Assembly: GCF_032878975.1 (NCBI RefSeq)
Contig: NZ_CP043875.1
Coordinates: 1,666,370-1,730,369, forward strand
Source: Methanoplanus sp. FWC-SCC4
GTDB taxonomy: Archaea > Halobacteriota > Methanomicrobia > Methanomicrobiales > Methanomicrobiaceae
Direction of reading: 5' to 3'
Length of the DNA: 64,000 nucleotides
The position numbers were made by a program, and so were the translations under genes. Under the pieces are notes generated by a model that made no database searches, was not told the origin of the DNA, and saw only the letters and a list, made by a program, of their open reading frames with translations. Every line of letters starts with the position of its first letter. The first letter of the stretch is position 1. Below are positions 1 to 64,000 of this stretch, piece after piece.

Positions 1-3000
1 CCGGTTCCTGCTTTTTTCGTGCCGGCAGAGTCAGTGTTTGTGCCGTTTTCAGTCTGGATATTATTTATGCCTGATATCAGGTCTGTTTCAGGAAGACCTG
101 ATATTTTGCCGTCATCTTCAAATATGGTTGCATTCTTCTCAACCGTTATTGCAAAGTATGAAAATGAGGGGGTTATTGCTTTGTAGTAGTAAAAGCCTGC
201 ATCCTCACGGACGAAATATGTAGGAAGGGACTCCCATCCGCCGTTTACATAGTGCTTCATTACAACATCGCCCTGTTTATATCCTTTCCCGGACAGCCAT
301 TTTTTCTCAACCTTGAAGAAAAGGTCGGCATCCTTCATTGAATCGGAAGATGTTTTGTAAAGCGTTGCCTTCTCATATTCATACACCGGCGTGTCCTCTA
401 TCGCCATATTACTGTTTATACCCGAGACTTCCTCAACTGTGACCATCAGTTTTGGTACATCCCTGGCGGCTGTGACCTCAACATCGTAGACTGCACCTTT
501 GCTCATCTTAAATGAAGCAGTACTGCCTGAACTGATCTGTGTCGCATAGCCGGAACCTACATTTGAATTGCCTCCCGAACCCTGACCTGAACGGGGAGTC
601 TCTGTAGGAGTTACGGGCTTTTTGGTAACTGTGACGTTGTGTGAAACCTCCCCGGATAATCCGCCGGCACTTACATTAAGGACAACAGGATATACCCCCG
701 GCTTTTCAAAAGTCCGGCTGAAGGAAACTGCATTTGATTCCGGCGTGCCGTTTACCGTCCAGTTGAATAAAACCGGATTTCCGGTTGATGTGCTGGCAAA
801 TGCAACTGTAAGAGGAGCACATCCTTCTGATTTATCCATTGAAAATTCCGCAACGGGAAAGACTGACACAGTCTTTGTAATGTTGTCGGTATTACCCCAT
901 TTGTCAGTTACATTTATCCCGACAGTGTGATTTCCGGCAGTGTCAAAGTTGTGTACCAGCACCGGTGAAGACGAGATATTCAAAAATTCATCAACAGTCC
1001 AGTTGCGTGATGTAATGTAGCCGGAGGAAGTGTCAACGGCCGTGAACCTGAAAGGTGCACCCCCTGTCAGGGAATTTTCAGTAAAAGATGCGTTTGCACG
1101 CAGAAATATTTTTACAACGGTTGAAGTCTCGTTGTTAATGCCATCAGAAGACTGCCTTAGAGTAACTGTATAGTTTCCGGCAGTTTCAAAGTCCCTTATG
1201 AAATCCAGCTCGGATGAGACCATAACTCCGTTTATGAACCACTCCCGCTTATCAAATGCCTGAATGGAAGTGTCAGTGAATCTGATGCTGCACGGGGCAT
1301 GGAATTCTGTTATATTTGCAGTGAATTTCGGCAGCGGATAAATCTTTACACTGGCCGAGGTATTGTCTGAAAAGCCCCATCTGTCGGTCACATTCAGGCG
1401 GATATCAAATACTCCGGAATCAGCAAAGGTATATGTCATATTTTGGCTGTCAGATGCATGAACATTGTCAATCAGCCATTCATAAGATAGTGTATCACCT
1501 TCTGAAGTGTCGTTAAATGAGATCACGTCATTAAGTACTCCCTCATTTTTACCGGCGTAAAAGGATGCATTTACCGGCACCGGCGGATTTGAAACAATTT
1601 CTATATCCGACCGGTTGTACAAACCACCAAAACTTACGTTTAATGAAACAAGATACCGGCCGGGATCAAATGTATGAGTGATATTTCTCTCGTTTGACTC
1701 AAATACACCGTCAATACTCCATTCATAATTGTCAGGGCGACCTGTGGAAGTTTCATTGAAGGATACAAAAAGCGGTCCCTCTCCGGTTGTATTGTCTGCT
1801 GTAAAAGATGATACAGGATATACTGTAATGTCTGATGATGTATTGGACTCATATCCCCAGATGTCTGTAACATTTAAGTTTACGCTGTATATTCCGGCTG
1901 TATCAAAGGTTTTATCAAAGGAACTGCTGTTGGAGGCAAAAACACCCCCGACAGTCCAGTTGTATTCACTAATATCTCCTGTGGATGTGCTCTCAAAATG
2001 TATAGTGTCAGGTGCATAAACCACGGATTTATCTGCCGTAAAGGATACACTCACAGGATTTTCGGGAGTAACCAAAAACGCATTCTCCACAAATCCGGTC
2101 AGACCGGAAGGATTTGCAACAGTCATATTATAATATCCGGGAGTAACTCCTGCAAGATTGAATGAAACAGAGAGGCTGCCTGAATCATGAACAACAGGAT
2201 TATCACCTGCTACTACCAGGTCTCCTTTTGTGAGATTTACATAGCGTATGTCAGTGCCTGTCCCCTCATAGCCGGTTGAAAAATTTCCTCCGGTTACAAT
2301 AATATCTACATTTCTTCCGGTCTTTGCCTCAACAACCGATAATGAATTAACCTCTGGGAGAAGTGCACCAAATATCTGTACTCTTTTACTATAAGTATCT
2401 GAAACATACAGATATCCTGTGCTGTTTAATGCCATTCCTTTTGGGCCCGAGTTAATATTAAACTGACCACTATTTGTCCCACTGCCTCCAAAGGATTTGA
2501 CAAAACCAAAATCAGAATTAAAATATTTTATAAGATAATCATTCCCGTCTGAAACAAAGATCCCGTCTTGATCATCAATTGCAACCGACATCGGAGAACC
2601 TATATTCCCTTCATCTCCAAAAGATGTGAGAAAATCCCGGTCAGGCTCATAAACATTCACTTTTCCAGAAATAAAACTATCATCAACTGAAGCTAAAAAC
2701 ATATAATCCGAAGAATTAAACGCCATCTTTCTAAAATAGCCTTCTGTGGAGGAAATTGTTTTAAGCTTATTGAAACCCAGATCATAAATATCCATATCTC
2801 TTCCTTTGTGAGTAAGATCAGAAAGATACAACATGTCATCGGAATCCGTTGCCAGATGACCAACTTTCTCCCATGGAATATTATCATCTTTTTTTTCGCT
2901 CCTGACAAGGACTCCGTCGGGTTTATAGATGTTTATAGAATTGTTGGAATTATAATATCCTACATAAGCAAAACCTGAAGAGTTAAAGCAGATATCCTGG

Positions 3001-3278
3001 GGACCATTGGAGTCAGGTGCAAACCAAGAACCGGTTTTTACACCTGAAGAAGAGAAGATCTCTATCGTGCTGTTTGGTTCGTCAGTTCCATCCTGCACCG
3101 GCACATACAAATTGTCACTACCATCGATGGCAATACCGTAAAATCCAGATGCTTCTGTCGTTTTAATCCCTATCTCACCGACATAGTCACAGGGAACAAC
3201 ATATTCTGCCGAAACCGGCACCATAATCAAAATAAAAAGCAACAGCACTGCTGAAGTTTTCCGTAAATCACTGAACAT
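1..3278 (-). CDS. Secreted propeller/TIG/PKD-repeat surface protein with PGF-pre-PGF domain (3' end cut off)
   Basis: The frame is open from the ATG at 3278 to the window edge, at least 1092 residues. A signal peptide (FSDLRKTSAVLLLFILIMV, then VSA-E) is followed by about 270 residues of NHL/beta-propeller-like blades (repeated GIAIDGSDNLYV, MSVAIDDQDGIFVSDG), a TIG/IPT-like domain (about 306-405), six PKD domains (about 406-885), a Gly/Ser linker and a domain resembling the archaeal PGF-pre-PGF region (about 906-1050, with KWLSGKGYKQGDVVMKHYVN and GWESLPTYFV). Such proteins normally end in a PGF-CTERM anchor, which would lie outside the window. GGAG sits just upstream of the start. It is probably an exported, N-glycosylated (many NxS/T) surface-layer or adhesion protein; the ligand is unknown. 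Confidence 0.9.
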   Translation of the reverse strand, partial: MFSDLRKTSAVLLLFILIMVPVSAEYVVPCDYVGEIGIKTTEASGFYGIAIDGSDNLYVPVQDGTDEPNSTIEIFSSSGVKTGSWFAPDSNGPQDICFNSSGFAYVGYYNSNNSINIYKPDGVLVRSEKKDDNIPWEKVGHLATDSDDMLYLSDLTHKGRDMDIYDLGFNKLKTISSTEGYFRKMAFNSSDYMFLASVDDSFISGKVNVYEPDRDFLTSFGDEGNIGSPMSVAIDDQDGIFVSDGNDYLIKYFNSDFGFVKSFGGSGTNSGQFNINSGPKGMALNSTGYLYVSDTYSKRVQIFGALLPEVNSLSVVEAKTGRNVDIIVTGGNFSTGYEGTGTDIRYVNLTKGDLVVAGDNPVVHDSGSLSVSFNLAGVTPGYYNMTVANPSGLTGFVENAFLVTPENPVSVSFTADKSVVYAPDTIHFESTSTGDISEYNWTVGGVFASNSSSFDKTFDTAGIYSVNLNVTDIWGYESNTSSDITVYPVSSFTADNTTGEGPLFVSFNETSTGRPDNYEWSIDGVFESNERNITHTFDPGRYLVSLNVSFGGLYNRSDIEIVSNPPVPVNASFYAGKNEGVLNDVISFNDTSEGDTLSYEWLIDNVHASDSQNMTYTFADSGVFDIRLNVTDRWGFSDNTSASVKIYPLPKFTANITEFHAPCSIRFTDTSIQAFDKREWFINGVMVSSELDFIRDFETAGNYTVTLRQSSDGINNETSTVVKIFLRANASFTENSLTGGAPFRFTAVDTSSGYITSRNWTVDEFLNISSSPVLVHNFDTAGNHTVGINVTDKWGNTDNITKTVSVFPVAEFSMDKSEGCAPLTVAFASTSTGNPVLFNWTVNGTPESNAVSFSRTFEKPGVYPVVLNVSAGGLSGEVSHNVTVTKKPVTPTETPRSGQGSGGNSNVGSGYATQISSGSTASFKMSKGAVYDVEVTAARDVPKLMVTVEEVSGINSNMAIEDTPVYEYEKATLYKTSSDSMKDADLFFKVEKKWLSGKGYKQGDVVMKHYVNGGWESLPTYFVREDAGFYYYKAITPSFSYFAITVEKNATIFEDDGKISGLPETDLISGINNIQTENGTNTDSAGTKKAGT

Positions 3279-3689
3279 AGCATATAACTCCTGAAATCTC
3301 ATTGATTTTGGTTGAATCATGAGACAGTCTGAATATCGTGATCACTGCAATTTGTATTACAGTTGTGTAATTTTTAATAAGTGAATGATATTTTCAACTT
3401 AACTATTTATAAATATATAGTTTATTGTGGATGAATATCCTATTAAAAATTACGGAAAATAGCTATTTTTGAAAAATAGAACAATATTTTTGAGATTATA
3501 TTGTAAAAATCATGACTTTTGAGCCATTACATCCCACATGTTTATTTACAGAACACGAATCCCGGGGCATGCCGGTTTTTTATTAAGCATAATTATAAAA
3601 ACTGCAAGGAAGAGTATGACAATTGTAAAAGATAATACAGGGCAGCCTGACTAACAGAATAAAAAAGGGCGCCGGGCAGTGATTAAATA
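3279..3689. other. Intergenic region between divergent genes
   Basis: No gene is visible. The strand is very AT-rich. A TATA-like stretch (atttataaatatatag, about 3405-3420) could serve the reverse-strand surface-protein gene, with a leader of more than 100 nt. A second (attataaaaa, about 3592-3601) lies some 90 nt before the permease start. Confidence 0.5.
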
Positions 3690-4985
3690 ATGGACAAAAG
3701 AGAGGAACAGGTTCCGCTAATGAGAGTCCTTGGGCTTCCGGAGGTTGTTATATCCGGAGTCGGCGTTATACTTGGTGCAGGCATCTATGCACTAATAGGG
3801 GAAGCGGCAGCGACTTCCGGAAACGCCCTCTGGCTCTCCTTTCTATTGTCTGCATCAATAGCGGCGTTTACCGGCCTTTCGTACATGGAGCTTTCATCCA
3901 TGTTCCCTGAGGCAAGCGCCGAATATGAATACACAAGACAGTCTTTTGGCTGCACACTCGCATTCATCACAGGCACTCTTGTAATACTCTCAGGGATAAT
4001 AGGAGCTTCAACCGTTGCACTCGGCTTTGCAGGGTATTTCAACGGTTTTACCGGTGCCGACCTGTACACTGTCGCCATATTTCTTATAATATCACTTGCA
4101 GCAGTGCTGTTCATCGGGATCAAACAGTCAGCATATATTGCAATTATTTTTACATTTATAGAGAGTGCAGGCCTTGTTGGGATAATTGCAATAGCATTAC
4201 CGCATATAGGAAGTGTAAACTACCTTGAAATGCCGCAGGGGATATCAGGGGTTTTTATTGCAGCCTCTCTCATATTTTTTGCATACCAGGGTTTTGAGGA
4301 GATTGTAAAACTCTCCGAGGAGACTGTAAGCCCTGAAAAAAACATTCCAAAAGGACTCCTTTTAGCCCTCATCTTTACAATAATTCTCTATATTCTTGTA
4401 TCCATATCAATTGTCAGCATCGGGGGATGGGAGGCTGTTGCGGGAAGCCCGAATCCGTTTGCAAAAATCGCAGGCTCTGTTTTCCCTGAAGGTTATCTGA
4501 TATTCACATTCATTGCACTTTTCGCAACGGCAAACACGGTTTTGCTGATGATGCTTTCGGCATCAAGGATAATGTACGGGATGGCAAAGAAGGGAAGGCT
4601 TCCACAGGCCGTTTCATATGTAAGCAAAAGCAGAAGAACGCCTGTTGTTGCAATAGTAATCGTCACCGTCCTGTCAATTCTTTTCCTTTCAGCAGGCGGA
4701 ATTAAGGATGTTGCATTCATTACAAATTTCACCCTTTTTGCAACATTTGCAATTATTAACGCCTCGGTTATTGTTTTACGTATTATAATGCCGGACTCAA
4801 AAAGGCCCTTTAAAGTGCCGTTTTCGATCCTAAAAGTCCCGGTAATCCCTCTGCTTGGAATAATGACCTGCCTTTTTTTCCTGTTTCAGATGGATATGTC
4901 AATAATTCTGATTGGAGTCGGGATAATAATCATATCAGCCACAATCAATGTTTTATATCAGACATCCCTAAAAAGAAAGGGTTGA
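3690..4985 (+). CDS. APC-superfamily amino acid permease
   Basis: 431 residues with about 12 hydrophobic segments, the usual size for the amino acid-polyamine-organocation family. The N-terminus carries the family signature around GVGVILGAGIYALIGEAA (helix 1, with the unwound G-x-G segment), and FFAYQGFEEIVKLSEE (about 195-210) matches the helix 6 region of the CAT/YjeH-like branch. It should be a proton- or sodium-coupled amino-acid carrier in the cytoplasmic membrane; the substrate cannot be read from sequence. ATG 3690 begins MDKREEQ directly before helix 1. The Shine-Dalgarno is weak. It converges with the Trm5 gene and has no operon partner. Confidence 0.88.
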   Translation: MDKREEQVPLMRVLGLPEVVISGVGVILGAGIYALIGEAAATSGNALWLSFLLSASIAAFTGLSYMELSSMFPEASAEYEYTRQSFGCTLAFITGTLVILSGIIGASTVALGFAGYFNGFTGADLYTVAIFLIISLAAVLFIGIKQSAYIAIIFTFIESAGLVGIIAIALPHIGSVNYLEMPQGISGVFIAASLIFFAYQGFEEIVKLSEETVSPEKNIPKGLLLALIFTIILYILVSISIVSIGGWEAVAGSPNPFAKIAGSVFPEGYLIFTFIALFATANTVLLMMLSASRIMYGMAKKGRLPQAVSYVSKSRRTPVVAIVIVTVLSILFLSAGGIKDVAFITNFTLFATFAIINASVIVLRIIMPDSKRPFKVPFSILKVPVIPLLGIMTCLFFLFQMDMSIILIGVGIIIISATINVLYQTSLKRKG

Positions 4986-5061
4986 AAACAAAATTTCCTG
5001 AGAATATCTGTCCTAAAAAAATATTCTATTGCATGGAAATCTATTGGAAAAAAGAAGTGAT

Positions 5062-5976
5062 TTATTCGCAGCATACATCATAGACCGCATGGTGCTGAAC
5101 CGGAGAATAGGATCTTACCATCTTTTCCCTGATGCTTCCCTTTGTAAATCTCCGCAGAGTGTCTGTCATCTCACCCTCCTCTGACTGAAGGGTGTAAAAA
5201 TGAACGGTTCCGCCCTTTTTACAAAGCTTAAACGCGACCTCTAAAAATTCATCGGATGTCATTGGAAGGTTCATAATTATTCTGTCAAAGGAATGGGCAG
5301 GAAGAATATTTCCAAGATGAAGTGCATCTGCAAGCATCGGGATGATGTTCCTCTTTTTATTAAGGCCGATATTTTTCTGCATCAGGCTTACAGCTCCCGG
5401 ATTTATGTCACCTGCAAAAATAACAGATGCTTTATCCGACAAAGCTATCGGGAAAGGTCCGACTCCGGCAAACATATCCAGAACCCTCTCGTTTTCATCC
5501 ATAATTTCATATATCCTCTGCCTTTCATTTGCAAGACGTGCTGAAAAATACGCAACAGAGAGATCAATTAAAAAACGGTGTCCGTATTCAACATAAAGAG
5601 TCTCTGTTGTGTCCTTGCCGGCAAGAACCTTAAACTCCTTAATTCTGTATTCGCCCTGAACAGCACTCTCGGAGTGTAAAACCGTGTGAATCACGGGACG
5701 GGATTTTAGAAGAAGACCCGCACTCCTGACATCGTCATCCTGCATAATCGCAATTCCCCCGATTAATTCATGACGTGGGAGAGCCTCTTTTTTGGGTCTC
5801 TCTTCAAATATGTATTCCCCCGTTGCCATCATTTCATCCGCTACCGGAAATATCAGATAATCACCGTCATTTAAAGGCCGGAAATCATTGCTTAAAGCAC
5901 CCGCCCCTAAAAGTTCCCTCCGGGTAATCTCTCCTTTTGACTTTTCCACCCTGACTCCGAACAGTTTCCGTGACAT
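5062..5976 (-). CDS. trm5: tRNA (guanine-37-N1) methyltransferase, Trm5b-like
   Basis: 304 residues. The middle contains a class I SAM-binding core: DMFAGVGPFPIAL (motif I), AGDINPGAVSLMQKNI (acidic end of strand 2) and MNLPM (motif IV, as in archaeal Trm5 where NLP replaces NPP), then GGTVHFYTLQ. Archaeal Trm5 methylates N1 of G37 next to the anticodon and so guards the reading frame. The N-terminal part (LFGVRVEKSKGE, ending in YLIFPV) fits the small D1/D2 substrate domain, somewhat shorter than in MJ0883. The gene is divergent from HMG-CoA reductase, the two starts being only 45 bp apart, so they share one promoter region. A paralogous wyosine enzyme (Taw2/Taw22) is the main alternative. 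Confidence 0.85.
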   Translation of the reverse strand: MSRKLFGVRVEKSKGEITRRELLGAGALSNDFRPLNDGDYLIFPVADEMMATGEYIFEERPKKEALPRHELIGGIAIMQDDDVRSAGLLLKSRPVIHTVLHSESAVQGEYRIKEFKVLAGKDTTETLYVEYGHRFLIDLSVAYFSARLANERQRIYEIMDENERVLDMFAGVGPFPIALSDKASVIFAGDINPGAVSLMQKNIGLNKKRNIIPMLADALHLGNILPAHSFDRIIMNLPMTSDEFLEVAFKLCKKGGTVHFYTLQSEEGEMTDTLRRFTKGSIREKMVRSYSPVQHHAVYDVCCE

Positions 5977-5981
5977 TTGAC

Positions 5982-5993
5982 CATTATAATATT
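5982..5993 (+). promoter_or_regulatory. TATA box of HMG-CoA reductase
   Basis: The stretch cattataatatt lies about 31-34 nt before the ATG at 6021, so the mRNA should start within a few bases of that codon. No Shine-Dalgarno precedes the ATG, which fits a leaderless or nearly leaderless transcript. It overlaps the zone just upstream of the divergent trm5 start. Confidence 0.5.
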
Positions 5994-6020
5994 GTATCTG
6001 ACAGACAAATAACTAAACAC

Positions 6021-7226
6021 ATGGAAGAATATATCGAGCGTCTTCGAAGGGGAACATTAAAGATGCACGCTCTTGAAAACGAACTTCCTCCAACAGAGGC
6101 GGTTTCGGTCAGGAGAGCATATATTGAAGAGGAAACCGGGAATAAATTTGACACTGTAGGTAGATATTCGGTAAATATCGAGCGCATCGTAGCGAAAAAC
6201 TGCGAGAATATGATAGGTGCCATCCAGATACCCTTAGGTGTTGCAGGAAAACTCAAAGTCAACGGGGAGTATGCAAAAGAGGATTATTATATCCCGCTTG
6301 CAACAACGGAAGGGGCGCTTGTTGCATCAATTAACAGGGGATGCAAGGCGATAACAAAGGCAGGCGGTGCGGATGTCAGAATACAGCGTGACGGCATGAC
6401 AAGAGCACCTGTTTTCGCTGCAAAAAATGTTGCACATGCAATGGATATTATACGCTGGATTGAATCCAACAAGCAGGTCTTAAAAGATATTGCGGAAGCC
6501 ACAACTTCACACGGTAAAATGAAGGATATTTTGTGCTTCCAGGTAGGGACAAGTGTCTATGCAAGAATTGAATTCTCAACCGGCGATGCAATGGGCATGA
6601 ACATGGTTACAATCGCAAGCGAGAGAATTGCACAAAAAGTCAGTCAGGAAACCGGCGCAACACTTGTTGCCCTTTCAGGAAATATGTGCACTGATAAAAA
6701 GCCGGCGGCAATAAACCTTGTTCTTGGCAGGGGAAAATCAGTTTCCGCAGGTGTTTTCCTGTCAGATGATATGATCAAAGAGACCTTCAAAACCGATGCG
6801 AAGACGATGATGGAAGTCAATAACCGCAAAAACCTTGTTGGCTCTGCACGTGCAGGCGCACTCGGATTCAATGCTCATGCCGCAAACGTCATAGCGGCAA
6901 TGTTTCTTGCATGCGGACAGGATCCGGCACACGTTGTCGAGGGTGCAAACACCATAACAACCGTTGACCAGATGGAAGGCGGCGTTTATGTATCTGTAAC
7001 ACTTCCGTCACTTCAGGTAGGAACAGTCGGCGGCGGAACCGGTATAGACACACAAAGGGAATGCCTCTCACTTCTCGGCTGCTCGGGAGGCGGGGAGAAG
7101 TCAGGCGATAATGCACGAAAATTTGCTGAAATTGTCGCATCCGCAGTTTTGGCAGGTGAACTGTCCTTAATAGGTGCTCTTGGTGCAGGCCATCTTGCAA
7201 GAGCTCATCAGCAGCTCGGACGCTGA
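6021..7226 (+). CDS. hmgA: Hydroxymethylglutaryl-CoA reductase (class I, NADPH)
   Basis: 401 residues from ATG 6021. It reduces HMG-CoA to mevalonate, the committed step towards archaeal isoprenoid lipids. Visible landmarks: PLATTEGALVASINRG (HMG-CoA site), GDAMGMNMV (nucleotide site), DKKPAAINLVLGRGKSV with the catalytic Lys, CGQDPAHVVE with the catalytic Asp, and the C-terminal GHLARAHQQLGR with the catalytic His. An upstream in-frame ATG (5970) would add 17 residues and overlap the divergent trm5 by 7 bp. The 6021 start is preferred because it gives the usual archaeal N-terminus and sits about one TATA distance from the box at 5982-5993. A T-rich stretch after the stop (7233-7253) may end transcription. 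Confidence 0.95.
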   Translation: MEEYIERLRRGTLKMHALENELPPTEAVSVRRAYIEEETGNKFDTVGRYSVNIERIVAKNCENMIGAIQIPLGVAGKLKVNGEYAKEDYYIPLATTEGALVASINRGCKAITKAGGADVRIQRDGMTRAPVFAAKNVAHAMDIIRWIESNKQVLKDIAEATTSHGKMKDILCFQVGTSVYARIEFSTGDAMGMNMVTIASERIAQKVSQETGATLVALSGNMCTDKKPAAINLVLGRGKSVSAGVFLSDDMIKETFKTDAKTMMEVNNRKNLVGSARAGALGFNAHAANVIAAMFLACGQDPAHVVEGANTITTVDQMEGGVYVSVTLPSLQVGTVGGGTGIDTQRECLSLLGCSGGGEKSGDNARKFAEIVASAVLAGELSLIGALGAGHLARAHQQLGR

Positions 7227-7718
7227 AAATATCTTTTTTTATATTACATTTTTTAAAGCAGATTTCCAATGACTTATTGAAATCCATGACTATCAATAGC
7301 AATTAGAAAACAGAGGATTCCTTCTTGGTCATTATATTAGGGATTTGTTACCTGAATATTTAGCAACGGATTAGAAAGGACAATTGGAAAATATTACAAT
7401 TTCAACATCAGGAAATAGTGATTAAATCCAACCGCTATAAACACGGGAATAGCATTTACAAATCATTAATCAGCTTTTTTTGACGCGCATACACAAATGA
7501 TGGATATATATAAAAAATCAATATTTTTAAACAGGTCTATACAAAATCCAATAAAACTGATCACAAATATATCTGACATTTATGAGATATTTATAGAAAT
7601 TTAATAATAATTTGCCATATTTTTGAGTCCTGGAAGTGGGACTCCCATTATGATTAGAAATCACAGGTGTCATATTAGGATTTTAAACTAATGCATCTCA
7701 TAGTGCTAATTGTGAATT
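7227..7718. other. AT-rich intergenic region with a small hairpin
   Basis: No open frame with coding character is visible. An oligo-T run just after hmgA is a likely terminator. A GAGTCC/GGACTC hairpin (7625-7644, 8-nt loop) lies about 75 nt before the SGNH gene; its role is unknown. Confidence 0.45.
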
Positions 7719-8816
7719 ATGACATTTTGCAAAAAGGCAAAACTGGCAGCCATAATCATTGTTGCGATTTCAATTGCAATTTGTTCTTACTTTATTTTCA
7801 TTAATAAAGTAAATACAGAAACTGTAGATTGGAATTTAGAAGATATATTGGCCCAATATGATTCTGTTCCGGAAAATTCGGTAATTTGCATTGGTTCAAG
7901 TCAGTTCTATTACGGCCTTAATGCTTCACAAACTGAAGAACAGCTTAAATTGAAGCTGAATAGCTCAGTCCCCGTATATAATTTTGCATTTAACGGCGAC
8001 ACATTTTTCACTAAATTGGTAGATTTACCTAAGATAATTGATGCAAAACCAAAAATGGTCATCATTAGTAGTTCTTTTTTTCAATACGGCTATTATGGAC
8101 AAAATTGTGAATACCAGTTACAATATATTGGAAAAAACTGGAATCTCCTCGATAATTTTTCCAAAAGTTTGTTTTCAACAGAATACTTTAGTGAAGAACA
8201 GCTGGATATAATCACAAAAAACAAAAATAACTATTTCAATAAATACCTGGGATTTTTTGAAGAGAGATACAGACTTAAGGAATTGCTCACAGATTTGGTA
8301 TTTGCTAAAGAAAAAAAGAGCGGAATAAAATATAAATCCTTGGATTTGGGAAATCAGCCCGACGATTCAGAAATCAAAACCATTCTGCAAAAAAGCATTG
8401 ACAGTCAAACTGATTATAATCAGCAATTTATTGACAAACAAAGGTCTTTTGATAAATTTAATTATAATTTAGAGGAAGAAAATGAATATTACTATATAAG
8501 GATAAATTATCCGGAATCTGATACTGTACAGGTTGAAGCATTAAAACATATTATTGAAGAGTTAAAACAAAACGACATCCGGATTTTTGTTATACACATG
8601 CCCATGCGTTCTAACTTTTCCGAAATAATTCCCCAAAAGACCCGTGAAAAATATTTTTCGATACTAAACAATTCAGGAATAGAATATTTTGATTTTGAAT
8701 CCAGATACCCCCCTCTGATGATGAGGGATCTCACTCATCTGAATTCAAAAGGAAAATCAGAATTTTCAAATGATATGGCCTCATTCCTGTTTGAAAAAAT
8801 ACAGGAGGGGGGATAA
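7719..8816 (+). CDS. Membrane-anchored SGNH-hydrolase-like protein, partner of MBOAT acyltransferase
   Basis: 365 residues. One N-terminal transmembrane segment (about 9-29) is followed by a domain outside the membrane. VICIGSSQFYYGLN (about 55-68) looks like SGNH block I (GxS), and RDLTHLNSKGKSEFSND near the C-terminus is the DxxH block V with the catalytic Asp/His pair. This layout resembles AlgJ/AlgX/DltD-type partners that pass an acyl group from an MBOAT protein to an extracellular polymer. The stop is 2 nt before the MBOAT start and the Shine-Dalgarno of that gene lies inside this gene's end, so the two are co-translated. The substrate is unknown; a secreted polysaccharide, surface-layer glycan or cell-envelope polymer is plausible. 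The gene is AT-rich like its partner. Confidence 0.75.
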   Translation: MTFCKKAKLAAIIIVAISIAICSYFIFINKVNTETVDWNLEDILAQYDSVPENSVICIGSSQFYYGLNASQTEEQLKLKLNSSVPVYNFAFNGDTFFTKLVDLPKIIDAKPKMVIISSSFFQYGYYGQNCEYQLQYIGKNWNLLDNFSKSLFSTEYFSEEQLDIITKNKNNYFNKYLGFFEERYRLKELLTDLVFAKEKKSGIKYKSLDLGNQPDDSEIKTILQKSIDSQTDYNQQFIDKQRSFDKFNYNLEEENEYYYIRINYPESDTVQVEALKHIIEELKQNDIRIFVIHMPMRSNFSEIIPQKTREKYFSILNNSGIEYFDFESRYPPLMMRDLTHLNSKGKSEFSNDMASFLFEKIQEGG

Positions 8817-8818
8817 AA

Positions 8819-10264
8819 ATGTTATTTAATTCAATTGAATTTTTTCTTTTTCTGACCATCGTGTTATTGTCAGTTGAAATTATCAGGAGAAAAATGTATC
8901 AGCATCTGATTCTTTTAATCGCAAGTTATTTTTTCTACTGGTATACAAGCAATAATCTTCTCATCCTTCTAATCTTTGTCACACTTATTACCTATTATTG
9001 TGGAAATAAATCGTATTCTGCCAAAAATAACGGGATAAAAAAAATTTTCCTTGCAATAGGAACAATCGGACCATTACTTGTTCTTGGATATTTTAAGTAC
9101 TTCAACTTTTTTTTAAGTTCATTCTCTACTATTGCCGGGCAGGATTTTAATTTCTGGAAAATTATTCTGCCAATAGGAATTTCTTTTTATACATTTCAGG
9201 GACTTTCATACGTATTTGATCTATATCGTGGTACGCTCAAACCTGCCAAATCACTCAGAGAATATGCTCTTTTTATCTCATTCTTCCCACAGCTTGTTGC
9301 CGGCCCGATTGTCCGGGCGAGTGAATTTCTGCCTCAGTTAAAAAATAAAGTAATTATCACACCTGAAAATTTACAGTTTGGTATAACACTTATTTTATGG
9401 GGTATCTTTAAAAAAGTAGTAATAGCAGATAGTTTAGCTCCTGTTGTTAATATTTATCTTGACAAACCAATTGGCTTACCTTCAATCATAATCATTTTCG
9501 CAACATTTCTATTTGGTATTCAGATTTATTGTGATTTTTCAGGTTATACGGATATTGCAATCGGTACAGCCAGGATTCTCGGATTCAGACTTCCGCAAAA
9601 CTTCCTGCGTCCGTATTTAACACAAAGTCCTACTGAGTTCTGGCACAGGTGGCATATAACTCTTAGCAGATTCATTCGTGATTATCTCTATATTCCACTT
9701 GGTGGTAACAGAAAAGGCCACATAAGAACCTACATTAATCTGAATGTCACCTGGCTAATTTGCGGTTTGTGGCACGGTGCTGCCTGGAATTTTGTATTAT
9801 GGGGAGGTTATCACGGACTTTTGCTAACGATTCATAAATTACTTGGAAAAGATTTAAAAATCGGACAGAATAGTCAGTTTCTGAATAAATCATATGCGGG
9901 AATTCTTACAAAAATACTTATTACACAGTATTTTGTCTTCCTTGGATGGCTTATATTTCGCGTAGGAGATCCAACTAATCTTCTCTATTGTCTCGAAAAA
10001 TTCATTATCTTTGATTTTGATTTTCAAAAATCGATACAATTAATCCTTTTCATTGGAGGATTAATTTTAGTTGCTTTGCTTTACGCTATTTCAATTAACA
10101 AAAAATTATCATCATACATTTTCCACTTTATCACATATGACTGGATTGAATATTTTGCTCTGCTGAATTTAAGAAAATGGTTTTTGTATGTCCTGATCAT
10201 AGTTTTTTCAATATTCTGGCTAATGCCACCAAAAACACCAGAATTCATATATTTTACTTTTTAA
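8819..10264 (+). CDS. MBOAT O-acyltransferase, AlgI-like
   Basis: 481 residues, multi-pass membrane protein. Strong family signatures: LPIGISFYTFQGLSYVFDLY, SFFPQLVAGPIVRASEFLPQ, FWHRWHITLSRFIRDYLYIP followed by LGGNR, and GLWHGAAWNFVLWGGYHG, which holds the conserved active-site His. In bacteria AlgI-type proteins take acyl groups (usually acetyl) from the cytoplasm for transfer to an exported polysaccharide. The start is fixed by AGGAGGGGGG 5-14 nt upstream. Two of the usual three components (MBOAT and SGNH) are here; no polymer synthase, export or AlgF-like gene is next door. Confidence 0.92.
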   Translation: MLFNSIEFFLFLTIVLLSVEIIRRKMYQHLILLIASYFFYWYTSNNLLILLIFVTLITYYCGNKSYSAKNNGIKKIFLAIGTIGPLLVLGYFKYFNFFLSSFSTIAGQDFNFWKIILPIGISFYTFQGLSYVFDLYRGTLKPAKSLREYALFISFFPQLVAGPIVRASEFLPQLKNKVIITPENLQFGITLILWGIFKKVVIADSLAPVVNIYLDKPIGLPSIIIIFATFLFGIQIYCDFSGYTDIAIGTARILGFRLPQNFLRPYLTQSPTEFWHRWHITLSRFIRDYLYIPLGGNRKGHIRTYINLNVTWLICGLWHGAAWNFVLWGGYHGLLLTIHKLLGKDLKIGQNSQFLNKSYAGILTKILITQYFVFLGWLIFRVGDPTNLLYCLEKFIIFDFDFQKSIQLILFIGGLILVALLYAISINKKLSSYIFHFITYDWIEYFALLNLRKWFLYVLIIVFSIFWLMPPKTPEFIYFTF

Positions 10265-10976
10265 AACAGGAAAAAAAGACTAAAGCAGACCACAGACAAT
10301 TAAGACACAGACCTCAAACAAAATTTTTTCTAAATTATTACCAGGTTCCTTATAACAATTGACAATCCGGACCTGACATTTAGCAGTTTAAAATAACAAA
10401 ATATATATCAAATAATACAAAATTAAAGTATGGTGTTAACAAATGTGTAGATTTACAAATTATTTGTTAATACACGATAAAGGATTTAAACAGGCCAAAA
10501 AGTAATAAGATAGAACATTCATTTAAATCCGGAATATACCTGATAAATCAAAAATCACAGGATATTTTCCAGGTTTTAAATCAAAAATGTCAGAAAAACA
10601 CTGTCCATAAATCAAACATGAAACCAGAAAACCGGATAATAGCAACTGCCATGTGCAGTAAAATCAAAAAAGATTATCTGAAATCCTGTAATAATCCTCT
10701 AATCCATTACATTAATGACAAAATCACCAGAAATATCCATAAAAAAAGTCACCCACAAAGGAATTATTACCAGATTCTAAAAAATGAAGGATCTTTTTTC
10801 CAGAAAGGAACCTGCACGTCCCGTGAAAAGATCTCTCATTTCAGAATACCGGTAATTAATTTTCTCAGATAAGAAACCAAAAAAACCACCCAATAAGTGA
10901 AGACCTTCTTAAAAAAAGATGCAGATTTATTTCTATTGCTTTTTTTCGATAATCTGTTGATTGATTTGTGAAATCC
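10265..10976. other. Long AT-rich intergenic region
   Basis: A frame of 84 codons at 10618-10872 has low-complexity Lys/Asn/Ile composition, no Shine-Dalgarno and no recognisable domain, so it is not called. TATA-like stretches are frequent and carry no meaning on their own here. Nothing else is seen. Confidence 0.5.
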
Positions 10977-11441
10977 TTAATTATCAAACCACTTCATCAT
11001 TAAAATTGCATCTTCACCGTCACTGTAATAGCCACCAATGACGAAAACCTGGGAATATCCCATCTTCTGATAAAATCTCTGTGCCTCTTTATTTGAAACC
11101 CTTACTTCAAGCTGTACCCCTTCTGTTCCGAGAACAAGACATTCAAACTCAATTCTCTGCATGAGTCTCCCGCCAAGACCCTGATTCCTGCACTCCGGAA
11201 CGGTTGCAATATTCATAATATGACCATAGATCGCTTCTCCGGTATCCTCAATTCCTGCTATGACAAACCCGAGAATTTTTCCGTTTTCCTCAGCAACAAA
11301 AAAAGTATTTTGATAAAAAAACAGCGCATCCAGAAAAGCTGATTCATCCCAGGGGTCGGTGAAAAGCTGCTTTTCAATATTGTTTATAACCGAGAGATCA
11401 GCCTTTTTTGCACGCCTTATCGTTATATTTTCAACAGACAT
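10977..11441 (-). CDS. rimI: RimI-like GNAT N-acetyltransferase
   Basis: 154 residues, the normal length for ribosomal-protein/N-terminal protein acetyltransferases. A GNAT fold is clear: ITIRRAKKADLSVINNIEKQ (strand 1), VAEENGKILGFVIAG (strands 3-4), NIATVPECRNQGLGGRLM with the acetyl-CoA pyrophosphate loop RxxGxG, VQLEVRVSNKEAQRFYQKMG (motif B) and YYSDGEDAILMMK at the end. The archaeal enzyme acetylates the N-termini of many proteins. ATG 11441 follows TTAGGTAG. It is monocistronic and divergent from the DUF1015 gene. Confidence 0.85.
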   Translation of the reverse strand: MSVENITIRRAKKADLSVINNIEKQLFTDPWDESAFLDALFFYQNTFFVAEENGKILGFVIAGIEDTGEAIYGHIMNIATVPECRNQGLGGRLMQRIEFECLVLGTEGVQLEVRVSNKEAQRFYQKMGYSQVFVIGGYYSDGEDAILMMKWFDN

Positions 11442-11714
11442 TAAAAACTACCTAATAATTTGCGGATTAACTATTTATTCAGCCATTACTTTAAACCAGA
11501 GTATAATTTTTGGACAGAACTAAATTTTTCCGGATATTCTAAGAGAACGGGGCCATTTATTAAATCTGTCTCAAATCTCAATTATGCTCACCCCTAAGAA
11601 TTTTTAAGATATTATTTTTAGAGATATTATATCATGACTTCACTTTAGTCGGATACTCATATCTAATTAAAGAATTAAATAATAAGAGAGTACTCCAAAG
11701 GGGAATTAAGACCT

Positions 11715-12974
11715 ATGGTTAAGATATACAGTTTTCCGGCCTTAAGGCCAAAAATAGGAGAAGCCGAAAAGATAGCATCGGTACCTTACGACGTTGTAAG
11801 CACAGAAGAAGCAAGGGAATGCATCGAGAACAATCCCAAAAGCTTCATGAAAGTTATACGTTCAGAAGCAACAATGCCCGGAGTCAGCCCAAATGCCGAC
11901 ATTGTCTATGAAACAGCAAAGAAAAACCTTGAAAAAATGGTCTCTGAAGGCTCATTGTTAAGAGACTCAGAACCGGGAATATACGTGTACCGTGTAAAAC
12001 AGGGCGGATCAATATACACCGGCTTTGTAGCTAATGTTTCAGTAAAAGACTACGAAGAAAATAAAATCAAACGCCACGAACACACACGGTACGAAAAAGA
12101 GGAGGACAGGACAAAACACATCGACACAACAAACGCCAACACAGGTCTTGTTGTCCTTCTATACCGTGATCCGGGAGAAATTTTCCCGTATATTGAATCC
12201 CTTATTCCAAAAGGCGAACCCGATTCACTCGCAAAAGTTGATTCAGGAGTTGTTCATGAAGTCTTTCCCGTTTACGACAAAGATGCAATATTAAAGATTC
12301 AGGAAATGTTTGAAGGCGTTGATGCACTCTATATCGCAGACGGACACCACCGTGCAAAGTCATCAGTAAATGTTGCAGAGAAAAGACGTGAAGAAGGCAG
12401 AATTACAGAAGAAGCAGAACGCTTTATGGCGGTAATTTTTGCTGAATCAAGGGTAAAAGTTCACGGTTACTCAAGACTTGTGAAAGATCTTGGTGAATAT
12501 ACTCCTGAATCATTCATTAATGAACTTGCCAAAAAATTTGACGTAAAGGAATACGGGGAAATTGACGACACGGTATTCCGCATCCCACCACTTAAAGAAT
12601 CAAAAACACCCTTACATGTATTCCACATGTACCTCAAAGGGAAATGGTATGAGATTTCATCCCCGGTCGAAAACCCTGATGACGCAATTGAGTCACTCGA
12701 CGTTTCTGCAATTCAGAAAACGGTTATGGAAGACATGTTAAAGATAACCGACCCACGTGCCGATCCACGTCTTGAATACTTAGGCGGGGCAAGGCCTCTT
12801 GCAGACCTTGAAACAAGAGTTGACAGCGGTTCTTTTGCCGCCGCATTTTCAATGCAGCCTGTAAAAGTTGAGTCTGTGCTTAAAATAGCAGATGAAGGAA
12901 ATGTCATGCCACCAAAATCAACCTGGTTTGAACCAAAACTTCTCTCAGGTCTTGTGATTCATACACTCGACTGA
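11715..12974 (+). CDS. DUF1015 family protein
   Basis: 419 residues, full length for PF06245-type proteins. Family hallmarks are VKIYSFPALRPKIGEAEKIA, SVPYDVVSTEEAREC near the N-terminus, KRHEHTRYEKEEDRTKHIDT in the centre, and ALYIADGHHRAKSSVNVAE (about 210-228), whose DGHH motif is the most conserved element. The function is unknown. Members occur in methanogens and anaerobic bacteria, often near serine biosynthesis genes, but no ser gene is present here. A Shine-Dalgarno-like AAAGGGG is about 11 nt before ATG 11715. It is soluble and acidic, with no signal peptide. Confidence 0.9.
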   Translation: MVKIYSFPALRPKIGEAEKIASVPYDVVSTEEARECIENNPKSFMKVIRSEATMPGVSPNADIVYETAKKNLEKMVSEGSLLRDSEPGIYVYRVKQGGSIYTGFVANVSVKDYEENKIKRHEHTRYEKEEDRTKHIDTTNANTGLVVLLYRDPGEIFPYIESLIPKGEPDSLAKVDSGVVHEVFPVYDKDAILKIQEMFEGVDALYIADGHHRAKSSVNVAEKRREEGRITEEAERFMAVIFAESRVKVHGYSRLVKDLGEYTPESFINELAKKFDVKEYGEIDDTVFRIPPLKESKTPLHVFHMYLKGKWYEISSPVENPDDAIESLDVSAIQKTVMEDMLKITDPRADPRLEYLGGARPLADLETRVDSGSFAAAFSMQPVKVESVLKIADEGNVMPPKSTWFEPKLLSGLVIHTLD

Positions 12975-13110
12975 AATAATCAATAAAAAAATACACAAAA
13001 ATATCAAAATTTTTTCCAGGAATTTCCGGATAGCAATAACTTTATTTTAAACAGCCAATATAGTGATTTATCCGGCCTTAATTATCTCCCGGAAACGGAG
13101 GTCAAATCTC

Positions 13111-13674
13111 TTGAATAAATGGTTTTTTACGTTAATAATAATCGCTTCAACCGTTATTTTCACATCAGGATGCCTTGGTTCTGGAGATGACACTCCGGTG
13201 GCTGAAAAGACCGCCGGATTTGACGCTTTTTCAGCGAATAAAAGTGTCGATGACAAAATATACCTAAAAGACGCCATTAAAATTCTCAACTACTCAATAG
13301 AAGACGGATTCATAGAGGGCGGAAATATTACATATCATCAGATAATGGGTAGCGGCGCTGATGAATCAGGTGCAGCGGATTTCTGGATAATAGGAATTAA
13401 AAGGGAAGGAAAACCCTCACTTCTCTCATATTCAAGAACAGGCTGGGAAGAAAGAGACTGGCCCGGTCCGATGGGAGACAGCATCATAATTATGGATGAG
13501 ATAATTCTCCCAAAAGAGCTTTACTCAAAAAATCAGGCTGAAATAATAAAATTACTAAATGAAACAGGAACAACCGAAGTAATTTTAAAAGACGGCAGAT
13601 ACCGTATTTCAGGTTCCGGCCAGTCAATAAGTACAACAGCAGATTTCGATTCAATAACAGGGGACGTGATCTGA
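13111..13674 (+). CDS. Lipoprotein, first gene of pilin-like operon
   Basis: 187 residues from a TTG start. TTG 13111 is chosen because GGAGG (13097-13101) is well spaced before it and because it gives a clean lipoprotein signal: NKWFFTLIIIASTVIFTSGC with Cys as residue 21. The GTG at 13063 would add a polar extension without a ribosome site. The mature part (about 165 residues) has no domain I recognise; it is a mixed alpha/beta sequence with GKPSLLSYSRTGWEERDWPG in the middle. Its stop lies 2-4 nt before the apparent CTG start of the next gene, so it should be translated with the pilin-like proteins and may assist their assembly at the outer face of the membrane. Confidence 0.75.
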   Translation: MNKWFFTLIIIASTVIFTSGCLGSGDDTPVAEKTAGFDAFSANKSVDDKIYLKDAIKILNYSIEDGFIEGGNITYHQIMGSGADESGAADFWIIGIKREGKPSLLSYSRTGWEERDWPGPMGDSIIIMDEIILPKELYSKNQAEIIKLLNETGTTEVILKDGRYRISGSGQSISTTADFDSITGDVI

Positions 13675-13675
13675 C

Positions 13676-14752
13676 CTGAAACTTAGAAAAACAGATGATG
13701 AGGGAATATTATCCGTAGATTTTCTTGTTGGATTTTCAATATTCATTGTTGCATTCATACTTGTTTTGAATATGATTCCGGGATTTCTGATAAATCTCCA
13801 GAGTACTTCAATTGACTATGATGCCGTTGCATACAGAACGTCAGTGATTCTTGCAGAAGACCCCGGCTGGCCTTTTGATCCTGCATGGGAGCAAAAGAGG
13901 GAAAGCAGGAAGAATGAGATCGAACGTCTCGGCCTCTCGATCTCATCGGAAACTCCCAATATCCTTTCAAGAGAGAAAATAGAGAAATTTTTCAATCAAA
14001 AAGAAGGATTTGAATTCACACCGGATGATTACAGGCAAAAGGCAATATTCGGCGAAATTCCCTATTCATATAATATATCACTAAGAGTGGATGGCGAAAA
14101 TGCCTATTTTACAGGACAGCCGCTTCCGGAAGTAAAATACGGATATATGAAACGCCTTGTAAAAATCAAGGATTACAGCAGGGCAGATGTTTCCTCAGGA
14201 AACTATAATCAAAGCCATAATAACATCACATCAATTGACACCACTTTTGTGTTTAACCTGAGTTATTCTGAAATCTATGACAGGGAGATTTCCCCGGCAT
14301 ACAGGATACAGCCAAAATACGATCCCATTACATTTACAATAAATGATTTTTCAGAAAGTCTCAATCAGTCAGACATTACTAATGTAATTTTTAAAAATGC
14401 ATATTTTGTAAAGGACGGGGTTATCGTAAACAGGCCTTACAATATCTTTGAAAACAATACATATCTCTTCTACATTGATGGAGTACAGCACAAAATGGCT
14501 GACACAATCCCGGATATGGAGGACAAATCAACAATCAGCTATACCCTACGCCCGCCTCTTTTGTTTTCATCAGAGGTAAACTCAGAGCTGAAGATTGTTT
14601 TTGCCTTTAAATTCAATTTTGTGGATGATGATTCAGTTCAGCATTATTACATCTCAACAGAAGATTCGGGAGGAATCCCTTACGGATACGGATACCCTTA
14701 CATGACAGACCCGAATCTTAAAAACGGCGTTTTGGAGGTCTGCATATGGTAA
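13676..14752 (+). CDS. Pilin-like membrane protein 1, probable CTG start
   Basis: About 358 residues. The frame opens at 13670 and the segment LRKTDDEGILSVDFLVGF followed by a long hydrophobic helix is the N-terminus expected of archaeal type IV pilin-like proteins (charged leader, then hydrophobic assembly helix). The first conventional start codon in frame is TTG 13766, inside the helix, which would destroy it. CTG 13676 is preferred: GTGATC (13666-13671), a match to the 3' end of the usual Shine-Dalgarno sequence, lies 4 nt upstream. The rest is an extracellular beta-rich domain (NxS/T sites) ending GYGYPYMTDPN. It overlaps the next gene by 7 bp. The start could also lie upstream only if a frameshift were present. 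Confidence 0.7.
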   Translation: MKLRKTDDEGILSVDFLVGFSIFIVAFILVLNMIPGFLINLQSTSIDYDAVAYRTSVILAEDPGWPFDPAWEQKRESRKNEIERLGLSISSETPNILSREKIEKFFNQKEGFEFTPDDYRQKAIFGEIPYSYNISLRVDGENAYFTGQPLPEVKYGYMKRLVKIKDYSRADVSSGNYNQSHNNITSIDTTFVFNLSYSEIYDREISPAYRIQPKYDPITFTINDFSESLNQSDITNVIFKNAYFVKDGVIVNRPYNIFENNTYLFYIDGVQHKMADTIPDMEDKSTISYTLRPPLLFSSEVNSELKIVFAFKFNFVDDDSVQHYYISTEDSGGIPYGYGYPYMTDPNLKNGVLEVCIW

Positions 14753-15270
14753 GTCTGGATGATTCAGGCCAGCTGTTTACAATAGAGGGCCTTACCGCCG
14801 CTCTTTTGATGGTTGCAACAGCTTATATTGTCCTTGGAACAGGCATGGTCCTAACACCCGGGGATGTGCATATTTCCGACATGCAGCTTAAGCAGATGGG
14901 AGATGATGCCCTGCTTGTAATGGATACAAAGAATTCGGCAGACGAAACAAGCCAGCTTGAAACACTCGTTAAAAATATGAGTGCCGGAGGAGCAACAGCA
15001 GCCGCTGCAAAAGAGCAGTTTGGGCTTAGACTAAAAGAACTCCTGAAAAAAGGCACGGGTGCGACATATATCGTTGATTCGATAAGTTACAGCTCAAAAA
15101 TATACTACCGAAACGGAGACATAATTGAATCTGATGATTTCAGTGATCCGGTTATCAGTTCGGACAATCCTGCAAAAAGGCCTGCAATAAGATGCGGACG
15201 ATATGTGAACACTGAATATAAAGGATCAGACAGAGTTGTAAGAGTGGAGGTTTTGCTATGGAGAGAATGA
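14746..15270 (+). CDS. Pilin-like membrane protein 2
   Basis: 174 residues. MVSLDDSGQLFTIEGLTAAL followed by LMVATAYIVLGTGMVL gives a short charged leader, an acidic/Gly turn and one hydrophobic helix, as in class III signal peptides; the QLFTIEGLxAAL motif is one I associate with archaeal pilin-like DUF families. The outer domain is about 130 residues, with an Ala/Lys-rich helix and a beta-rich end (YRNGDIIESDDFSD). The ATG overlaps the end of pilin-like protein 1 by 7 bp and the stop overlaps the next gene by 13 bp, showing translational coupling. Confidence 0.72.
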   Translation: MVSLDDSGQLFTIEGLTAALLMVATAYIVLGTGMVLTPGDVHISDMQLKQMGDDALLVMDTKNSADETSQLETLVKNMSAGGATAAAAKEQFGLRLKELLKKGTGATYIVDSISYSSKIYYRNGDIIESDDFSDPVISSDNPAKRPAIRCGRYVNTEYKGSDRVVRVEVLLWRE

Positions 15271-15653
15271 ATGATGAAGGCCAGTGGATTGTCCTGATGG
15301 GATTTATTGTAAGTGTCGGGATACTCTTTCTTGCAATTATACTCAACCAGTCTGTCCTTGTCGGGCAGACCACATCCGAAGGCATAATTGAATTTCCAAA
15401 AAATGAGATTATTGACATCAGAGAAGAAATTCTCGACAGTGTCAGGAGAAATATAAATGAGGGCAAGGATCTGACAGGACTTCAAAAAGACATCTCTCTT
15501 CTTTCACTTGACAGGGAAAACGCTGTTGTCACATACAGCTATGATCTGAACAAATTCAATGACATCTATTATGAATACACCGAAGTGGTCATCCATTTCA
15601 ACAACGGAGTGACATCTTATGACGAGACCTACCTTCTGCCAAAAAAGATATGA
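15258..15653 (+). CDS. Pilin-like membrane protein 3
   Basis: 131 residues. MERMNDEGQWIVLMGFIVSV followed by GILFLAIILNQSVLVGQTT: an acidic/Gly leader directly before a single long hydrophobic helix. DEGQWIVLMGF is a strongly conserved-looking block of the kind found in archaeal pilin-like proteins of unknown function. The remaining 85 residues form a small exposed domain. It overlaps the previous gene by 13 bp and the next by 35 bp, the longest overlap in the operon. Confidence 0.72.
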   Translation: MERMNDEGQWIVLMGFIVSVGILFLAIILNQSVLVGQTTSEGIIEFPKNEIIDIREEILDSVRRNINEGKDLTGLQKDISLLSLDRENAVVTYSYDLNKFNDIYYEYTEVVIHFNNGVTSYDETYLLPKKI

Positions 15654-16080
15654 TCCTGAAGAAGCAGTAAGCACGATTGTTGAGTACATCAACATAACCG
15701 CAGTCCTGATAGCGATGTTTGTCCTTGTCATGCTTGTCACAAATGCCCTTTTAATTGAAGGCCCGTCAGATACCCTGAAATATCACTCATTTACTGATAT
15801 CGGAAACGGCGTCAGCACAAGGATTGTGGACATTTATGTAATTTCGCCGGAAAACGGACGTATTATGACAAAATTTGATCTTCCGGATGATGTAGCAGAA
15901 AAGGAATATAATGTAAAGCTTGACCCTCTCCAGACAGGAGCGTCACAAAGAATAATTGTAACGGATGGAAATACCAAGTCCATAATATCAATAGGCGGAA
16001 TCGGAGCCACAAGGGCGGTTACCGGAAATACGACAGGTTCAGGAATTAACCGGATCACCTATGACTCAGGAGGAGTATAA
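15619..16080 (+). CDS. Pilin-like membrane protein 4
   Basis: 153 residues. RYDPEEAVSTIVEYINITAV with LIAMFVLVMLVTNALLI gives the signature of archaeal pilins (acidic pair, A-V-S-T, then a hydrophobic assembly helix). The head domain has a beta-sandwich feel (RIVDIYVISPENGRIMTKFD) and a Gly/Thr-rich end. ATG 15619 starts inside the previous gene; only that start supplies the leader. The final base of the stop codon is the first base of the next ATG. Confidence 0.72.
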   Translation: MTRPTFCQKRYDPEEAVSTIVEYINITAVLIAMFVLVMLVTNALLIEGPSDTLKYHSFTDIGNGVSTRIVDIYVISPENGRIMTKFDLPDDVAEKEYNVKLDPLQTGASQRIIVTDGNTKSIISIGGIGATRAVTGNTTGSGINRITYDSGGV

Positions 16081-16886
16081 TGAATCATAATTTTAAAAAA
16101 CCCGATGAGAGTGGAGTATCCGAAGCAATAGGATTTATCATCATGTTTTCAATCGTCCTGACAGGGATTGCAATGGTAACTCTTTACGGATACCCGCTGC
16201 TTCTTGAATCACAGATAAGCTCTGATGAGAGAACAATGGAACAGACCATGATTACGCTGCAAAACGAGATGAAAATTCTTACATTCAGCAATGTGCCTTA
16301 CAGGGATATTTCAATACGTGTTTCAGGCGGTTTTCTGGATGCAATCGACAATGGCAATTCGGTTGAAAAGTTTACCATCTCTTATCCGGACACTGCGGGA
16401 GCAAATGTGGATTATGAATTTGCTCCGGGTGCACTCAGATACACATCAGGAGAAGGTGACACTGTCCTTTCCATTCAAAACGGGGCACTTGTTTCAAGGC
16501 AGAAGTTTCAGACAGGTTCTGCAATGGTCGCAGAACCGAGATGGTTCTTTGATGATTCCACAAAAACCCTTGTAATGTCCCTGATTAAAATAAAGGCAGA
16601 CAGGGAGTACTCTCTCGGCGGCATCGGAAACCTTCAGATGAGCATGCTTGATAAACCTGAAACAAAGGCAGACATAAATTTTATTGCATCACTTGGAGTC
16701 TCACAGACTGTAAGAGTAAAATATGAACCTGATCCTGATGATGATTATTCGCTTGCATGGAAGAATTACCTGACCGGTGATTCAGTTTTACAGGACGGTT
16801 TTAGCCCGTCTGGTAATTCTTATCAGATTAACGGTGTTGAACGACTGGTCTTAAAAGAGTATACAATCAAAATAGAAAATCTCTAA
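16080..16886 (+). CDS. Pilin-like membrane protein 5
   Basis: 268 residues. MNHNFKKPDESGVSEAIGFI plus IMFSIVLTGIAMVTLYGYPLLL is the clearest pilin-type N-terminus in the operon: basic leader, DESGVSEAIG cleavage-like zone, then a hydrophobic helix. The head of about 220 residues includes NVPYRDISIRVSGGFLDAID and GALRYTSGEGDTVLSIQNGA, motifs I associate with archaeal DUF7289-like proteins. It is the last gene; AT-rich spacer follows. It may be the main or tip subunit given its size. Confidence 0.75.
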   Translation: MNHNFKKPDESGVSEAIGFIIMFSIVLTGIAMVTLYGYPLLLESQISSDERTMEQTMITLQNEMKILTFSNVPYRDISIRVSGGFLDAIDNGNSVEKFTISYPDTAGANVDYEFAPGALRYTSGEGDTVLSIQNGALVSRQKFQTGSAMVAEPRWFFDDSTKTLVMSLIKIKADREYSLGGIGNLQMSMLDKPETKADINFIASLGVSQTVRVKYEPDPDDDYSLAWKNYLTGDSVLQDGFSPSGNSYQINGVERLVLKEYTIKIENL

Positions 16887-17079
16887 ATCTTCTCTTAATT
16901 TTCTTTAAAACCCTAAAATTAAATTTTTCAGAATTGTTTGTCAAACTTTGTTGTCAATAAAACATAAATGAAGACAGCCGTTATAAATACCAAAAAAATA
17001 CAGGATGAATTTGTCAGGTCTTCATTCAGTCCTGTTTTATTATGGAATAAGCTTTTTTGCTTTAAATTAAACTAAAAAA

Positions 17080-17400
17080 TTAAAGATAATTATTTTTCAT
17101 AAGCCACTCGACCTGCGGCTTTGTATATCTGTATATGATATCGCACTTTTCATCCTGGAAGTCCCACGGAACGACAATTAATACATCGCCTTCACGAATC
17201 CAGACACGTTTCTTGATCTTACCCTTAATCCTGCCGGTACGGGTAACACCGTCATAGCATCTAACCCTTATGTGGTTTGCTCCGAGCATGAGGTCAGCTG
17301 TGGCAAACTGTTCTCTGTTTCTTTTATTTGGAAGACGAACCCTGACGATTACGTCATTCCCGGTATTGCTTCCACTTTTTTTTTTGCCGTTATAAGCCAG
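17080..17400 (-). CDS. eif1A: Translation initiation factor aIF1A
   Basis: 106 residues. NDVIVRVRLPNKRNREQFAT, MLGANHIRVRCYDGVTRTGR and KIKKRVWIREGDVLIVVPWD are the OB-fold (S1-like) core of eIF1A/aIF1A, which helps the small ribosomal subunit select the start codon. Start choice is unusual: the first conventional codon, TTG 17409, is directly abutted by GGAG with no spacer, while CTG 17400 has GGAG at a normal 9-nt distance and gives MAYNGKKKSGS. TTG 17409 would add LKF. A TATA-like stretch lies at about 17418-17430. It converges with the pilin-like operon. Confidence 0.93.
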   Translation of the reverse strand: MAYNGKKKSGSNTGNDVIVRVRLPNKRNREQFATADLMLGANHIRVRCYDGVTRTGRIKGKIKKRVWIREGDVLIVVPWDFQDEKCDIIYRYTKPQVEWLMKNNYL

Positions 17401-17646
17401 AAATTTCAACTCCAGTTTCTATATATTAGCTCTAATGAAATATATCAATTCTTGTTATACCTACATTATCTGCAGACTCCTTTAAACATATAGGATAATA
17501 TTGTCCATAAGAGTTTGAAAAAAAGAAATTCTCTAAAAATCAGAACGGAAAAATCCCTGTTTTTCCATTTTGGCAAAAAATTGATTTTTGGGTTTCGTGC
17601 TAAACAAATTTTTTTGGCTTTTTTTCACGTAAATTAATCGGACCTG

Positions 17647-17886
17647 TTAAATCCGCCTCTTTACACCCCGTCCGCCACAAAATCCGTTTCCACATCCCCG
17701 TGGACGACCTCCGCGTCCCACCCCGTAAAAGTCAGGATTTGTGTTCTGATTTTCAGAACCCGTGCCAAACGGAGATTGTGAAACATCTTTTATTTCCTCA
17801 CTACCACCGGCACCTGTGCATTCACCAAGTCTTCTTCCTGTCATGCTCCCTTTTCCCAAAGGGCCAGTTTTATCTAATCCCGGCAT
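17647..17886 (-). CDS. DUF5320 small Gly/Arg-rich protein
   Basis: 79 residues. MPGLDKTGPLGKGSMTGRRL GEC is the hallmark start of DUF5320 proteins (MPxxDxTGPxGxGxxTGR). The C-terminus is Gly/Arg-rich with two Cys (RGCGNGFCGGRG). Function unknown. In many archaea and anaerobic bacteria such genes sit with DUF134 regulators and NifX/NafY-type iron-molybdenum cluster-binding proteins. The DUF134 gene is 89 nt upstream on the same strand; the cluster-binding partner is missing here. GGAGG precedes the ATG. Confidence 0.85.
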   Translation of the reverse strand: MPGLDKTGPLGKGSMTGRRLGECTGAGGSEEIKDVSQSPFGTGSENQNTNPDFYGVGRGGRPRGCGNGFCGGRGVKRRI

Positions 17887-17975
17887 TTTTTGTTACCTCC
17901 TTTGTTATACCATTAATTGCACATATGAGCAATAATAAAGTATCTTTTGGGGCAGAATAAAACAGAGAATTAGTC

Positions 17976-18299
17976 TTATTTTTCAAAAACTATGCTGATT
18001 GTTTTTCCGTTCACGATAGCATCTGCAACTTTTTTTCTGGCACGGTGAAGATCAGTCCACAGCGTTCTCCTTGAAATACCAAGTGATGCTGCCGCCTGCT
18101 CCTGATCAAGATCATTGAGATCCACAAGCCTCAGCGCCTCAAGCTCATCATAATATAGTATTACAGGTTCATCGTCCGGCTCAAATGTCTCATCAGGCAC
18201 AAAACGGTTGCACTTATATGGAAACTCAATGTTTCTGCTTCCACGCGGCCTTCCGCGTCCTCTCCTGCGCCGCCCCTGTCCGTGTCCGTCCGTGTTCAT
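17976..18299 (-). CDS. DUF134 family DNA-binding protein
   Basis: 107 residues. An Arg/Gly-rich N-terminus (GRRRRGRGRPRGSRN) is followed by YYDELEALRLVDLNDLDQEQ and AAASLGISRRTLWTDLHRAR KKVADA, a sigma-70 region 4-like helix-turn-helix typical of PF02001 (DUF134). It is probably a small transcription regulator of the downstream DUF5320 gene and of redox or metal-cluster genes elsewhere. The four Cys of some homologues are reduced to one here. The pair is likely one transcript. Confidence 0.85.
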   Translation of the reverse strand: MNTDGHGQGRRRRGRGRPRGSRNIEFPYKCNRFVPDETFEPDDEPVILYYDELEALRLVDLNDLDQEQAAASLGISRRTLWTDLHRARKKVADAIVNGKTISIVFEK

Positions 18300-18422
18300 G
18301 GTTTGTCAGCCCCTGGATTCATATAAAATTTATAGATTGTTCATAACAATTCCCGTTATAAATTTGTAAAGGTGACCCTGATTTTTTTTATTCAAAGGAT
18401 TTCATTATCATCATCTATTCAT

Positions 18423-18436
18423 TTTATACTTATAAT
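18423..18436 (+). promoter_or_regulatory. TATA box, leaderless transcript of TRIC-like gene
   Basis: The stretch tttatacttataat is centred about 30 nt before ATG 18460. With no Shine-Dalgarno in the gap, transcription should begin at or within a few nt of the ATG. Confidence 0.5.
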
Positions 18437-18459
18437 AACAAATTATATTCAATAAAAAT

Positions 18460-19104
18460 ATGAGCCTTGCACTCTTTGCTCCCGACTACCTTATAGGCAC
18501 AATAGGAATTGCCGTATTTGCAATTACAGGTGTTTTAGCAGGCGCTAAAAAAGGAATGGATCTCTTTGGAATAATTGTAATCGGCCTTGTGACAGCTTTT
18601 GGAGGAGGAACACTAAGAGATGTCATAATTGACGCACCTGTCTTCTGGATCCAAAACTTCAATTATGTGTGGATAGCAACAACTGCGGCAATAATCGCCT
18701 TTTTCATGGAGGATTATTTCTGGAAAACTTATAAGCCGCTCCTCCATCTTGACGCGGTCGGTGTTGCACTCTTTAATGTTCAGGCAATAGACAAGACACT
18801 TCTTTTAGGATATACCCCTGCCGTTGCGGTTATCATGGGCTTAATTACCGGCATCACCGGAGGTATAATGCGGGATATACTTGCAGACAGACCCAATCTG
18901 ATATTAAAAAATGACCTCTACGCAACCCCAATCCTTATTGGAGGAATTCTCTACGTCATCATGATACAGCTCTTCCCAAATGCAACAACAATTAACACAA
19001 TAACTGCAATAGCGGTTGTCGTGATAATAAGGGTTGCTGCAATAAGGTGGAATCTGACATTTCCAAAATGGCTTTTATTTGCCGGAAAAGAGAGTGAAAA
19101 CTAA
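18460..19104 (+). CDS. TRIC-type (UPF0126) membrane channel protein
   Basis: 214 residues with about seven hydrophobic helices. Two homologous halves are visible: AFGGGTLRDVIIDAPVFWIQ (about 47-66) and GITGGIMRDILADRPNLILK (about 130-149), each carrying the GGxxRD motif of the UPF0126/TRIC family. Prokaryotic TRIC proteins form trimeric potassium-permeable channels; some family members (YicG) may instead carry small metabolites. Length is normal. The gene is monocistronic and convergent with the aminotransferase, with an oligo-A/T junction between them. Confidence 0.88.
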   Translation: MSLALFAPDYLIGTIGIAVFAITGVLAGAKKGMDLFGIIVIGLVTAFGGGTLRDVIIDAPVFWIQNFNYVWIATTAAIIAFFMEDYFWKTYKPLLHLDAVGVALFNVQAIDKTLLLGYTPAVAVIMGLITGITGGIMRDILADRPNLILKNDLYATPILIGGILYVIMIQLFPNATTINTITAIAVVVIIRVAAIRWNLTFPKWLLFAGKESEN

Positions 19105-19128
19105 AAAAAATATTTTTCAGGGTATTCC
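19105..19128. terminator. Convergent A/T-rich junction
   Basis: A run of A followed by ATTTTTC separates the converging TRIC and aminotransferase genes (24 nt). Oligo-T on each strand can end archaeal transcription. Confidence 0.35.
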
Positions 19129-20253
19129 TCAAAAAGAAGGATGTTTATCCGACAAATACTCCTCAAATTTTTGCAGGGATTCTTTCATATCATATCTGCC
19201 AAACCCGATCCTGAAATGACTGTCACCATACTGGTAAACAACTGACGGGAGAAGGAGAACCCCTGCCTTTTCTACAACATCCCTGCAAAACTTTTCCGCA
19301 CTCTCACCTGTCTTCAGACGCACAAATCCGATAGAACCTGCCTTTGGCCGTACCCATTCAAAGAGACCGGAATGTTTTTCAAAAAATTCATCGAGAAGAG
19401 CAAGGTTTTCCCGGATTATGCTTAGATTTCTCTCAATTACCCGATCCCTGTTCCGAAGCGCAACTGTTGATAAAAATTCCGAAGGAGCACTGCTGCAGAT
19501 GGTTGTATAATCCTTAAATGATGCAACACGGAGCGTCATATCACTGTCTTTAAGGACAAGCCACCCAATCCTGAGCCCTGCAAGACCATACGCCTTAGAC
19601 ATTACACCTACTGATACACCCTTTCCATAAATATCGACAATTCCGGGCAGTCTGTCCTTTTCATCATATTCAATCCCGCGGTAAACCTCATCAGAAAATA
19701 TACATATGCCTGTTTCACCTGCAATATCCGCAAGTTCCCTTAGCTCTTCTTCTGTAAAATTAAAGCCTGTCGGATTGTGAGGGGTGTTGATGATGATTGC
19801 CTTTGTATTATCCCTTATACTCCTTTTCAAAGCTTCAAAGTCAGGTTTCCAGCCATTTTCATCGGAAATTTCCCAGAATGTCACATCACAACCTATTGCA
19901 CGGGCTATTTCATAGAGCGACTGGTATGCCGGATACAAAGCAATAACATGATCACCCTCTTTTAGAAAAGCATTCATGAAAACAAAAATTCCTTCTTCCG
20001 CACCGGCAAATGTAATGACATCATCGGGCAAGACAGAATCATACAGTTTTGATATCTCCTCTCTTAAATCAGGATGTCCACGGGATTCAGTGTAGCTTAA
20101 CCTTTGTGAGAGAAAATCATCAAGTGCACCCTCCTCATATGAGAGCAGTTCTTTTATTGATAAAGACTCGCAGTCGGAAGTACAGAGAAGATGAGGTGCG
20201 GAAAACTCATATTCAGCAAGATACCGTTCAAGAAGGAATTCATTAATCTTCAT
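19129..20253 (-). CDS. PLP-dependent aminotransferase, class I/II
   Basis: 374 residues. Fold type I signatures: FAGAEEGIFVFMNAFLKEGD (cofactor phosphate cup), INTPHNPTGFNFTEEEL (NPTG loop), IFSDEVYRGIEYD (Asp to pyridine N and Tyr), VGVMSKAYGLAGLRIGWLV (Schiff-base Lys in SKAYGLAGLR) and the C-terminal HFRIGFGRYD with the carboxylate-binding Arg. It moves an amino group between an amino acid and a 2-oxo acid; the substrate cannot be told. The gene lies 66 nt downstream of the Dsr-like gene on the same strand and may share its transcript. Confidence 0.88.
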   Translation of the reverse strand: MKINEFLLERYLAEYEFSAPHLLCTSDCESLSIKELLSYEEGALDDFLSQRLSYTESRGHPDLREEISKLYDSVLPDDVITFAGAEEGIFVFMNAFLKEGDHVIALYPAYQSLYEIARAIGCDVTFWEISDENGWKPDFEALKRSIRDNTKAIIINTPHNPTGFNFTEEELRELADIAGETGICIFSDEVYRGIEYDEKDRLPGIVDIYGKGVSVGVMSKAYGLAGLRIGWLVLKDSDMTLRVASFKDYTTICSSAPSEFLSTVALRNRDRVIERNLSIIRENLALLDEFFEKHSGLFEWVRPKAGSIGFVRLKTGESAEKFCRDVVEKAGVLLLPSVVYQYGDSHFRIGFGRYDMKESLQKFEEYLSDKHPSF

Positions 20254-20319
20254 CAGGTGAATAAGGTTGTTTTAAAAAAATAAATAATTAAAGGATCTTT
20301 TACGAAAAAAAGGCATTTT

Positions 20320-21162
20320 TTAGAAGGAAAGGTTATCATCAAGATATTTTTCCAGCTTTTCAAATCCGTCGTCCAAAATGAGCTGACCGAGTCTTACACC
20401 CTCGCGTCCGTTTTCTTTTACGTAATCAATCACAAGACCCGCAACTTTTATGCAGTTCTCTTCTTTTAGGGGTCTTTTGTACTCTTTTCCAAAAATCAGT
20501 CTCCGTCCTGCACGCCCTCCGAGATAAACTCTGACCCCTGACTCCTTTGATATGATGTTCTCCTTCTTGCATGCCGTGATGCAGTCACCACAGGAGATAC
20601 ATCTCTCATAATTAACTGATACAACTGAATCCTCAAGTGAAACAGCATCTTCCTTGCAGGCCGAAACACACTTTCCGCATTCATTGCACGAATCTCCGGC
20701 AACTTCCGGTACTGAATATGCAATAAAGCCTATGTCATTGAACTGTGCCTTCCCGCAGTTGTTGGGACAGCCTGAAACACCGGTTTTAATCTTCACAGGC
20801 AGTTTCATGCCTCCGTATTTTTCCTCAATTTCCGATGCAATTTTTCTTGTATCCACAATCCCGTGAGGGCAGAAAGTTCCTTTGCATGCAAAAACGGCTC
20901 TTACAACAGGCCCTGTCCCGCCGACAACAAGACCTGCATCCTCAATTTCCGCCTTTGCATCATCTGCATATTCAACATTCACATAAGGGATTTCAACACT
21001 CAGACGTGAAGTCAGACACACTTCACCGTTTCCGTATTTTTTTGAAAGCTCAGAGATTTTACCAAGAGCATCGGAATCAAGGTATCCGGCAGGGCAGCGG
21101 ATTCTGATAGTCCGATAAAATTTTTCGTTCGATTTTAGTATTCCTGATTTTTTCGTGCTCAT
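20320..21162 (-). CDS. Dissimilatory sulfite reductase-like protein (Dsr-LP) with ferredoxin domain
   Basis: 280 residues. The N-terminal half is a nitrite/sulfite reductase ferredoxin-like half domain; CKGTFCPHG and GVSGCPNNCGKAQFNDIG (about 99-155) supply the four Cys that hold a siroheme-coupled 4Fe-4S cluster. A two-cluster ferredoxin insert follows (CNECGKCVSAC and CISCGDCITAC, about 178-220), then GRAGRRLIFG. This is the compact architecture described as Dsr-LP in methanogens, shorter than true DsrA/B or Fsr. The natural substrate is not known; sulfite, nitrite or a siroheme-related role are possible. The gene is divergent from the 21247 aminotransferase. Confidence 0.87.
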   Translation of the reverse strand: MSTKKSGILKSNEKFYRTIRIRCPAGYLDSDALGKISELSKKYGNGEVCLTSRLSVEIPYVNVEYADDAKAEIEDAGLVVGGTGPVVRAVFACKGTFCPHGIVDTRKIASEIEEKYGGMKLPVKIKTGVSGCPNNCGKAQFNDIGFIAYSVPEVAGDSCNECGKCVSACKEDAVSLEDSVVSVNYERCISCGDCITACKKENIISKESGVRVYLGGRAGRRLIFGKEYKRPLKEENCIKVAGLVIDYVKENGREGVRLGQLILDDGFEKLEKYLDDNLSF

Positions 21163-21246
21163 GATTATTACTAAATTTTAGCTGAAGGGACAATAAACTA
21201 TTCAACACGACACCTGTAACACTGCAAAACCATCATTCACTTTAAA

Positions 21247-22446
21247 ATGAAAAACGCCAAAACATTAGTTATGAACTATGCATTTGCGGACAGGATGATG
21301 AATCTGCCGGAGTCTTTTCTGGACAGGCTTTTTGCCGTATCCTCAGTTCCGGACATAATCTCTTTTGCAGGAGGACTCCCTAATTCCAGATTAATAGATG
21401 TAAAAGGAATTAAAGAGGCTGCAATTGATGTTATGACGAATGAAGGGGAAGAGGCACTCCAGTACACAACAACCGACGGATATCTGCCCCTTCGTCAGTA
21501 TATTGCAGACCGCTATAACAAAAGGCTCGGACTTAATGCAACAGCTGATGAAATCAGAATTGTAAACGGTTCGCAGCAGTGCCTTGATCTCGTTGCAAAG
21601 ATATTCTTAAACAAAGGTGATCATGTAGGTCTTGAAAAACCCGGATACCTTGGAGCAATAGAGGCATTTTCACTTTATGAACCTGTATTTCACGGAATTT
21701 CACTCGAAGATGACGGACCGGTTATTGAAGAGTTTTCATCTCTTGTAAAAGACTTCAGCCCGAAATTTTTCTACGGCATCCCTAATTTTCAGAATCCTTC
21801 GGGAAGAACATATTCAACCGATAAAAGAAGGGCAATAGGAGAGATTGTATCAGGGACAGACACTGTTTTTTACGAGGACGATGCATTCGGAGAACTGGCA
21901 TTTGACAACAAACCAATTGTGCCGGTTAAAAAATTCGCAGGAGACAACGGTATCATAAGCGGTTCATTCTCAAAGATAATAGCTCCCGGTATGAGAATCG
22001 GATGGATATATGCACCGGTAAAAGTTATCCGCACCTTTGATGCGGCAAAACAGGCGGCAGACCTTCATTCAAATTTCCTCTGCCAGAAGATCATCCACCG
22101 CTACCTTGAAACAACAGACCTTGATGCACATATAAAAAAGATAACAGAAGTCTACCAGCGCCATTGCAGGCTTATGTGTGAACTTGCAGATGAGATGCTT
22201 CCGGATTCGGTTGTCAGAACTGACCCGAAAGGTGGAATGTTTATGCTGATAACACTCCCCGAAGGAATGGACTCAATAAAACTTTTTGAAGAGGGGTTAA
22301 GGCAGAGAGTTGCTGTTCTTCCGGGAGTTCCTTTTTACACAGGAAAAGGCGGTCATGACACAATAAGGCTCAATTTCTCCGCACCTGATGAGGAGAACAT
22401 TAAAGAGGGTATGGAAAGGCTTGCAAAGGCCTTTTTGAACATGTGA
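21247..22446 (+). CDS. PLP-dependent aminotransferase, 2-aminoadipate/aromatic (LysN/MocR-core) type
   Basis: 399 residues. DIISFAGGLPNSRLIDVKGI, ALQYTTTDGYLPLRQYIADR, IVNGSQQCLDLVAKIFLNKG, YGIPNFQNPSGRTYSTDKRR (NPSG loop), FYEDDAFGELAF and SGSFSKIIAPGMRIGWIYAP (Schiff-base Lys in SFSKI) assign it to the aminotransferase branch that includes LysN, Kat II and MocR cores. Archaeal members act on aromatic amino acids, 2-aminoadipate or branched-chain substrates. ATG 21247 is used, but ATG 21274 (MNYAFADRMMN) is also a reasonable start. No DNA-binding domain is attached. Confidence 0.88.
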   Translation: MKNAKTLVMNYAFADRMMNLPESFLDRLFAVSSVPDIISFAGGLPNSRLIDVKGIKEAAIDVMTNEGEEALQYTTTDGYLPLRQYIADRYNKRLGLNATADEIRIVNGSQQCLDLVAKIFLNKGDHVGLEKPGYLGAIEAFSLYEPVFHGISLEDDGPVIEEFSSLVKDFSPKFFYGIPNFQNPSGRTYSTDKRRAIGEIVSGTDTVFYEDDAFGELAFDNKPIVPVKKFAGDNGIISGSFSKIIAPGMRIGWIYAPVKVIRTFDAAKQAADLHSNFLCQKIIHRYLETTDLDAHIKKITEVYQRHCRLMCELADEMLPDSVVRTDPKGGMFMLITLPEGMDSIKLFEEGLRQRVAVLPGVPFYTGKGGHDTIRLNFSAPDEENIKEGMERLAKAFLNM

Positions 22447-22534
22447 TTTTTGGAAATACATTCATATATATTTAATACCATTTTTTAAACTGCCAAAGGG
22501 CCTTTATACAAATTTAAAACGGGGGGAGAAATTT

Positions 22535-23176
22535 ATGAATGTTTTAATAATATATGCTCATCCTGAGCCTAAATCGCTAAACGGAACATTAAAAAACAAA
22601 GCTGTTGAGGTGCTTTCAAAAGAGGGGCACAATGTAAAAGTCTCTGATCTCTATGCAATGAAATTCAAGGCAGCACTTGACGGCGATGATTTCACAGACA
22701 GGGTTGACAAGGATAAACTTGTGATCCCAAAAGAACAGATGCATGCCTATGACAACGGCACATTAAGAAGCGATATTGAAGAGGAAACTGAGAAGGTAAA
22801 ATGGGCAGATCTGTTAATCTTTCAGTTCCCGTTATGGTGGAGCAGTTGTCCGGCAATCATGAAGGGATGGATAGAGCGTGTATTTTTACAGGGCTTTGTC
22901 GTGAACCTCTATGATAACAAACTCTACGACACTGGTCATCTGGCCGGAAAAAAGGCGCTCATATCATCAACAGTCGGATCATCTGAGGAACTTTACACAA
23001 GATACGGACTTCACGGAGATCTCGATGTCCATTTAATGACACTGTGGCATGCAACATTTGAGTTTACAGGAATGGAAGTTCTGGACCATTTTCTCGTCTA
23101 CAAAGCATCGGTGATGAATGAAGAAAGAGTTAAAAGTGAACTTGAAAGGTTTGAAACATATCTTAAAGCACTCTGA
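22535..23176 (+). CDS. Flavodoxin-fold NAD(P)H:quinone oxidoreductase
   Basis: 213 residues. MNVLIIYAHPEPKSLNGTLK is the FMN/FAD phosphate-binding start of the NQO1/KefF family; LLIFQFPLWWSSCPAIMKGW IERVF is the conserved flavin ring loop (FPxWW), and the YDTGHLAGKKALISSTVGS segment continues the fold. These enzymes perform two-electron reduction of quinones or related compounds with NAD(P)H. In a methanogen the acceptor may be a xenobiotic quinone or another electron carrier. The start has a very strong Shine-Dalgarno (GGGGGGAG). TATA-like tatatatttaat occurs 60-70 nt upstream. Confidence 0.9.
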   Translation: MNVLIIYAHPEPKSLNGTLKNKAVEVLSKEGHNVKVSDLYAMKFKAALDGDDFTDRVDKDKLVIPKEQMHAYDNGTLRSDIEEETEKVKWADLLIFQFPLWWSSCPAIMKGWIERVFLQGFVVNLYDNKLYDTGHLAGKKALISSTVGSSEELYTRYGLHGDLDVHLMTLWHATFEFTGMEVLDHFLVYKASVMNEERVKSELERFETYLKAL

Positions 23177-23179
23177 ATA

Positions 23180-23222
23180 TGGGGAATCTTTTTTTAATTT
23201 CCTGCTTTTTTTATTTTAATTA
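23180..23222. terminator. Oligo-T terminator region between convergent genes
   Basis: Three T-rich runs (ctttttttaattt, gctttttttattttaatt) directly follow the oxidoreductase stop and would act as an intrinsic archaeal terminator on the + strand; the facing DUF3179 gene ends at 23245. Confidence 0.4.
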
Positions 23223-23244
23223 ATTTACGTTGGACAAAAAGAGG

Positions 23245-24369
23245 TCAGGTGTTACCGGTAATTATTGTTTCAGGGTAAAATGCCGACCACGAAAACCACA
23301 TGACTTCAAAACTATCAACCGGAGATAATCTTTTTTGATTAGATACCAGAGAAACTTTGGATTCCAAAAATCCGTCAGCTGTCCAGGTGTAATTTAATCC
23401 TGTGCTGATAATTTTATTGTCGGCATACTCAAAATCATGGATTTGTCCATCAAAATCTCTGTCAAACACCCTGACCGCATCAAGCCTTTCATCATATATG
23501 GCAACAAACAAAAATTCAGGCAGTCCGCCATTTACGACACGGTTTTTTACAACATCGGATTTTCGAATGGTATATGTCCGGTTTTCGGACTTTATCGCAA
23601 CAACGACCTCCTTAAAGGGTAAATCGTAATTATAAGACATCAGCGGAAACAAAGGATCTCCTGATACATAATAGGATGCAGGGTCATCATATGATCCGTA
23701 GGGATCTTTTTGGTAGTCACGCAAAAAGCCGGTTTGATCAGAGAGGACCAAAGATTCCGGATACTCAAAAGAGGCATCTCCCCAGTTTGTCCAGATAACA
23801 GGGACAATTTTTAGTTCTTCTCCGGCAAGTTTTCCCGATACTGCCGTTCCCATAATCTGTGACCACAGGCTTTGAGTCAGCCTGTCATATAAAACAAGAT
23901 TGCTGTTTAAAAGGCGTCCCGATGTTCCGAATGTTGTCTCTTCGCCGCCTGTATTTCGGACATACCCGATAACACTTCCGGTAAGCGGGCAGTAGGTTAT
24001 TGAAAGGGGCTTTTCGTTGAATTTGTCGTTTACGATCTCATGCCAGACCATGATTTTCCTCGGAAAAATCCATGATGATGAGCCGTCTGTATATAAAAAT
24101 ACGATATCACCATTGTCCATGTATTTTTTTGCATCATCAACACTGACATAACGGGGGAATTCCAGAGGAGGAATGCTGTCTTTTTTTGCCTTTGATACAA
24201 CTATGTTTTTTTGGTAATCCTCAAATTCGCCTGATTCCCCGGTCTGATCCCCTCCAAAATCAATACCGCATCCGGTCAATATACAAAAGACAGCCGCAAT
24301 TGTTGCAAGAATTATGAAAATAAGTATTATTGCAGTATTCGTAATAATTATGGTTTTTTTGCCCCCCAA
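23245..24369 (-). CDS. DUF3179 lipoprotein
   Basis: 374 residues from a TTG start. GGGAG lies about 9 nt upstream. A hydrophobic signal (AIILIFIILATIAAVF) ends in the lipobox ILTGC (Cys about 34). The body has the DUF3179 pattern: GDIVFLYTDGSSSWIFPRKI, WHEIVNDKF, KPLSITYCPLTGSVIGYVRN, TFGTSGRLLNSNLVLYDR and LWSQIMGTAVSGKLAGEELK. These exported proteins have no known activity; the conserved Cys in TYCPLTG could bind a metal or cofactor. The gene follows the alpha/beta hydrolase on the same strand after 52 nt and may be cotranscribed. Confidence 0.85.
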   Translation of the reverse strand: MGGKKTIIITNTAIILIFIILATIAAVFCILTGCGIDFGGDQTGESGEFEDYQKNIVVSKAKKDSIPPLEFPRYVSVDDAKKYMDNGDIVFLYTDGSSSWIFPRKIMVWHEIVNDKFNEKPLSITYCPLTGSVIGYVRNTGGEETTFGTSGRLLNSNLVLYDRLTQSLWSQIMGTAVSGKLAGEELKIVPVIWTNWGDASFEYPESLVLSDQTGFLRDYQKDPYGSYDDPASYYVSGDPLFPLMSYNYDLPFKEVVVAIKSENRTYTIRKSDVVKNRVVNGGLPEFLFVAIYDERLDAVRVFDRDFDGQIHDFEYADNKIISTGLNYTWTADGFLESKVSLVSNQKRLSPVDSFEVMWFSWSAFYPETIITGNT

Positions 24370-24421
24370 AAAAACTCACTCCCTTTTGGTTGATTTTATT
24401 GCAATGGTTCCTGAAAAGTTA

Positions 24422-25258
24422 TTAATGTGATGCCTCAATGAAACATGAGATCACTTCTGCCATCTCCAGAGGGTACTGATACATTGCCCCGTGTCCGGCA
24501 CCCCTCATCTGCACAAGCCATGAACCGCTGATTTGTCCGGCAAGGAAAAGTGAGTTTTCAGGCGGTGTAAGTACATCTTCCGTTCCGGTGATTATTAAAA
24601 CGGGAATATCAAGTTTTGTGAGTCTTGTGTATGAGCCTTCCCAGGTTTGCATTGCATTATATTGTTTATCCACATTTTCAGGAGATATTTCTTCAGTTAT
24701 TTCCGGGAAATACTCTTCGATGACCGGGTTTTCTTCCATCCAGTCCGGAGGGAAAAGAAGTTTTAAAAACCGCATTCCTTTCTCTTCATCAGTTCCGGAG
24801 GTATCGGACAGTGACTCATATACCTCCGGGTCAGGCATTATCATCTCTCCTCCGCCGCATTCTCCGGCATACATTATCAGTTTTCTGACCTTTTCAGGAT
24901 AATTGAGGGCAAGTTCCTGTGCAATGTTAGTCCCCATAGACCATCCGAGAACATGTGCGGATTCAATACCAATCTCTTCAAGGAATTTTGCAGTATCATC
25001 TGCAAAAAGCCGCATTGAATATTCATCATCTGTTGTTCCGGAAAGCCCCATTCCCCTGTTGTCAAACACAATTACCCGGTAATTTCGGGAGAGTTGATCA
25101 ATTAGTTGCGTACTCCACATATCCATAGTGGCAGAATAGCCCGTTATCATCAGCAGAGGCTCTTTGTTTCCGTATTCTTTATACGCAATATCGATTCCGT
25201 TTGCAAAAACAGTTTTTATATCAGCATTTTTCGGGCTCATGCAATTTACCTGTGCCAT
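24422..25258 (-). CDS. Alpha/beta-fold hydrolase
   Basis: 278 residues. MITGYSATMDMWSTQLIDQL, VIVFDNRGMGLSGTTDDEYS, HVLGWSMGTNIAQELALNYP with the nucleophile Ser in GWSMG, LIITGTEDVLTPPENS with the catalytic Asp and RGAGHGAMYQYP with the catalytic His form a complete triad. The family includes esterases, lactonases and C-C hydrolases, so the substrate remains open. Start may be ATG 25258 or the internal ATG at 25240 (MSPKNADIK). It is a likely first gene of a two-gene transcript with the DUF3179 lipoprotein. Confidence 0.88.
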   Translation of the reverse strand: MAQVNCMSPKNADIKTVFANGIDIAYKEYGNKEPLLMITGYSATMDMWSTQLIDQLSRNYRVIVFDNRGMGLSGTTDDEYSMRLFADDTAKFLEEIGIESAHVLGWSMGTNIAQELALNYPEKVRKLIMYAGECGGGEMIMPDPEVYESLSDTSGTDEEKGMRFLKLLFPPDWMEENPVIEEYFPEITEEISPENVDKQYNAMQTWEGSYTRLTKLDIPVLIITGTEDVLTPPENSLFLAGQISGSWLVQMRGAGHGAMYQYPLEMAEVISCFIEASH

Positions 25259-25476
25259 TCTGTTTGTAATAAGTGTCTAAAAAAGGTTTACAGCAAAATA
25301 GTATTTCTTTTTTGCAGGGTGAATTCACAGGCAGGTCCAGATTAAATTATTCACATAATACCGGCAACAGAGATCAAAACCATACCCCTTTCAAAAGTAA
25401 TATCCATTCACACGGATAATAAAATCTGATAATTCAGTTTCACTATTGTGAGAATATCCATTATAAAGGTGGTATT

Positions 25477-25830
25477 TTGGCAAATTGGACAATTAAATCT
25501 GCCCTGCGCGAATATGACAGGAAATATAGAAAGGATGAGGGAAATCCCGCTAAAAGAAAAATCGACAGAATTATTCTTTCGCTTTACATCCTTGGTGAAA
25601 ACGGACGAAAAAACGTAAGTCAGCAGGATATCGAAAGAAAAGCTGCAATTTCGAAGAAAGAAATTATTCCCGCAATAGAGGAATCAATGGAAAAGGGATG
25701 GATTATTGATTCATCCACAATGTCCGGAATGAAATGGACTTTAAACAGAAAGGGAATCATCTACGCAGAAGAGATTATTGAAACCCTGGAATCTGTTGAA
25801 AACCGGTTTTACCTAACAGAAATGGAATAA
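25477..25830 (+). CDS. Small winged-helix-like protein
   Basis: 117 residues from TTG 25477, preceded by AAAGGTGGT. The sequence is basic in the first third (REYDRKYRKDEGNPAKRKID), then predicted helices and a turn with QQDIERKAAISKKEIIPAIE, which looks like a helix-turn-helix, and WTLNRKGIIYAEEIIETLES, typical of the wing and final helix of archaeal winged-helix proteins. I do not recognise the family. It is likely a DNA-binding regulator; no partner gene is adjacent. Confidence 0.6.
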   Translation: MANWTIKSALREYDRKYRKDEGNPAKRKIDRIILSLYILGENGRKNVSQQDIERKAAISKKEIIPAIEESMEKGWIIDSSTMSGMKWTLNRKGIIYAEEIIETLESVENRFYLTEME

Positions 25831-26034
25831 ATATTTTTTTTAAACCGGGGATTTTTATCAGACGTATACAGCGTTGTCTGTTCACGTTTTTAAAGATCGT
25901 ATTGGAAGGGCTTTATCTAAGGTAAAACGGTTTAAATAATTTATATCAGGCTTTATCCTGCATGAGATGATATTTACGGCAGAATACTTTTTAGAGATAA
26001 TTATATTACACATACCATACATTCAGGACACCTT

Positions 26035-26685
26035 ATGAAAGGAATGATCCTGATTTTTGGTTTACTTGGGGTTATGATTTTGCTCATTTCCGGCTGCACG
26101 GATTATGACACCGGTCCGGGTGGGGAAATTCCCGGCACAGAAATCCCGGAGGGTACAGCAACACAAACGGAAACATATGGTGGAACAAAAGAAACCCTAA
26201 GTGAAAACTACAAAACAGACGGCATAATCAGTGAGGGTGAATACAGTAACCACAAAACACTCTCAGAAGGCCTCTTTGATCTCTACTGGACGGCTTCAGG
26301 CGACACATTTTATGCAGGGATTACCGGAAAATCAACAGGATGGGTTGCAATAGGATTTGAACCATCTTCAAACATGAAGGATGCCGATATAATCCTCGGC
26401 GGAGTGAAATCAGACGGAGCTTACATATATGACATGTATTCAACAGGAAATTTCGGTCCACATCCACCCGATACCGAACTTCAGGGAATAAACAATATCA
26501 ACAATTATGAGGGAACCGAAAAAAGCGGTGAAACAACAATTGAATTCTCACGGAAACTCAACACAGGAGATCCTTTTGACAAAGTAATAAAACCCGGGTC
26601 AGGGCAGAAAATCATATGGGCCCTTGCAGACAGTGACGAGCCGTCATTTAAACATAACATCAAAAAAGGCACTGCAACTATCTGA
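26035..26685 (+). CDS. DOMON-domain lipoprotein
   Basis: 216 residues. The signal MKGMILIFGLLGVMILLISG ends in a lipobox Cys (21). After a Thr/Glu-rich linker comes a DOMON-like beta-sandwich: GIISEGEYSNHKTLSEGLFD, LYWTASGDTFYAGITGKSTG, WVAIGFEPSSNMKDADIILG and IIWALADSDE near the end. DOMON domains bind heme b or sugars on the outer side of the membrane; a conserved Met (NMKDAD) and His residues are candidates for heme ligands. It faces a small two-helix membrane protein whose sequence recalls part of a cytochrome b561, the usual DOMON partner. TATA-like ataatttatat at about 25936. Confidence 0.82.
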   Translation: MKGMILIFGLLGVMILLISGCTDYDTGPGGEIPGTEIPEGTATQTETYGGTKETLSENYKTDGIISEGEYSNHKTLSEGLFDLYWTASGDTFYAGITGKSTGWVAIGFEPSSNMKDADIILGGVKSDGAYIYDMYSTGNFGPHPPDTELQGINNINNYEGTEKSGETTIEFSRKLNTGDPFDKVIKPGSGQKIIWALADSDEPSFKHNIKKGTATI

Positions 26686-26725
26686 AAAAATAACCAAAAA
26701 AAGATACAATATCCAAAATTTATTT

Positions 26726-26944
26726 TTAGAGATAGGCCATTATACCCGTAATTCCGTGAACCAAAGCAAGAGTACTCGTTAAACCTGCAAGTCTGAAATG
26801 CCAGACAACCGGTATTTTTTTAGCTCTCCTTTTATTCAGCAGAGGAACGGCTGCTGTTGCAAAAAGGGACGTAATAACTGCAATCCCAAGATAGATTATC
26901 AGAGGATATCCAAAAACAGAAATGTATGCAAATTTATAGGCCAT
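26726..26944 (-). CDS. Two-helix membrane protein, possible cytochrome b fragment-like partner of DOMON protein
   Basis: 72 residues with two hydrophobic segments (about 12-35 and 50-70). The second contains WHFRLAGLTSTLALVHGITG, with two His about one helix span apart, a spacing that could serve heme b in a dimer. I do not know the family. The gene ends 40 nt from the end of the DOMON gene (convergent). No clear Shine-Dalgarno; a TATA-like tatatat (about 26968) may give a short leader. Confidence 0.6.
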   Translation of the reverse strand: MAYKFAYISVFGYPLIIYLGIAVITSLFATAAVPLLNKRRAKKIPVVWHFRLAGLTSTLALVHGITGIMAYL

Positions 26945-27007
26945 ATGCCTTAGAAGAACAAAATCACATATATATTTTTGCCAAAAACAGGACAGCCGGT
27001 TTATTGT

Positions 27008-27331
27008 TCATAGGCGGGATTCAATTACTTTTAAGGATTCCTTTGTTAACTTTCCTCTTTTACCGGCAACATCGGAATTTCTTATGGTGCAGGCATGGGA
27101 CAAAAGGACATAGCTCTCATCAAAAAGATCAAGACCACCTTTCTCAAAGTCATCAAGCCCGATTGGGACATAAGATGAATCAAAAGGCTCCCTGCTTGTG
27201 ATCGGGCAGGCATAAACAGATCCGGAAAAACCACCCCTGCCAAGGACTACAACGGGGCGCATCTTTCTCTCATTTCTGCCGTCAATTCTGACATTAGCGA
27301 TCACTACATCCCCACGGAAATATTCAGACAT
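27008..27331 (-). CDS. PemK/MazF-like endoribonuclease toxin-family protein
   Basis: 107 residues from ATG 27331. RGDVVIANVRIDGRNERKMR, PVVVLGRGG, YACPITSREP and DESYVLLSHACTIRNSDVAGKRG match the MazF/PemK fold: the RPVVV strand after a basic loop, the PITS motif and the late conserved Ser/Thr-Ile block. MazF toxins cut mRNA at short motifs, but several archaeal members are uncharacterised and some are not toxic. No antitoxin gene is next to it on either side. The longer frame to 27376 would add 15 His/Asn-rich residues and is not favoured. Confidence 0.78.
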   Translation of the reverse strand: MSEYFRGDVVIANVRIDGRNERKMRPVVVLGRGGFSGSVYACPITSREPFDSSYVPIGLDDFEKGGLDLFDESYVLLSHACTIRNSDVAGKRGKLTKESLKVIESRL

Positions 27332-27518
27332 TTTTCTACTGCTATTATGATTATGACACCGGAATTTTGAAAACATTTTGGTTAAGCTAAAAAATCAGTC
27401 AAACCATACCACCGGCGGTTTTACCAGACTATACTCCGGAAATCAGAACTTATAACTGATTATCAAAAATATCATAAAAATCAGGCAGAAAAATCTGATT
27501 TGGACGGGCCCGGATACG

Positions 27519-27536
27519 TGCAAATCTTTATTTGCA
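27519..27536. promoter_or_regulatory. 7-bp inverted repeat upstream of SLOG/SLATT-like gene
   Basis: TGCAAAT and ATTTGCA with a 4-nt spacer lie about 38 nt before the ATG at 27574, around the promoter position. It could be an operator for a dimeric repressor. Confidence 0.35.
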
Positions 27537-27573
27537 ATACAACCAGAGATAGAAAAAAACTGAGGGGGTTTTG

Positions 27574-29223
27574 ATGAAACCTGATGAAGAAATACATAAG
27601 GCCGGTTTTTTATCATCAGAAAATATCAGTGGTACTAAACAGCCCCAAATCCTCTTCCCAGGCCCCCTGCCGGTCTCTGTCAGCATTGGTTTTATCGCCA
27701 CAGAACAGAGCTTTGATATTGAAAAGGTACTGAAATCAGTAAAAACAGTCTTTTTGAAAATGGAAAAGATTCTCTTCAACACTCCCCACACTTACAGGTT
27801 TATCCTTCCCTTCAATCCCGGACCTGAACACATAATTCTTGAATCACTTTCAAAAGATCCAATCTGGAAGAAGTGCAATGAACCAAAAGTTGTGCTCCTG
27901 AAAATACCCTTCAGGGATGATGAGATAAGGATGCCATTTGAAGGCGAAATATCATTTGATGTTGAGATTGTCTCAGAGGAGGGCAATTCAAAGAAAGTTT
28001 CGGAATCACACTATGAACCGGTCATCGAGCGGAGCTCATTTGTAATCCTGACAGGGGAATGGGAACCGGAAACAACAAAATACAGAAAAGGCAGCGTATT
28101 TGACATTGCCAGAAACTACGGCAGAACGGTTGTTGCGATAAATCCCCTTATGGAGGAGACTTTTGAAATGCCTCATGATGACCGTATTTTTGAGTCATAC
28201 ACACAGCTAAATGACTATAACAGCGAGTACCTGTCAGATTATTTATTTCAAAAAAAGGCTCTGAAATATATCTCAGCATTAAGGGAAGAATGCAAAAATG
28301 CAGGTCTTTCTGAAGATGCAATATCCAAGATATATAGTCAGCTTCTGCCCCAGTTTATCAGAAGCAGAATGCTGTCCGAAAAATACCGCATGTATTACTC
28401 AATTGCAGGGACATTTGCTTCAATACTGGCAGCGATGGCAGTATTGACGATCACTCTCCAGACACTTTTTTTCCCTGAGATGCCCGAAATTGTCTGGATT
28501 GAAGTTGCTGAAATCTTTCTAATAATCCTTCTGATGACAGGATCAAGGTATGGAGATTTTCACAGAAAGTGGATTGATTACAGTTTTTTATCTGAGAGAA
28601 TCAGGGCTGCATTTTTCCTGTGCATCGTATGCATAACCTGTGAAAAACCCGACACTCCTCCTCATATGAGTCTTGCACACAGACCAAATGACTGGATGGT
28701 GATGGCTTTTGAATCACTTACAGAATCGGGAAAAATTGAATACTGCCGCCTTGATATTCCTTTTGAACCGCTTAAAAAGTTTTTTGCATCGGCATGGATT
28801 GGATACAAACTTAAATTTTATAAAGAGAGGAGCAGATCTTCGCGAAAAAAATTCTTCTACCTCGCAATTGCCGGAGAAACAATATTTGTACTGACACTTA
28901 TTCTCGCAGTGATTCATGCAGCAGGGATAGGACACTGGGAGATAAGAAATGTAGAAGGATCTCTTATGCTTGCATATCTGACAATAACACTTCCTGCGGT
29001 GGGCTCAGCTATTGCGGCTGTCAGAGTACAGAGGGAATATCTCAGGAATTCTGAGAGATATTCACATATTGTAAGGCATCTGACTGCAATAAAAAACCAG
29101 ACACGTCATGTCAGGGATATGGGTGAATTATGCGGTGTTCTCGAAGAGATGAACGAGATAACACTCAGGGAACAACAGGACTGGAGAATTATTTTCCGAT
29201 TCAGAAGAATTGAAGCAATGTGA
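27574..29223 (+). CDS. SLOG-like sensor fused to two SLATT-like membrane units
   Basis: 549 residues. ATG 27574 follows GGGGG. The first 210 residues follow the SLOG/lysine-decarboxylase-like pattern of nucleotide sensors: IGFIATEQSFDIEKVLKSV, a hydrophobic core ending FILPF, later VILTGEWEPETTKYRKGSVF and DIARNYGRTVVAINPL, where other members have a D-x-L-IALWDG...GT..A...G.PV block. The glycine-rich parts are degenerate. Then two membrane units: about 272-325 followed by HRKWIDYSFLSERIRAAFFL, and WIGYKLKFYKERSRSSRKKF with two helices (about 430-490) and VRVQREYLRNSERYSHIVRH. This layout is that of proposed nucleotide-sensing membrane effectors of prokaryotic immunity. The assignment is by pattern only. 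Confidence 0.6.
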   Translation: MKPDEEIHKAGFLSSENISGTKQPQILFPGPLPVSVSIGFIATEQSFDIEKVLKSVKTVFLKMEKILFNTPHTYRFILPFNPGPEHIILESLSKDPIWKKCNEPKVVLLKIPFRDDEIRMPFEGEISFDVEIVSEEGNSKKVSESHYEPVIERSSFVILTGEWEPETTKYRKGSVFDIARNYGRTVVAINPLMEETFEMPHDDRIFESYTQLNDYNSEYLSDYLFQKKALKYISALREECKNAGLSEDAISKIYSQLLPQFIRSRMLSEKYRMYYSIAGTFASILAAMAVLTITLQTLFFPEMPEIVWIEVAEIFLIILLMTGSRYGDFHRKWIDYSFLSERIRAAFFLCIVCITCEKPDTPPHMSLAHRPNDWMVMAFESLTESGKIEYCRLDIPFEPLKKFFASAWIGYKLKFYKERSRSSRKKFFYLAIAGETIFVLTLILAVIHAAGIGHWEIRNVEGSLMLAYLTITLPAVGSAIAAVRVQREYLRNSERYSHIVRHLTAIKNQTRHVRDMGELCGVLEEMNEITLREQQDWRIIFRFRRIEAM

Positions 29224-29233
29224 AATCCCCTGT

Positions 29234-29308
29234 CAGGTCAGAGGACTTCAATATTGAGGTTTGGACCCTGCACATTTCCTGACATATTTATCCATCCTGA
29301 CACCTTTT
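29234..29308. repeat. Direct repeat copy A flanking CPBP gene
   Basis: Core cagaggacttcaatattgag, then gtttgg, and after a short gap cacatttcctgacatattta followed by tccatc. A second copy lies at 30372-30457 in the same orientation; the first 26 bases match at 24 positions and the 38-base second block at about 33. Copy A begins 10 nt after the SLOG/SLATT-like stop. Confidence 0.7.
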
Positions 29309-29349
29309 CTCACTGGAAAACGTATCGATTTAATAAATATTATTAAATT

Positions 29350-30189
29350 TTAAGTGTTTGTCCTAAAGGTTCCCTGTATTCTGTACCTTCTTATTCCTAA
29401 TCCAGCCAATAAGTAAAGAATCGAAGTAATAATCCCACAGATTGGTGAAATAAAAATTTCTGTTCCCGCTGCAATGCTGATATAACCTGCAATAACTAAA
29501 GGATTTATTAGTGCATCTTCTACCATATGCAATATAACACCCGGCCAGATTGATTGTGTTACCCGGTAAAGCTCAATGTACATAACTCCCCAGCATACTA
29601 TTGTTATCATAAAAAAAATGAAAAAGACCCCAAGACTAACAGGTAACACTGCCTGAATATCTGTTTCTGATAAAAAGAACAGTAAATATGGAGCATGCCA
29701 GATTCCCCACAGACCGCCAACAATGAGATATACCTTCCAGTCATTAAGATTTATTTTAGTGAGTTGCGAAGACAGATAACCATACAGAGGTGGCCCGTCA
29801 AAAATATCTATAAAGAAATTAAGTAAAAAACCGCTGTAAACCACCGGAATAAAAAGTCTGAGGTCCAATGCTGATAAGTCAATCCATCCTGTTAAAGCTC
29901 CGATTATCAAAACGATTGCTGTTACAACAGGAAATATAAAAAAAGCAATCAGGTACCATTTTATGTTTCCCTTGAAATTCGGCAAAAAACCAAAATCTTT
30001 CCAATTGCCCTTTGAGAATAGAGTGATTGCAATTGCTGTCAGCATTGGCAATACCAGCCAGACTCCCATGCCAAGAGAATCACCGGGAGGCTGGTCAATA
30101 AGTAAAGAGTCTACAAGAATACCTATCCAGCCACTCATAATTACAACAATAATAAATACAACAATATTGCGGATAGATTTATTATTCAT
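29350..30189 (-). CDS. CPBP (Abi/CAAX protease-like) membrane protein lacking the EExxxR motif
   Basis: 279 residues with about eight hydrophobic segments. The later family motifs are present: LWGIWHAPYLLFFL (His of motif 2) and SIWPGVILHMVEDALINP (His of motif 3). Motif 1, normally EExxWRGYL, reads DGPPLYGYLSSQL here, so both catalytic Glu and the Arg are gone. It is therefore probably not an active glutamic protease and may have become a scaffold or immunity-like membrane protein. The gene is very AT-rich, reversed relative to its upstream neighbour and placed between two direct repeats. Confidence 0.75.
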   Translation of the reverse strand: MNNKSIRNIVVFIIVVIMSGWIGILVDSLLIDQPPGDSLGMGVWLVLPMLTAIAITLFSKGNWKDFGFLPNFKGNIKWYLIAFFIFPVVTAIVLIIGALTGWIDLSALDLRLFIPVVYSGFLLNFFIDIFDGPPLYGYLSSQLTKINLNDWKVYLIVGGLWGIWHAPYLLFFLSETDIQAVLPVSLGVFFIFFMITIVCWGVMYIELYRVTQSIWPGVILHMVEDALINPLVIAGYISIAAGTEIFISPICGIITSILYLLAGLGIRRYRIQGTFRTNT

Positions 30190-30609
30190 GCATACTATTC
30201 AGGACCCCAATATAAATAATAGTTTATGTAATATATTTCATGATCTGAGAAATACTGTTTCTGATGCGATATGATGATTCAATAGCAAATCTCGTTTTAT
30301 AAGTGTTGTGGATCTTTCTCGTTGTCCGGTCAGGGACTGGCGAAGACCAGTCTTTAAATAAAATCAACTTTCCAGGCAGAGGTCTTCAATATTGACGTTT
30401 GGCTGGCGGATTCTCCACACACATTTCCTGAAATATTTATCCATCTTTATGCCTTTTATAAATACAAAAACCCACAGAATATATAGATCCTTTCTTTTGG
30501 TGACCTTCATGCTTGGATTTTGGTTTGTAAATTTTTGGCTAAGTACTCAAGTTTATTGTTTAAGGGAACAGGAGTCAGGAATATCAGCTTTAAAAAAATT
30601 ATTTTTAAT
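30190..30609. other. Intergenic region with direct-repeat copy B and a hairpin
   Basis: It contains a perfect GACTGG/CCAGTC hairpin (30335-30352) followed by TTT, then repeat copy B. A frame running 30392-30679 has hydrophobic character but overlaps the end of the AIM24 gene and lacks a ribosome site; it is not called. Confidence 0.5.
30372..30457. repeat. Direct repeat copy B flanking CPBP gene
   Basis: Core cagaggtcttcaatattgac, then gtttgg, an extra 13 or so bases relative to copy A, then cacatttcctgaaatattta and tccatc. Same orientation as copy A, 1.14 kb away, with the CPBP gene between them. Confidence 0.7.
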
Positions 30610-31296
30610 TTATTGGCCTGATGTTGTCGGCATAAACGGAATCAGGGATGCTGCAAGTTTGGCTATATCCATCGACTGAAGAATAACTTTTCCAGGTCCT
30701 GTGAGAGTTGTAAGGAACAGACCCTCGCCTCCAAAGAGCACTGTTTTTACACCGCCGGCAAGATTTATCGAGTAATCAACCGAGCTTTCAAACCCTACCA
30801 CAAGACCTGTTTCAACCCTGACTGTCTCACCGGGTTCAAGATTCATCTCAATTAAATCACCACAGCAGTGTAGAAATACCATCCCTTCACCATAGAGACG
30901 CTCAAGAATGAACCCGTCACCGGCAAAAAGACCGGCACGAATCTTTTTTGTCAGCACTATGTCAAGTTCAACATTCTCTTCAGAACAGAGGAATGCATCT
31001 TTCTGGGCAATAAAATCACTGCCACTGTTGAGCTCAAGCGGGAATATTTTACCGGGCACATTTCCTGCAAAAGAAACAAACCCAGGCGTTTTTGAGGGTG
31101 TAAACTCTGACAAAAACAAACTCTCAGAAGAAAGGACACGTTTTATTCCCCCGAATATTCCGCCCTTCAATTTGGAGGACATCTCCATATTTCCGCTCAT
31201 GTTGACCATTGAACCCGCTTCCGCACGAACCTTTTCCCCAGGTTCAATTGAGAGCTTTACCATCTGGAGATTGTCTCCTATTAATTCATATCTCAT
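30610..31296 (-). CDS. AIM24/TIGR00266 family protein
   Basis: 228 residues, the standard length. MRYELIGDNLQMVKLSIEPG, EAGSMVNMSGNMEMSSKLKG GI, FLSEFTPSKTPGFVSFAG, GDGFILERLYGEGMVFLHCC GD and LAGGVKTVLFGGEGLFLTTL match the family of beta-helix proteins related to mitochondrial AIM24. The function is unknown in prokaryotes; some are linked to tryptophan RNA-binding attenuator-like folds. No operon partner. Confidence 0.88.
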   Translation of the reverse strand: MRYELIGDNLQMVKLSIEPGEKVRAEAGSMVNMSGNMEMSSKLKGGIFGGIKRVLSSESLFLSEFTPSKTPGFVSFAGNVPGKIFPLELNSGSDFIAQKDAFLCSEENVELDIVLTKKIRAGLFAGDGFILERLYGEGMVFLHCCGDLIEMNLEPGETVRVETGLVVGFESSVDYSINLAGGVKTVLFGGEGLFLTTLTGPGKVILQSMDIAKLAASLIPFMPTTSGQ

Positions 31297-31509
31297 TTTA
31301 CTGACAATATAGTCTTAGGGAATATGAGATAAATCATCCGGATATAACAGGTATGAGACAGTACAGCATTTTTACCCCCGGAGAAACATCAGGTTATTTA
31401 CTATAAATAATTACAGAATAAAAGAACACTTCTGCTGAAATGTTTTACAAAAAACGCTCTGATAATAACCGCAGCTTACAATTAGCTAAAATAAAAAAAA
31501 ATTAAAAAT

Positions 31510-31689
31510 TTAGAACCTTGGTTTTCTGTATTTTGGCAGGCAGTCCCTGCAATATACCGGTCTTCCCTCGGCTGGCTTGAATGGAACTTCGCATTCCTTT
31601 CCACAATCTGAGCACACTGCTTTGTGCATTTCTCTTGGTTCGCTGGGACCGCCGAAGTTTCTGCGGCCTCCAAAACTTCTATCATTCAT
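31510..31689 (-). CDS. 59-residue CxxC zinc-ribbon protein
   Basis: A short frame missed by length filters. After an Arg/Gly-rich start (MNDRSFGGRRNFGG) it has AVCSDCGKECEVPFKPAEGR and PVYCRDCLPKY: CxxC ... C ... CxxC, a zinc-ribbon common in methanogens and other archaea, and in the N-terminal part of some RNA- or DNA-associated proteins. The overlapping 67-codon frame in another phase has no such signature and is a shadow. The function is unknown; nucleic-acid binding or a small redox/metal role is likely. It stands alone. Confidence 0.85.
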   Translation of the reverse strand: MNDRSFGGRRNFGGPSEPREMHKAVCSDCGKECEVPFKPAEGRPVYCRDCLPKYRKPRF

Positions 31690-31839
31690 TTTTATTTTCC
31701 AACAGAAAAAACTCTGCTTTGTAGTAGTATGCTATTCTAGTTAATATAACTCTCCATGATCTTAAAGAAAATTAATGAGGATTTCTATAAACCCCCCTCA
31801 ACCACAAGTACTTTATTTTCCCAGATCGATCTTTAATTC

Positions 31840-32775
31840 ATGAGTAATTTCACTAATTTTGCAATAAAAAGTGAATATGAGCATATTGCTGAATTGGGAG
31901 ATCGATTGGGTGAAGTTGAAAAGATGATTGACTGGGAACAATTCCGCCCTATCATCAAAGAACTATATACAAACCAAACTGAAATTGGAGGCCGTCCAAA
32001 TCTGGATGAGGTTCTGATGATTAAGATGCTCGTCCTTCAGCAATGGCACGGTCTCTCTGATCCTGAACTTGAAAGACAGGCTAATGACAGGATTTCTTTC
32101 AGACAATTTTTGGGTTATCCCTTAAAGATACCTGATCGTTCTACTATCTGGCTTTTTCGTGAAAGACTATCCAAATCCGGAAAAGATTCTCTAATTTGGA
32201 ATGAATTACAGCGACAACTGGATCTTAAAGGTCTTTCAATTAGAAAAGGTATGATTCAGGATGCAACATTTATTCACTCAGATCCCGGACATACAAGAGT
32301 TGATACTCCAAGAGGAAAAGAAGCAAAGACCAGAAGAAGTAAGGACGGTACATGGACAAAGAAAGGAGGGAAATCTTACTTTGGATATAAGCTGCACGTA
32401 ATTATTGACAGTGATTATGATCTGATTCGAAGGATTTGTACTACTACTGCATCTCTACACGACAGTCAGATTGATTTATCTGATATTGATGAAGTTGTTT
32501 ACCGGGACAGAGGCTATCAGGGAGCTGAATGCAAAGGATACAATGCCACAATGTTGAGAGGAGCAAGAGACCATCCAATAGGTATCAGAGACAAACTTCG
32601 TAATAATAGAATCAGCAGGAAAAGATCCAAAGGGGAAAGACCATTTGCTGTGATTAAATCAGTTTTTGGATCAGGCAGTGTAAAAGTAACCGATTTGAAA
32701 AGAGTGCGGGTGAAAAATATGTTTTCAGCATTTTGTTTTAATCTCTATCAAATGAGAACAATTTATGGACATTGA
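31840..32775 (+). mobile_element. IS5-family transposase, intact frame
   Basis: 311 residues without frameshift. GGRPNLDEVLMIKMLVLQQW HGLSDPELERQANDRISFRQ (N-terminal DUF772-like region), then a DDE core: IQDATFIHSDPG (first Asp), VYRDRGYQGAECKGYNATML (second Asp) and GERPFAVIKSVFGSG (Glu) before the C-terminal KNMFSAFCFNLYQMR. This is the layout of IS5/IS4-like elements of methanogens. Terminal inverted repeats and a target duplication were looked for in about 100 bp on each side and could not be set with confidence, so the element's ends are unknown. Confidence 0.9.
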
Positions 32776-33430
32776 TCAAAGAGCGATAGCTATCTGAAAT
32801 TGAAAGAAATATTCAAAGAAATGAAAAAATAAATCGGAAGAACAAACCTTTGATCTTATTGATTCAGTAAAAATTGGGATTATAGTAATTCTCTAATATT
32901 ATTATCTTCAATTTCTCAATTATATAGATATAATTTCCTAAAAATGATTTCCTGCACCAAAACATGGAATTAATTAATATTTTACGCTGGAATGTTTTAA
33001 TATTCACTTATAATTTTTGATATCCCTGACTGAATGGATCTGTTGCATTAACTCAGATTTTATTTGGATTTTAAAAATCACGACTGATATCCAATAAATT
33101 AAATTAATTTTAATAAAATTAATTACATTTCTCAGGATTCCTGTTTAAAACAATTCCGGCATAAATATTTATTCAGCCCCAGTAATGCCAAAAAAACAGG
33201 ATATGAGTCCAAATTGCCCGTTATGCATATGGATAATATCCTGTACAAAAAAATAATTTTTGGTGCTGATATGGTTTAAATCAAACCTGACATGAGAGAG
33301 ACAGGAGCCAAAGAACAAATTATCATAAAGATTTTCAGACATTTCAGAATGCAAAACACCGCGCTGTAACAGCATTCAAAAACAGGAAAATATCAGGATA
33401 TGATCCCGTTTTCATTAATTTCTAAAAAAT
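32776..33430. other. AT-rich intergenic region downstream of the transposase
   Basis: About 75% A+T with no convincing gene. It must contain the right end of the insertion sequence. A 68-codon reverse frame (33169-33375) lacks a ribosome site and domain and is not called. Confidence 0.5.
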
Positions 33431-33982
33431 TCACCTGAGGAATTTTGAGACGAAAGGCGATGTATCACCCCTTCTTAGGAAATGTCCGGAAGGTCCTTCC
33501 CCAATGAACTCCGAGAACCAGGATTCATGCTCAATCTCTTCGTTTAGAATAGAGAGTGCAAGATCGTAAGTTCTGTGATCCTTTCCGGCGGTTAAATTAC
33601 AGATATGGGTGTATTGTCTCACTGCACATCTTTCAGCCTCAAGAAGAATTTTGAGCATCTCCATTGTGTCTTTTGGATCTTTTGGAAGATTTGCCGGAGG
33701 ACAGCCTGAGACGTTGTGAAAATCAACCATACTCTGCGGGAGTTCCCCTCCAAGTTCGTAGATTCTCGGAACCAGTGCTTCAAAGTGATTTCTGTCCTCG
33801 ATCCTTGCGGTTTCCGCGATCTCTTTGATAGTCTCCCCCTCAAGCCCCACCAGGTTTACCCTGAGAATAGTATAATAATAAAAGGTTGTAAGCTCGGCAG
33901 CAGCGTTTTTTACCAGCAAATCTACCAGTTTATCAACATCCACACCCGCTTTTTCCACCATCTGTCTTGTAACAGTTGCCAT
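33431..33982 (-). CDS. Dps-like ferritin (DPSL/thioferritin type)
   Basis: 183 residues, a four-helix ferritin-like protein. Ligand sets NAAAELTTFYYY (first Glu), IEDRNHFEALVPRI (ExxH), LEAERCAVRQYTHICNLTAG and LNEEIEHESWFSEFIG (ExxH) define the di-iron site; the Cys in NVSGCPPANLP and ERCAVRQYTHIC match the paired Cys that mark DPSL proteins. PSGHFLRRG is also family-specific. These 12-mers use peroxide to oxidise and store iron, protecting DNA from oxidative damage, which is useful to an anaerobe. Start ATG 33982 follows a GGGGG-type ribosome site. Confidence 0.88.
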   Translation of the reverse strand: MATVTRQMVEKAGVDVDKLVDLLVKNAAAELTTFYYYTILRVNLVGLEGETIKEIAETARIEDRNHFEALVPRIYELGGELPQSMVDFHNVSGCPPANLPKDPKDTMEMLKILLEAERCAVRQYTHICNLTAGKDHRTYDLALSILNEEIEHESWFSEFIGEGPSGHFLRRGDTSPFVSKFLR

Positions 33983-34130
33983 TTTTTTATTGCCCCCTTT
34001 TGCTTACCAGAAAAGGGATTAAACCGTATAAACATTTGCCAGACATTTTCTTGCACCGCAAAATTTATTTTCACGGAAAAATTACCCTAAACACAGTTTT
34101 TAACCGAAATCAGACATTATTCACTAATAT

Positions 34131-34140
34131 CTTTTAATAA
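34131..34140 (+). promoter_or_regulatory. TATA box, leaderless transcript
   Basis: cttttaataa is centred 26 nt before ATG 34162, the distance expected when the first transcribed base is the start codon. This decides the start of the following small gene. Confidence 0.5.
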
Positions 34141-34161
34141 TTGTCAGGACAATATTTTATC

Positions 34162-34371
34162 ATGGCATCACCAATACTGGCACTCATTCTCTCATTTTTT
34201 ATTCCCGGACTGGGTCAGTTTTATACAGGACAGTTCCTTAAGGCTGTGGCACTGTTTGTCTTTGCAGTTATATCAGGGGCCCTTGTAGTTGTTTTAATCG
34301 GAATTCCCCTCTATTTTATCGTATGGATATACAGCATGTACGATGCATATAAGACAGCACAGGAAAGCTGA
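34162..34371 (+). CDS. Small TM2-like membrane protein
   Basis: 69 residues: MASPILALILSFFIPGLGQF YTGQFLKAVALF then a second helix ending IGIPLYFIVWIYSMYDAYKT A. The LSFFIPGLGQFYTGQ turn and the YSMYDAY end are typical of TM2/DUF5683-like two-helix proteins. The function is unknown. The start at 34162 is favoured over TTG 34141 by the TATA distance. Confidence 0.75.
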   Translation: MASPILALILSFFIPGLGQFYTGQFLKAVALFVFAVISGALVVVLIGIPLYFIVWIYSMYDAYKTAQES

Positions 34372-34427
34372 ATTTAAAAATAAAATTATTTTTCTTAATT
34401 TTTTCATTAAAGACAGGACAAAATCTC

Positions 34428-34898
34428 TTAATTTACAGAGGCCTTATTCATTATCCCGTTCATCTCTTCAATTAACTGACTCAATATTTCCGGAACAGCA
34501 CCATCCTGTGCACTTACAGTTTTGCCTTTTGCAGAGACCTCATAGAAAAAAAGATCATAACCCTGTGATTCTGGTTTGTATTCATCCTCTAAAGCCATGA
34601 ATTTTTCAGAATCGATAATTGTCCTGATATTTAAAAGAGTCTCATCATCAACCAAAACCGAGGTTTCCACACCATTTTTGTAAATTATTGCAGTTTTGTT
34701 TTCAAAAAGAAGAACCCTGTCATTAAACCCTGCAAAACCACCGGTTCTGTGGTATTCAACAAGAAGTCCCCCGGGGTTATCTGAACTTTCGCCATTTATA
34801 TCCTGTGAACCGTTTTCTCCTGTGCATCCTGCTGAAAAAAGAGACACGAATACAAGCACTAACACAGATACAGGAATAATCAACTTATTTCTATCCAT
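34428..34898 (-). CDS. Lipoprotein of unknown function
   Basis: 156 residues from ATG 34898 (MDRNKLIIPVSVLVLVFVSL followed by FSAGC, lipobox Cys 25). A Ser/Asn/Gly linker leads to a compact domain: LLVEYHRTGGFAGFNDRVLL FENKTAIIYKNG, then LDDETLL-like and ESQGYDLFFYEVSAKGKTVS. This pattern recalls small archaeal proteins of the protealysin-inhibitor/DUF4377-like type, but I cannot assign it. The upstream ATG 34958 would place polar residues before the signal. Confidence 0.7.
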   Translation of the reverse strand: MDRNKLIIPVSVLVLVFVSLFSAGCTGENGSQDINGESSDNPGGLLVEYHRTGGFAGFNDRVLLFENKTAIIYKNGVETSVLVDDETLLNIRTIIDSEKFMALEDEYKPESQGYDLFFYEVSAKGKTVSAQDGAVPEILSQLIEEMNGIMNKASVN

Positions 34899-35015
34899 AT
34901 TAATCCACTTTAGCTTTGATACCGGATAATCCAATCGGAAAAGGACACAACATGCCACACAATCACATCCGCATGTAAAAAGGATTTATAGTAACAAAAC
35001 AACTCTTTGAACAAT

Positions 35016-35348
35016 ATGGATTTTCCCCTGCTGCTTGAAATAGCCAGGATATTCTCGTACTTTTTCGAGTTTATCGGAGCCGCACTCATAGTGTACGGCG
35101 GGTTAAAGGCGACAATTAAAGTTATACTTCTCGAACTACGGAGAAAAGATTATATTTACAACCAGATAAGAATTGAATTTACTGGAAAAATTGTATTCGG
35201 ACTTGAATTTCTAATTGCGGCAGATCTCCTTGCAACACTGATGACTCCTACACTCGAAGAGCTGGGAATTCTCGCATCAGTAGTTGTAATAAGAACAATA
35301 CTCGGATACTTCCTCTCAAAAGAGGCCACGGAATTCAAATTAGAATGA
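35016..35348 (+). CDS. DUF1622 membrane protein
   Basis: 110 residues, three hydrophobic helices. FFEFIGAALIVYGGLKATIK, LRIEFTG-type block RIEFTGKIVFGLEFLIAADL and ASVVVIRTILGYFLSKEATEF fit DUF1622. The family is widespread in bacteria and archaea; the function is unknown. A TATA box (atttatag, 34984-34991) is centred about 28 nt before ATG 35016, so the mRNA is probably leaderless; TTG 35007 would precede the expected transcript start. Confidence 0.85.
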   Translation: MDFPLLLEIARIFSYFFEFIGAALIVYGGLKATIKVILLELRRKDYIYNQIRIEFTGKIVFGLEFLIAADLLATLMTPTLEELGILASVVVIRTILGYFLSKEATEFKLE

Positions 35349-35418
35349 AAATTCAAGATCAATTTGTGATCTCCCGACAATTAGATTTCTGTAACTTTTT
35401 TTCCACTTTTTTAGAATA

Positions 35419-35506
35419 ATCACCAAAATTATCATCAAATTATCATCAAAATATCACTAAAATATCACTAAAATATCACTAAAATATCACTAAAATATCA
35501 CTAAAA
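35419..35506. repeat. Eight tandem 11-bp units (five perfect)
   Basis: Units of tatcactaaaa: three diverged copies (35419-35451) then five identical ones (35452-35506). The 11-bp period places an A-tract on the same helical face every turn, which favours bent DNA. It lies between the DUF1622 and YwbE genes. Confidence 0.9.
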
Positions 35507-35513
35507 TTTTAGT
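35500..35513. promoter_or_regulatory. Perfect 14-bp palindrome at the repeat end
   Basis: ACTAAAATTTTAGT joins the last 11-bp unit to the following DNA, about 75 nt before the YwbE start. It could be a protein-binding site or part of a terminator. Confidence 0.4.
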
Positions 35514-35587
35514 AATCAATAATCAGGGCAACAGTACAACAGTTAACTAAATTGACAAAATAATTAATAATACAGGGTATTTCTAAA

Positions 35588-35794
35588 ATGACAACATCAA
35601 AAGAAGCACAGCAGAGGAGCAATATTCATCACGGCGACATTGTGAAAATTGAACTTAAAAAAGACCAGCGATCAGGTAAACTCACAGAAGGAAAAGTAAA
35701 AGATATTCTGACAAACTCCTCCTTTCATCCCCACGGAATAAAAGTAAGACTCGAAGACGGCAGTGTCGGAAGAGTCCAGCAGATTGTCTCTTAA
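35588..35794 (+). CDS. YwbE family protein (DUF2196)
   Basis: 68 residues, the usual size. IHHGDIVKIELKKDQRSGKL TEGKVKDILTNSSFHPHGIK VRLEDGSVGRVQ is the whole domain. Small basic proteins of this family occur in firmicutes and methanogens; a nucleic-acid-binding role is suspected from the KOW/SH3-like pattern but is unproven. Confidence 0.9.
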   Translation: MTTSKEAQQRSNIHHGDIVKIELKKDQRSGKLTEGKVKDILTNSSFHPHGIKVRLEDGSVGRVQQIVS

Positions 35795-35879
35795 TTTTTT
35801 TCAATTTTAAAGAATGTAATAATCTTAAAAAAGGCAGCTATTTTATAAATAGATTAAGCCCCCAAAAAGACTGTTAACC

Positions 35880-36809
35880 ATGTCGCTTTATGAAACTGCT
35901 GATAAAATAAAGTCAATGGAGATCAGAGGGGCCGGACGGATTGCCAGATATGCTGCGCAGGCATTAAAAGAGCACGGCAACGGACTAAAACCCTCTGACC
36001 TAAACACATTCCAAAGAGAAATGGAAAAGGCATCGGAGGTTCTCCTCAAAACAAGGCCAACCGCAGTATCTCTCCCAAACGCTGTAAACATCGTAATGAG
36101 GGAAGTCAGGGCAGCGGGGACAATCGAAGATGCAAAAGAAAAACTGACAAAAACAGCAGACTCATTCATCGAAGATTCGATAAATTCAGTTTCAAAAATT
36201 GCCGAATTCGGATCAAGGCACATAAAAGACGGCGATACCATATTAACGCACTGCAACTCGGAGGCCGCCCTCGCCTGCATAATAAAGGCACACGAAGACG
36301 GCAAAGAGATTGAAGTCTTCGCAACCGAGGTAAGACCACGCAACCAGGGTTTAATCACCATAAAAACACTCAATGATGCGGGGATTAAAACCAGTTTTAT
36401 AGTAGACTCAGCAGCAAGATACTATATGAAACGGGTAAACCTTGCAATAACCGGTGCAGATGCAATCACTGTAAACGGTGCAGTGGTAAACAAAATAGGA
36501 ACATCACAAATCGCCCTTTGTGCAAAAGAGTCAAGGACACCATTGATCGTTGCGGCAGAGACCTACAAATTCGCACCAAAAACAGTATCCGGTGACCTGA
36601 TAGATATAGAAGAACGCCCTTCATCCGAGGTTCTGGATGATTCCATCCTTAAAGATCTAAAAAATGTCCGTGTGAGAAACCCGGCATTTGACGTAACCCC
36701 TGCAGCTTATATAGATCTCATAATAACCGAAAAAGGCGCAATTCCGCCTGAGATGGCATATACAATTATTAAAGAATATCTTGGATGGAAAATAGAAGAA
36801 TTCAGCTAA
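35880..36809 (+). CDS. Ribose-1,5-bisphosphate isomerase
   Basis: 309 residues, related to eIF2B subunits. IRGAGRIARYAAQALKEHG, TAVSLPNAVNIVM, ILTHCNSEAALACIIKAHED with the catalytic Cys, FATEVRPRNQGLITIKTLND, NLAITGADAITVNGAVVNKI with the catalytic Asp, and FAPKTVSGDLIDIEER. It turns ribose-1,5-bisphosphate into ribulose-1,5-bisphosphate, the second step of the archaeal AMP degradation route that feeds type III RuBisCO. The gene for the first step (AMP phosphorylase) is next door, in convergent orientation. RuBisCO is not in the window. eIF2B-like aIF2B proteins are the alternative, but the motifs fit the isomerase. Confidence 0.92.
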   Translation: MSLYETADKIKSMEIRGAGRIARYAAQALKEHGNGLKPSDLNTFQREMEKASEVLLKTRPTAVSLPNAVNIVMREVRAAGTIEDAKEKLTKTADSFIEDSINSVSKIAEFGSRHIKDGDTILTHCNSEAALACIIKAHEDGKEIEVFATEVRPRNQGLITIKTLNDAGIKTSFIVDSAARYYMKRVNLAITGADAITVNGAVVNKIGTSQIALCAKESRTPLIVAAETYKFAPKTVSGDLIDIEERPSSEVLDDSILKDLKNVRVRNPAFDVTPAAYIDLIITEKGAIPPEMAYTIIKEYLGWKIEEFS

Positions 36810-36832
36810 AAAAATTATTTTTTTATATTACT
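36808..36832. terminator. Convergent oligo-A/T junction
   Basis: Runs of A and of T (aaaaaaattatttttttat) fill the 21 nt between the isomerase and AMP phosphorylase stops and could end both transcripts. Confidence 0.4.
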
Positions 36833-38369
36833 ACTCAGGTGTTCCTCTCCAGTAAGATGACGGAACCCTGTCTATAAGCATTCCCTCGACAATCATCGGC
36901 ATAAGCTGCCTTGCCGTTTCGACAGCCTTTTCAAGCCGCCAGCTCCGGTCAGCATAGATCATGAATATCGGATCTCCCTTTTCAACCCTGTGTCCTTTTT
37001 TCTTATGGATGTAAATTCCCGCACCCCTGTCATGCGGCGCTCCTGCTGCACGGGCGATTGTAATTAAGGCATGATTGTTCATCTCGACAACATAACCGGA
37101 CTCGGGAGCCTTTACAATATGGTAAAACTGGCCCGGAAGAATGTCCTCTGACATCACTTTTGGATCACCACCCTGAACTTCAATAATCTCCCTCATCTTT
37201 TCAAGAGCCTTTCCGCTTGCAAGGATGTCGGATGCCGCCTGAAGACCACCTCCTGCCTGTGCTTTCCCGGACATTTCAAGTGCGATTCCGGCAATCGACG
37301 TACTCTTCTGAATAAGTGAATTCGGCTCCTTTGCACCTTCCAAAACCCACAGGGCTTCCCTGACCTCAAGGTTAACCCCTATTGCATGGCCAATTGGTGA
37401 TTCACCATATGTAAGGGCACACTCCACTTTTATTCCAAGACGTTCACCTAATTCAATGAACTCCCGTGCAAGCTTTCTTCCCTCCTCAGGAGTCGTCACC
37501 TTTGCATGCTGCCCTACCGGGATGTCGATCACAACCAGATCAGCACCCACTGCGAACTTTTTCGCCATAACACTTGCCAGCATCTGACCACGGGCATCAA
37601 TCTTGAAAGGATACTCGTAAATGATTATCTTGTCATCAGCAGGTGCTATGTTTGTAGCACCTCCCCAGACAATTGTGCCCCCGACCTTCTCGGTCATCTT
37701 CTGAACTTCTGATGCAGAGAAGGAAACAGGAGCAAGAACCTCCATTAAATCAGCCGTACCGCCGGCGCCTGTAATCGCCCTTGAACTTGTTTTCGGTATC
37801 TTAAGACCAGCCGCCGCAATAATCGGAACGACCAGAAAAGAGATCTTATTGCCGGGAACCCCTCCAATCGAATGCTTGTCGACAATCGGGTGAGATGTGA
37901 ATTTAAGCTGGTCACCGGTTGCCACCATTGCACGGGTCAGGTGCTCAACTTCATCCATGTCAAGACCGTTGATGTATGAACTTGTGATATATGCCCCCAT
38001 CTCGGATGGGGAGAGGACATCATTGACTATGTCGTTTACGATTGCGTTTGTCTCTTCCTTAGAGAATTTTCCTCCGTCCATCTTCTTTTTGATGTAATCA
38101 AGCGACAGAGGACGGGAAGCGATACGCACTTCAAGAACACTGCCTTCCCGGGCCATAAGGCGCTCATTGGTCTTATAAAAAATACCAAAGGTTCCCTTCT
38201 CAAGAATTGTTTCGGTTGTCGTAACGCAGGCAGAGGCAAAAACACCGGTCTCCTCATTTATGACCTGAACACGACCACCATCGATTACACCAATTTTCCT
38301 TGCATCTTCACGGTTAAGCATCAAACCGGGATAATCAATATCCATCAGTTTCGCAGTAAGTCTGACCAT
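36831..38369 (-). CDS. deoA: AMP phosphorylase
   Basis: 512 residues, the long archaeal form of the nucleoside phosphorylase family with an extra N-terminal domain ([38 protein letters not shown]). Core signatures: [40 protein letters not shown] (dinucleotide/phosphate site), [20 protein letters not shown] and [20 protein letters not shown]. It splits AMP (also CMP/UMP) with phosphate to give ribose-1,5-bisphosphate and the base. It shares the AMP salvage pathway with the facing isomerase gene. Confidence 0.95.
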
Positions 38370-38568
38370 TACTCATCATCTCTAAAGGAATGAAAGAGTT
38401 TTAACGCACCCTACAAATATAGTCTTTTTGAATGATCAGCAAAGCATTTGCAATAAAAACAAAACGGTAATTCAGATGATAATAATTTCCTGCTAATCCA
38501 AAAATTTTAAAAAATGATACAAGGTTTCATTGCCAATAAAGTAGATTACTAATAGAAGGATACCAGCA

Positions 38569-38829
38569 ATGGAAAACAGCAAATTGTATGTCGGCAACCT
38601 GACATATTCAGTAACAGAAAAACAATTAGAAGAATTGTTCTCTCAATATGGTGATGTTGTAAGCGTCAAAATCATTGAGCGTAAAGGATTTGGATTTGTC
38701 GAAATGGGTTCACCCGAAGAGGCAGAAAAAGCAAAAGAGGCTCTCAACGAGACCGAGTATGAAGGACGTACCATGAGGATTGACGAAGCTCGCCCTCCAC
38801 GTCCAAGAAGGGAATTTAACAGATACTAA
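38569..38829 (+). CDS. Small RRM RNA-binding protein, copy 1
   Basis: 86 residues, a single RNA recognition motif. KLYVGNLTYS is RNP2 and RKGFGFVEM is RNP1, with the aromatic residues that stack on RNA bases; the tail is Arg/Pro-rich (ARPPRPRREFNRY). It resembles cyanobacterial Rbp and plant-like glycine-rich proteins without the Gly tail. Such proteins are rare in archaea; cold-shock RNA chaperone activity is a reasonable guess. It is monocistronic. It is about 70% identical to the copy at 43231. Confidence 0.93.
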   Translation: MENSKLYVGNLTYSVTEKQLEELFSQYGDVVSVKIIERKGFGFVEMGSPEEAEKAKEALNETEYEGRTMRIDEARPPRPRREFNRY

Positions 38830-38894
38830 TCTGTTTTTCCTTTTAGATTAATTACTTATTCAAAAAAGCATACGCAAATTTATATCTTTTAATT

Positions 38895-41192
38895 TCAGGA
38901 TAATTTGTACTTCCAGTACCCTGCGGGAATCTTTATCTCAAACCTTGCGCCCTGCCCGAAGGTTCCGTTTTCAACAATCGTATAATTTGTTATTTCCAGA
39001 ATTTCCCTGCTCAAAAAGAGACCAAATCCTGTATTCATACCGTAACCACGTGAGAATATTCTTTCTTTCTCCATTATGGAAACTCCGGCACCGTTATCCT
39101 CATAGATCAGAATGCAGTCATTATTTTCTTTTTTTGAGCTTATTATGATACGGTCTGCATTTTTGCCGTGACGGATGGTGTTGTCAATAAAGTTAATAAA
39201 AACCCTTGATATCATCGGGTCTGCCAGAATCTCAATGTCGGCTGTTTTATCCTCAATCTGTACATGCTCAGGGATTTCAATTCCGTCTTTTGAAAGACTC
39301 ATCAGTTCATGAAGATTCTGCCATACAGGTGCGTTGAGGCCAATATCCTGATAATTGCCGGTAAACCTGATCTGTTTTGTAATCACAGAGATTATCGACA
39401 TCAGTTTATTTATTATGGCAGTCTCCTTTTCATCATGGGGACTAAAAGAGATAAGCTCTAAAAAGCCCTGCGCCGCTGTAATCTGATTCAGGACATCATG
39501 TCGTGTGACTGATGAGAGGAGATTTAATTTTTTGTTTGCAAGTTTGAGCGATTCTTCAGACCGGATGTATTCTGTTATATCCCTTACAATACCAATTGCA
39601 ACAGGTTTTTTCCCTGTGATTAATTCATGTCTGGCAATAGAGAGCTCAAACCACTCAAAGCCGGTGCTGAAAGGAATGTAAAACTGTAATTTTCCCATTT
39701 CACCTGTATTTATGACATCTCTTATTTTTTCAGTCAGCGGACCGGCCACACCTGCAGGCATTATTTCCGCAAGATTTTTTCCGGTCAGATCATATTTTTC
39801 ACGGTGAAATACATGACTGCTTTTGGAATTTACATCAATAATCTTTCCTGTATTGTCTATTTCAAGCAGTATATCGGGAATGGCGTAAAGAGTCGCCTTC
39901 AGGTGTCCTGTTGCTTCTTTTAACTCATCTTCAATCTTTTTTTTCTCAGAAGTATCGGCTATAAATCCCTCAAGAGCTACAACCTCCCCTTTAATGTCAT
40001 AAACCGGACGTCCACGCTCCCAAACCCATTTTTTCTCTCCCTTCTTTGTGATTATCTCGTACTCGTCATCATACATTTCATTTTTCATGATGCGTTTTTG
40101 CCATAATTCCCAGACTTTTTCACGGTATTCCGGGGAGATAACATCCCCATAGGACAGAAGACTATTGTTTATGAGATCTTCAGGTTCATATCCCGTAAGA
40201 TCCCTGCATCCTTCACTTACAAAAATCATTGTCCAGCCGGGATCATTTTTGCACTGGTAGACCATCCCCGGCAGATTTGAAAGGAGAGTTTTTAAAAAAC
40301 GCTCTTTTTCCATGAGCATATTTTTTTGCCAAAAGAGATCCTCACGCGATCTTTTTGCTTCCAGAAGAGCCTGATTTGTGTTTTCAACCGCCGTTATTAG
40401 TCTTCTTTTAGCATCTTTTTGTTTTGAAATATCCCTGATTATTGCAAGGACCAGGGTTTTGCCATCACTTATTAAAGGTGAGAGAGAGAGATCGGCCTCA
40501 AAACGCTCACCGTTGAATCTAGTAAGCATATATTCAAATCTCAGGGGCTGACCTGAAATAACGGGCATAAAATATTTTTCGAGGAAATATGTCCTGTATT
40601 CCTCTTCGGATCCTTTGAAATCTTCCGGATTTTTAAATATTAAAGAAAAGCAGTTTGCCATATCAAAAATGCCTTTGACAAACCCGAAGAGCTCCTCTGC
40701 TTTTTTATTTTTGTCAAGACATTCGAGTTCCCCGTTCAGGATAATTATTGCATCATTGGCTGATTCAAATAAAGTTCTGTATCTCTCCTCGGATTTGAAT
40801 ATTTTATCAACCGCCCTTCTGTAACGGACTGCAATCTTTATCTTAGCAATTAAATCGGCAAAAACAGTATTTGGATCTCCTTCTTTCTGGACATAAAAAT
40901 CAGCACCGTTATTAAGGGCATCAATTACGACTTCCTCCGTCCCCCTCCCGGTTACCAGTATAAAGGGAGTACCGGTATCATGTGACCGGATTATTTTTAA
41001 AAACTCGATACCGTTTTTATCCGGCATCCCGTAATCGGAAACTATGATATCATAATTTTTTTTTTCAAGGATCAAAAGGGCCTCTGTTACCGATGTGACA
41101 AAAGTGCAATCGAGATCAGGATCCCTGCCAAGATATATCTTTGCAACATCAAGTACTGCAGATTCGTCATCCACAAAAAGCACAGAGATCAT
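38895..41192 (-). CDS. Hybrid receiver-PAS histidine kinase
   Basis: 765 residues, cytoplasmic. A receiver domain comes first (residues 1-120; VLFVDDESAVLDVAKIYLG, phospho-acceptor Asp in IVSDYGMPDKNGIEF and the T/K switch residues). Three PAS/PAC units follow (about 140-255, 300-420 with KKGEKKWVWERGRPVYDIKG, 430-540). The kinase core has LNLLSSVTRHDVLNQITAAQ with the His, then NFIDNTIRHGKNADRI (N box), YEDNGAGVSIMEKERIFSRG and GFGLFLSREILEIT (G boxes). No membrane segment is present, so it senses an internal signal (redox, ligand). No output regulator is adjacent; many archaeal kinases act on other proteins. Confidence 0.92.
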   Translation of the reverse strand: MISVLFVDDESAVLDVAKIYLGRDPDLDCTFVTSVTEALLILEKKNYDIIVSDYGMPDKNGIEFLKIIRSHDTGTPFILVTGRGTEEVVIDALNNGADFYVQKEGDPNTVFADLIAKIKIAVRYRRAVDKIFKSEERYRTLFESANDAIIILNGELECLDKNKKAEELFGFVKGIFDMANCFSLIFKNPEDFKGSEEEYRTYFLEKYFMPVISGQPLRFEYMLTRFNGERFEADLSLSPLISDGKTLVLAIIRDISKQKDAKRRLITAVENTNQALLEAKRSREDLFWQKNMLMEKERFLKTLLSNLPGMVYQCKNDPGWTMIFVSEGCRDLTGYEPEDLINNSLLSYGDVISPEYREKVWELWQKRIMKNEMYDDEYEIITKKGEKKWVWERGRPVYDIKGEVVALEGFIADTSEKKKIEDELKEATGHLKATLYAIPDILLEIDNTGKIIDVNSKSSHVFHREKYDLTGKNLAEIMPAGVAGPLTEKIRDVINTGEMGKLQFYIPFSTGFEWFELSIARHELITGKKPVAIGIVRDITEYIRSEESLKLANKKLNLLSSVTRHDVLNQITAAQGFLELISFSPHDEKETAIINKLMSIISVITKQIRFTGNYQDIGLNAPVWQNLHELMSLSKDGIEIPEHVQIEDKTADIEILADPMISRVFINFIDNTIRHGKNADRIIISSKKENNDCILIYEDNGAGVSIMEKERIFSRGYGMNTGFGLFLSREILEITNYTIVENGTFGQGARFEIKIPAGYWKYKLS

Positions 41193-41352
41193 ACATCCAT
41201 TAATATGCTCTGAATTTTTTAAAGTTATCTGTGCGAAAAGATTCTGCCGTAAATTAGAAGACGCGGGGCATAAAATTCAATGAATAAATAATCTAAATCA
41301 GGTTAAATTTTAAATTCAAAGCAGGAATCCAAAAAAATGAGGGCCAGATTTA

Positions 41353-42600
41353 TTAAATATTCTTTGAACAGATACGGAGAGCGGCCATATGGGCAGTTGA
41401 AAATGCCGCCTGTAGATTATATCCTCCCGTGTCCCCGTCAATGTCCAGAACCTCGCCGATGAAATACAGATTCGGAACGATTTTTGATTCCATCGTTTTT
41501 GAATTGATCTCAGATAATAAGACGCCGCCGGCTGTTGCCATAGCTTCGTTGAAACTTCCTGTTCTTTTTATTAAAAACGGGTATTCCGTCAGATTCGAGA
41601 TTAATCCGTTTCTGGCTTTTTTTGAGAGGTGGGCACATGTCATATCGGTTTCTATCCCTGAGAGTGAAAGAATGAGTTTTACAAACCTTTCCGGAAGGCC
41701 ATATCCTGACAAGACCGTTTTTATTTTCATTGTTCCGGTTTCCGAGATTTTTTGAGTGAATTCCTTTCGGAATTCATCCTGACTTTTCTCTTTTATAAAT
41801 GATACTTTCAGGATATTTCCGGCTCGTATATATCTTGACATGTGAAGAATACATGGTCCTGAAAGACCTTTGTGGGTCAGGAGAAGATCGCCTGTAATCT
41901 GCCTTGTTTTTTTGTTGCCATCATAAAGGGAGACTGAAATATTTTCAAACGAGATTCCTGAAAGAGACGAAAAAGGATATTCAGACGGATATACCGCACA
42001 AAGAGCGGGTGCTATTTCCGTAACCGAATGGCCCAGAGTCTCTGCAAACCTGTAACCGTCACCTGAAGAGCCTGTCCCGGGATAGGATTTTCCACCGGTT
42101 GCGATTACAAGACTTCCTGATAAGTATTCGGAATTTTCTGTTTTTGTGATAAATCTGTCATTGTCAGTATCGACAAAAATAACACTCTCACTGCACCTTA
42201 TTTCCACACCGTTTTTTTCACATTCCAAAAGCAGCAGATCCAGAATGTCGGATGCTTTTTTGCTTTTTGGAAATACCTTCCCCCCATTTTCCTCAGTCAG
42301 CGGGATGCCTCTCTCCTCAAAAAAGGAGATGAGATCACGGTTTGTAAAGCCAAACAGAGAAGGTCGCACGAATCTGCCGGCGTCACCATAACGGTCTGTA
42401 AAATCCTTAATATCACGGGCATTTGTCACATTGCACTGCCCAAGGCCTGAGAGCATCAGTTTTTTACCGCATGATTCCTTCTTTTCAAGAAGCAGTATTT
42501 TTTTTTCCTGTCCTTCGTTTCTGCACATCCTCCCGGACCAGAGTGCACAAAAAAGTCCGGCAGGCCCTCCCCCTGTTATTACAACATCGTATTCTTCCAC
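41353..42600 (-). CDS. HI0933/BaiN-like FAD flavoprotein
   Basis: 415 residues from a GTG start preceded by AAGGAG. YDVVITGGGPAGLFCALWSG is the Rossmann FAD site; SCGKKLMLSGLGQCNVTNAR, LVIATGGKSYPGTGSSGDGY and LLLTHKGLSGPCILHMSRYI are diagnostic for the HI0933 family, as is the final LYFIGEVLDIDGDTGGYNLQ. The family is poorly characterised; a few members reduce bile acid intermediates or act on NAD(P)H. No operon partner. Confidence 0.93.
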   Translation of the reverse strand: MEEYDVVITGGGPAGLFCALWSGRMCRNEGQEKKILLLEKKESCGKKLMLSGLGQCNVTNARDIKDFTDRYGDAGRFVRPSLFGFTNRDLISFFEERGIPLTEENGGKVFPKSKKASDILDLLLLECEKNGVEIRCSESVIFVDTDNDRFITKTENSEYLSGSLVIATGGKSYPGTGSSGDGYRFAETLGHSVTEIAPALCAVYPSEYPFSSLSGISFENISVSLYDGNKKTRQITGDLLLTHKGLSGPCILHMSRYIRAGNILKVSFIKEKSQDEFRKEFTQKISETGTMKIKTVLSGYGLPERFVKLILSLSGIETDMTCAHLSKKARNGLISNLTEYPFLIKRTGSFNEAMATAGGVLLSEINSKTMESKIVPNLYFIGEVLDIDGDTGGYNLQAAFSTAHMAALRICSKNI

Positions 42601-42836
42601 AACAATTACTACTCCTTATAGAAATCCGGGGCCTTTTGATTTGAATATGACCAAAGTATTTACAGATTCAGATTTTCCCGGTAAAACCAAAAAGACATGA
42701 TCAGTGCTTAACTTTAGCCGTCTATTGTATGATATAATTTTTCAATACCAAAACACCCCGGCCGGAAAGTCATTTGAATCTCCAAAAAATATTTATTCTC
42801 AAAAAATATCATGTATCAAAAAAGGGGGGAGAATTT

Positions 42837-43040
42837 ATGGCGCTTAAAATAAAGCAGCTTGAGCGGATATCACACAAACCGCACACAAGAAAAAGGAAAA
42901 TGCACGGCGAAAATCAAAAACCGGACATCAGGTATCCGGATATCACCTATGAAGAGACTCCGCATGAAATCCAGTTCGAACACCACGGACTAAGAGGCTT
43001 TAAAGGTCCAAAGAGATGGAGACGAAAAGGCTGGTATTAA
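42837..43040 (+). CDS. Small basic protein of unknown function
   Basis: 67 residues from ATG 42837, which has a strong GGGGGGAG Shine-Dalgarno. It is rich in Lys/Arg/His (KPHTRKRKMHGENQK, GFKGPKRWRRKGWY) and Tyr/Pro in the middle. I do not recognise it. The charge and the nearby RRM gene hint at nucleic-acid binding. An upstream start at 42774 has no ribosome site. Confidence 0.65.
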   Translation: MALKIKQLERISHKPHTRKRKMHGENQKPDIRYPDITYEETPHEIQFEHHGLRGFKGPKRWRRKGWY

Positions 43041-43230
43041 AAAAATCCGGACGACAACCTATTTTGGATCTTTACTGCATATCATGCAGGATTTATATTC
43101 CATATTTTTGACCAAATAATTCATTGCATATGAGAAACATTTCTATGTTCAGACCTGTATGGTAATGTTAACGGCAGACCCGTCCAGACACCGGGCATAG
43201 CCGTTTTTATAATCAGGGGGGCAGAAAAAA

Positions 43231-43488
43231 ATGGAAAGCCGCAAATTGTATGTTGGAAATCTTAAATATTCTGTAACAGAAGAACAGCTTGAGGAATTAT
43301 TTTCAAAATACGGCGATGTTAAAAGCGCCAGAATTATTCACCAGAAAGGATTCGGATTTGTTGAATATTCTACTCTTGAAGAAGCTGAAAATGCAAAGGA
43401 GGCTTTGAACGGAAAAGAATATGAAGGCAGGACAATGAGGGTGGACGATGCACGCCCTGTTACCCCGCACCAAAGGCGGGAATATTAG
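43231..43488 (+). CDS. Small RRM RNA-binding protein, copy 2
   Basis: 85 residues with RNP2 KLYVGNLKYS and RNP1 QKGFGFVEY, tail ARPVTPHQRREY. It starts at ATG 43231 after GGGGGG. It is nearly the same as the 38569 copy over the domain (LEELFSxYGDVxS, EYEGRTMR, DxARP are kept), which points to a gene duplication. Upstream 43160-43200 is a mild GC patch. Confidence 0.93.
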   Translation: MESRKLYVGNLKYSVTEEQLEELFSKYGDVKSARIIHQKGFGFVEYSTLEEAENAKEALNGKEYEGRTMRVDDARPVTPHQRREY

Positions 43489-43552
43489 AAAATAAACATA
43501 ATTTCTCTTTTAAAAAATTTTAGGGTACTAAAAAACAGGTGACCTTTTTTTA

Positions 43553-43909
43553 TTATACAACCTCCACATTAAATTCGAATACTCTTTCCCAGTTATATTT
43601 CTCTTCTCCTACGGGTTGTCCCACTTTGATTTTCACATCGTAGTTCCCGGGCCTTTTGAAAGATTTCGGCCAGGCAAAATATGGTGTTTCGCTGTGCCCT
43701 GCAGACTCGATTGTAGCAGTTTTTGCCTCAATAAACTTATCATTTATGAAATAACCAAGCGCTATGTTTCCTTTGACTTCGCCTTTTACACTCACAAACA
43801 TATTACGAAGCCGGGACAGTTCCACAATATCAGGTTCGTTTGGAATATCAGGCGAACCTGCTTTTTCAAACCAGATATTTGTAACTCTGGCATCCCCCTT
43901 TTCAACCAT
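43553..43909 (-). CDS. Hypothetical protein with beta-rich fold
   Basis: 118 residues from ATG 43909, which follows GGTGAT. DARVTNIWFEKAGSPDIPNE, NIALGYFINDKFIEAKTATI and KRPGNYDVKIKVGQPVGEEK YNWERVFEFNVEVV suggest an immunoglobulin-like or CARDB-like beta-sandwich without signal peptide. I do not recognise it and no partner gene helps. Confidence 0.65.
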   Translation of the reverse strand: MVEKGDARVTNIWFEKAGSPDIPNEPDIVELSRLRNMFVSVKGEVKGNIALGYFINDKFIEAKTATIESAGHSETPYFAWPKSFKRPGNYDVKIKVGQPVGEEKYNWERVFEFNVEVV

Positions 43910-44131
43910 TTCTATCACCAAAAGGTATTTTTGAACTTTTTGAAACCGGCACATACAAACTATCCGCTGAGATAAAATCATACAGGGAAACTCTCCACGA
44001 ATCCCCCGGCATCATAATCCCCTTTTTATGTCTTTTTCAAAAAATTCATTTTCACCGCTTAGGGCAGGACTCCTATTATAATCAGGCAGAATATATTTCT
44101 ATCCCCTTTAATGACTTTCATTTTCTAATTT

Positions 44132-44653
44132 TCACTGATTATCGGTTTCTTCTCTTCTTATGATTTCTTCAATGCTTTCAACCTTAACCTGCTCTGCACG
44201 TCCGCCAAAATAAAATCCGATAATTGTTGCAAGTGCGCCTGTAAGAACTCCGATTGTACTCTTCAGGAGTTCTTCGGATTTTCCAAAGATTACAAGATAT
44301 AAAACGGATGTGCCAATTATCAGTATCACCGCCGACATAAGGGAAAAACGTGAAAGACCCTTTCTTTGAGGAAGCTGTCTGACCATATCGTGTGCTATCT
44401 TTACTCTTTCCATCTCGATTCTGGTCTTCAGAATTTTTAGATCCTCACTGTCGGATTCAGAGGAATTACAGTTTTTCATTCCAATAGAGGATATATCAAT
44501 TTTGTCAAGGACTTTATTCCTCATACTGTAAATTACGTAAGTGTTCATAAGCCACGGGAACACCACCACAATTCCCATAATCAACACCACAATTATGAAC
44601 AAAAAATAGTCTTCCGTTACAGGAACATAGCCCGCTGATACATTGCCATTCAA
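44132..44653 (-). CDS. Membrane protein with cytosolic coiled-coil loop
   Basis: 173 residues. TTG 44653 is the start; GGGGGG lies 6-12 nt upstream. One N-terminal helix (about 16-45), an acidic/charged loop of about 70 residues (SDSEDLKILKTRIEMERVKI AHDMVRQL), then two helices (about 105-150) and a charged tail ending EEIIRREETDN. The last helix pair (GVLTGALATIIGFYFGGRAE) is a motif frequently seen in small archaeal and viral membrane proteins of unknown function. Confidence 0.65.
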   Translation of the reverse strand: MNGNVSAGYVPVTEDYFLFIIVVLIMGIVVVFPWLMNTYVIYSMRNKVLDKIDISSIGMKNCNSSESDSEDLKILKTRIEMERVKIAHDMVRQLPQRKGLSRFSLMSAVILIIGTSVLYLVIFGKSEELLKSTIGVLTGALATIIGFYFGGRAEQVKVESIEEIIRREETDNQ

Positions 44654-44868
44654 TAAATTCCCCCCATCTTTTTTTAGAGATTTAAAATATTCCTAAAAGA
44701 ATATATACATTTCCGGAATTTTTTTTACTGTCCATATAATTTTTATATATCCTCACAGAGATGACTCAATATTTAAATTCCACGCCTCCCAAAATTATTC
44801 TTTAATCAGCCAAAAACCTGAATTTTTTTTGGTTTTGGAAATATTTGATCAGATTTAGGGAAAATATC

Positions 44869-46575
44869 ATGCAGAGATCTTTTAACATCAAACCGGTTTT
44901 GGCGGTCACACTTACACTTGTTGTGATTGCAGTTATTATGTTCGCAGTTTTTATGACAGATACAGACAGTGGTGAAGGGGTAGCCGGCATAACCTCCAAT
45001 TTACAGGAAACGGCAGAATCTTCTTATTCGACAGACTCCCCATATTCAGGAACTATCAGGATTTTAACAAGCCCTGATATACACAGCCACATATTTGCGA
45101 TGAGTGAGAATGATACCGGATCACGAATCGGAAGAATAGGGGCACTTGCCAACTCTCTTGGAAATGAGAGGGAAGACACACTTTATCTTTTTGCAGGTGA
45201 TCTCGGCGAGGGTAATTTTTATCATACTTATGCCGGAGTTCCGGAGGTCAAAGCCTACTCGATGGCAGGAGTTGATCTGGCAGTTCCCGGAAATCACGCC
45301 TTTGATTTTTCAACAGAAGTCTTTGAATCCGGGGTTACAAACGCTTCATACTCAGTAATCTGTGCAAATCTGGATTTTACTGATTCTGAACTGAACAATA
45401 TAATCAGGGATTATGCCGTATTTAACGCAGGCGGGGCAAAGGTTGGAGTATTCGGCATTATCACACCTCAGCTTGGAAAAATTGTGACAATCCCTGAGGA
45501 TATGATTTTTTATAAGAACACAACTGATATCGGAAATTCTGCTGTAAAATCCCTGAAAAATGAGGGTGCTGACATCATAATCGCCCTTACCCATGAGAGC
45601 AGGGAGGAGGATTTAAAACTTGCAGAGTCTGTTTCAGGAATAGACCTGATTATCGGCGGCCATGACCACCTCGTCTGGAATGAGACCATAACAGGTGGTG
45701 ACGGCGGAGAGACTCTTATTGTTCATGCAGGAAAATACGGCGAAGAGATGGATTGTGTTGATATTACTTTTGAAGACGGAATTTTATCAGATGCATCCGT
45801 AGTCAGATATACAATAACAGAGGATATGCCTGACGATGAGGAGATAACATCATTTGTGATGCCATATTACAACAATTATTCAGACAGCCTTTCCAATCCG
45901 ATTGGATACTCACAAGTTGCACTTGATGTACCATACCTTGAGATAAGGTCAAAAGAGACAAATGCCGGAGATCTCATCACCGATACAATTAAAGATAATG
46001 TACCCGGTGTTGATATCGCATTAATTAATTCAGGATCTATCAGGGGAGACGCCGTGATTCCGGCAGGTGAGATATCTTACCTGACATTAAACACGATTCT
46101 TCCGTTTGAAAATATGATTGTTACAATCCGGATGACAGGACAGGAGATCAGGGATACTCTTGAGAGGTCTGCATCCGCAATTGTCGTTTCAGGCGACGAA
46201 TGTCCGGGTGAGGAGAGGGTTGGTTCAGGCGGATTTTTGCAGGTCTCTGGTGTAAGGTTTGAGATCAACACTAAAGGTGATGTTTTCTGCTGTGACTATG
46301 ACAATGACAGAGTAAAATGCACAGGAAACAGAATACTCAACCTCTCGGTTGTTACGGATTCTGGAAATGAACCGATTGTTCCGGATAAGACGTACACTGT
46401 TGCCGTCAATAATTACATGGCCGGCGGGGGAGACGGTTATACAAATCTTCTTGAAATTGCGGACGATAAAAAATATAACACAGAGATAAACCTAATCGGC
46501 CTTCTTGCAGCGGCGATTGAGAGGGATTCTCCAATATCGCCTGAGACTGACGGAAGGATTCTGGTTTTTAGTTGA
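44869..46575 (+). CDS. Exported 5'-nucleotidase / metallophosphatase (UshA family)
   Basis: 568 residues from ATG 44869. An N-terminal hydrophobic helix (about 9-34) acts as signal or anchor. Metallophosphatase motifs in order: SPDIHSHIF (DxH), FAGDLGEGNF (GD), VPGNHAFDFS (GNHD-type, here GNHA), LTHESREEDL (H) and GGHDHLVWNE (GHxH). The C-terminal 5_nucleotid_C domain carries INSGSIRGDAVIPAGEISYL and YMAGGGDGYTN. It releases phosphate from nucleotides outside the cell. The Asp of GNHD is replaced by Ala (GNHA), which is unusual because that Asp/His pair aids catalysis. Confidence 0.9.
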   Translation: MQRSFNIKPVLAVTLTLVVIAVIMFAVFMTDTDSGEGVAGITSNLQETAESSYSTDSPYSGTIRILTSPDIHSHIFAMSENDTGSRIGRIGALANSLGNEREDTLYLFAGDLGEGNFYHTYAGVPEVKAYSMAGVDLAVPGNHAFDFSTEVFESGVTNASYSVICANLDFTDSELNNIIRDYAVFNAGGAKVGVFGIITPQLGKIVTIPEDMIFYKNTTDIGNSAVKSLKNEGADIIIALTHESREEDLKLAESVSGIDLIIGGHDHLVWNETITGGDGGETLIVHAGKYGEEMDCVDITFEDGILSDASVVRYTITEDMPDDEEITSFVMPYYNNYSDSLSNPIGYSQVALDVPYLEIRSKETNAGDLITDTIKDNVPGVDIALINSGSIRGDAVIPAGEISYLTLNTILPFENMIVTIRMTGQEIRDTLERSASAIVVSGDECPGEERVGSGGFLQVSGVRFEINTKGDVFCCDYDNDRVKCTGNRILNLSVVTDSGNEPIVPDKTYTVAVNNYMAGGGDGYTNLLEIADDKKYNTEINLIGLLAAAIERDSPISPETDGRILVFS

Positions 46576-46724
46576 TTTGTTGCGGATGAAAACCGGGAGA
46601 TACATTCCGGTTAAACCACCTTTTTAGAGAAGGGTTTTGTATAGTCTAAAAAAAGTATTATTTAAGAGTAAAAGATGCTGACACCTTCTGGAGAGGTGTC
46701 CTGATTCTCATAGGAATTGATTAT

Positions 46725-47531
46725 TCAGTTTATCATTTTATTTACCTTTATGTCTTTGCCGAGAGCTGCATCGAGAAGATTGTCAAAAACCGCCGGCATC
46801 TCCTTTTGGATCACAAAGACACCCTCCTCTGTTATTCCTCCCTTTGTGGCGACACGTGATATTATATCTTCAAAGCTCTGATTTTTTTCCTCAAGAAGAC
46901 ATGATGTCCCGACAAGGGTTTCTCTTACCAGAAATTCAGAGAGCTCTTTTGATATCCCTTCGCGTCTTACGGCTGATTTTGAAAGCTCCTTTAATATTGA
47001 AGCAATGAATGCTGGTGCACAGCTTGTCAGGATGGTCAGGATCTCAAAATCCTTCTCTTCCGCCTCAACCGCTTTTCCAATAGCGCCAAACATGGAGAGT
47101 ATTAATTCCTTATCAGCAGGGGCAGCTCTTTCTCCAAATGACAGGAGAGTTACGCCCTTTAAAACCTCAGAGGTAATACTCGGTATTGCACGGACTATCC
47201 TTGCATTTGACCACTCAGAGAGATTTTCAAGAGATACGTCAGCAGCGACTGAGACAAGTATTTTATCTTCGTTAAGCACTTCCTTTATTTCAGCCAGCAC
47301 CCCTTTGACTTCAAGCGGTTTTACGCACAGGAAAATGACATCGGAGTTTTCAACAACCTCAATATTGTTTTTTGCAGCATTTATTCCGGTTTCCTTTGCA
47401 AGAAGCCTTAATTTTTCTTCAGTCCTGTTGCCTGCAATAATCATTTCAGGTTTGGAAATTTCGCTTTCAATAAACTTTCTGACAAGCATCCCGCCCATGC
47501 TTCCCGTCCCTATTACACCTGTTTTTTTCAC
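46725..47531 (-). CDS. proC: Pyrroline-5-carboxylate reductase-like protein
   Basis: 268 residues, normal for ProC. KTGVIGTGSMGGMLVRKFIE is the NAD(P) Rossmann loop, VIFLCVKPLEVKGVLAEIKE and ARIVRAIPSITSEVLKGVTL are the conserved central motifs, and SCAPAFIASILKELSKSAVR REGIS (Pro/substrate region) ends with RVATKGGITEEGV, the C-terminal substrate loop. It reduces pyrroline-5-carboxylate to proline with NAD(P)H, the last step of proline synthesis. A proline/sodium symporter gene lies 0.7 kb away. Confidence 0.88.
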   Translation of the reverse strand: MKKTGVIGTGSMGGMLVRKFIESEISKPEMIIAGNRTEEKLRLLAKETGINAAKNNIEVVENSDVIFLCVKPLEVKGVLAEIKEVLNEDKILVSVAADVSLENLSEWSNARIVRAIPSITSEVLKGVTLLSFGERAAPADKELILSMFGAIGKAVEAEEKDFEILTILTSCAPAFIASILKELSKSAVRREGISKELSEFLVRETLVGTSCLLEEKNQSFEDIISRVATKGGITEEGVFVIQKEMPAVFDNLLDAALGKDIKVNKMIN

Positions 47532-47758
47532 AATATCACCAATTCTTCATGTAAATCTTTGTTTCTCTACTGATATAACCGGTTTTAAAAAACACTGACT
47601 CCGGATTAAACTGCCGGTTTTGGAATAACAGGGTCAGTCTGTATTTTTACCGGCGATAAAATCCGCTTTATCATCGGGCATGAACAATTCAGGTATCAAT
47701 ACAATGATTCATTGCAGAATAAAACAAAATATACCGGAAAGTAAAAGCGGTTTTTGAA

Positions 47759-47992
47759 ATGGTGAACAATAAAATATATGTGGGGAATCTTCTTTACTCC
47801 CTTAGTAAAGAAAGACTCGAGGAGCAGTTTTCCCTATACGGAAATGTTACAGGGATCAAAATTGTTCAGCGGAGATATGCCTATATTACATATGAAACTG
47901 AAGAAGAGGCCAAAAATGCTGTAAGAAGATCAGACGGCATGATATTCTACGGAAGAAAAATTAAAGTGGAACTCGCAATTAAAGGCAAATAA
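47759..47992 (+). CDS. Small RRM RNA-binding protein, copy 3 (divergent)
   Basis: 77 residues. RNP2 is KIYVGNLLYS but RNP1 is altered to QRRYAYITY where the other copies have KGFGFVE, so the Gly is lost and two aromatics are kept. The C-terminal Arg/Pro tail is gone. It probably still folds as RRM but may bind a different RNA. A TATA-like stretch aaaacaaaatatacc lies about 35 nt upstream. Confidence 0.88.
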   Translation: MVNNKIYVGNLLYSLSKERLEEQFSLYGNVTGIKIVQRRYAYITYETEEEAKNAVRRSDGMIFYGRKIKVELAIKGK

Positions 47993-48265
47993 TTTTTTTA
48001 TCAATATCTTTCTTTTTTTCCGGATGACCGGTGTGCCTATCTAAATAGATCAAATTGAGCTTATCAGGGACAATTATTCGATGCTTTCTGACGAGGTCAG
48101 AATCCAGCACTCAAATTTTCCTGAGTGGGTGGTAATTATTTTAATCGCACCTGAACAGACCCCGGTTCTGATGGAATATTTCAGATAAATAATAACAAAG
48201 AGCCAAATCAAAGGCTAAATGTTTATTAAATTCCGGCGGAACCGGGATTAAAAAAAATTATTTTT

Positions 48266-49759
48266 TTAGTTGCTTTCCTTTAACGCTTTTTCAGTCTCCT
48301 CAAACACTGCAATCATGGAGTCGTCCGGCTCCGGAGTCATTTTGCTGACCACGTATATTGCAAGCATTGAAAGGATGAATCCGGGCACAATCTCATAGAG
48401 TCCGAAGAATGCAAACTGTTTCCATATAAGAACTGTGAGACCACCGATAATAATTCCTGCAAGGGCACCCTGGCGGGTTGTTCTCTTCCAGAATAGTGCC
48501 ATTAATATTGCCGGACCAAATGCAGCTCCGAATCCCGCCCATGCGTATGAAACAATCGAGAATACAAAGCTGTTTGGATCAATTGCAAGGCCTATTGCGA
48601 TTACTGCAACGAACAGAACCGAGAAACGGCTGACCCATATGAGTTCTTTGTCCTTTGCATCTTTTTTGAGGAATGCTTTGTAAAGATCCTGTGATACGGC
48701 GGAGGCACTGACTAAAAGCTGTGATGAAGCCGTACTCATAATGGCTGCAAGGATACCGCAGTAGATGATGCCTGCCAGGAATGAGAAGAAGACTTCACCG
48801 GTCATCACCATGAAAACAGTCTCGGAGTCTGAACCGACCAGAGGCTGGCTAAGGAAAATCTTTCCGATGAGACCGATTGCAACTGCTGAGAGTAATGAGA
48901 TAATTACCCAGATCATTGCAACATTTCTTGCCTCGGTTATCTCTTCGGGCTTTTTTATTGCCATGAACCTGACAAGAATGTGCGGCTGTCCGAAATACCC
49001 GAGACCCCATGCAAGCATTGAGACGATTGCTATGAATGTAAGCGGGCTTCCGCTCTCACCGTCGATGAACGGGTTTAACAGATCAGGATTTATCTGGCTT
49101 ATTCCTGCCAGTGTTTCCGCAGGACCGCCGATTAAAATCATCGCGGCAATAGGAACAGAGAGCAGGGCAAAGAACATTAGTACTCCCTGAATGAAATCAG
49201 TCAGACATACAGCCTTGAATCCCCCTGTAAAGGTGTATGCGACAACGATTAATGAACCGATTAACAAAGCGGCGGTGTAGTCGATTCCAAATACTGTATT
49301 GAAGAGTTTTCCGCCTGATACAAACTGTGCTGACGTGTATATCAGGAAAAATATCAGAATAAATACTGAAGAGATCCCCCCGAGAATATCCGATTTGTCA
49401 TTGAAACGGTTTCTGAAAAAGTCGGGGAGTGTCAGAGAATCGTTTGCAAGATGGGTGTATATACGCAGACGTTTTGCAACGAATTTCCAGTTAAGGAATG
49501 TTCCGATAATAAGACCGAGTGCAACCCATATTGCCGACATACCTGATATGTATGCAAGTCCGGGAAGACCCAAAAGGAGCCATCCGCTCATATCCGATGC
49601 TTCTGCACTTAATGCAGCAACATAGCGGTTTAGTCCTCTGCTTCCAAGAATATAGTCACTCACTGTGTGGGTCTTTTTGTAGTATAAAAGACCGATTGCA
49701 ACCATTATACCGAGATATACGATAAAGGCAGCCAGTATTTCAATGCCATTGCTAACCAT
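48266..49759 (-). CDS. putP: Sodium/proline symporter
   Basis: 497 residues, 13 hydrophobic segments. VSDYILGSRGLNRYVAALSA EASDMSGWLLLGLPGLAY is the SSS-family signature, with sodium-binding Ser/Asp; GWLLLGLPG, FTGGFKAVCLTDFIQGVLMF and AIMSTASSQLLVSASAVSQD match PutP. It imports proline with sodium, either for osmoprotection or nitrogen. The start ATG 49759 follows AGGAG. The ProC-like gene 0.7 kb away suggests a shared proline theme but they are separate transcripts. Confidence 0.93.
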   Translation of the reverse strand: MVSNGIEILAAFIVYLGIMVAIGLLYYKKTHTVSDYILGSRGLNRYVAALSAEASDMSGWLLLGLPGLAYISGMSAIWVALGLIIGTFLNWKFVAKRLRIYTHLANDSLTLPDFFRNRFNDKSDILGGISSVFILIFFLIYTSAQFVSGGKLFNTVFGIDYTAALLIGSLIVVAYTFTGGFKAVCLTDFIQGVLMFFALLSVPIAAMILIGGPAETLAGISQINPDLLNPFIDGESGSPLTFIAIVSMLAWGLGYFGQPHILVRFMAIKKPEEITEARNVAMIWVIISLLSAVAIGLIGKIFLSQPLVGSDSETVFMVMTGEVFFSFLAGIIYCGILAAIMSTASSQLLVSASAVSQDLYKAFLKKDAKDKELIWVSRFSVLFVAVIAIGLAIDPNSFVFSIVSYAWAGFGAAFGPAILMALFWKRTTRQGALAGIIIGGLTVLIWKQFAFFGLYEIVPGFILSMLAIYVVSKMTPEPDDSMIAVFEETEKALKESN

Positions 49760-50206
49760 TGGATTCTCCTAATTTTACTGATGGCTCCTGCCCGGATATT
49801 TTAACCGGATTTAATATTCAGGTCGTTCTCTGATTTGTCATCTAAAAGCAGCTGACAACTCACATTGCGGACTTCTCTTAAAAAAAGGATCAGGAACACA
49901 TCCATTGTTAAAATGTTTACAGGAAGAGTATTTATATGGTAAGTACTTGAATTTTTGAGGGAATATCCATCATGATTAGAGAATTATCTGTATGATGACA
50001 ATTCCGGTTTAAATCCTCGTAAGAGTCATTGATGTATTAATCAGGAATTTATCAGGACTTTTATTTATATTGGGAGATAATTTAAAAAAATTCATAGAAA
50101 AATATAGGACTTCTGTAAATTTCATTGAGATTGGAACGCAGATAAGATTTCATAATATCAATAAAAAACAAAATATTTTGTCTGAAATGAGAGAAAAAAG
50201 AGAATA
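49760..50206. other. Intergenic region
   Basis: A TATA-like ccatataaatac on the reverse strand (about 49926-49937) could drive putP with a leader of about 150 nt. No gene is visible; the strand is AT-rich with no repeat. Confidence 0.45.
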
Positions 50207-50926
50207 TCAGTAATCTGAATTCTCTACGACACTCTCGCCATACTGTCCCAGACTGTAGTTTAAGTTATTGTACTGCAGGGTCATTTTATTTCGCATAAAC
50301 CGGTAAGGAGTACAGTTATCAGCCGACAGGGAATCGGTGATGTCGCCATCTGAGTCTCCGTAGTAAACAGAGACATTCTCTTCATTTATGTATGGTGTCT
50401 TTGACGTGCCGTTTGTAAAGATTACTTTCGGATTCTCAATGCCAAATATTACACTTATATAATCTGAAATTCTCTCCTCGGGAGAACTGTGCTTCTTTGT
50501 GATGAATATCACCATGTCGCCACGCTCCCGGTGCATCCGAATGACATTCGCCGCTGCATTTTTCGGCATATAATAGCCGACAAACTCATTGTTGATTGCT
50601 CTTACGAACTCGGGATTTTGTTCAGGATTATCCCCAAAGATGTTCGTGTTATCAGGCCCGTCGATATTCGTCATTCCGTAGTAATAGACCGAATCGGTGT
50701 AGAAGGTCGTACTGTCCAGATCCAGCCCGGCGATGATAGGGCCGCCCCCTGCAAGACTTTCTGCAATCTCATTTACACTAATGGTTGTATATGACTCACC
50801 GGATGCTGCATCTGGTGTCGCATCCACTCTGATATCATCAGCAGTAGTGGCGCACCCGGCACAAAGGATCATAAGAACGGCCACTCCCATAAGGATAGCT
50901 GCCTTCCGGACAGCATTTTTATTCAT
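50207..50926 (-). CDS. aphA: Class B (AphA-like) acid phosphatase lipoprotein
   Basis: 239 residues. A lipoprotein signal AILMGVAVLMILCAGC is followed by HAD-like class B phosphatase motifs: IIAGLDLDSTTFYTDS (DxDxT; classical enzymes have DIDDT), DMVIFITKKHSSPEERISDY (bacterial FITGRS), NVSVYYGDSDGDITDSLSAD (motif 4) and the end QYGESVVENSDY, as in AphA (EEVIVNSEY). It would remove phosphate from nucleotides outside the cell. These enzymes are typical of gammaproteobacteria and uncommon in archaea; transfer is likely. Confidence 0.85.
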   Translation of the reverse strand: MNKNAVRKAAILMGVAVLMILCAGCATTADDIRVDATPDAASGESYTTISVNEIAESLAGGGPIIAGLDLDSTTFYTDSVYYYGMTNIDGPDNTNIFGDNPEQNPEFVRAINNEFVGYYMPKNAAANVIRMHRERGDMVIFITKKHSSPEERISDYISVIFGIENPKVIFTNGTSKTPYINEENVSVYYGDSDGDITDSLSADNCTPYRFMRNKMTLQYNNLNYSLGQYGESVVENSDY

Positions 50927-51574
50927 ATATATAGGTTTGATAGTGTGAAGATTATATTTTTGATTTCATTTTTTAGGAAACCGATTTCCAAATAATGCAG
51001 ACAGGAATATTTTAAACGATACCCCTGCAAAAAGGCGCTCAAACGATTAATACGATAGCATACAGGGAATAATCGACAGGATGAGTGACGAAGCTCATGG
51101 ATATCAGTCATGGCATCCGGTTGCTGCCGTCAAAAAGAGAAGTTGTCCCGGAAGAACTCTGCCATGAGGGATATACACACAGGGACCGGAGGACAGAAGA
51201 AATAGGGTTATTCGACTATATACTTTGATATCTGCATAATCAGAAAATAGCCATATCATACCAGTGAAAGTAAACTGCGACAATCTCAGAAATCAGGTAA
51301 AATAAGAAGATCAATTCGATAGTATTTTCGGAATTTAACATTAAGATCGAAATATTACATCGAAGTGTACCCTTGAAAAACGTTTATCACTCCCCGGCTG
51401 AGTCAGGAAAGCCTAAACCCAAAAAGAGTTTTCAACAATTTCAATTCAGGATGATACTCATGGAATAAGTTAAGGACGAACTCATTAATGCCATGCATTC
51501 CGGAAGTATCAGCACAACCAGTCACGCATCATCCTGACCGGTTTCGCTTCGACTGAGGAGGAAACATATATCTC
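50927..51574. other. Intergenic region at the start of the GC-richer block
   Basis: No gene can be supported. Two short frames with protein-like composition are visible (MSDEAHGYQSWHPVAAVKKR, about 51081; and VKDELINAMHSGSISTTSHA, about 51467), which could be remnants of broken genes. GC content rises towards the right. Confidence 0.4.
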
Positions 51575-53152
51575 ATGATGAAAACATTCAGACAGAAGGC
51601 ACATATGCTGTGTCTTACATGCCTTATTTTATTCATTCTGTCCGGAACTGTGGTCTTTGCCGTTGAATCTCTCCCTGTTGGCACGAACCCCGGCCCTGTC
51701 TCTGAACAGTACTCCCCGCCGCCCGGCCTGATGCCTGTTGTCATTCTGCAGGGAAGCCCATATGAGATGGGATACCAATACGGCCTTCAGGTACCTGAAT
51801 ATCTCGCCATCGTCCGGGATTCGGTCTGGGCAGGTGCCCTCTCTGAGAAATCCTATGATGAAATTTTGGACGAATGCAGGGTTGATAAGGAGTATATCGC
51901 CAGGGAACTAAATGATTTTCAGTTCATCGAATTCTTTAAGGGTATCTCAGATGCCATGAACGATCAGGGGTACGCCTTCACGCCAGTCGACCCCATTGTC
52001 ATGCTCTACTACGGAGGACACAATGGCCCGGCGCCGGAGGAACACTGTACTGCTTTCGCTGCCTATGGAAACGCCACGAACAACACGCTTATTGTCGGCG
52101 ATAATTTTGATTATTACTCGGTGTCATCCAATTCCTACCAGGTTCTGCTGTTTCTTTACCCTGATAACGGCTATTCATGTATCATTCCGTCAGGTGCCGG
52201 ACGGACCGGAAATAATGTTGTTGTTAATGAAAAAGGACTGGTCTATATTACGACCGCAGGACCCGCTCAGGGAGCCGGTGATACCGGCCCGGGCATCTCG
52301 GCCTTTCTTGAGCTCCCTTCAGTAGGGATGTCTGCCGCTTCTGTTCCTGAAGGAGAGGAAATCCTTCTGAACATTACACGGAGCTTCTCTCTCAGTCGCC
52401 TCCTGGCTGATACATCAGGGAATGCCGAGGTTATTGAGTCGACCCGTGAAAAATTTGCAATCCGCAATGGATCAGAGGATTTCATCATAGCTGCAAATCA
52501 TTATCTGAATCCTGCGATGAAGGAGTCACAGAAGATCTGGGACCCGCTCCGGTATTATCCATCGAGTTATTACCGTTATATTACTGCAGAAAAACAGATC
52601 CGGGACGGATACGGGAAACTGGATTATGAGAACTTCAGGCATATCCTTTCATCATCTGACTGGTGGGACGGTCAGGCATGGCACCGGGACGACCGCTGGA
52701 GCAGCAACACCATTAACCGGTTCCGTCCGACTGGCGCAACGCTCTATTCTCTTATTACTGTTCCCGGGGACCGGGTGGTCAGCATCTGCCAGGGAAATCC
52801 GGATATGCCGGGGTGGGGAACACGGGCACCAGGTCAGACCGGAACCTATGTCAGCTTCACCCTCGGGAGCAGCCCTGAATATATGGTTTACAAGCTCAGA
52901 TCAGATGCAGATGCCCATATGTGGGAGACTATTCAGCTCAGGGGTGATGCACCGGACACTTGGACTAATGAACAGTGGAATTCCATTGAGAATGATTACT
53001 GGGAAGGAAACTGGTGGCACAATAAGGGCACACTTGAGACTGATCCACGAAACAGGACTTTTGCCTTCGGTAAAGCGGCAACTGCCTATTCTTCTGCGAT
53101 TGCACATACCAGACTGGTGCATAAATACTGTGAAAGTGAAACGACCAGCTGA
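51575..53152 (+). CDS. Exported C45-family autoproteolytic acyltransferase/hydrolase
   Basis: 525 residues. Signal peptide MLCLTCLILFILSGTVVFA. PYEMGYQYGLQVPEYLAIVR is the start of the AAT/C45 (isopenicillin N acyltransferase-like) fold, and EEHCTAFAAYGNATNNTLIV GDNFDY holds the Cys nucleophile that becomes N-terminal after self-cleavage. NVVVNEKGLVYITTAG and FIIAANHYLNPAMKE continue the Ntn-hydrolase core; the C-terminal third (WYWEGNWWHNKG-like, Trp-rich) is unusual. It may cleave or transfer an acyl group on a peptide or antibiotic-like compound. It belongs to the GC-rich block with AphA and the HD protein. Confidence 0.8.
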   Translation: MMKTFRQKAHMLCLTCLILFILSGTVVFAVESLPVGTNPGPVSEQYSPPPGLMPVVILQGSPYEMGYQYGLQVPEYLAIVRDSVWAGALSEKSYDEILDECRVDKEYIARELNDFQFIEFFKGISDAMNDQGYAFTPVDPIVMLYYGGHNGPAPEEHCTAFAAYGNATNNTLIVGDNFDYYSVSSNSYQVLLFLYPDNGYSCIIPSGAGRTGNNVVVNEKGLVYITTAGPAQGAGDTGPGISAFLELPSVGMSAASVPEGEEILLNITRSFSLSRLLADTSGNAEVIESTREKFAIRNGSEDFIIAANHYLNPAMKESQKIWDPLRYYPSSYYRYITAEKQIRDGYGKLDYENFRHILSSSDWWDGQAWHRDDRWSSNTINRFRPTGATLYSLITVPGDRVVSICQGNPDMPGWGTRAPGQTGTYVSFTLGSSPEYMVYKLRSDADAHMWETIQLRGDAPDTWTNEQWNSIENDYWEGNWWHNKGTLETDPRNRTFAFGKAATAYSSAIAHTRLVHKYCESETTS

Positions 53153-53187
53153 TAAATATCATAACCGCTGAACCATCTCCATATGGT

Positions 53188-53796
53188 TCATCCATTTTTG
53201 CTGTTTACCATTGAACCAGCACCTTTGGTCTCGTCCTCCAGGGCATCGGTAAACCGCTGCAGGAGGGCGTGCCTTTGTTCGGCGATCTCCGCTGCGGCAT
53301 CTGTGTATATCAGGCCCCTGAGTTTCAGCAGTTTTTCATGGATGTGATCATTGGCGTCACGGATGCCGCCCCCGTGTTCGCCTGCCTGAAGAAACGTCCT
53401 TGCGATCCCGACCGCCCCCATAGCGTCGAGTTTGTCGGCATCAGAGAGGATCTTTGCCTCCAGAGTCTCAGGTTCGGCGCCTGTGCTGTAGCGGTGGGTG
53501 CGTATTGCATGAGTGATCGCCCGGATGCATTCTGCGTCATAGCCATTTGACCTGAGGTACTCTTCTGCAATTCGTGCCCCCTCCTGTTCATGCGGGATGC
53601 CGCTCTCCTCTTCAAGGGGACGGGCGATATCATGGAAGAGGGCAGCCGGAATTAGAACCCGCATATCCGCACCCTCGGCCCGGCCGATCTCCCGACAGAG
53701 GCGGGTGACGCGGAGGATGTGGTCAAGTCCGTGGGCTCCCGACTGCCTGAAGCAGGTCTCAACAAAGGTCAGTATTGTCTCCGTCTCCGTACTCAT
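53188..53796 (-). CDS. HD-domain phosphohydrolase
   Basis: 202 residues. HGLDHILRVTRLCREIG (H), IPAALFHDIARPLEEESGIP (HD), HAIRTHRYST (H) and KILSDADKLDAMGAVGIART (final Asp) are the metal ligands of an HD fold. Such proteins hydrolyse phosphate esters of nucleotides; this subgroup resembles archaeal/bacterial YpgQ-like enzymes. Base composition is about 60% GC, well above the chromosome average, and it is convergent with the C45 gene; both likely arrived together. Confidence 0.85.
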   Translation of the reverse strand: MSTETETILTFVETCFRQSGAHGLDHILRVTRLCREIGRAEGADMRVLIPAALFHDIARPLEEESGIPHEQEGARIAEEYLRSNGYDAECIRAITHAIRTHRYSTGAEPETLEAKILSDADKLDAMGAVGIARTFLQAGEHGGGIRDANDHIHEKLLKLRGLIYTDAAAEIAEQRHALLQRFTDALEDETKGAGSMVNSKNG

Positions 53797-54320
53797 GTTA
53801 AGAGAGGTTGACTCTGAGCAGAAATAAGGGGACCGGACTATATACCGGACAACACCTCAGGGATAATATCCTGACCAAAAGCACCGGAAAAAGCTCCGGA
53901 GTGATACCTTCTATGGATATTATTTTGATTCCACGATGGCCCGCATCCCGCTCATGAACATAATGATCCACGGGATCAGATACCTGAGAATTTAGCAGAA
54001 AGATACACTCTCCAGGTTTTAGAACGATGAGAAGCAGTATTCGGGGGTGCATGACATTTGTCCGTCAGGGAACTGCAGCACCCTACACTACCTGAGCTAA
54101 ATTTTCATCAGAAGGATCACTTGCACATTTCAAAGCCCCAAAAAGTGTTGGAAGAGTAAAAATAATAAAAACGGCAATAATCGCAAATTCCCTGAGAACG
54201 GGTGCCATCATATTTGTATAATTTTATCTACAACATAAAATAATCTTAAAATTAATGTGATACATTGTTGATCATAGAAAAGTGGCGTTTTCACTCCTTT
54301 GTTGTGAAAAATTTGAAAAG
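53797..54320. other. Intergenic region holding a small membrane protein gene
   Basis: Nothing is visible from 53797 to about 54080 except falling GC content. The small gene at 54083-54211 lies in the right half. The rest up to the tRNA is AT-rich and probably promoter DNA. Confidence 0.45.
54083..54211 (-). CDS. 42-residue membrane microprotein
   Basis: A short frame below common length limits: MMAPVLREFAIIAVFIIFTL PTLFGALKCASDPSDENLAQ VV. One clean transmembrane helix (about 8-27) with a polar tail and no frame-shadow in the opposite phase. A TATA-like ataaaataa (about 54234-54246) is about 27 nt before the ATG, which would give a leaderless transcript. The family is unknown. Its composition is more protein-like than random AT-rich frames nearby, but expression is untested. 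Confidence 0.5.
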   Translation of the reverse strand: MMAPVLREFAIIAVFIIFTLPTLFGALKCASDPSDENLAQVV

Positions 54321-54405
54321 TGCGAGGGGAGTGATTCGAACACTCGAACTCCTACGAGACTAGGCCCTCAACCTAGCGCCTTTGACCTGGCTTGGCAACC
54401 CTCGC
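54321..54405 (-). tRNA. tRNA-Leu (anticodon GAG)
   Basis: Full cloverleaf on the reverse strand: acceptor GCGAGGG paired with CCCTCGC, D arm containing AAGCCAGGTCAAAGG, anticodon stem CTAGG/CCTAG with loop TTGAGGG (anticodon GAG), a long variable arm (CTCGTAGGAG) typical of class II tRNA-Leu, and T arm GAGTG-TTCGAAT-CACTC. CCA is not encoded. Confidence 0.97.
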
Positions 54406-54680
54406 CTGCAATTTAGAATAAGCACAACAGCATCTTCGGATGCCACTTGAGCCTTTACATTTACGATTTACAATTATTTATGCATTCTTATTTGATGCAG
54501 GAGATCTCTTTGAATTTATGTGTTATCACAGACACAGGGTAGAGATTTTACCATTTTCTTAGAGGTGTTACCTGAAATTTAGAAGAATCCTGCCTTTTTA
54601 TGAATGGTGGAAAAAATCTGAGAGAAAATACTAACAAACGTGTCTAAAATTAATGAAACAAAAACCTGAAAAACTAAAAG

Positions 54681-54754
54681 CGGGCCCAAGGGGATTTGAA
54701 CCCCCGACCACCTGGTTAAAAGCCAGGCGCTCTGCCTAACTGAGCTATAGGCCC
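54681..54754 (-). tRNA. tRNA-Lys (anticodon TTT)
   Basis: Full cloverleaf on the reverse strand: acceptor GGGCCTA/TGGGCCC with one G-T pair, D arm TAGCTCAGTTAGGCAGAGC, anticodon stem CCTGG/CCAGG with loop CTTTTAA (anticodon TTT) and T arm CGGGGGTTCAAATCCCC. CCA is not encoded. tRNA genes are frequent integration sites; no direct repeat of its 3' end was found in the window. Confidence 0.97.
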
Positions 54755-55096
54755 CTGAGATAATAGAATATGATATCGACCAATATGAACGTTTTTATTT
54801 GATTCTGAAAGAGCCATCAGGCATGACTACTGAATGAAAAATAAAAAACGGCCATAAGTCTACCAAAATGCAATTTAAAACGTAAAATTCATGTAAAATA
54901 GATACAGCAGATGAATTTCCGGCTACCATATCAAATCCGGAAGTGACCGGGAAGTGCGGAAAAACCAGACATAGAATGCCGATAATTAATAAAATCAGGG
55001 CAATAAAATCAGCTGCCTGTTATGAAAAATTATTCAGGGATTGTTGAGGGACCTGATTAAAAATTACAGCAATCCGGGCAGATCTTGTGAGAGTAT
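54755..55096. other. AT-rich intergenic region
   Basis: Upstream region of the tRNA-Lys gene on the reverse strand and downstream of the DUF308-like gene. No gene, repeat or hairpin worth naming is seen. Confidence 0.4.
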
Positions 55097-55999
55097 TTAA
55101 TCTGCCTTTCCCTTCTTTTTTGCGGATTTCATCATGATTCCAAGCCTCAATCCGTTTACTGAAACCATCACACCAATAAGAATTACAATTGATCCCAGTA
55201 TAACCATAAAAATTTTCAGAAGTCCGACGGGTGTTAAAAGAATCCCGACCGAAAGACACAGTGAAAGAATCCCAATCAGCATGCGGCTTACAAAACCTTC
55301 GGGGACTGCACTTCGGCCCTTTTTGACCCTCCTTAAAAGCATAAAAGCGCTTGCGAGCATCCACAGGGCAAGCACACCAGTCAAAATAACAACCCACCAT
55401 ATTATCGGCAGGTAATATGCGATGATTCCGGCAGAGACAACCGACAGACCACGCAGGACTTCCCATGGTGAAAATGAATTTTTCAAATCCATAATCTCTT
55501 TTACAATCATCACAAGTCCAAGACCGGTTATTGCAAGAGGAACAATCAGACCAGTTATACCGCTGAATGCAAGAAGAGGTTCTGAAATTATCTCCAGTCC
55601 TGCAAGTAACAGAAAAATCCCTGCCAGAACCTGCAACTGCCAGCCTCTTCTCTGTTTGTTCAGGATCTCTTCTGTGTCATTCACCTCATTTCTTCTAATA
55701 CCGGATATGAGAGTTACAAAAGTGTCGCCAATCATTAAAAGAAGAGGTGCATCATCAAGAAGGTGCATTATCGGATGCTTTTTTGGATCGTATCTGTCAA
55801 GATGGACCTTCCACTCATCTTCGGTTTCATGAACATGATACTGGCCATTTCTAAAACTTGCAATCGTTCCCGGAGAAGGTACATTTATTGATGATTTTTC
55901 CCATTCAGGACCGAGAGGTTCGGTTACCGATTCCTTTGATATTTCCACTTCCCAGACACCCTCATTTAAAGGTGCCAAAAAATCTTCCAGTCTGCTCAA
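55097..55999 (-). CDS. DUF308/HdeD-like membrane protein
   Basis: 300 residues. The first 110 residues are soluble (ending IMHLLDDAPLLLMIGDTFVT), followed by about seven hydrophobic segments with the repeated turn pattern of HdeD/DUF308 proteins (GIFLLLAGLEIISEPLLAFSG, GIIAYYLPIIWWVVILTGVL, LLKIFMVILGSIVILIGVMV). The soluble N-terminus is not part of the usual HdeD module, so this is a longer, fused form. HdeD of E. coli helps acid resistance; the role here is unknown. It is monocistronic. Confidence 0.75.
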   Translation of the reverse strand: MSRLEDFLAPLNEGVWEVEISKESVTEPLGPEWEKSSINVPSPGTIASFRNGQYHVHETEDEWKVHLDRYDPKKHPIMHLLDDAPLLLMIGDTFVTLISGIRRNEVNDTEEILNKQRRGWQLQVLAGIFLLLAGLEIISEPLLAFSGITGLIVPLAITGLGLVMIVKEIMDLKNSFSPWEVLRGLSVVSAGIIAYYLPIIWWVVILTGVLALWMLASAFMLLRRVKKGRSAVPEGFVSRMLIGILSLCLSVGILLTPVGLLKIFMVILGSIVILIGVMVSVNGLRLGIMMKSAKKKGKAD

Positions 56000-56163
56000 A
56001 ACTCACTTCCCCAAAGAATATTAGGATATTAAATATTATCCTCAGTCATAATAATATAACTTAATTTAATCCCGGAATATTTCATATTATTTTGGAAACT
56101 GATTGAAAAATCATAATCATAATAATCTACTAAAAATTAGACAGATGGATTTGTTCTCATAAT

Positions 56164-56931
56164 TCATCCTAATATCATTTTCCGGGCAGATTTTAAAAAT
56201 TTCGCAGGCATATCTTCATCCAGTCTCCATGTGATATTCATAGGTCGACTTCCAGTATGGCTCACATATCTGGCAGTTCCAATACAAATAAAGGGCTGTG
56301 CACGATTATTTACTTCTTTAAACTCCCTTACAAAGAGAAGAATCCTTGCTCCATTAGAGTCATGATTAATGTACCTAATTCCAGTAGGAGAATTTTCAGA
56401 GGTTGTACTCTGAGACTGCCAATGGAAAAGAGTCTCATTTACTGCAAAATCCTCGTACATTGTTGAAGGTGAATAGTGCTTCTCTGTCTTATTAAGAGTG
56501 ATAAAAAATACATCCAGATTTTTATCTTTCAAATGTATGACACCTTCACGCTGTCCATGAGAAGGCATATTTAAAAGAGTATAGTGATCAAGTGCAGAAA
56601 ATATCTGATTTCTTGCATAACTGCAATGCAAGAAAAGAGGCGTTTTAAATCCTAAATTAAGAGGTTTTTCAACAAAATCTATGTTCTGATATTTGTAATT
56701 TAAAATCTCTAATATTTCATCCTTCACTGCTTCATTCGCGAAAATCGTTTGGAAGATATCTGAAACTTTATTATAATTCTGGATAGGAGAATTGTAAAGG
56801 GAATAGTAAAGCATTGTAAGCATCTTTTGGTCATAATCTGAGATTTCCTCTAAACAAACATCTCCAGAATTTCTAAGTAAATTAATTATGAATTTTATAA
56901 ATTCAGCAGAGTCTATATCTATAACTCTCAA
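56164..56931 (-). pseudogene. DUF3427 domain, probable remnant of a PLD/DEAD-box helicase
   Basis: 255 residues from TTG 56931; the open frame ends at a stop about 40 nt further upstream. The last 150 residues match DUF3427: CSYARNQIFSALDHYTLLNM, REGVIHLKDKNLDVFFITLN, YSPSTMYEDFAVNETLFHWQSQ, TGIRYINHDSNGARILLFVR and GTARYVSHTGSRPMNITWRL. In bacteria and archaea this domain normally ends a roughly 1000-residue protein with a PLD nuclease and a DEAD-box helicase linked to defence or mobile DNA. Neither is present upstream, so this is either a stand-alone DUF3427 protein or, more likely, a truncated gene. It is AT-rich. Confidence 0.7.
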
Positions 56932-57516
56932 TGCGGATTCAGAAATCCAAGTCCAAATCTCTAAAATTACCTAAATCGGGCACTTCTATCATTCTGTTTT
57001 TTTCTCTCAAATATCAAAAAACTTGTGCGCCCAACAGACACCAAAGCTTCAAAAAAAATTATTCAAAAATATTAATCAAGGATGTTCACCAGCCGCTGCA
57101 TCGCTTCACTCAGCAGCGGACGGTTCACTTTTTTTTACCGGTTGACTATAATTCTGCTACGCCAGAAACAGCCTCGTTTCACTCGCCTGTCCCAGGCTGC
57201 AAACAAGCAGCCTCCACCTATTGCCTGAAGGCAAAAGGTTCCGGTTGCCGGCCATACACTCCGCTTCCGGGGATGGACAAGCATCCCCCCGCTCCGTGAT
57301 GACCTAATCCTCCCGCCGCTGTTCGCGGCTCCTCCCTCCGGGCAGTGGATATGAAAGATTCTATTCCCCGTCCGAGGTCGGGCGGGCGGGTTATTGCTGC
57401 CGGACCGAAAGGAACGGCAGCCGGCTCAGCGCCAGCGTTGCAGCTGTAAGACATGATTTTCCCACACTAACGGCCCGCAATTCTCTTTAGATATCCGGCA
57501 GGGAAAAGGCAAAATT
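56932..57516. other. Non-coding GC-rich region holding left hairpin element
   Basis: The left inverted copy of the multi-hairpin element covers 57081-57341 of this stretch. The rest is a transition from AT-rich to GC-rich DNA with no supportable frame; frames that cross it in several phases are artefacts of hairpin DNA. Confidence 0.6.
57081..57341 (+). repeat. Left copy of the inverted multi-hairpin element
   Basis: It carries in order: hairpin CCGCTGC/GCAGCGG (57093-57119), GCCTG/CAGGC (57185-57197), TTGCC/GGCAA (57221-57234), GGGGATG/CATCCCC (57269-57288), GCCGC/GCGGC (57315-57329). The same series occurs inverted at 58938-59345. Confidence 0.8.
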
Positions 57517-58353
57517 TCAGGGAGAGGGTCTTCCCATCTCCAGAAAATCCACTGCCCGTTGTGCATCACCGGCTGCACTGATAAGATCACGGGCTGATCC
57601 TTCCCTGATATGCTCAAGCCATCCGGCAATATAAGAAGCCGAATTCATCCGGACAGGATCTGTATCAATACCGCACATGGCACAAAGAAACGCTGATCCC
57701 ATCTCCGCAGTCAGCTCCTCGCGGCTGTATGTTTCACTTCCAAACATCGACGTCTTACAAATTCCCGACCGTTTAAGCCTTGATGAATGGCCGGTCCAGT
57801 GCGTCAGCTCATGAAAATACGCTGCATAATAATCCTCCCGTGACCTGAACATATCCATAGGGGGCATTCTGACAATATCCTTATCCGGACTGTATGACGG
57901 GCTACCGATTCCGTTTAGATGCTTATTTCTTTTAATAATCTCCTCACAGGATACAACCGGCGTTATTTCTGCGACAGCCTCAGGCTCTATCCCTTCACAT
58001 TGGGAAAAGTTAAACACCGGATAATAACGGACAATAGGCCGTTCCCTCTCGGCCATAATTATTACATCATCGCCCTGATCGTTAACCGTCTTTTTTGTAT
58101 CGGTCTTTGACCAGAAGAGAACAATTCCCGATGCCTTCTCCCCTTTCCTCACACTTCCGCCGGCTTCTCTTATCTGCCTGAAAGTTCCCCAATGTGTATG
58201 CCCTGCAAGAAGAAGGCGGTTTATTCCCCTGTATTCCTTCCCTGTCAGAATATTAACAGGATTCATATCCTGCCACGTCTTCTGCCACGGGACAACGCCG
58301 GATTCAAGCTGCTTTATGATCCGGTCCTGCACAATCTCATAAACAGAAGGCAT
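57517..58353 (-). CDS. ardC: ArdC-like antirestriction / ssDNA-binding protein with metallopeptidase domain
   Basis: 278 residues. YEIVQDRIIKQLESGVVPWQKTW, LTGKEYRGINRLLLAGH and GGSVRKGEKASGIVLFW are the N-terminal ArdC ssDNA-binding domain; YYAAYFHELTHWTGHSSRLK carries the HExxH zinc site of the C-terminal metallopeptidase domain and YSREELTAEMGSAFLCAMCG supplies the third ligand. Plasmid ArdC protects incoming single-stranded DNA from restriction during conjugation. The ATG overlaps the stop of the small upstream gene (TAATG), with AGGAGG just before, so the two are coupled. It is a marker of mobile DNA. Confidence 0.88.
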   Translation of the reverse strand: MPSVYEIVQDRIIKQLESGVVPWQKTWQDMNPVNILTGKEYRGINRLLLAGHTHWGTFRQIREAGGSVRKGEKASGIVLFWSKTDTKKTVNDQGDDVIIMAERERPIVRYYPVFNFSQCEGIEPEAVAEITPVVSCEEIIKRNKHLNGIGSPSYSPDKDIVRMPPMDMFRSREDYYAAYFHELTHWTGHSSRLKRSGICKTSMFGSETYSREELTAEMGSAFLCAMCGIDTDPVRMNSASYIAGWLEHIREGSARDLISAAGDAQRAVDFLEMGRPSP

Positions 58354-58520
58354 TATTCAGACCTCCTGCTGACAGCTGCAAAACGCCGGCCGCCTTCATA
58401 GGGGGATCTTAATAAAACAATATTCCGGCAGCGGGGATCTTCCTGCTCTGCTTCCGTTGCGTTTATCTCTCTGTACTCTAAACCAGTTAATGAGGTGGCG
58501 GGCTTTCTGTTTGGCGACAT
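58353..58520 (-). CDS. 55-residue protein coupled to ardC
   Basis: MSPNRKPATSLTGLEYREIN, then AEQEDPRCRNIVLLRSPYEG and SRRSE. The stop TAA overlaps the ardC ATG by one base, and the ardC Shine-Dalgarno (AGGAGG) lies inside its last codons. It is basic and has no domain I know; it may be a leader peptide that sets the level of ArdC or an accessory protein. Confidence 0.6.
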   Translation of the reverse strand: MSPNRKPATSLTGLEYREINATEAEQEDPRCRNIVLLRSPYEGGRRFAAVSRRSE

Positions 58521-58681
58521 GATTAGAACACCACCTCAACCGGTTCTTCCACGTTCAAATTATTTCTGAACATATCAACCAGTTCCTTAATTTTTCAGGA
58601 GAGCGAAGGCGCCGGACTTTTCCCGACAGCTTACACTTCCCTACATATATATTTATTTTAAAAGTATTTAATTATTTATAC

Positions 58682-58706
58682 TTGGTATATATTCAGTATA
58701 TACCAA
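58682..58706. promoter_or_regulatory. 10-bp inverted repeat (likely operator) before DUF2080 gene
   Basis: TTGGTATATA and TATATACCAA with a 5-nt spacer, centred 49 nt before ATG 58743 and probably overlapping the TATA element. The tatataccaa half also has TATA character. It is a good site for a dimeric repressor controlling this gene and perhaps the divergent ardC unit. Confidence 0.55.
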
Positions 58707-58742
58707 AGTAAGTTATTAATTACATAATGCCGCATAACTATT

Positions 58743-58898
58743 ATGGATAAAATAGAAATCACTGTTTCCGGTTATGAAGTCAGGGAAAAAACAGCTACAA
58801 AATCCGGCAACAGCTGCCATGTTCTACTTCCGCAGGACTGGATCGGCAAGCGGGTTAAGATCATCCTTCTTGATCCGGTCGAAGATAAAAAGGAATAA
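58743..58898 (+). CDS. DUF2080 family, transposon-associated protein
   Basis: 51 residues, below usual length limits. MDKIEIT-like start, VSGYEVREKTATKSGNSCHV LLPQDWIGKRVKIILLDPVE: the TKSGNS...LP..WIG(K)(R/K)VK block is the hallmark of DUF2080, an AbrB-like swapped-hairpin fold often found near archaeal transposases. It may regulate its own module through the inverted repeat just upstream. Confidence 0.85.
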   Translation: MDKIEITVSGYEVREKTATKSGNSCHVLLPQDWIGKRVKIILLDPVEDKKE

Positions 58899-59642
58899 CA
58901 GAGGATACTCACGAATAATCCCAATCACTCTCACTGCCCCTGGGGGAGGAGCCGCGAACAGCGGCGGGAGGGGATGAGCATGTCGGAGCGTGGGGATGCT
59001 CGTCCATCCCCGGAAGCGGAGAGAATGGTCCGCACAGCGCCAGCGTAACAATTAAAGACGGCCTGTTCAAGGCGGGTGGGTTGTCAAAGACGAAAGGCCG
59101 GACAATCATAATAAAAAATGCCTGCCGGAATTCCTAAAGATATTACCGGGCCGGAAATATATCACAGGACAATAAACAATTCAGCCTGAGCTTTCTGCAT
59201 GATGCAGTAAGCGGAGGCGGTGGCAGACAGCCGGAAGCAGGCGAGTGAAGCGAGTCTGATTCGGGCGACACAGATAATTTTAACCTGAAAAAACAGCGAA
59301 GCGCCCGCTGCTGAGTTGAGCGATGCAGCGGTGGGTGAGCGTCTGCAAATACGACAGACCATTAAGTAAAGCATAAATAGACCCCCTTTTAGGCGAAAAT
59401 CTCAGGAATCGCGACCTTCACAGAAGCCCTGTATTCCACGATCTCCACTTTAGCCAGTATAAACATCGTCTGAAAATACGGGGCAATACAACGTCATTAT
59501 ATCTCAATAATGAGGGCGCCAATCGGCCTAATGTTGGTAAATTAGACTTTTTTTGAAATCACATTATTTGTATCTAAAATCTGGCGAAAAATACTTGAAT
59601 AAAGGGATATTCACTGTCTTTTTTAAAGGACTAATTTGTTCA
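58899..59642. other. Non-coding region holding right hairpin element
   Basis: The right inverted copy covers 58938-59345. The remaining 300 nt up to the HEPN-like gene has mixed composition and no supportable frame. Confidence 0.6.
58938..59345 (-). repeat. Right copy of the inverted multi-hairpin element
   Basis: It carries GCCGC/GCGGC (58951-58965), GGGGATG/CATCCCC (58992-59011), CTGCA/TGCAG (59195-59207) and CCGCTGC/GCAGCGG (59305-59331), in the mirror order of the left copy; an insertion of about 150 nt separates two blocks. About 85-90% of bases agree over the 84-nt inner block. Confidence 0.8.
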
Positions 59643-60941
59643 TTAAGGCAGATCATTACTTTTCAGACGAACGCTAAACCAACATTCCATCTTATCAGTT
59701 CCCATTAATGTTATTCCATCTTCGAAAAATTTGAACATAAATAGATTATTTTCAGATAATAAGCAAAATTTATATAAATAATTTACTTCAGCTAATATTT
59801 CACCTTCGATATTTCCTTTTGCAATAATACCATCAGGTAATGATATATTATCTAAAGAATAATTTGAAAAAGAAATCTCAGGATATCCACCAAGATTGCA
59901 TTCTTTATCTGTAATTTGTGGCATGTTTGGATCATCTACAGCTAGCATCTCAAATCCTTCTGAAAACACTCCATTCGTTAAATCTTTAAATCCTGCAATA
60001 GTAAAAGAACCTCCACTGTTTGGAACATAAAAATAAACATTAGTTATTTTTTTCCAGAGCCGGTGAAGATATTCATATGCATTAGCAATATTGGAGATTT
60101 CTATTTCGGAAAAAGGCAATATGCAGTTACTTCCTTTTGCATGAAACAAATCACATCTAATTGGGTATTGTTGATCAACAAAATAATCTATTGGATTTGA
60201 AGTATTTTTTGGAACATAATCCGATAGAGATATTTTTGTATTAATCTCTTTTAATGCCCTTTTCAACCAGTCACTTTCACCTTCTTTGTTTTTACCATTT
60301 TTTCTTTTATGAATGGGGACGATATTGCTTAAGATAGCTTCAAATGATAAAAACAGATTTCGATAGGCTTCATAAAGATTATTGCTCGTTTGCGATAAGC
60401 GGTAATATCGAAATGCCGGAATCCATTCAGGTTCAGGATTAGGTTGTGATGGAACTTCTTTTCCATCACGGATTACTGTTATTGTTCCTGTCGCATTAAA
60501 TTTTAGCTGACTGCTGGAAAAAATTCTAAGAACATGTTTTTTACCTTCTTTAAAGTGAATTATATAAGAATTGGCAATATTTTTCATCTCAGTATCCATA
60601 ATTTTTTTTACTGAAAGAATATCTAGAAAATATTGGCATCTATTATAACCTTGATTTAAGGTTTCTTGCGGCGTTAGATCGGTTTGTGCTCTTGCAATGA
60701 TTATAGATTGGTCTTTTTTTACTTCAACTTCCCATCTCTCTTTTTCAAATTTATATACTTGACTTATTTTTGAGGGAGAATCTAGAGCAAAACTCACACC
60801 ACTATTATAAACGATACTTGAATAAGGAGAACCTTCTGATCCTCCAATATATATCTCTCCTAAGCTTGCCATCTGAACATCCTTATATTTTTTATAATCA
60901 TGTGATACCTTAAAAGAAACTGCAATAAATCTGTATTGCAA
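59643..60941 (-). CDS. Hypothetical protein with HEPN-like motif
   Basis: 432 residues. The N-terminal half (about 1-180) is beta-rich (GKKHVLRIFSSSQLKFNATG). The middle holds an alpha-helical part: YRNLFLSFEAILSNIVPIHK, ESDWLKRALKEINTKI, then YPIRCDLFHAKGSN with R-x4-H, the RNase motif of HEPN domains. A beta-rich tail follows. The layout recalls proteins annotated MauJ-like or ApeA-like; the match is by pattern only. TTG 60941 has no Shine-Dalgarno; ATG 60872 with AAGGATG is an alternative. It sits between the ArdC module and the virus-like genes and is more AT-rich than both. Confidence 0.65.
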   Translation of the reverse strand: MQYRFIAVSFKVSHDYKKYKDVQMASLGEIYIGGSEGSPYSSIVYNSGVSFALDSPSKISQVYKFEKERWEVEVKKDQSIIIARAQTDLTPQETLNQGYNRCQYFLDILSVKKIMDTEMKNIANSYIIHFKEGKKHVLRIFSSSQLKFNATGTITVIRDGKEVPSQPNPEPEWIPAFRYYRLSQTSNNLYEAYRNLFLSFEAILSNIVPIHKRKNGKNKEGESDWLKRALKEINTKISLSDYVPKNTSNPIDYFVDQQYPIRCDLFHAKGSNCILPFSEIEISNIANAYEYLHRLWKKITNVYFYVPNSGGSFTIAGFKDLTNGVFSEGFEMLAVDDPNMPQITDKECNLGGYPEISFSNYSLDNISLPDGIIAKGNIEGEILAEVNYLYKFCLLSENNLFMFKFFEDGITLMGTDKMECWFSVRLKSNDLP

Positions 60942-61101
60942 AAAATAAATAATATTAGCTGAAAACGATTCTTATTGGTAATTAAATATTTAAATTTAAA
61001 ATCAATGAAAAGGAGGTAAGCAAAGAACGAAGGAAATAATCCTCCGCCCTTTTGTCAAAAGCACACAGCACCGGAACCAAAGCCCAGGTTAATTTTCAGG
61101 A

Positions 61102-61785
61102 TCAGAACAGCGCTGCAACACCGTCCGCCCAGGTCTCAACCTTGTCACGGATTGCATCATCAGTGTAGGAGCTCAGCCTTACATTTGTCCTGTTTATGGA
61201 CACATAATAAATCTCACCATTCGGGTCCATACATTTCAGAGTATGGGAATATGTGTCATGCTCTCTGTCCCTTACACAATCGCCACCGACAGCATCAGCA
61301 AGAGCAGTGTCTGCAAGAACAGCTGTAATCGCAGCATTATATGCATGGACAGCCGGTGCCTTAACAGACATTGATCCCACGGACTTTGCCTCATCATCCT
61401 CAAAGATGAATTTTGCAGTATATCCCTGTTTAGAAGTTGATACCCCCGCAATGTTCATTCCGTTGGACACATAACCCACACATCCAAACGGGTTATTTAC
61501 AACCACATCCTGAACAATTGAATCAAAGGTTTCAATATCCGGAATTGGATTTTCAAGTTTCCTTGTTGCAGTTTTTGTGTTGTTGGTCTCTATAAAGTCA
61601 GCCATTTCTTCATCATCTCCGACAAAGGTTTCGTTTTCCAAAACGAAATCCGCCTTTTCAAAGGTGCATGCATCCGCGTCCTTTAAACCGGCGTCAGTTG
61701 CCTGGATACATCCGGAAGTATTACAGACAATAATAATTATGATCAACAATAATATTAACTTGACTTTATGAGTGGTAATTTTCAT
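61102..61785 (-). CDS. Lipoprotein of unknown function
   Basis: 227 residues. Signal VKLILLLIIIIIVCNTSGC with lipobox Cys 26. The mature part is acidic, Ala/Asp-rich, with two Cys pairs that could form disulfides (FGCVGYVS and GGDCVRDREH, KCMDPNGE). The C-terminus reads DDAIRDKVETWADGVAALF. I do not recognise it. It may be a host-surface protein made by the element. Confidence 0.65.
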   Translation of the reverse strand: MKITTHKVKLILLLIIIIIVCNTSGCIQATDAGLKDADACTFEKADFVLENETFVGDDEEMADFIETNNTKTATRKLENPIPDIETFDSIVQDVVVNNPFGCVGYVSNGMNIAGVSTSKQGYTAKFIFEDDEAKSVGSMSVKAPAVHAYNAAITAVLADTALADAVGGDCVRDREHDTYSHTLKCMDPNGEIYYVSINRTNVRLSSYTDDAIRDKVETWADGVAALF

Positions 61786-61802
61786 ATATAGAGGTGTTAT
61801 TC

Positions 61803-62039
61803 ATGGTCAGTAATAAAACCAACAGAGACATGATTATCGAAACAAACAGGGATGTTAAGTGGATTTGCAAAACACTTTCCGAACTGAAAGACTCAATTGA
61901 GGATCATGAGGGAAGAATAAGGGTGCTTGAGGAGCACAAGGCTGAAGCAAAAGGGTGCGAGGGAAAGATTGCCGCTGGTCTTGGAGCCGGAGCCGGCGGA
62001 GCAGTCGCCGTTATTTTAAAAATATTCAGCGGTTTTTAG
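61803..62039 (+). CDS. Coiled-coil plus transmembrane protein, holin/XhlA-like
   Basis: 78 residues from ATG 61803; AGAGGTG is 9 nt upstream. A heptad-like helix (NRDVKWICKTLSELKDSIED HEGRIRVLEEHKAEAKG) is followed by a glycine-rich membrane helix (AAGLGAGAGGAVAVILKIF). The layout matches phage XhlA/holin-associated proteins. It is divergent from the 61785 lipoprotein by only 17 nt and overlaps the next gene by 4 bp. Confidence 0.7.
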   Translation: MVSNKTNRDMIIETNRDVKWICKTLSELKDSIEDHEGRIRVLEEHKAEAKGCEGKIAAGLGAGAGGAVAVILKIFSGF

Positions 62040-62347
62040 TTACCGGCACCCCCTTTTCCAAAACAGTCCCACTCATCAGGACTTATTTTTAAACCGGTTC
62101 TGGAATTAAAAAACCCGAAAACAGCCGTCACCCAGTAGAACCCGAACATTACAACCATGTAGATATTCTCAGTGAATGCACCCTCAAGAATCCATATCAG
62201 GTTCCCGAAAATCCAGCACAAAAAACCTGCACTCCGAATCTTAGAACTTTTCGCAGCGACAAAAAGAGCACCGGAGATCCCTAAAAGAACCGCTGCACTC
62301 ATCATTGGATCTGGAAGTGTGATGTTGCTTAAAAACTCAATTGTCAT
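62036..62347 (-). CDS. Small multi-helix membrane protein
   Basis: 103 residues with three hydrophobic segments (about 18-32, 40-58, 63-82). RSAGFLCWIFGNLIWILEGA FTENIYMVVMFGFYWV recalls the PnuC-like or phage-holin type of small proteins seen in archaeal proviruses. The C-terminal tail is polar. It is convergent with the coiled-coil gene and its stop overlaps it. Confidence 0.6.
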   Translation of the reverse strand: MTIEFLSNITLPDPMMSAAVLLGISGALFVAAKSSKIRSAGFLCWIFGNLIWILEGAFTENIYMVVMFGFYWVTAVFGFFNSRTGLKISPDEWDCFGKGGAGN

Positions 62348-62666
62348 GGAAAATATGATTGAACTTCCTGACTTTTAGGAGAAACCCGTGGAGTGTGAAA
62401 GTGAACAGAATATTTTATACTCTCACATTCAAACTCCCCCCCTAAACTTTAAATCACCAAAATCAGACAGAATAATTAAGCGCTGGGAAATGCCGGGAAC
62501 AATGACGACCGGGATTTAACATTTCTTTTAGTGACGACCAAATCCCCGCGGATTTCCAAAACGCCGTCTGAAAAAGGTTTGCAGAAAACTGTTGACTAAC
62601 AGAAAACAAAAAACAGAAAAAACCGCTGCAAACCATTGCAAAAACACCACGACTTTAGGTGAGACC
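62348..62666. other. Intergenic region, promoter of the replication gene set
   Basis: It holds a TATA-like attttatac (about 62412-62420) and a AAATCC/GGATTT hairpin (62540-62555, 4-nt loop). TGACGACC occurs twice (about 62502 and 62532). These may mark a promoter or replication origin of the element. Confidence 0.4.
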
Positions 62667-62924
62667 ATGCAGAAACATCCAAGAAAAGTGACAAAGGAAG
62701 ACATCGAAGCCTTTGAAAAGCAGTATCCCGCATACGGAAAGATCGGGAAAGCAATGCTCGAAGCAGGCATATGGTGTCTTGTTGAATCGAAAGAAGACAA
62801 ACAGAAAGAAAAACACGGCAGCCAGAATCAGAATAAATATCACAGCACCCTGACCCGGACCGCCAACATAAATCTGTCTGGACAAAAGATAAATCATCCC
62901 ATCCCTGCGGGGGTGAAAAACTAA
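62667..62924 (+). CDS. Small protein of virus-like gene set
   Basis: 85 residues from ATG 62667, which follows TAGGTGA. It has KVTKEDIEAFEKQYPAYGKIGKAM as a helical region and GIWCLVESKEDKQKEKHGSQ as an unusual basic end. I do not recognise it. The stop is directly adjacent to the next ATG (TAA ATG). Confidence 0.6.
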   Translation: MQKHPRKVTKEDIEAFEKQYPAYGKIGKAMLEAGIWCLVESKEDKQKEKHGSQNQNKYHSTLTRTANINLSGQKINHPIPAGVKN

Positions 62925-63182
62925 ATGACAGCCTCCAAAAAATCCACAGATACTGCCGGAAACAGAACCGGAAAAACAACAGGAAAAGCCACTGGAAATA
63001 ACAAAAAAAGCTCAAAGAGATATCCGCTATACCTGATCGCCCGTGCCATCTCTGAAGAGATTCACACAAAAGGCGACAGCATAGAGGCAATCACTGTAAC
63101 AAGAACGGCAGGGCACACCTACAAAGTGGAAACAGAATTCCGGGAAACACCCGGTGCAGCCGGAGGAAACAGGAATGAATGA
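62925..63182 (+). CDS. Small protein with basic N-terminus
   Basis: 85 residues. MTASKKSTDTAGNRTGKTTG KATGNNKKSSKRYP (disordered, Lys/Thr-rich), then IARAISEEIHTKGDSIEAIT VTRTAGHTYKVETEFRE. No family recognised. The last 8 bp overlap the next gene. Confidence 0.65.
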   Translation: MTASKKSTDTAGNRTGKTTGKATGNNKKSSKRYPLYLIARAISEEIHTKGDSIEAITVTRTAGHTYKVETEFRETPGAAGGNRNE

Positions 63183-63534
63183 ACCATCCTGCGGATCAAT
63201 CCGCACCGGAATGCAGGGAAGGCTTGACATCCAAATCGAAGACGAATTCTTCTACATCATCCCCGAAGATGTCAGAAACCTGATCTTCTACGGAAGATCA
63301 GCCCCGGTTTTCAGATCCTGCACCGAAAAAAAGGACGAATGGGCAGAGATATTCGCAACCGAAATCTCCGGCCATGTTGCCATAAACACAGCCGGAAGAG
63401 CAGTTGAATTCATCACAACAAAAGGCTGCTTCATAATCCCGCTCTTCTCACTCCAGAAGGTCGCAAGGGGAGAAGCGGTTTCCGCACCGCTCTTTCAGAT
63501 ACTGCCTGATCTCAGGGGAGGCGTATTCCTTTGA
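63175..63534 (+). CDS. Hypothetical protein of virus-like gene set
   Basis: 119 residues from ATG 63175, with GGAGG 11 nt upstream. RLDIQIEDEFFYIIPEDVRN LIFYGRSAPVF, EISGHVAINTAGRAVEFITT KGCFIIPLFSLQKVARGEAV. A mixed alpha/beta domain of unknown function. Its stop overlaps the next TTG start. Confidence 0.65.
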   Translation: MNEPSCGSIRTGMQGRLDIQIEDEFFYIIPEDVRNLIFYGRSAPVFRSCTEKKDEWAEIFATEISGHVAINTAGRAVEFITTKGCFIIPLFSLQKVARGEAVSAPLFQILPDLRGGVFL

Positions 63535-64000
63535 ACCGTAAACAGGGGAATGAAACAGGAGAGAAGGAAAGCATTCCCGCAGCGGAGATAAAAAAGACTC
63601 TCTCCGTTCTTTTTGAAAAAAGGGATGTGGTTGAGATCCGGGCAATCGGGGATTTTTCAACCCACAGCGGATACTTTGACGACCACAGCCTTCTCGCAGA
63701 AAAGGCTCAAAATATCGACAGACTCACCGATGTCTCCGGCGTCTACACAACACTAAACAAGGTAAACCCGGCACTCCTCTCAAGACGTGCAAACAGAATA
63801 CGGATGAAACTCTCAAAAAACGATCCCACAACCGCGGATTCCGACATAATAAGAAGGAGATGGCTGCCGGTTGACCTTGATCCGGTAAGGCCGAGCGGCG
63901 TTTCATCATCCGATGGGGAGCACAATCTTGCACTGGAAAAGGCGGCAAAGATTAAGGAATGGCTCTCAGAAGAGGGATTCCCCGAACCTGTCCTTGCAGA
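63531..64000 (+). CDS. Primase/polymerase-like replication protein (3' end cut off)
   Basis: At least 156 residues from TTG 63531, which overlaps the previous stop (TTGA) and has GGGGAGG 11-17 nt upstream. VVEIRAIGDF, then HSGYFDDHSLLAEKAQNI, GVYTTLNKVNPALLSRRANR IR, TTADSDIIRRRWLPVDLDPV RPSGVSSSDGEHNLALEKA. The WLPVDxDPxRPxGxSSxxxE pattern with acidic residues is that of the primase/polymerase (Prim-Pol-like) domain of virus and plasmid replication proteins, normally followed by a helicase domain that would lie outside the window. Confidence 0.75.
   Translation, partial: MNRKQGNETGEKESIPAAEIKKTLSVLFEKRDVVEIRAIGDFSTHSGYFDDHSLLAEKAQNIDRLTDVSGVYTTLNKVNPALLSRRANRIRMKLSKNDPTTADSDIIRRRWLPVDLDPVRPSGVSSSDGEHNLALEKAAKIKEWLSEEGFPEPVLA

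Follow-up and report, generated by a model that had tools for sequence, protein, structure and literature searches.

The window, as the whole 64,000-nt stretch of Methanoplanus sp. FWC-SCC4 DNA analyzed here is called, contains a 2.26-kb unit in which ardC and a DUF2080 gene, transcribed divergently, lie between two GC-rich arms in AT-rich surroundings. The layout recurs around ardC in other methanogens but not around the 96 bacterial or viral ardC genes compared, which suggests a small mobile cassette, so far undescribed, with foldable DNA ends. Tentatively, and with a nearly even chance of this being correct, the arms are interpreted as the hairpin termini of an anti-restriction cassette that is non-autonomous and relies on an enzyme supplied in trans. 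The interpretation is put forward because inverted pairs bracket ardC, the arrangement recurs in other genomes, the stems covary and cassettes diverge at an exact module end; we infer that the cassette is mobile. Anti-restriction genes are known chiefly from bacterial conjugative plasmids and phages. If the interpretation is correct, the recurrence of such a self-contained cassette would reveal a way in which counter-defense genes spread among archaea, and the cassette could serve as a defined substrate in the search for a hairpin-recognizing recombinase of archaea.

The product of ardC (57517-58353, minus strand) belongs to the ArdC family, as both PF18818 (9.6e-32) and PF08401 (5.6e-26) matched above cut-off in the Pfam and NCBIfam searches, and it combines an ssDNA-binding N-domain with a zincin-like metallopeptidase domain whose HELTH motif is intact. 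The solved ArdC structures nearest to it are 6i89 and 6sna (E about 5e-36). The latter represents ArdC of plasmid R388, which binds ssDNA and counters restriction (PMC7213743) and is a clear homologue over residues 4-273, including both domains and the zinc motif; in methanogens, by contrast, the gene lies on the chromosome, in a cassette flanked by hairpin arms. A single-stranded phase in the life of the cassette would fit the ssDNA binding and anti-restriction activity of ArdC. Plasmid ArdC homologues were less than 60% identical, and in an ArdC tree, in which the window ArdC forms a long branch, armed and unarmed loci were not cleanly separated. Scans of the genome and viral collections with single ArdC sequences gave no matches, whereas an alignment query did retrieve homologues.

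The DUF2080 gene (58743-58898, plus strand) matched PF09853 (5.9e-6) and the NCBIfam model NF033496 (5.9e-16), labeled "DUF2080 family transposase-associated protein", and its product is a putative small DNA-binding partner of ardC; a published survey (PMC10440598) validated DUF2080 as a domain of the antitoxin type. At other loci the partner gene encodes an excisionase-like HTH protein instead, and the partner at locus L158 is filed under the excisionase family. A 55-aa ORF from the ORF list (58353-58520, minus strand) overlaps the start of ardC and is a candidate gene, possibly translated together with ardC; the ardC genes of relatives, where gene calls are ORF-based, are likewise preceded by short ORFs. 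Between the arms, where the only genes are ardC, DUF2080 and unassigned short ORFs, no transposase, no recombinase and no Cas1 with PolB was found.

The first-pass annotation had described two mirror copies of a long hairpin element enclosing both genes. The enclosure is real, as the gene matches and three collinear inverted pairs from a repeat search show (57246-57342/58938-59034, 97 nt, 84%; 57153-57199/59228-59274, 47 nt, 77%; 57081-57136/59288-59343, 56 nt, 82%), and the mirror relation holds for these blocks but not for the whole arms, the right arm carrying about 150 nt between its inner and outer halves, including motif C, that the left arm lacks at that place. The left arm (57081-57347, minus strand), which comprises the inverted pairs and a covariance-model match, and the right arm (58932-59343, plus strand), which begins 34 nt past the DUF2080 stop, each face away from the center and lie 3' of the adjoining gene. 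In the outward direction, both arms present core A, core B and then hairpins E, F and G. Core A has the form CACTGCCC-hairpin-AGGAG-hairpin-GGGAGG in either arm (ACTGCCC-hairpin-AGGAG-hairpin-GGGAGG on the left), and it is followed by core B, a hairpin with the apical stem GGGGATG/CATCCCC. A covariance model of core A-B, termed R1 and built from six source sequences, matched the left core (57253-57347, minus strand) with 100.5 bits and the right core (58932-59027, plus strand) with 105.7 bits, both cores being among its sources.

Sequence and alignment place hairpin E at 57216-57238 on the left (minus strand), with TTGCC-TGAA-GGCAA at 57221-57234, and at 59186-59216 on the right (plus strand), with CTGCA-TGA-TGCAG at 59195-59207, so that the exchange of two base pairs first noticed here was correct in both coordinates and bases. 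The TTGCC/GGCAA allele was also found in a solo arm of genome G013, and the right arm of G007 carries CTGCT/AGCAG. Alignment and folding delimit the hairpin F region (of the CAGGC..GCTG type) at 57165-57199 (left, minus strand) and 59228-59274 (right, plus strand). The outer hairpin G, CCGCTGC/GCAGCGG, lies at 57093-57119 on the left (minus strand; sequence and alignment) and at 59304-59343 on the right (plus strand; inverted repeat and alignment); this stem, GGGGATG/CATCCCC and GCCGC/GCGGC, all listed at first pass, could be read in both arms. Further inside the left arm, inner hairpins (57362-57440, unstranded) end in motif C (CTCAGCGCCAGCGT, 57425-57438), and in the right arm motif C (GCACAGCGCCAGCGT) with its hairpin region (59032-59110, plus strand) forms a direct repeat with 57424-57438. 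Copies of motif C are thus located at 59033-59046 and about 57424, and others were found in G034, G054, G064, G074, G079 and G083. Fold predictions for the two arms as ssDNA were more stable than dinucleotide shuffles, although modestly so (z of -2.3 and -2.0); fold energy is by itself insufficient for the case, which is carried by the comparison of homologues.

The methanogen loci fetched contained 20 inverted pairs with a length of at least 50 nt and a spacing of 0.8-4.5 kb, and 18 of these enclosed a full ardC, compared with 3.35 expected under random placement within the same loci. The pairs are not independent, since a single locus may contribute two or three segments and L126 is an ortholog of L130. 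Many loci were fetched for ardC or R1, a bias that within-locus placement corrects only partly. Arms were present at 13 of the 23 distinct methanogen ardC loci (L154, which repeats L054, was counted once), and no bracketed ardC was found at the 96 bacterial or viral loci, from 151, that had 2.5 kb on both sides. Wherever both arms were recognized, their orientation, judged by eye at the loci read, was outward.

A plain DNA search identified relatives of the right arm in 5 other genomes of 60, and the R1 search found homologues in 19 of the 199 genomes of the order; when 394 genomes sampled from the phylum were scanned, R1 had no match beyond the order. The FWC-SCC4 genome itself carries only the one arm pair, in single copy. 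Genome G007 has the complete arrangement, its ArdC sharing 62% identity with that of the window, and R1 matches form inverted pairs around ardC at the Methanofollis loci L126 (G064), L129 and L130 (the last two in G079, identified by contig match as a Methanofollis MAG); L126 and L129 have the cassette and arms in common and nothing outside. Inverted arms were also present at the f5-family ardC loci L059, L060, L135 and L136 and at the Methanoculleus locus L158. At L171, from a Methanotrichaceae MAG (ArdC 37%), ardC is bracketed by arms of unrelated sequence, and the bracket layout is therefore wider than the arm sequence. Genome G008 has three ardC cassettes, about 94% identical, in different contexts; in the G008 and G001 cassettes a hairpin array accompanies only the ardC side, which counts against the cassette reading.

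Also counting against it, motifs of the R1 type adjoin genes other than ardC (L127, L133, L138 and L141). At Methanofollis-type loci, DNA methyltransferase genes adjoin the hairpin motif at L127 (5342-6400), L133 (judged from shared sequence) and L126 (8550-9518), suggesting anti-restriction islands. At L138 (5600-5800; f6 family), a 22-nt direct repeat, ATCCGCACTGTCCGGTACAACA, was observed on both sides of the core motif.

The exact module end was found in Methanoculleus. The arms of L158 (Methanoculleus sp. FWC-SCC1) are 294 nt long and 89% identical, and the inner 165 nt were also found solo. Complete copies of this 165-nt module end in ...GGGCATGCTCGCGGCTG (...GGCTG) or a close variant, with unrelated sequence beyond, and the match between L157 and L160 (91.7% identical over 2.5 kb) stops exactly at the module end. 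Up to 10 matches to the module were found in one genome, solo copies included. Genome G008 carries a variant of the terminal hairpin, as does the FWC-SCC4 genome, where it adjoins an ardC relic (L065). The units are regarded as modular, rather than as having one fixed terminal repeat, because the outer tip of the window type differs; the fact that the outermost arm sequences differ between groups counts against the cassette reading. In a classical terminal inverted repeat, the tip should be the most conserved part. The unit is bracketed by inverted repeats around a cassette without a transposase, as in non-autonomous transposons and MITEs, but the arms are hairpin arrays, the tips are not conserved and visual inspection of the cassette ends that were read revealed no target-site duplication. 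Several near-identical armed copies within one genome were not found, which also counts against the cassette reading.

The Y1 transposase moves IS200/IS605 and REP elements. Its domain, PF01797, was present in G011, G034, G074, G079 and G513 and absent from the FWC-SCC4 genome, G007, G049, G054, G064, G036, G142, G165 and G510-G512, and IS200/REP mobilization was rejected on the ground that most carrier genomes tested lack this enzyme. The modules do resemble REP/BIME sequences and REPINs, which are moved by Y1/RAYT, in being imperfect palindromes, solo and clustered, with one exact end; they differ in their numbers (at most 10 matches), in their long arrays and in that most carriers lack a Y1 transposase. 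In integron cassettes, a gene is likewise followed by a foldable site (attC) whose end is the cassette junction, but here two sites face each other in inverted orientation, whereas integron sites follow one another in a direct array, and no attC boxes were recognized by eye. Genome G059 was considered as an empty site for the G064 locus and rejected, as the cassette is absent and the tRNA intact but other genes are inserted. Beside the G064 cassette, a 15-nt fragment (L126 5390-5405) matches, by eye, the 3' end of that tRNA (intact in G059, L153 5410-5500), as would be left by an integrative element.

Under the cassette interpretation, each arm would be an array of imperfect palindromic DNA modules that points outward and forms the cassette end. 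When the region becomes single-stranded or extrudes cruciforms, the modules may fold and be recognized by a putative recombinase or transposase acting in trans, and the cassette, or a module alone, would then join new sites without a long target duplication. A broader proposal is speculative and rather unlikely to be correct in full: methanogens would harbor a mobile-cassette system, hitherto undescribed, whose own putative recombinase acts on folded single-stranded modules, and the ssDNA-binding ArdC would be the cargo and might also assist the transfer.

The covariation that had been guessed from a single hairpin holds across families. In an alignment of 35 hits that was fitted to the structure, 95.6% of cells pair, both sides have changed in 13 of 17 pairs, and the covariation score is 0.217, compared with 0.055 +/- 0.008 for shuffled alignments and no more than 0.028 for slid structures; a MAFFT alignment not fitted to the structure gave 0.213, versus 0.104 (slid versions at most 0.078). 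Stems are swapped between homologues as whole blocks, with P1 occurring as CCCC/GGGG, CCCGTCCC/GGGGCGGG or GAAGATCT/AGATCTTC and P2 as GCCGC/GCGGC, GGCACC/GGTGCC or GCGACCC/GGGTTGT. If selection acted on an RNA strand, G-U mismatches should far outnumber A-C mismatches; the stem cells contained 5 G-U versus 6 A-C, and 14 versus 9, the cells being few and the counts not decisive. The sense strand folds more stably in 24 of 26 motifs, but this asymmetry was rejected as proof of an RNA, as shuffles are nearly equal (mean z -0.5) and it mainly reflects base composition. While the covariation itself stands, its initial reading as a sign of selection on RNA or folded DNA needs to be qualified, as template switching in replication creates and repairs hairpins and yields multi-base compensatory changes without RNA selection (PMC8794818). 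The mismatch counts do not establish selection on an RNA strand, and folded DNA or repair by template switching is an explanation of at least equal merit. Because there is no G-U excess, the strand asymmetry follows composition and template switching is available as a source, we read the covariation as the probable upkeep of DNA palindromes, through selection or a mutational mechanism, although with small counts that are not decisive. The element may serve as a worked case that compensatory changes should not be read as RNA before G-U and A-C mismatches have been compared.

Template switching is also central to the first alternative, in which REP- or MITE-like palindrome clusters build up passively in low-constraint islands, render no service to ardC and have their stems kept perfect by this process. 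The occurrence of modules both solo and in arrays, the block-wise swap of CCCC/GGGG for GAAGATCT/AGATCTTC in P1 and the ability of template switching to make such changes all agree with passive build-up, but it predicts neither the excess of bracketed ardC genes nor the consistent outward orientation, and we consider it unlikely.

A second alternative, which we judge to be improbable, is that the arms are establishment regulatory sequences, foldable DNA or RNA that controls anti-restriction genes on cell entry, as proposed for EGeRS1 of the pLS20 family. EGeRS1, the nearest published parallel, is 420-750 bp long and located upstream of ardC and four other operons in copies 62-95% identical (PMC8708921); compared by description, it shares with the arms a GC-rich, multi-inverted-repeat region of several hundred bp, associated with ardC and present in more than one diverged copy, and the methyltransferase genes at L127 and L133 directly follow motif A-B. 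However, EGeRS1 sits on Bacillus plasmids immediately upstream of the RBS and operon, whereas the arms are mirror-imaged and lie 3' of ardC and its divergent partner, and many (the right arms of the window and of L126 among them) have no co-oriented gene beyond. The arms are not filed as EGeRS1 because they follow genes where EGeRS1 precedes an operon; by analogy, they could work in a related way.

That the arms are a structured RNA, whether an ncRNA of its own or the 3' segment of the transcripts of ardC and DUF2080, is also improbable, since the strong covariation, the G-U-rich P2 stem of the f5 family and the position of motif A, which at L019, L055, L143 and in the window starts about 22-34 nt past the DUF2080 stop, are countered by the mismatch counts, the shuffle-like stability gap between strands and the lack of a match in Rfam. 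In Rfam 15, the element had no match at gathering or relaxed thresholds (best DnaX, E 1.1, below gathering) and the only match in the window was a tRNA, so that, for the libraries searched, it still belongs to no named family. Of the two identities offered by the first-pass annotation, a structured RNA is thus not favored, and the folded end of a mobile element has become better supported through the recurrent bracketing of ardC and the exact Methanoculleus module end.

Several further features were observed around the cassette. To the right of the right arm, a dispersed repeat (59363-59505) consists of a promoter-like GTAAAGCNTAAATA followed by about 60 conserved nt (CACAGAAGCCCTGTATTCCACGATCT..CATCGTCTGAAAA); it has two copies in the FWC-SCC4 genome, four in G013 and no fewer than 13 in each of G001 and G008, and further copies lie, for example, at L069, L068, L074, L071 and L080. 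No Rfam match and no conserved fold were found for this repeat, which may be a small RNA present in many copies or else regulatory DNA shared between loci. The left arm is directly adjoined on its left (56164-56931, minus strand) by what remains of the C-terminus of a methyl-directed restriction enzyme of type IV, which matches PADLOC mREase_IV at positions 696-935 of 945 and contains DUF3427. The relic of a second ardC (L065 6423-6800, at about C1:312.5 kb in the FWC-SCC4 genome) has a different 3' hairpin array, of the G008 kind. Finally, two genes at 61102-62039, one lipoprotein-like and the other a small gene of coiled-coil/membrane type, recur together near the ardC loci of several genomes (L016, L020, L052 and L065), a second pair in the FWC-SCC4 genome included.
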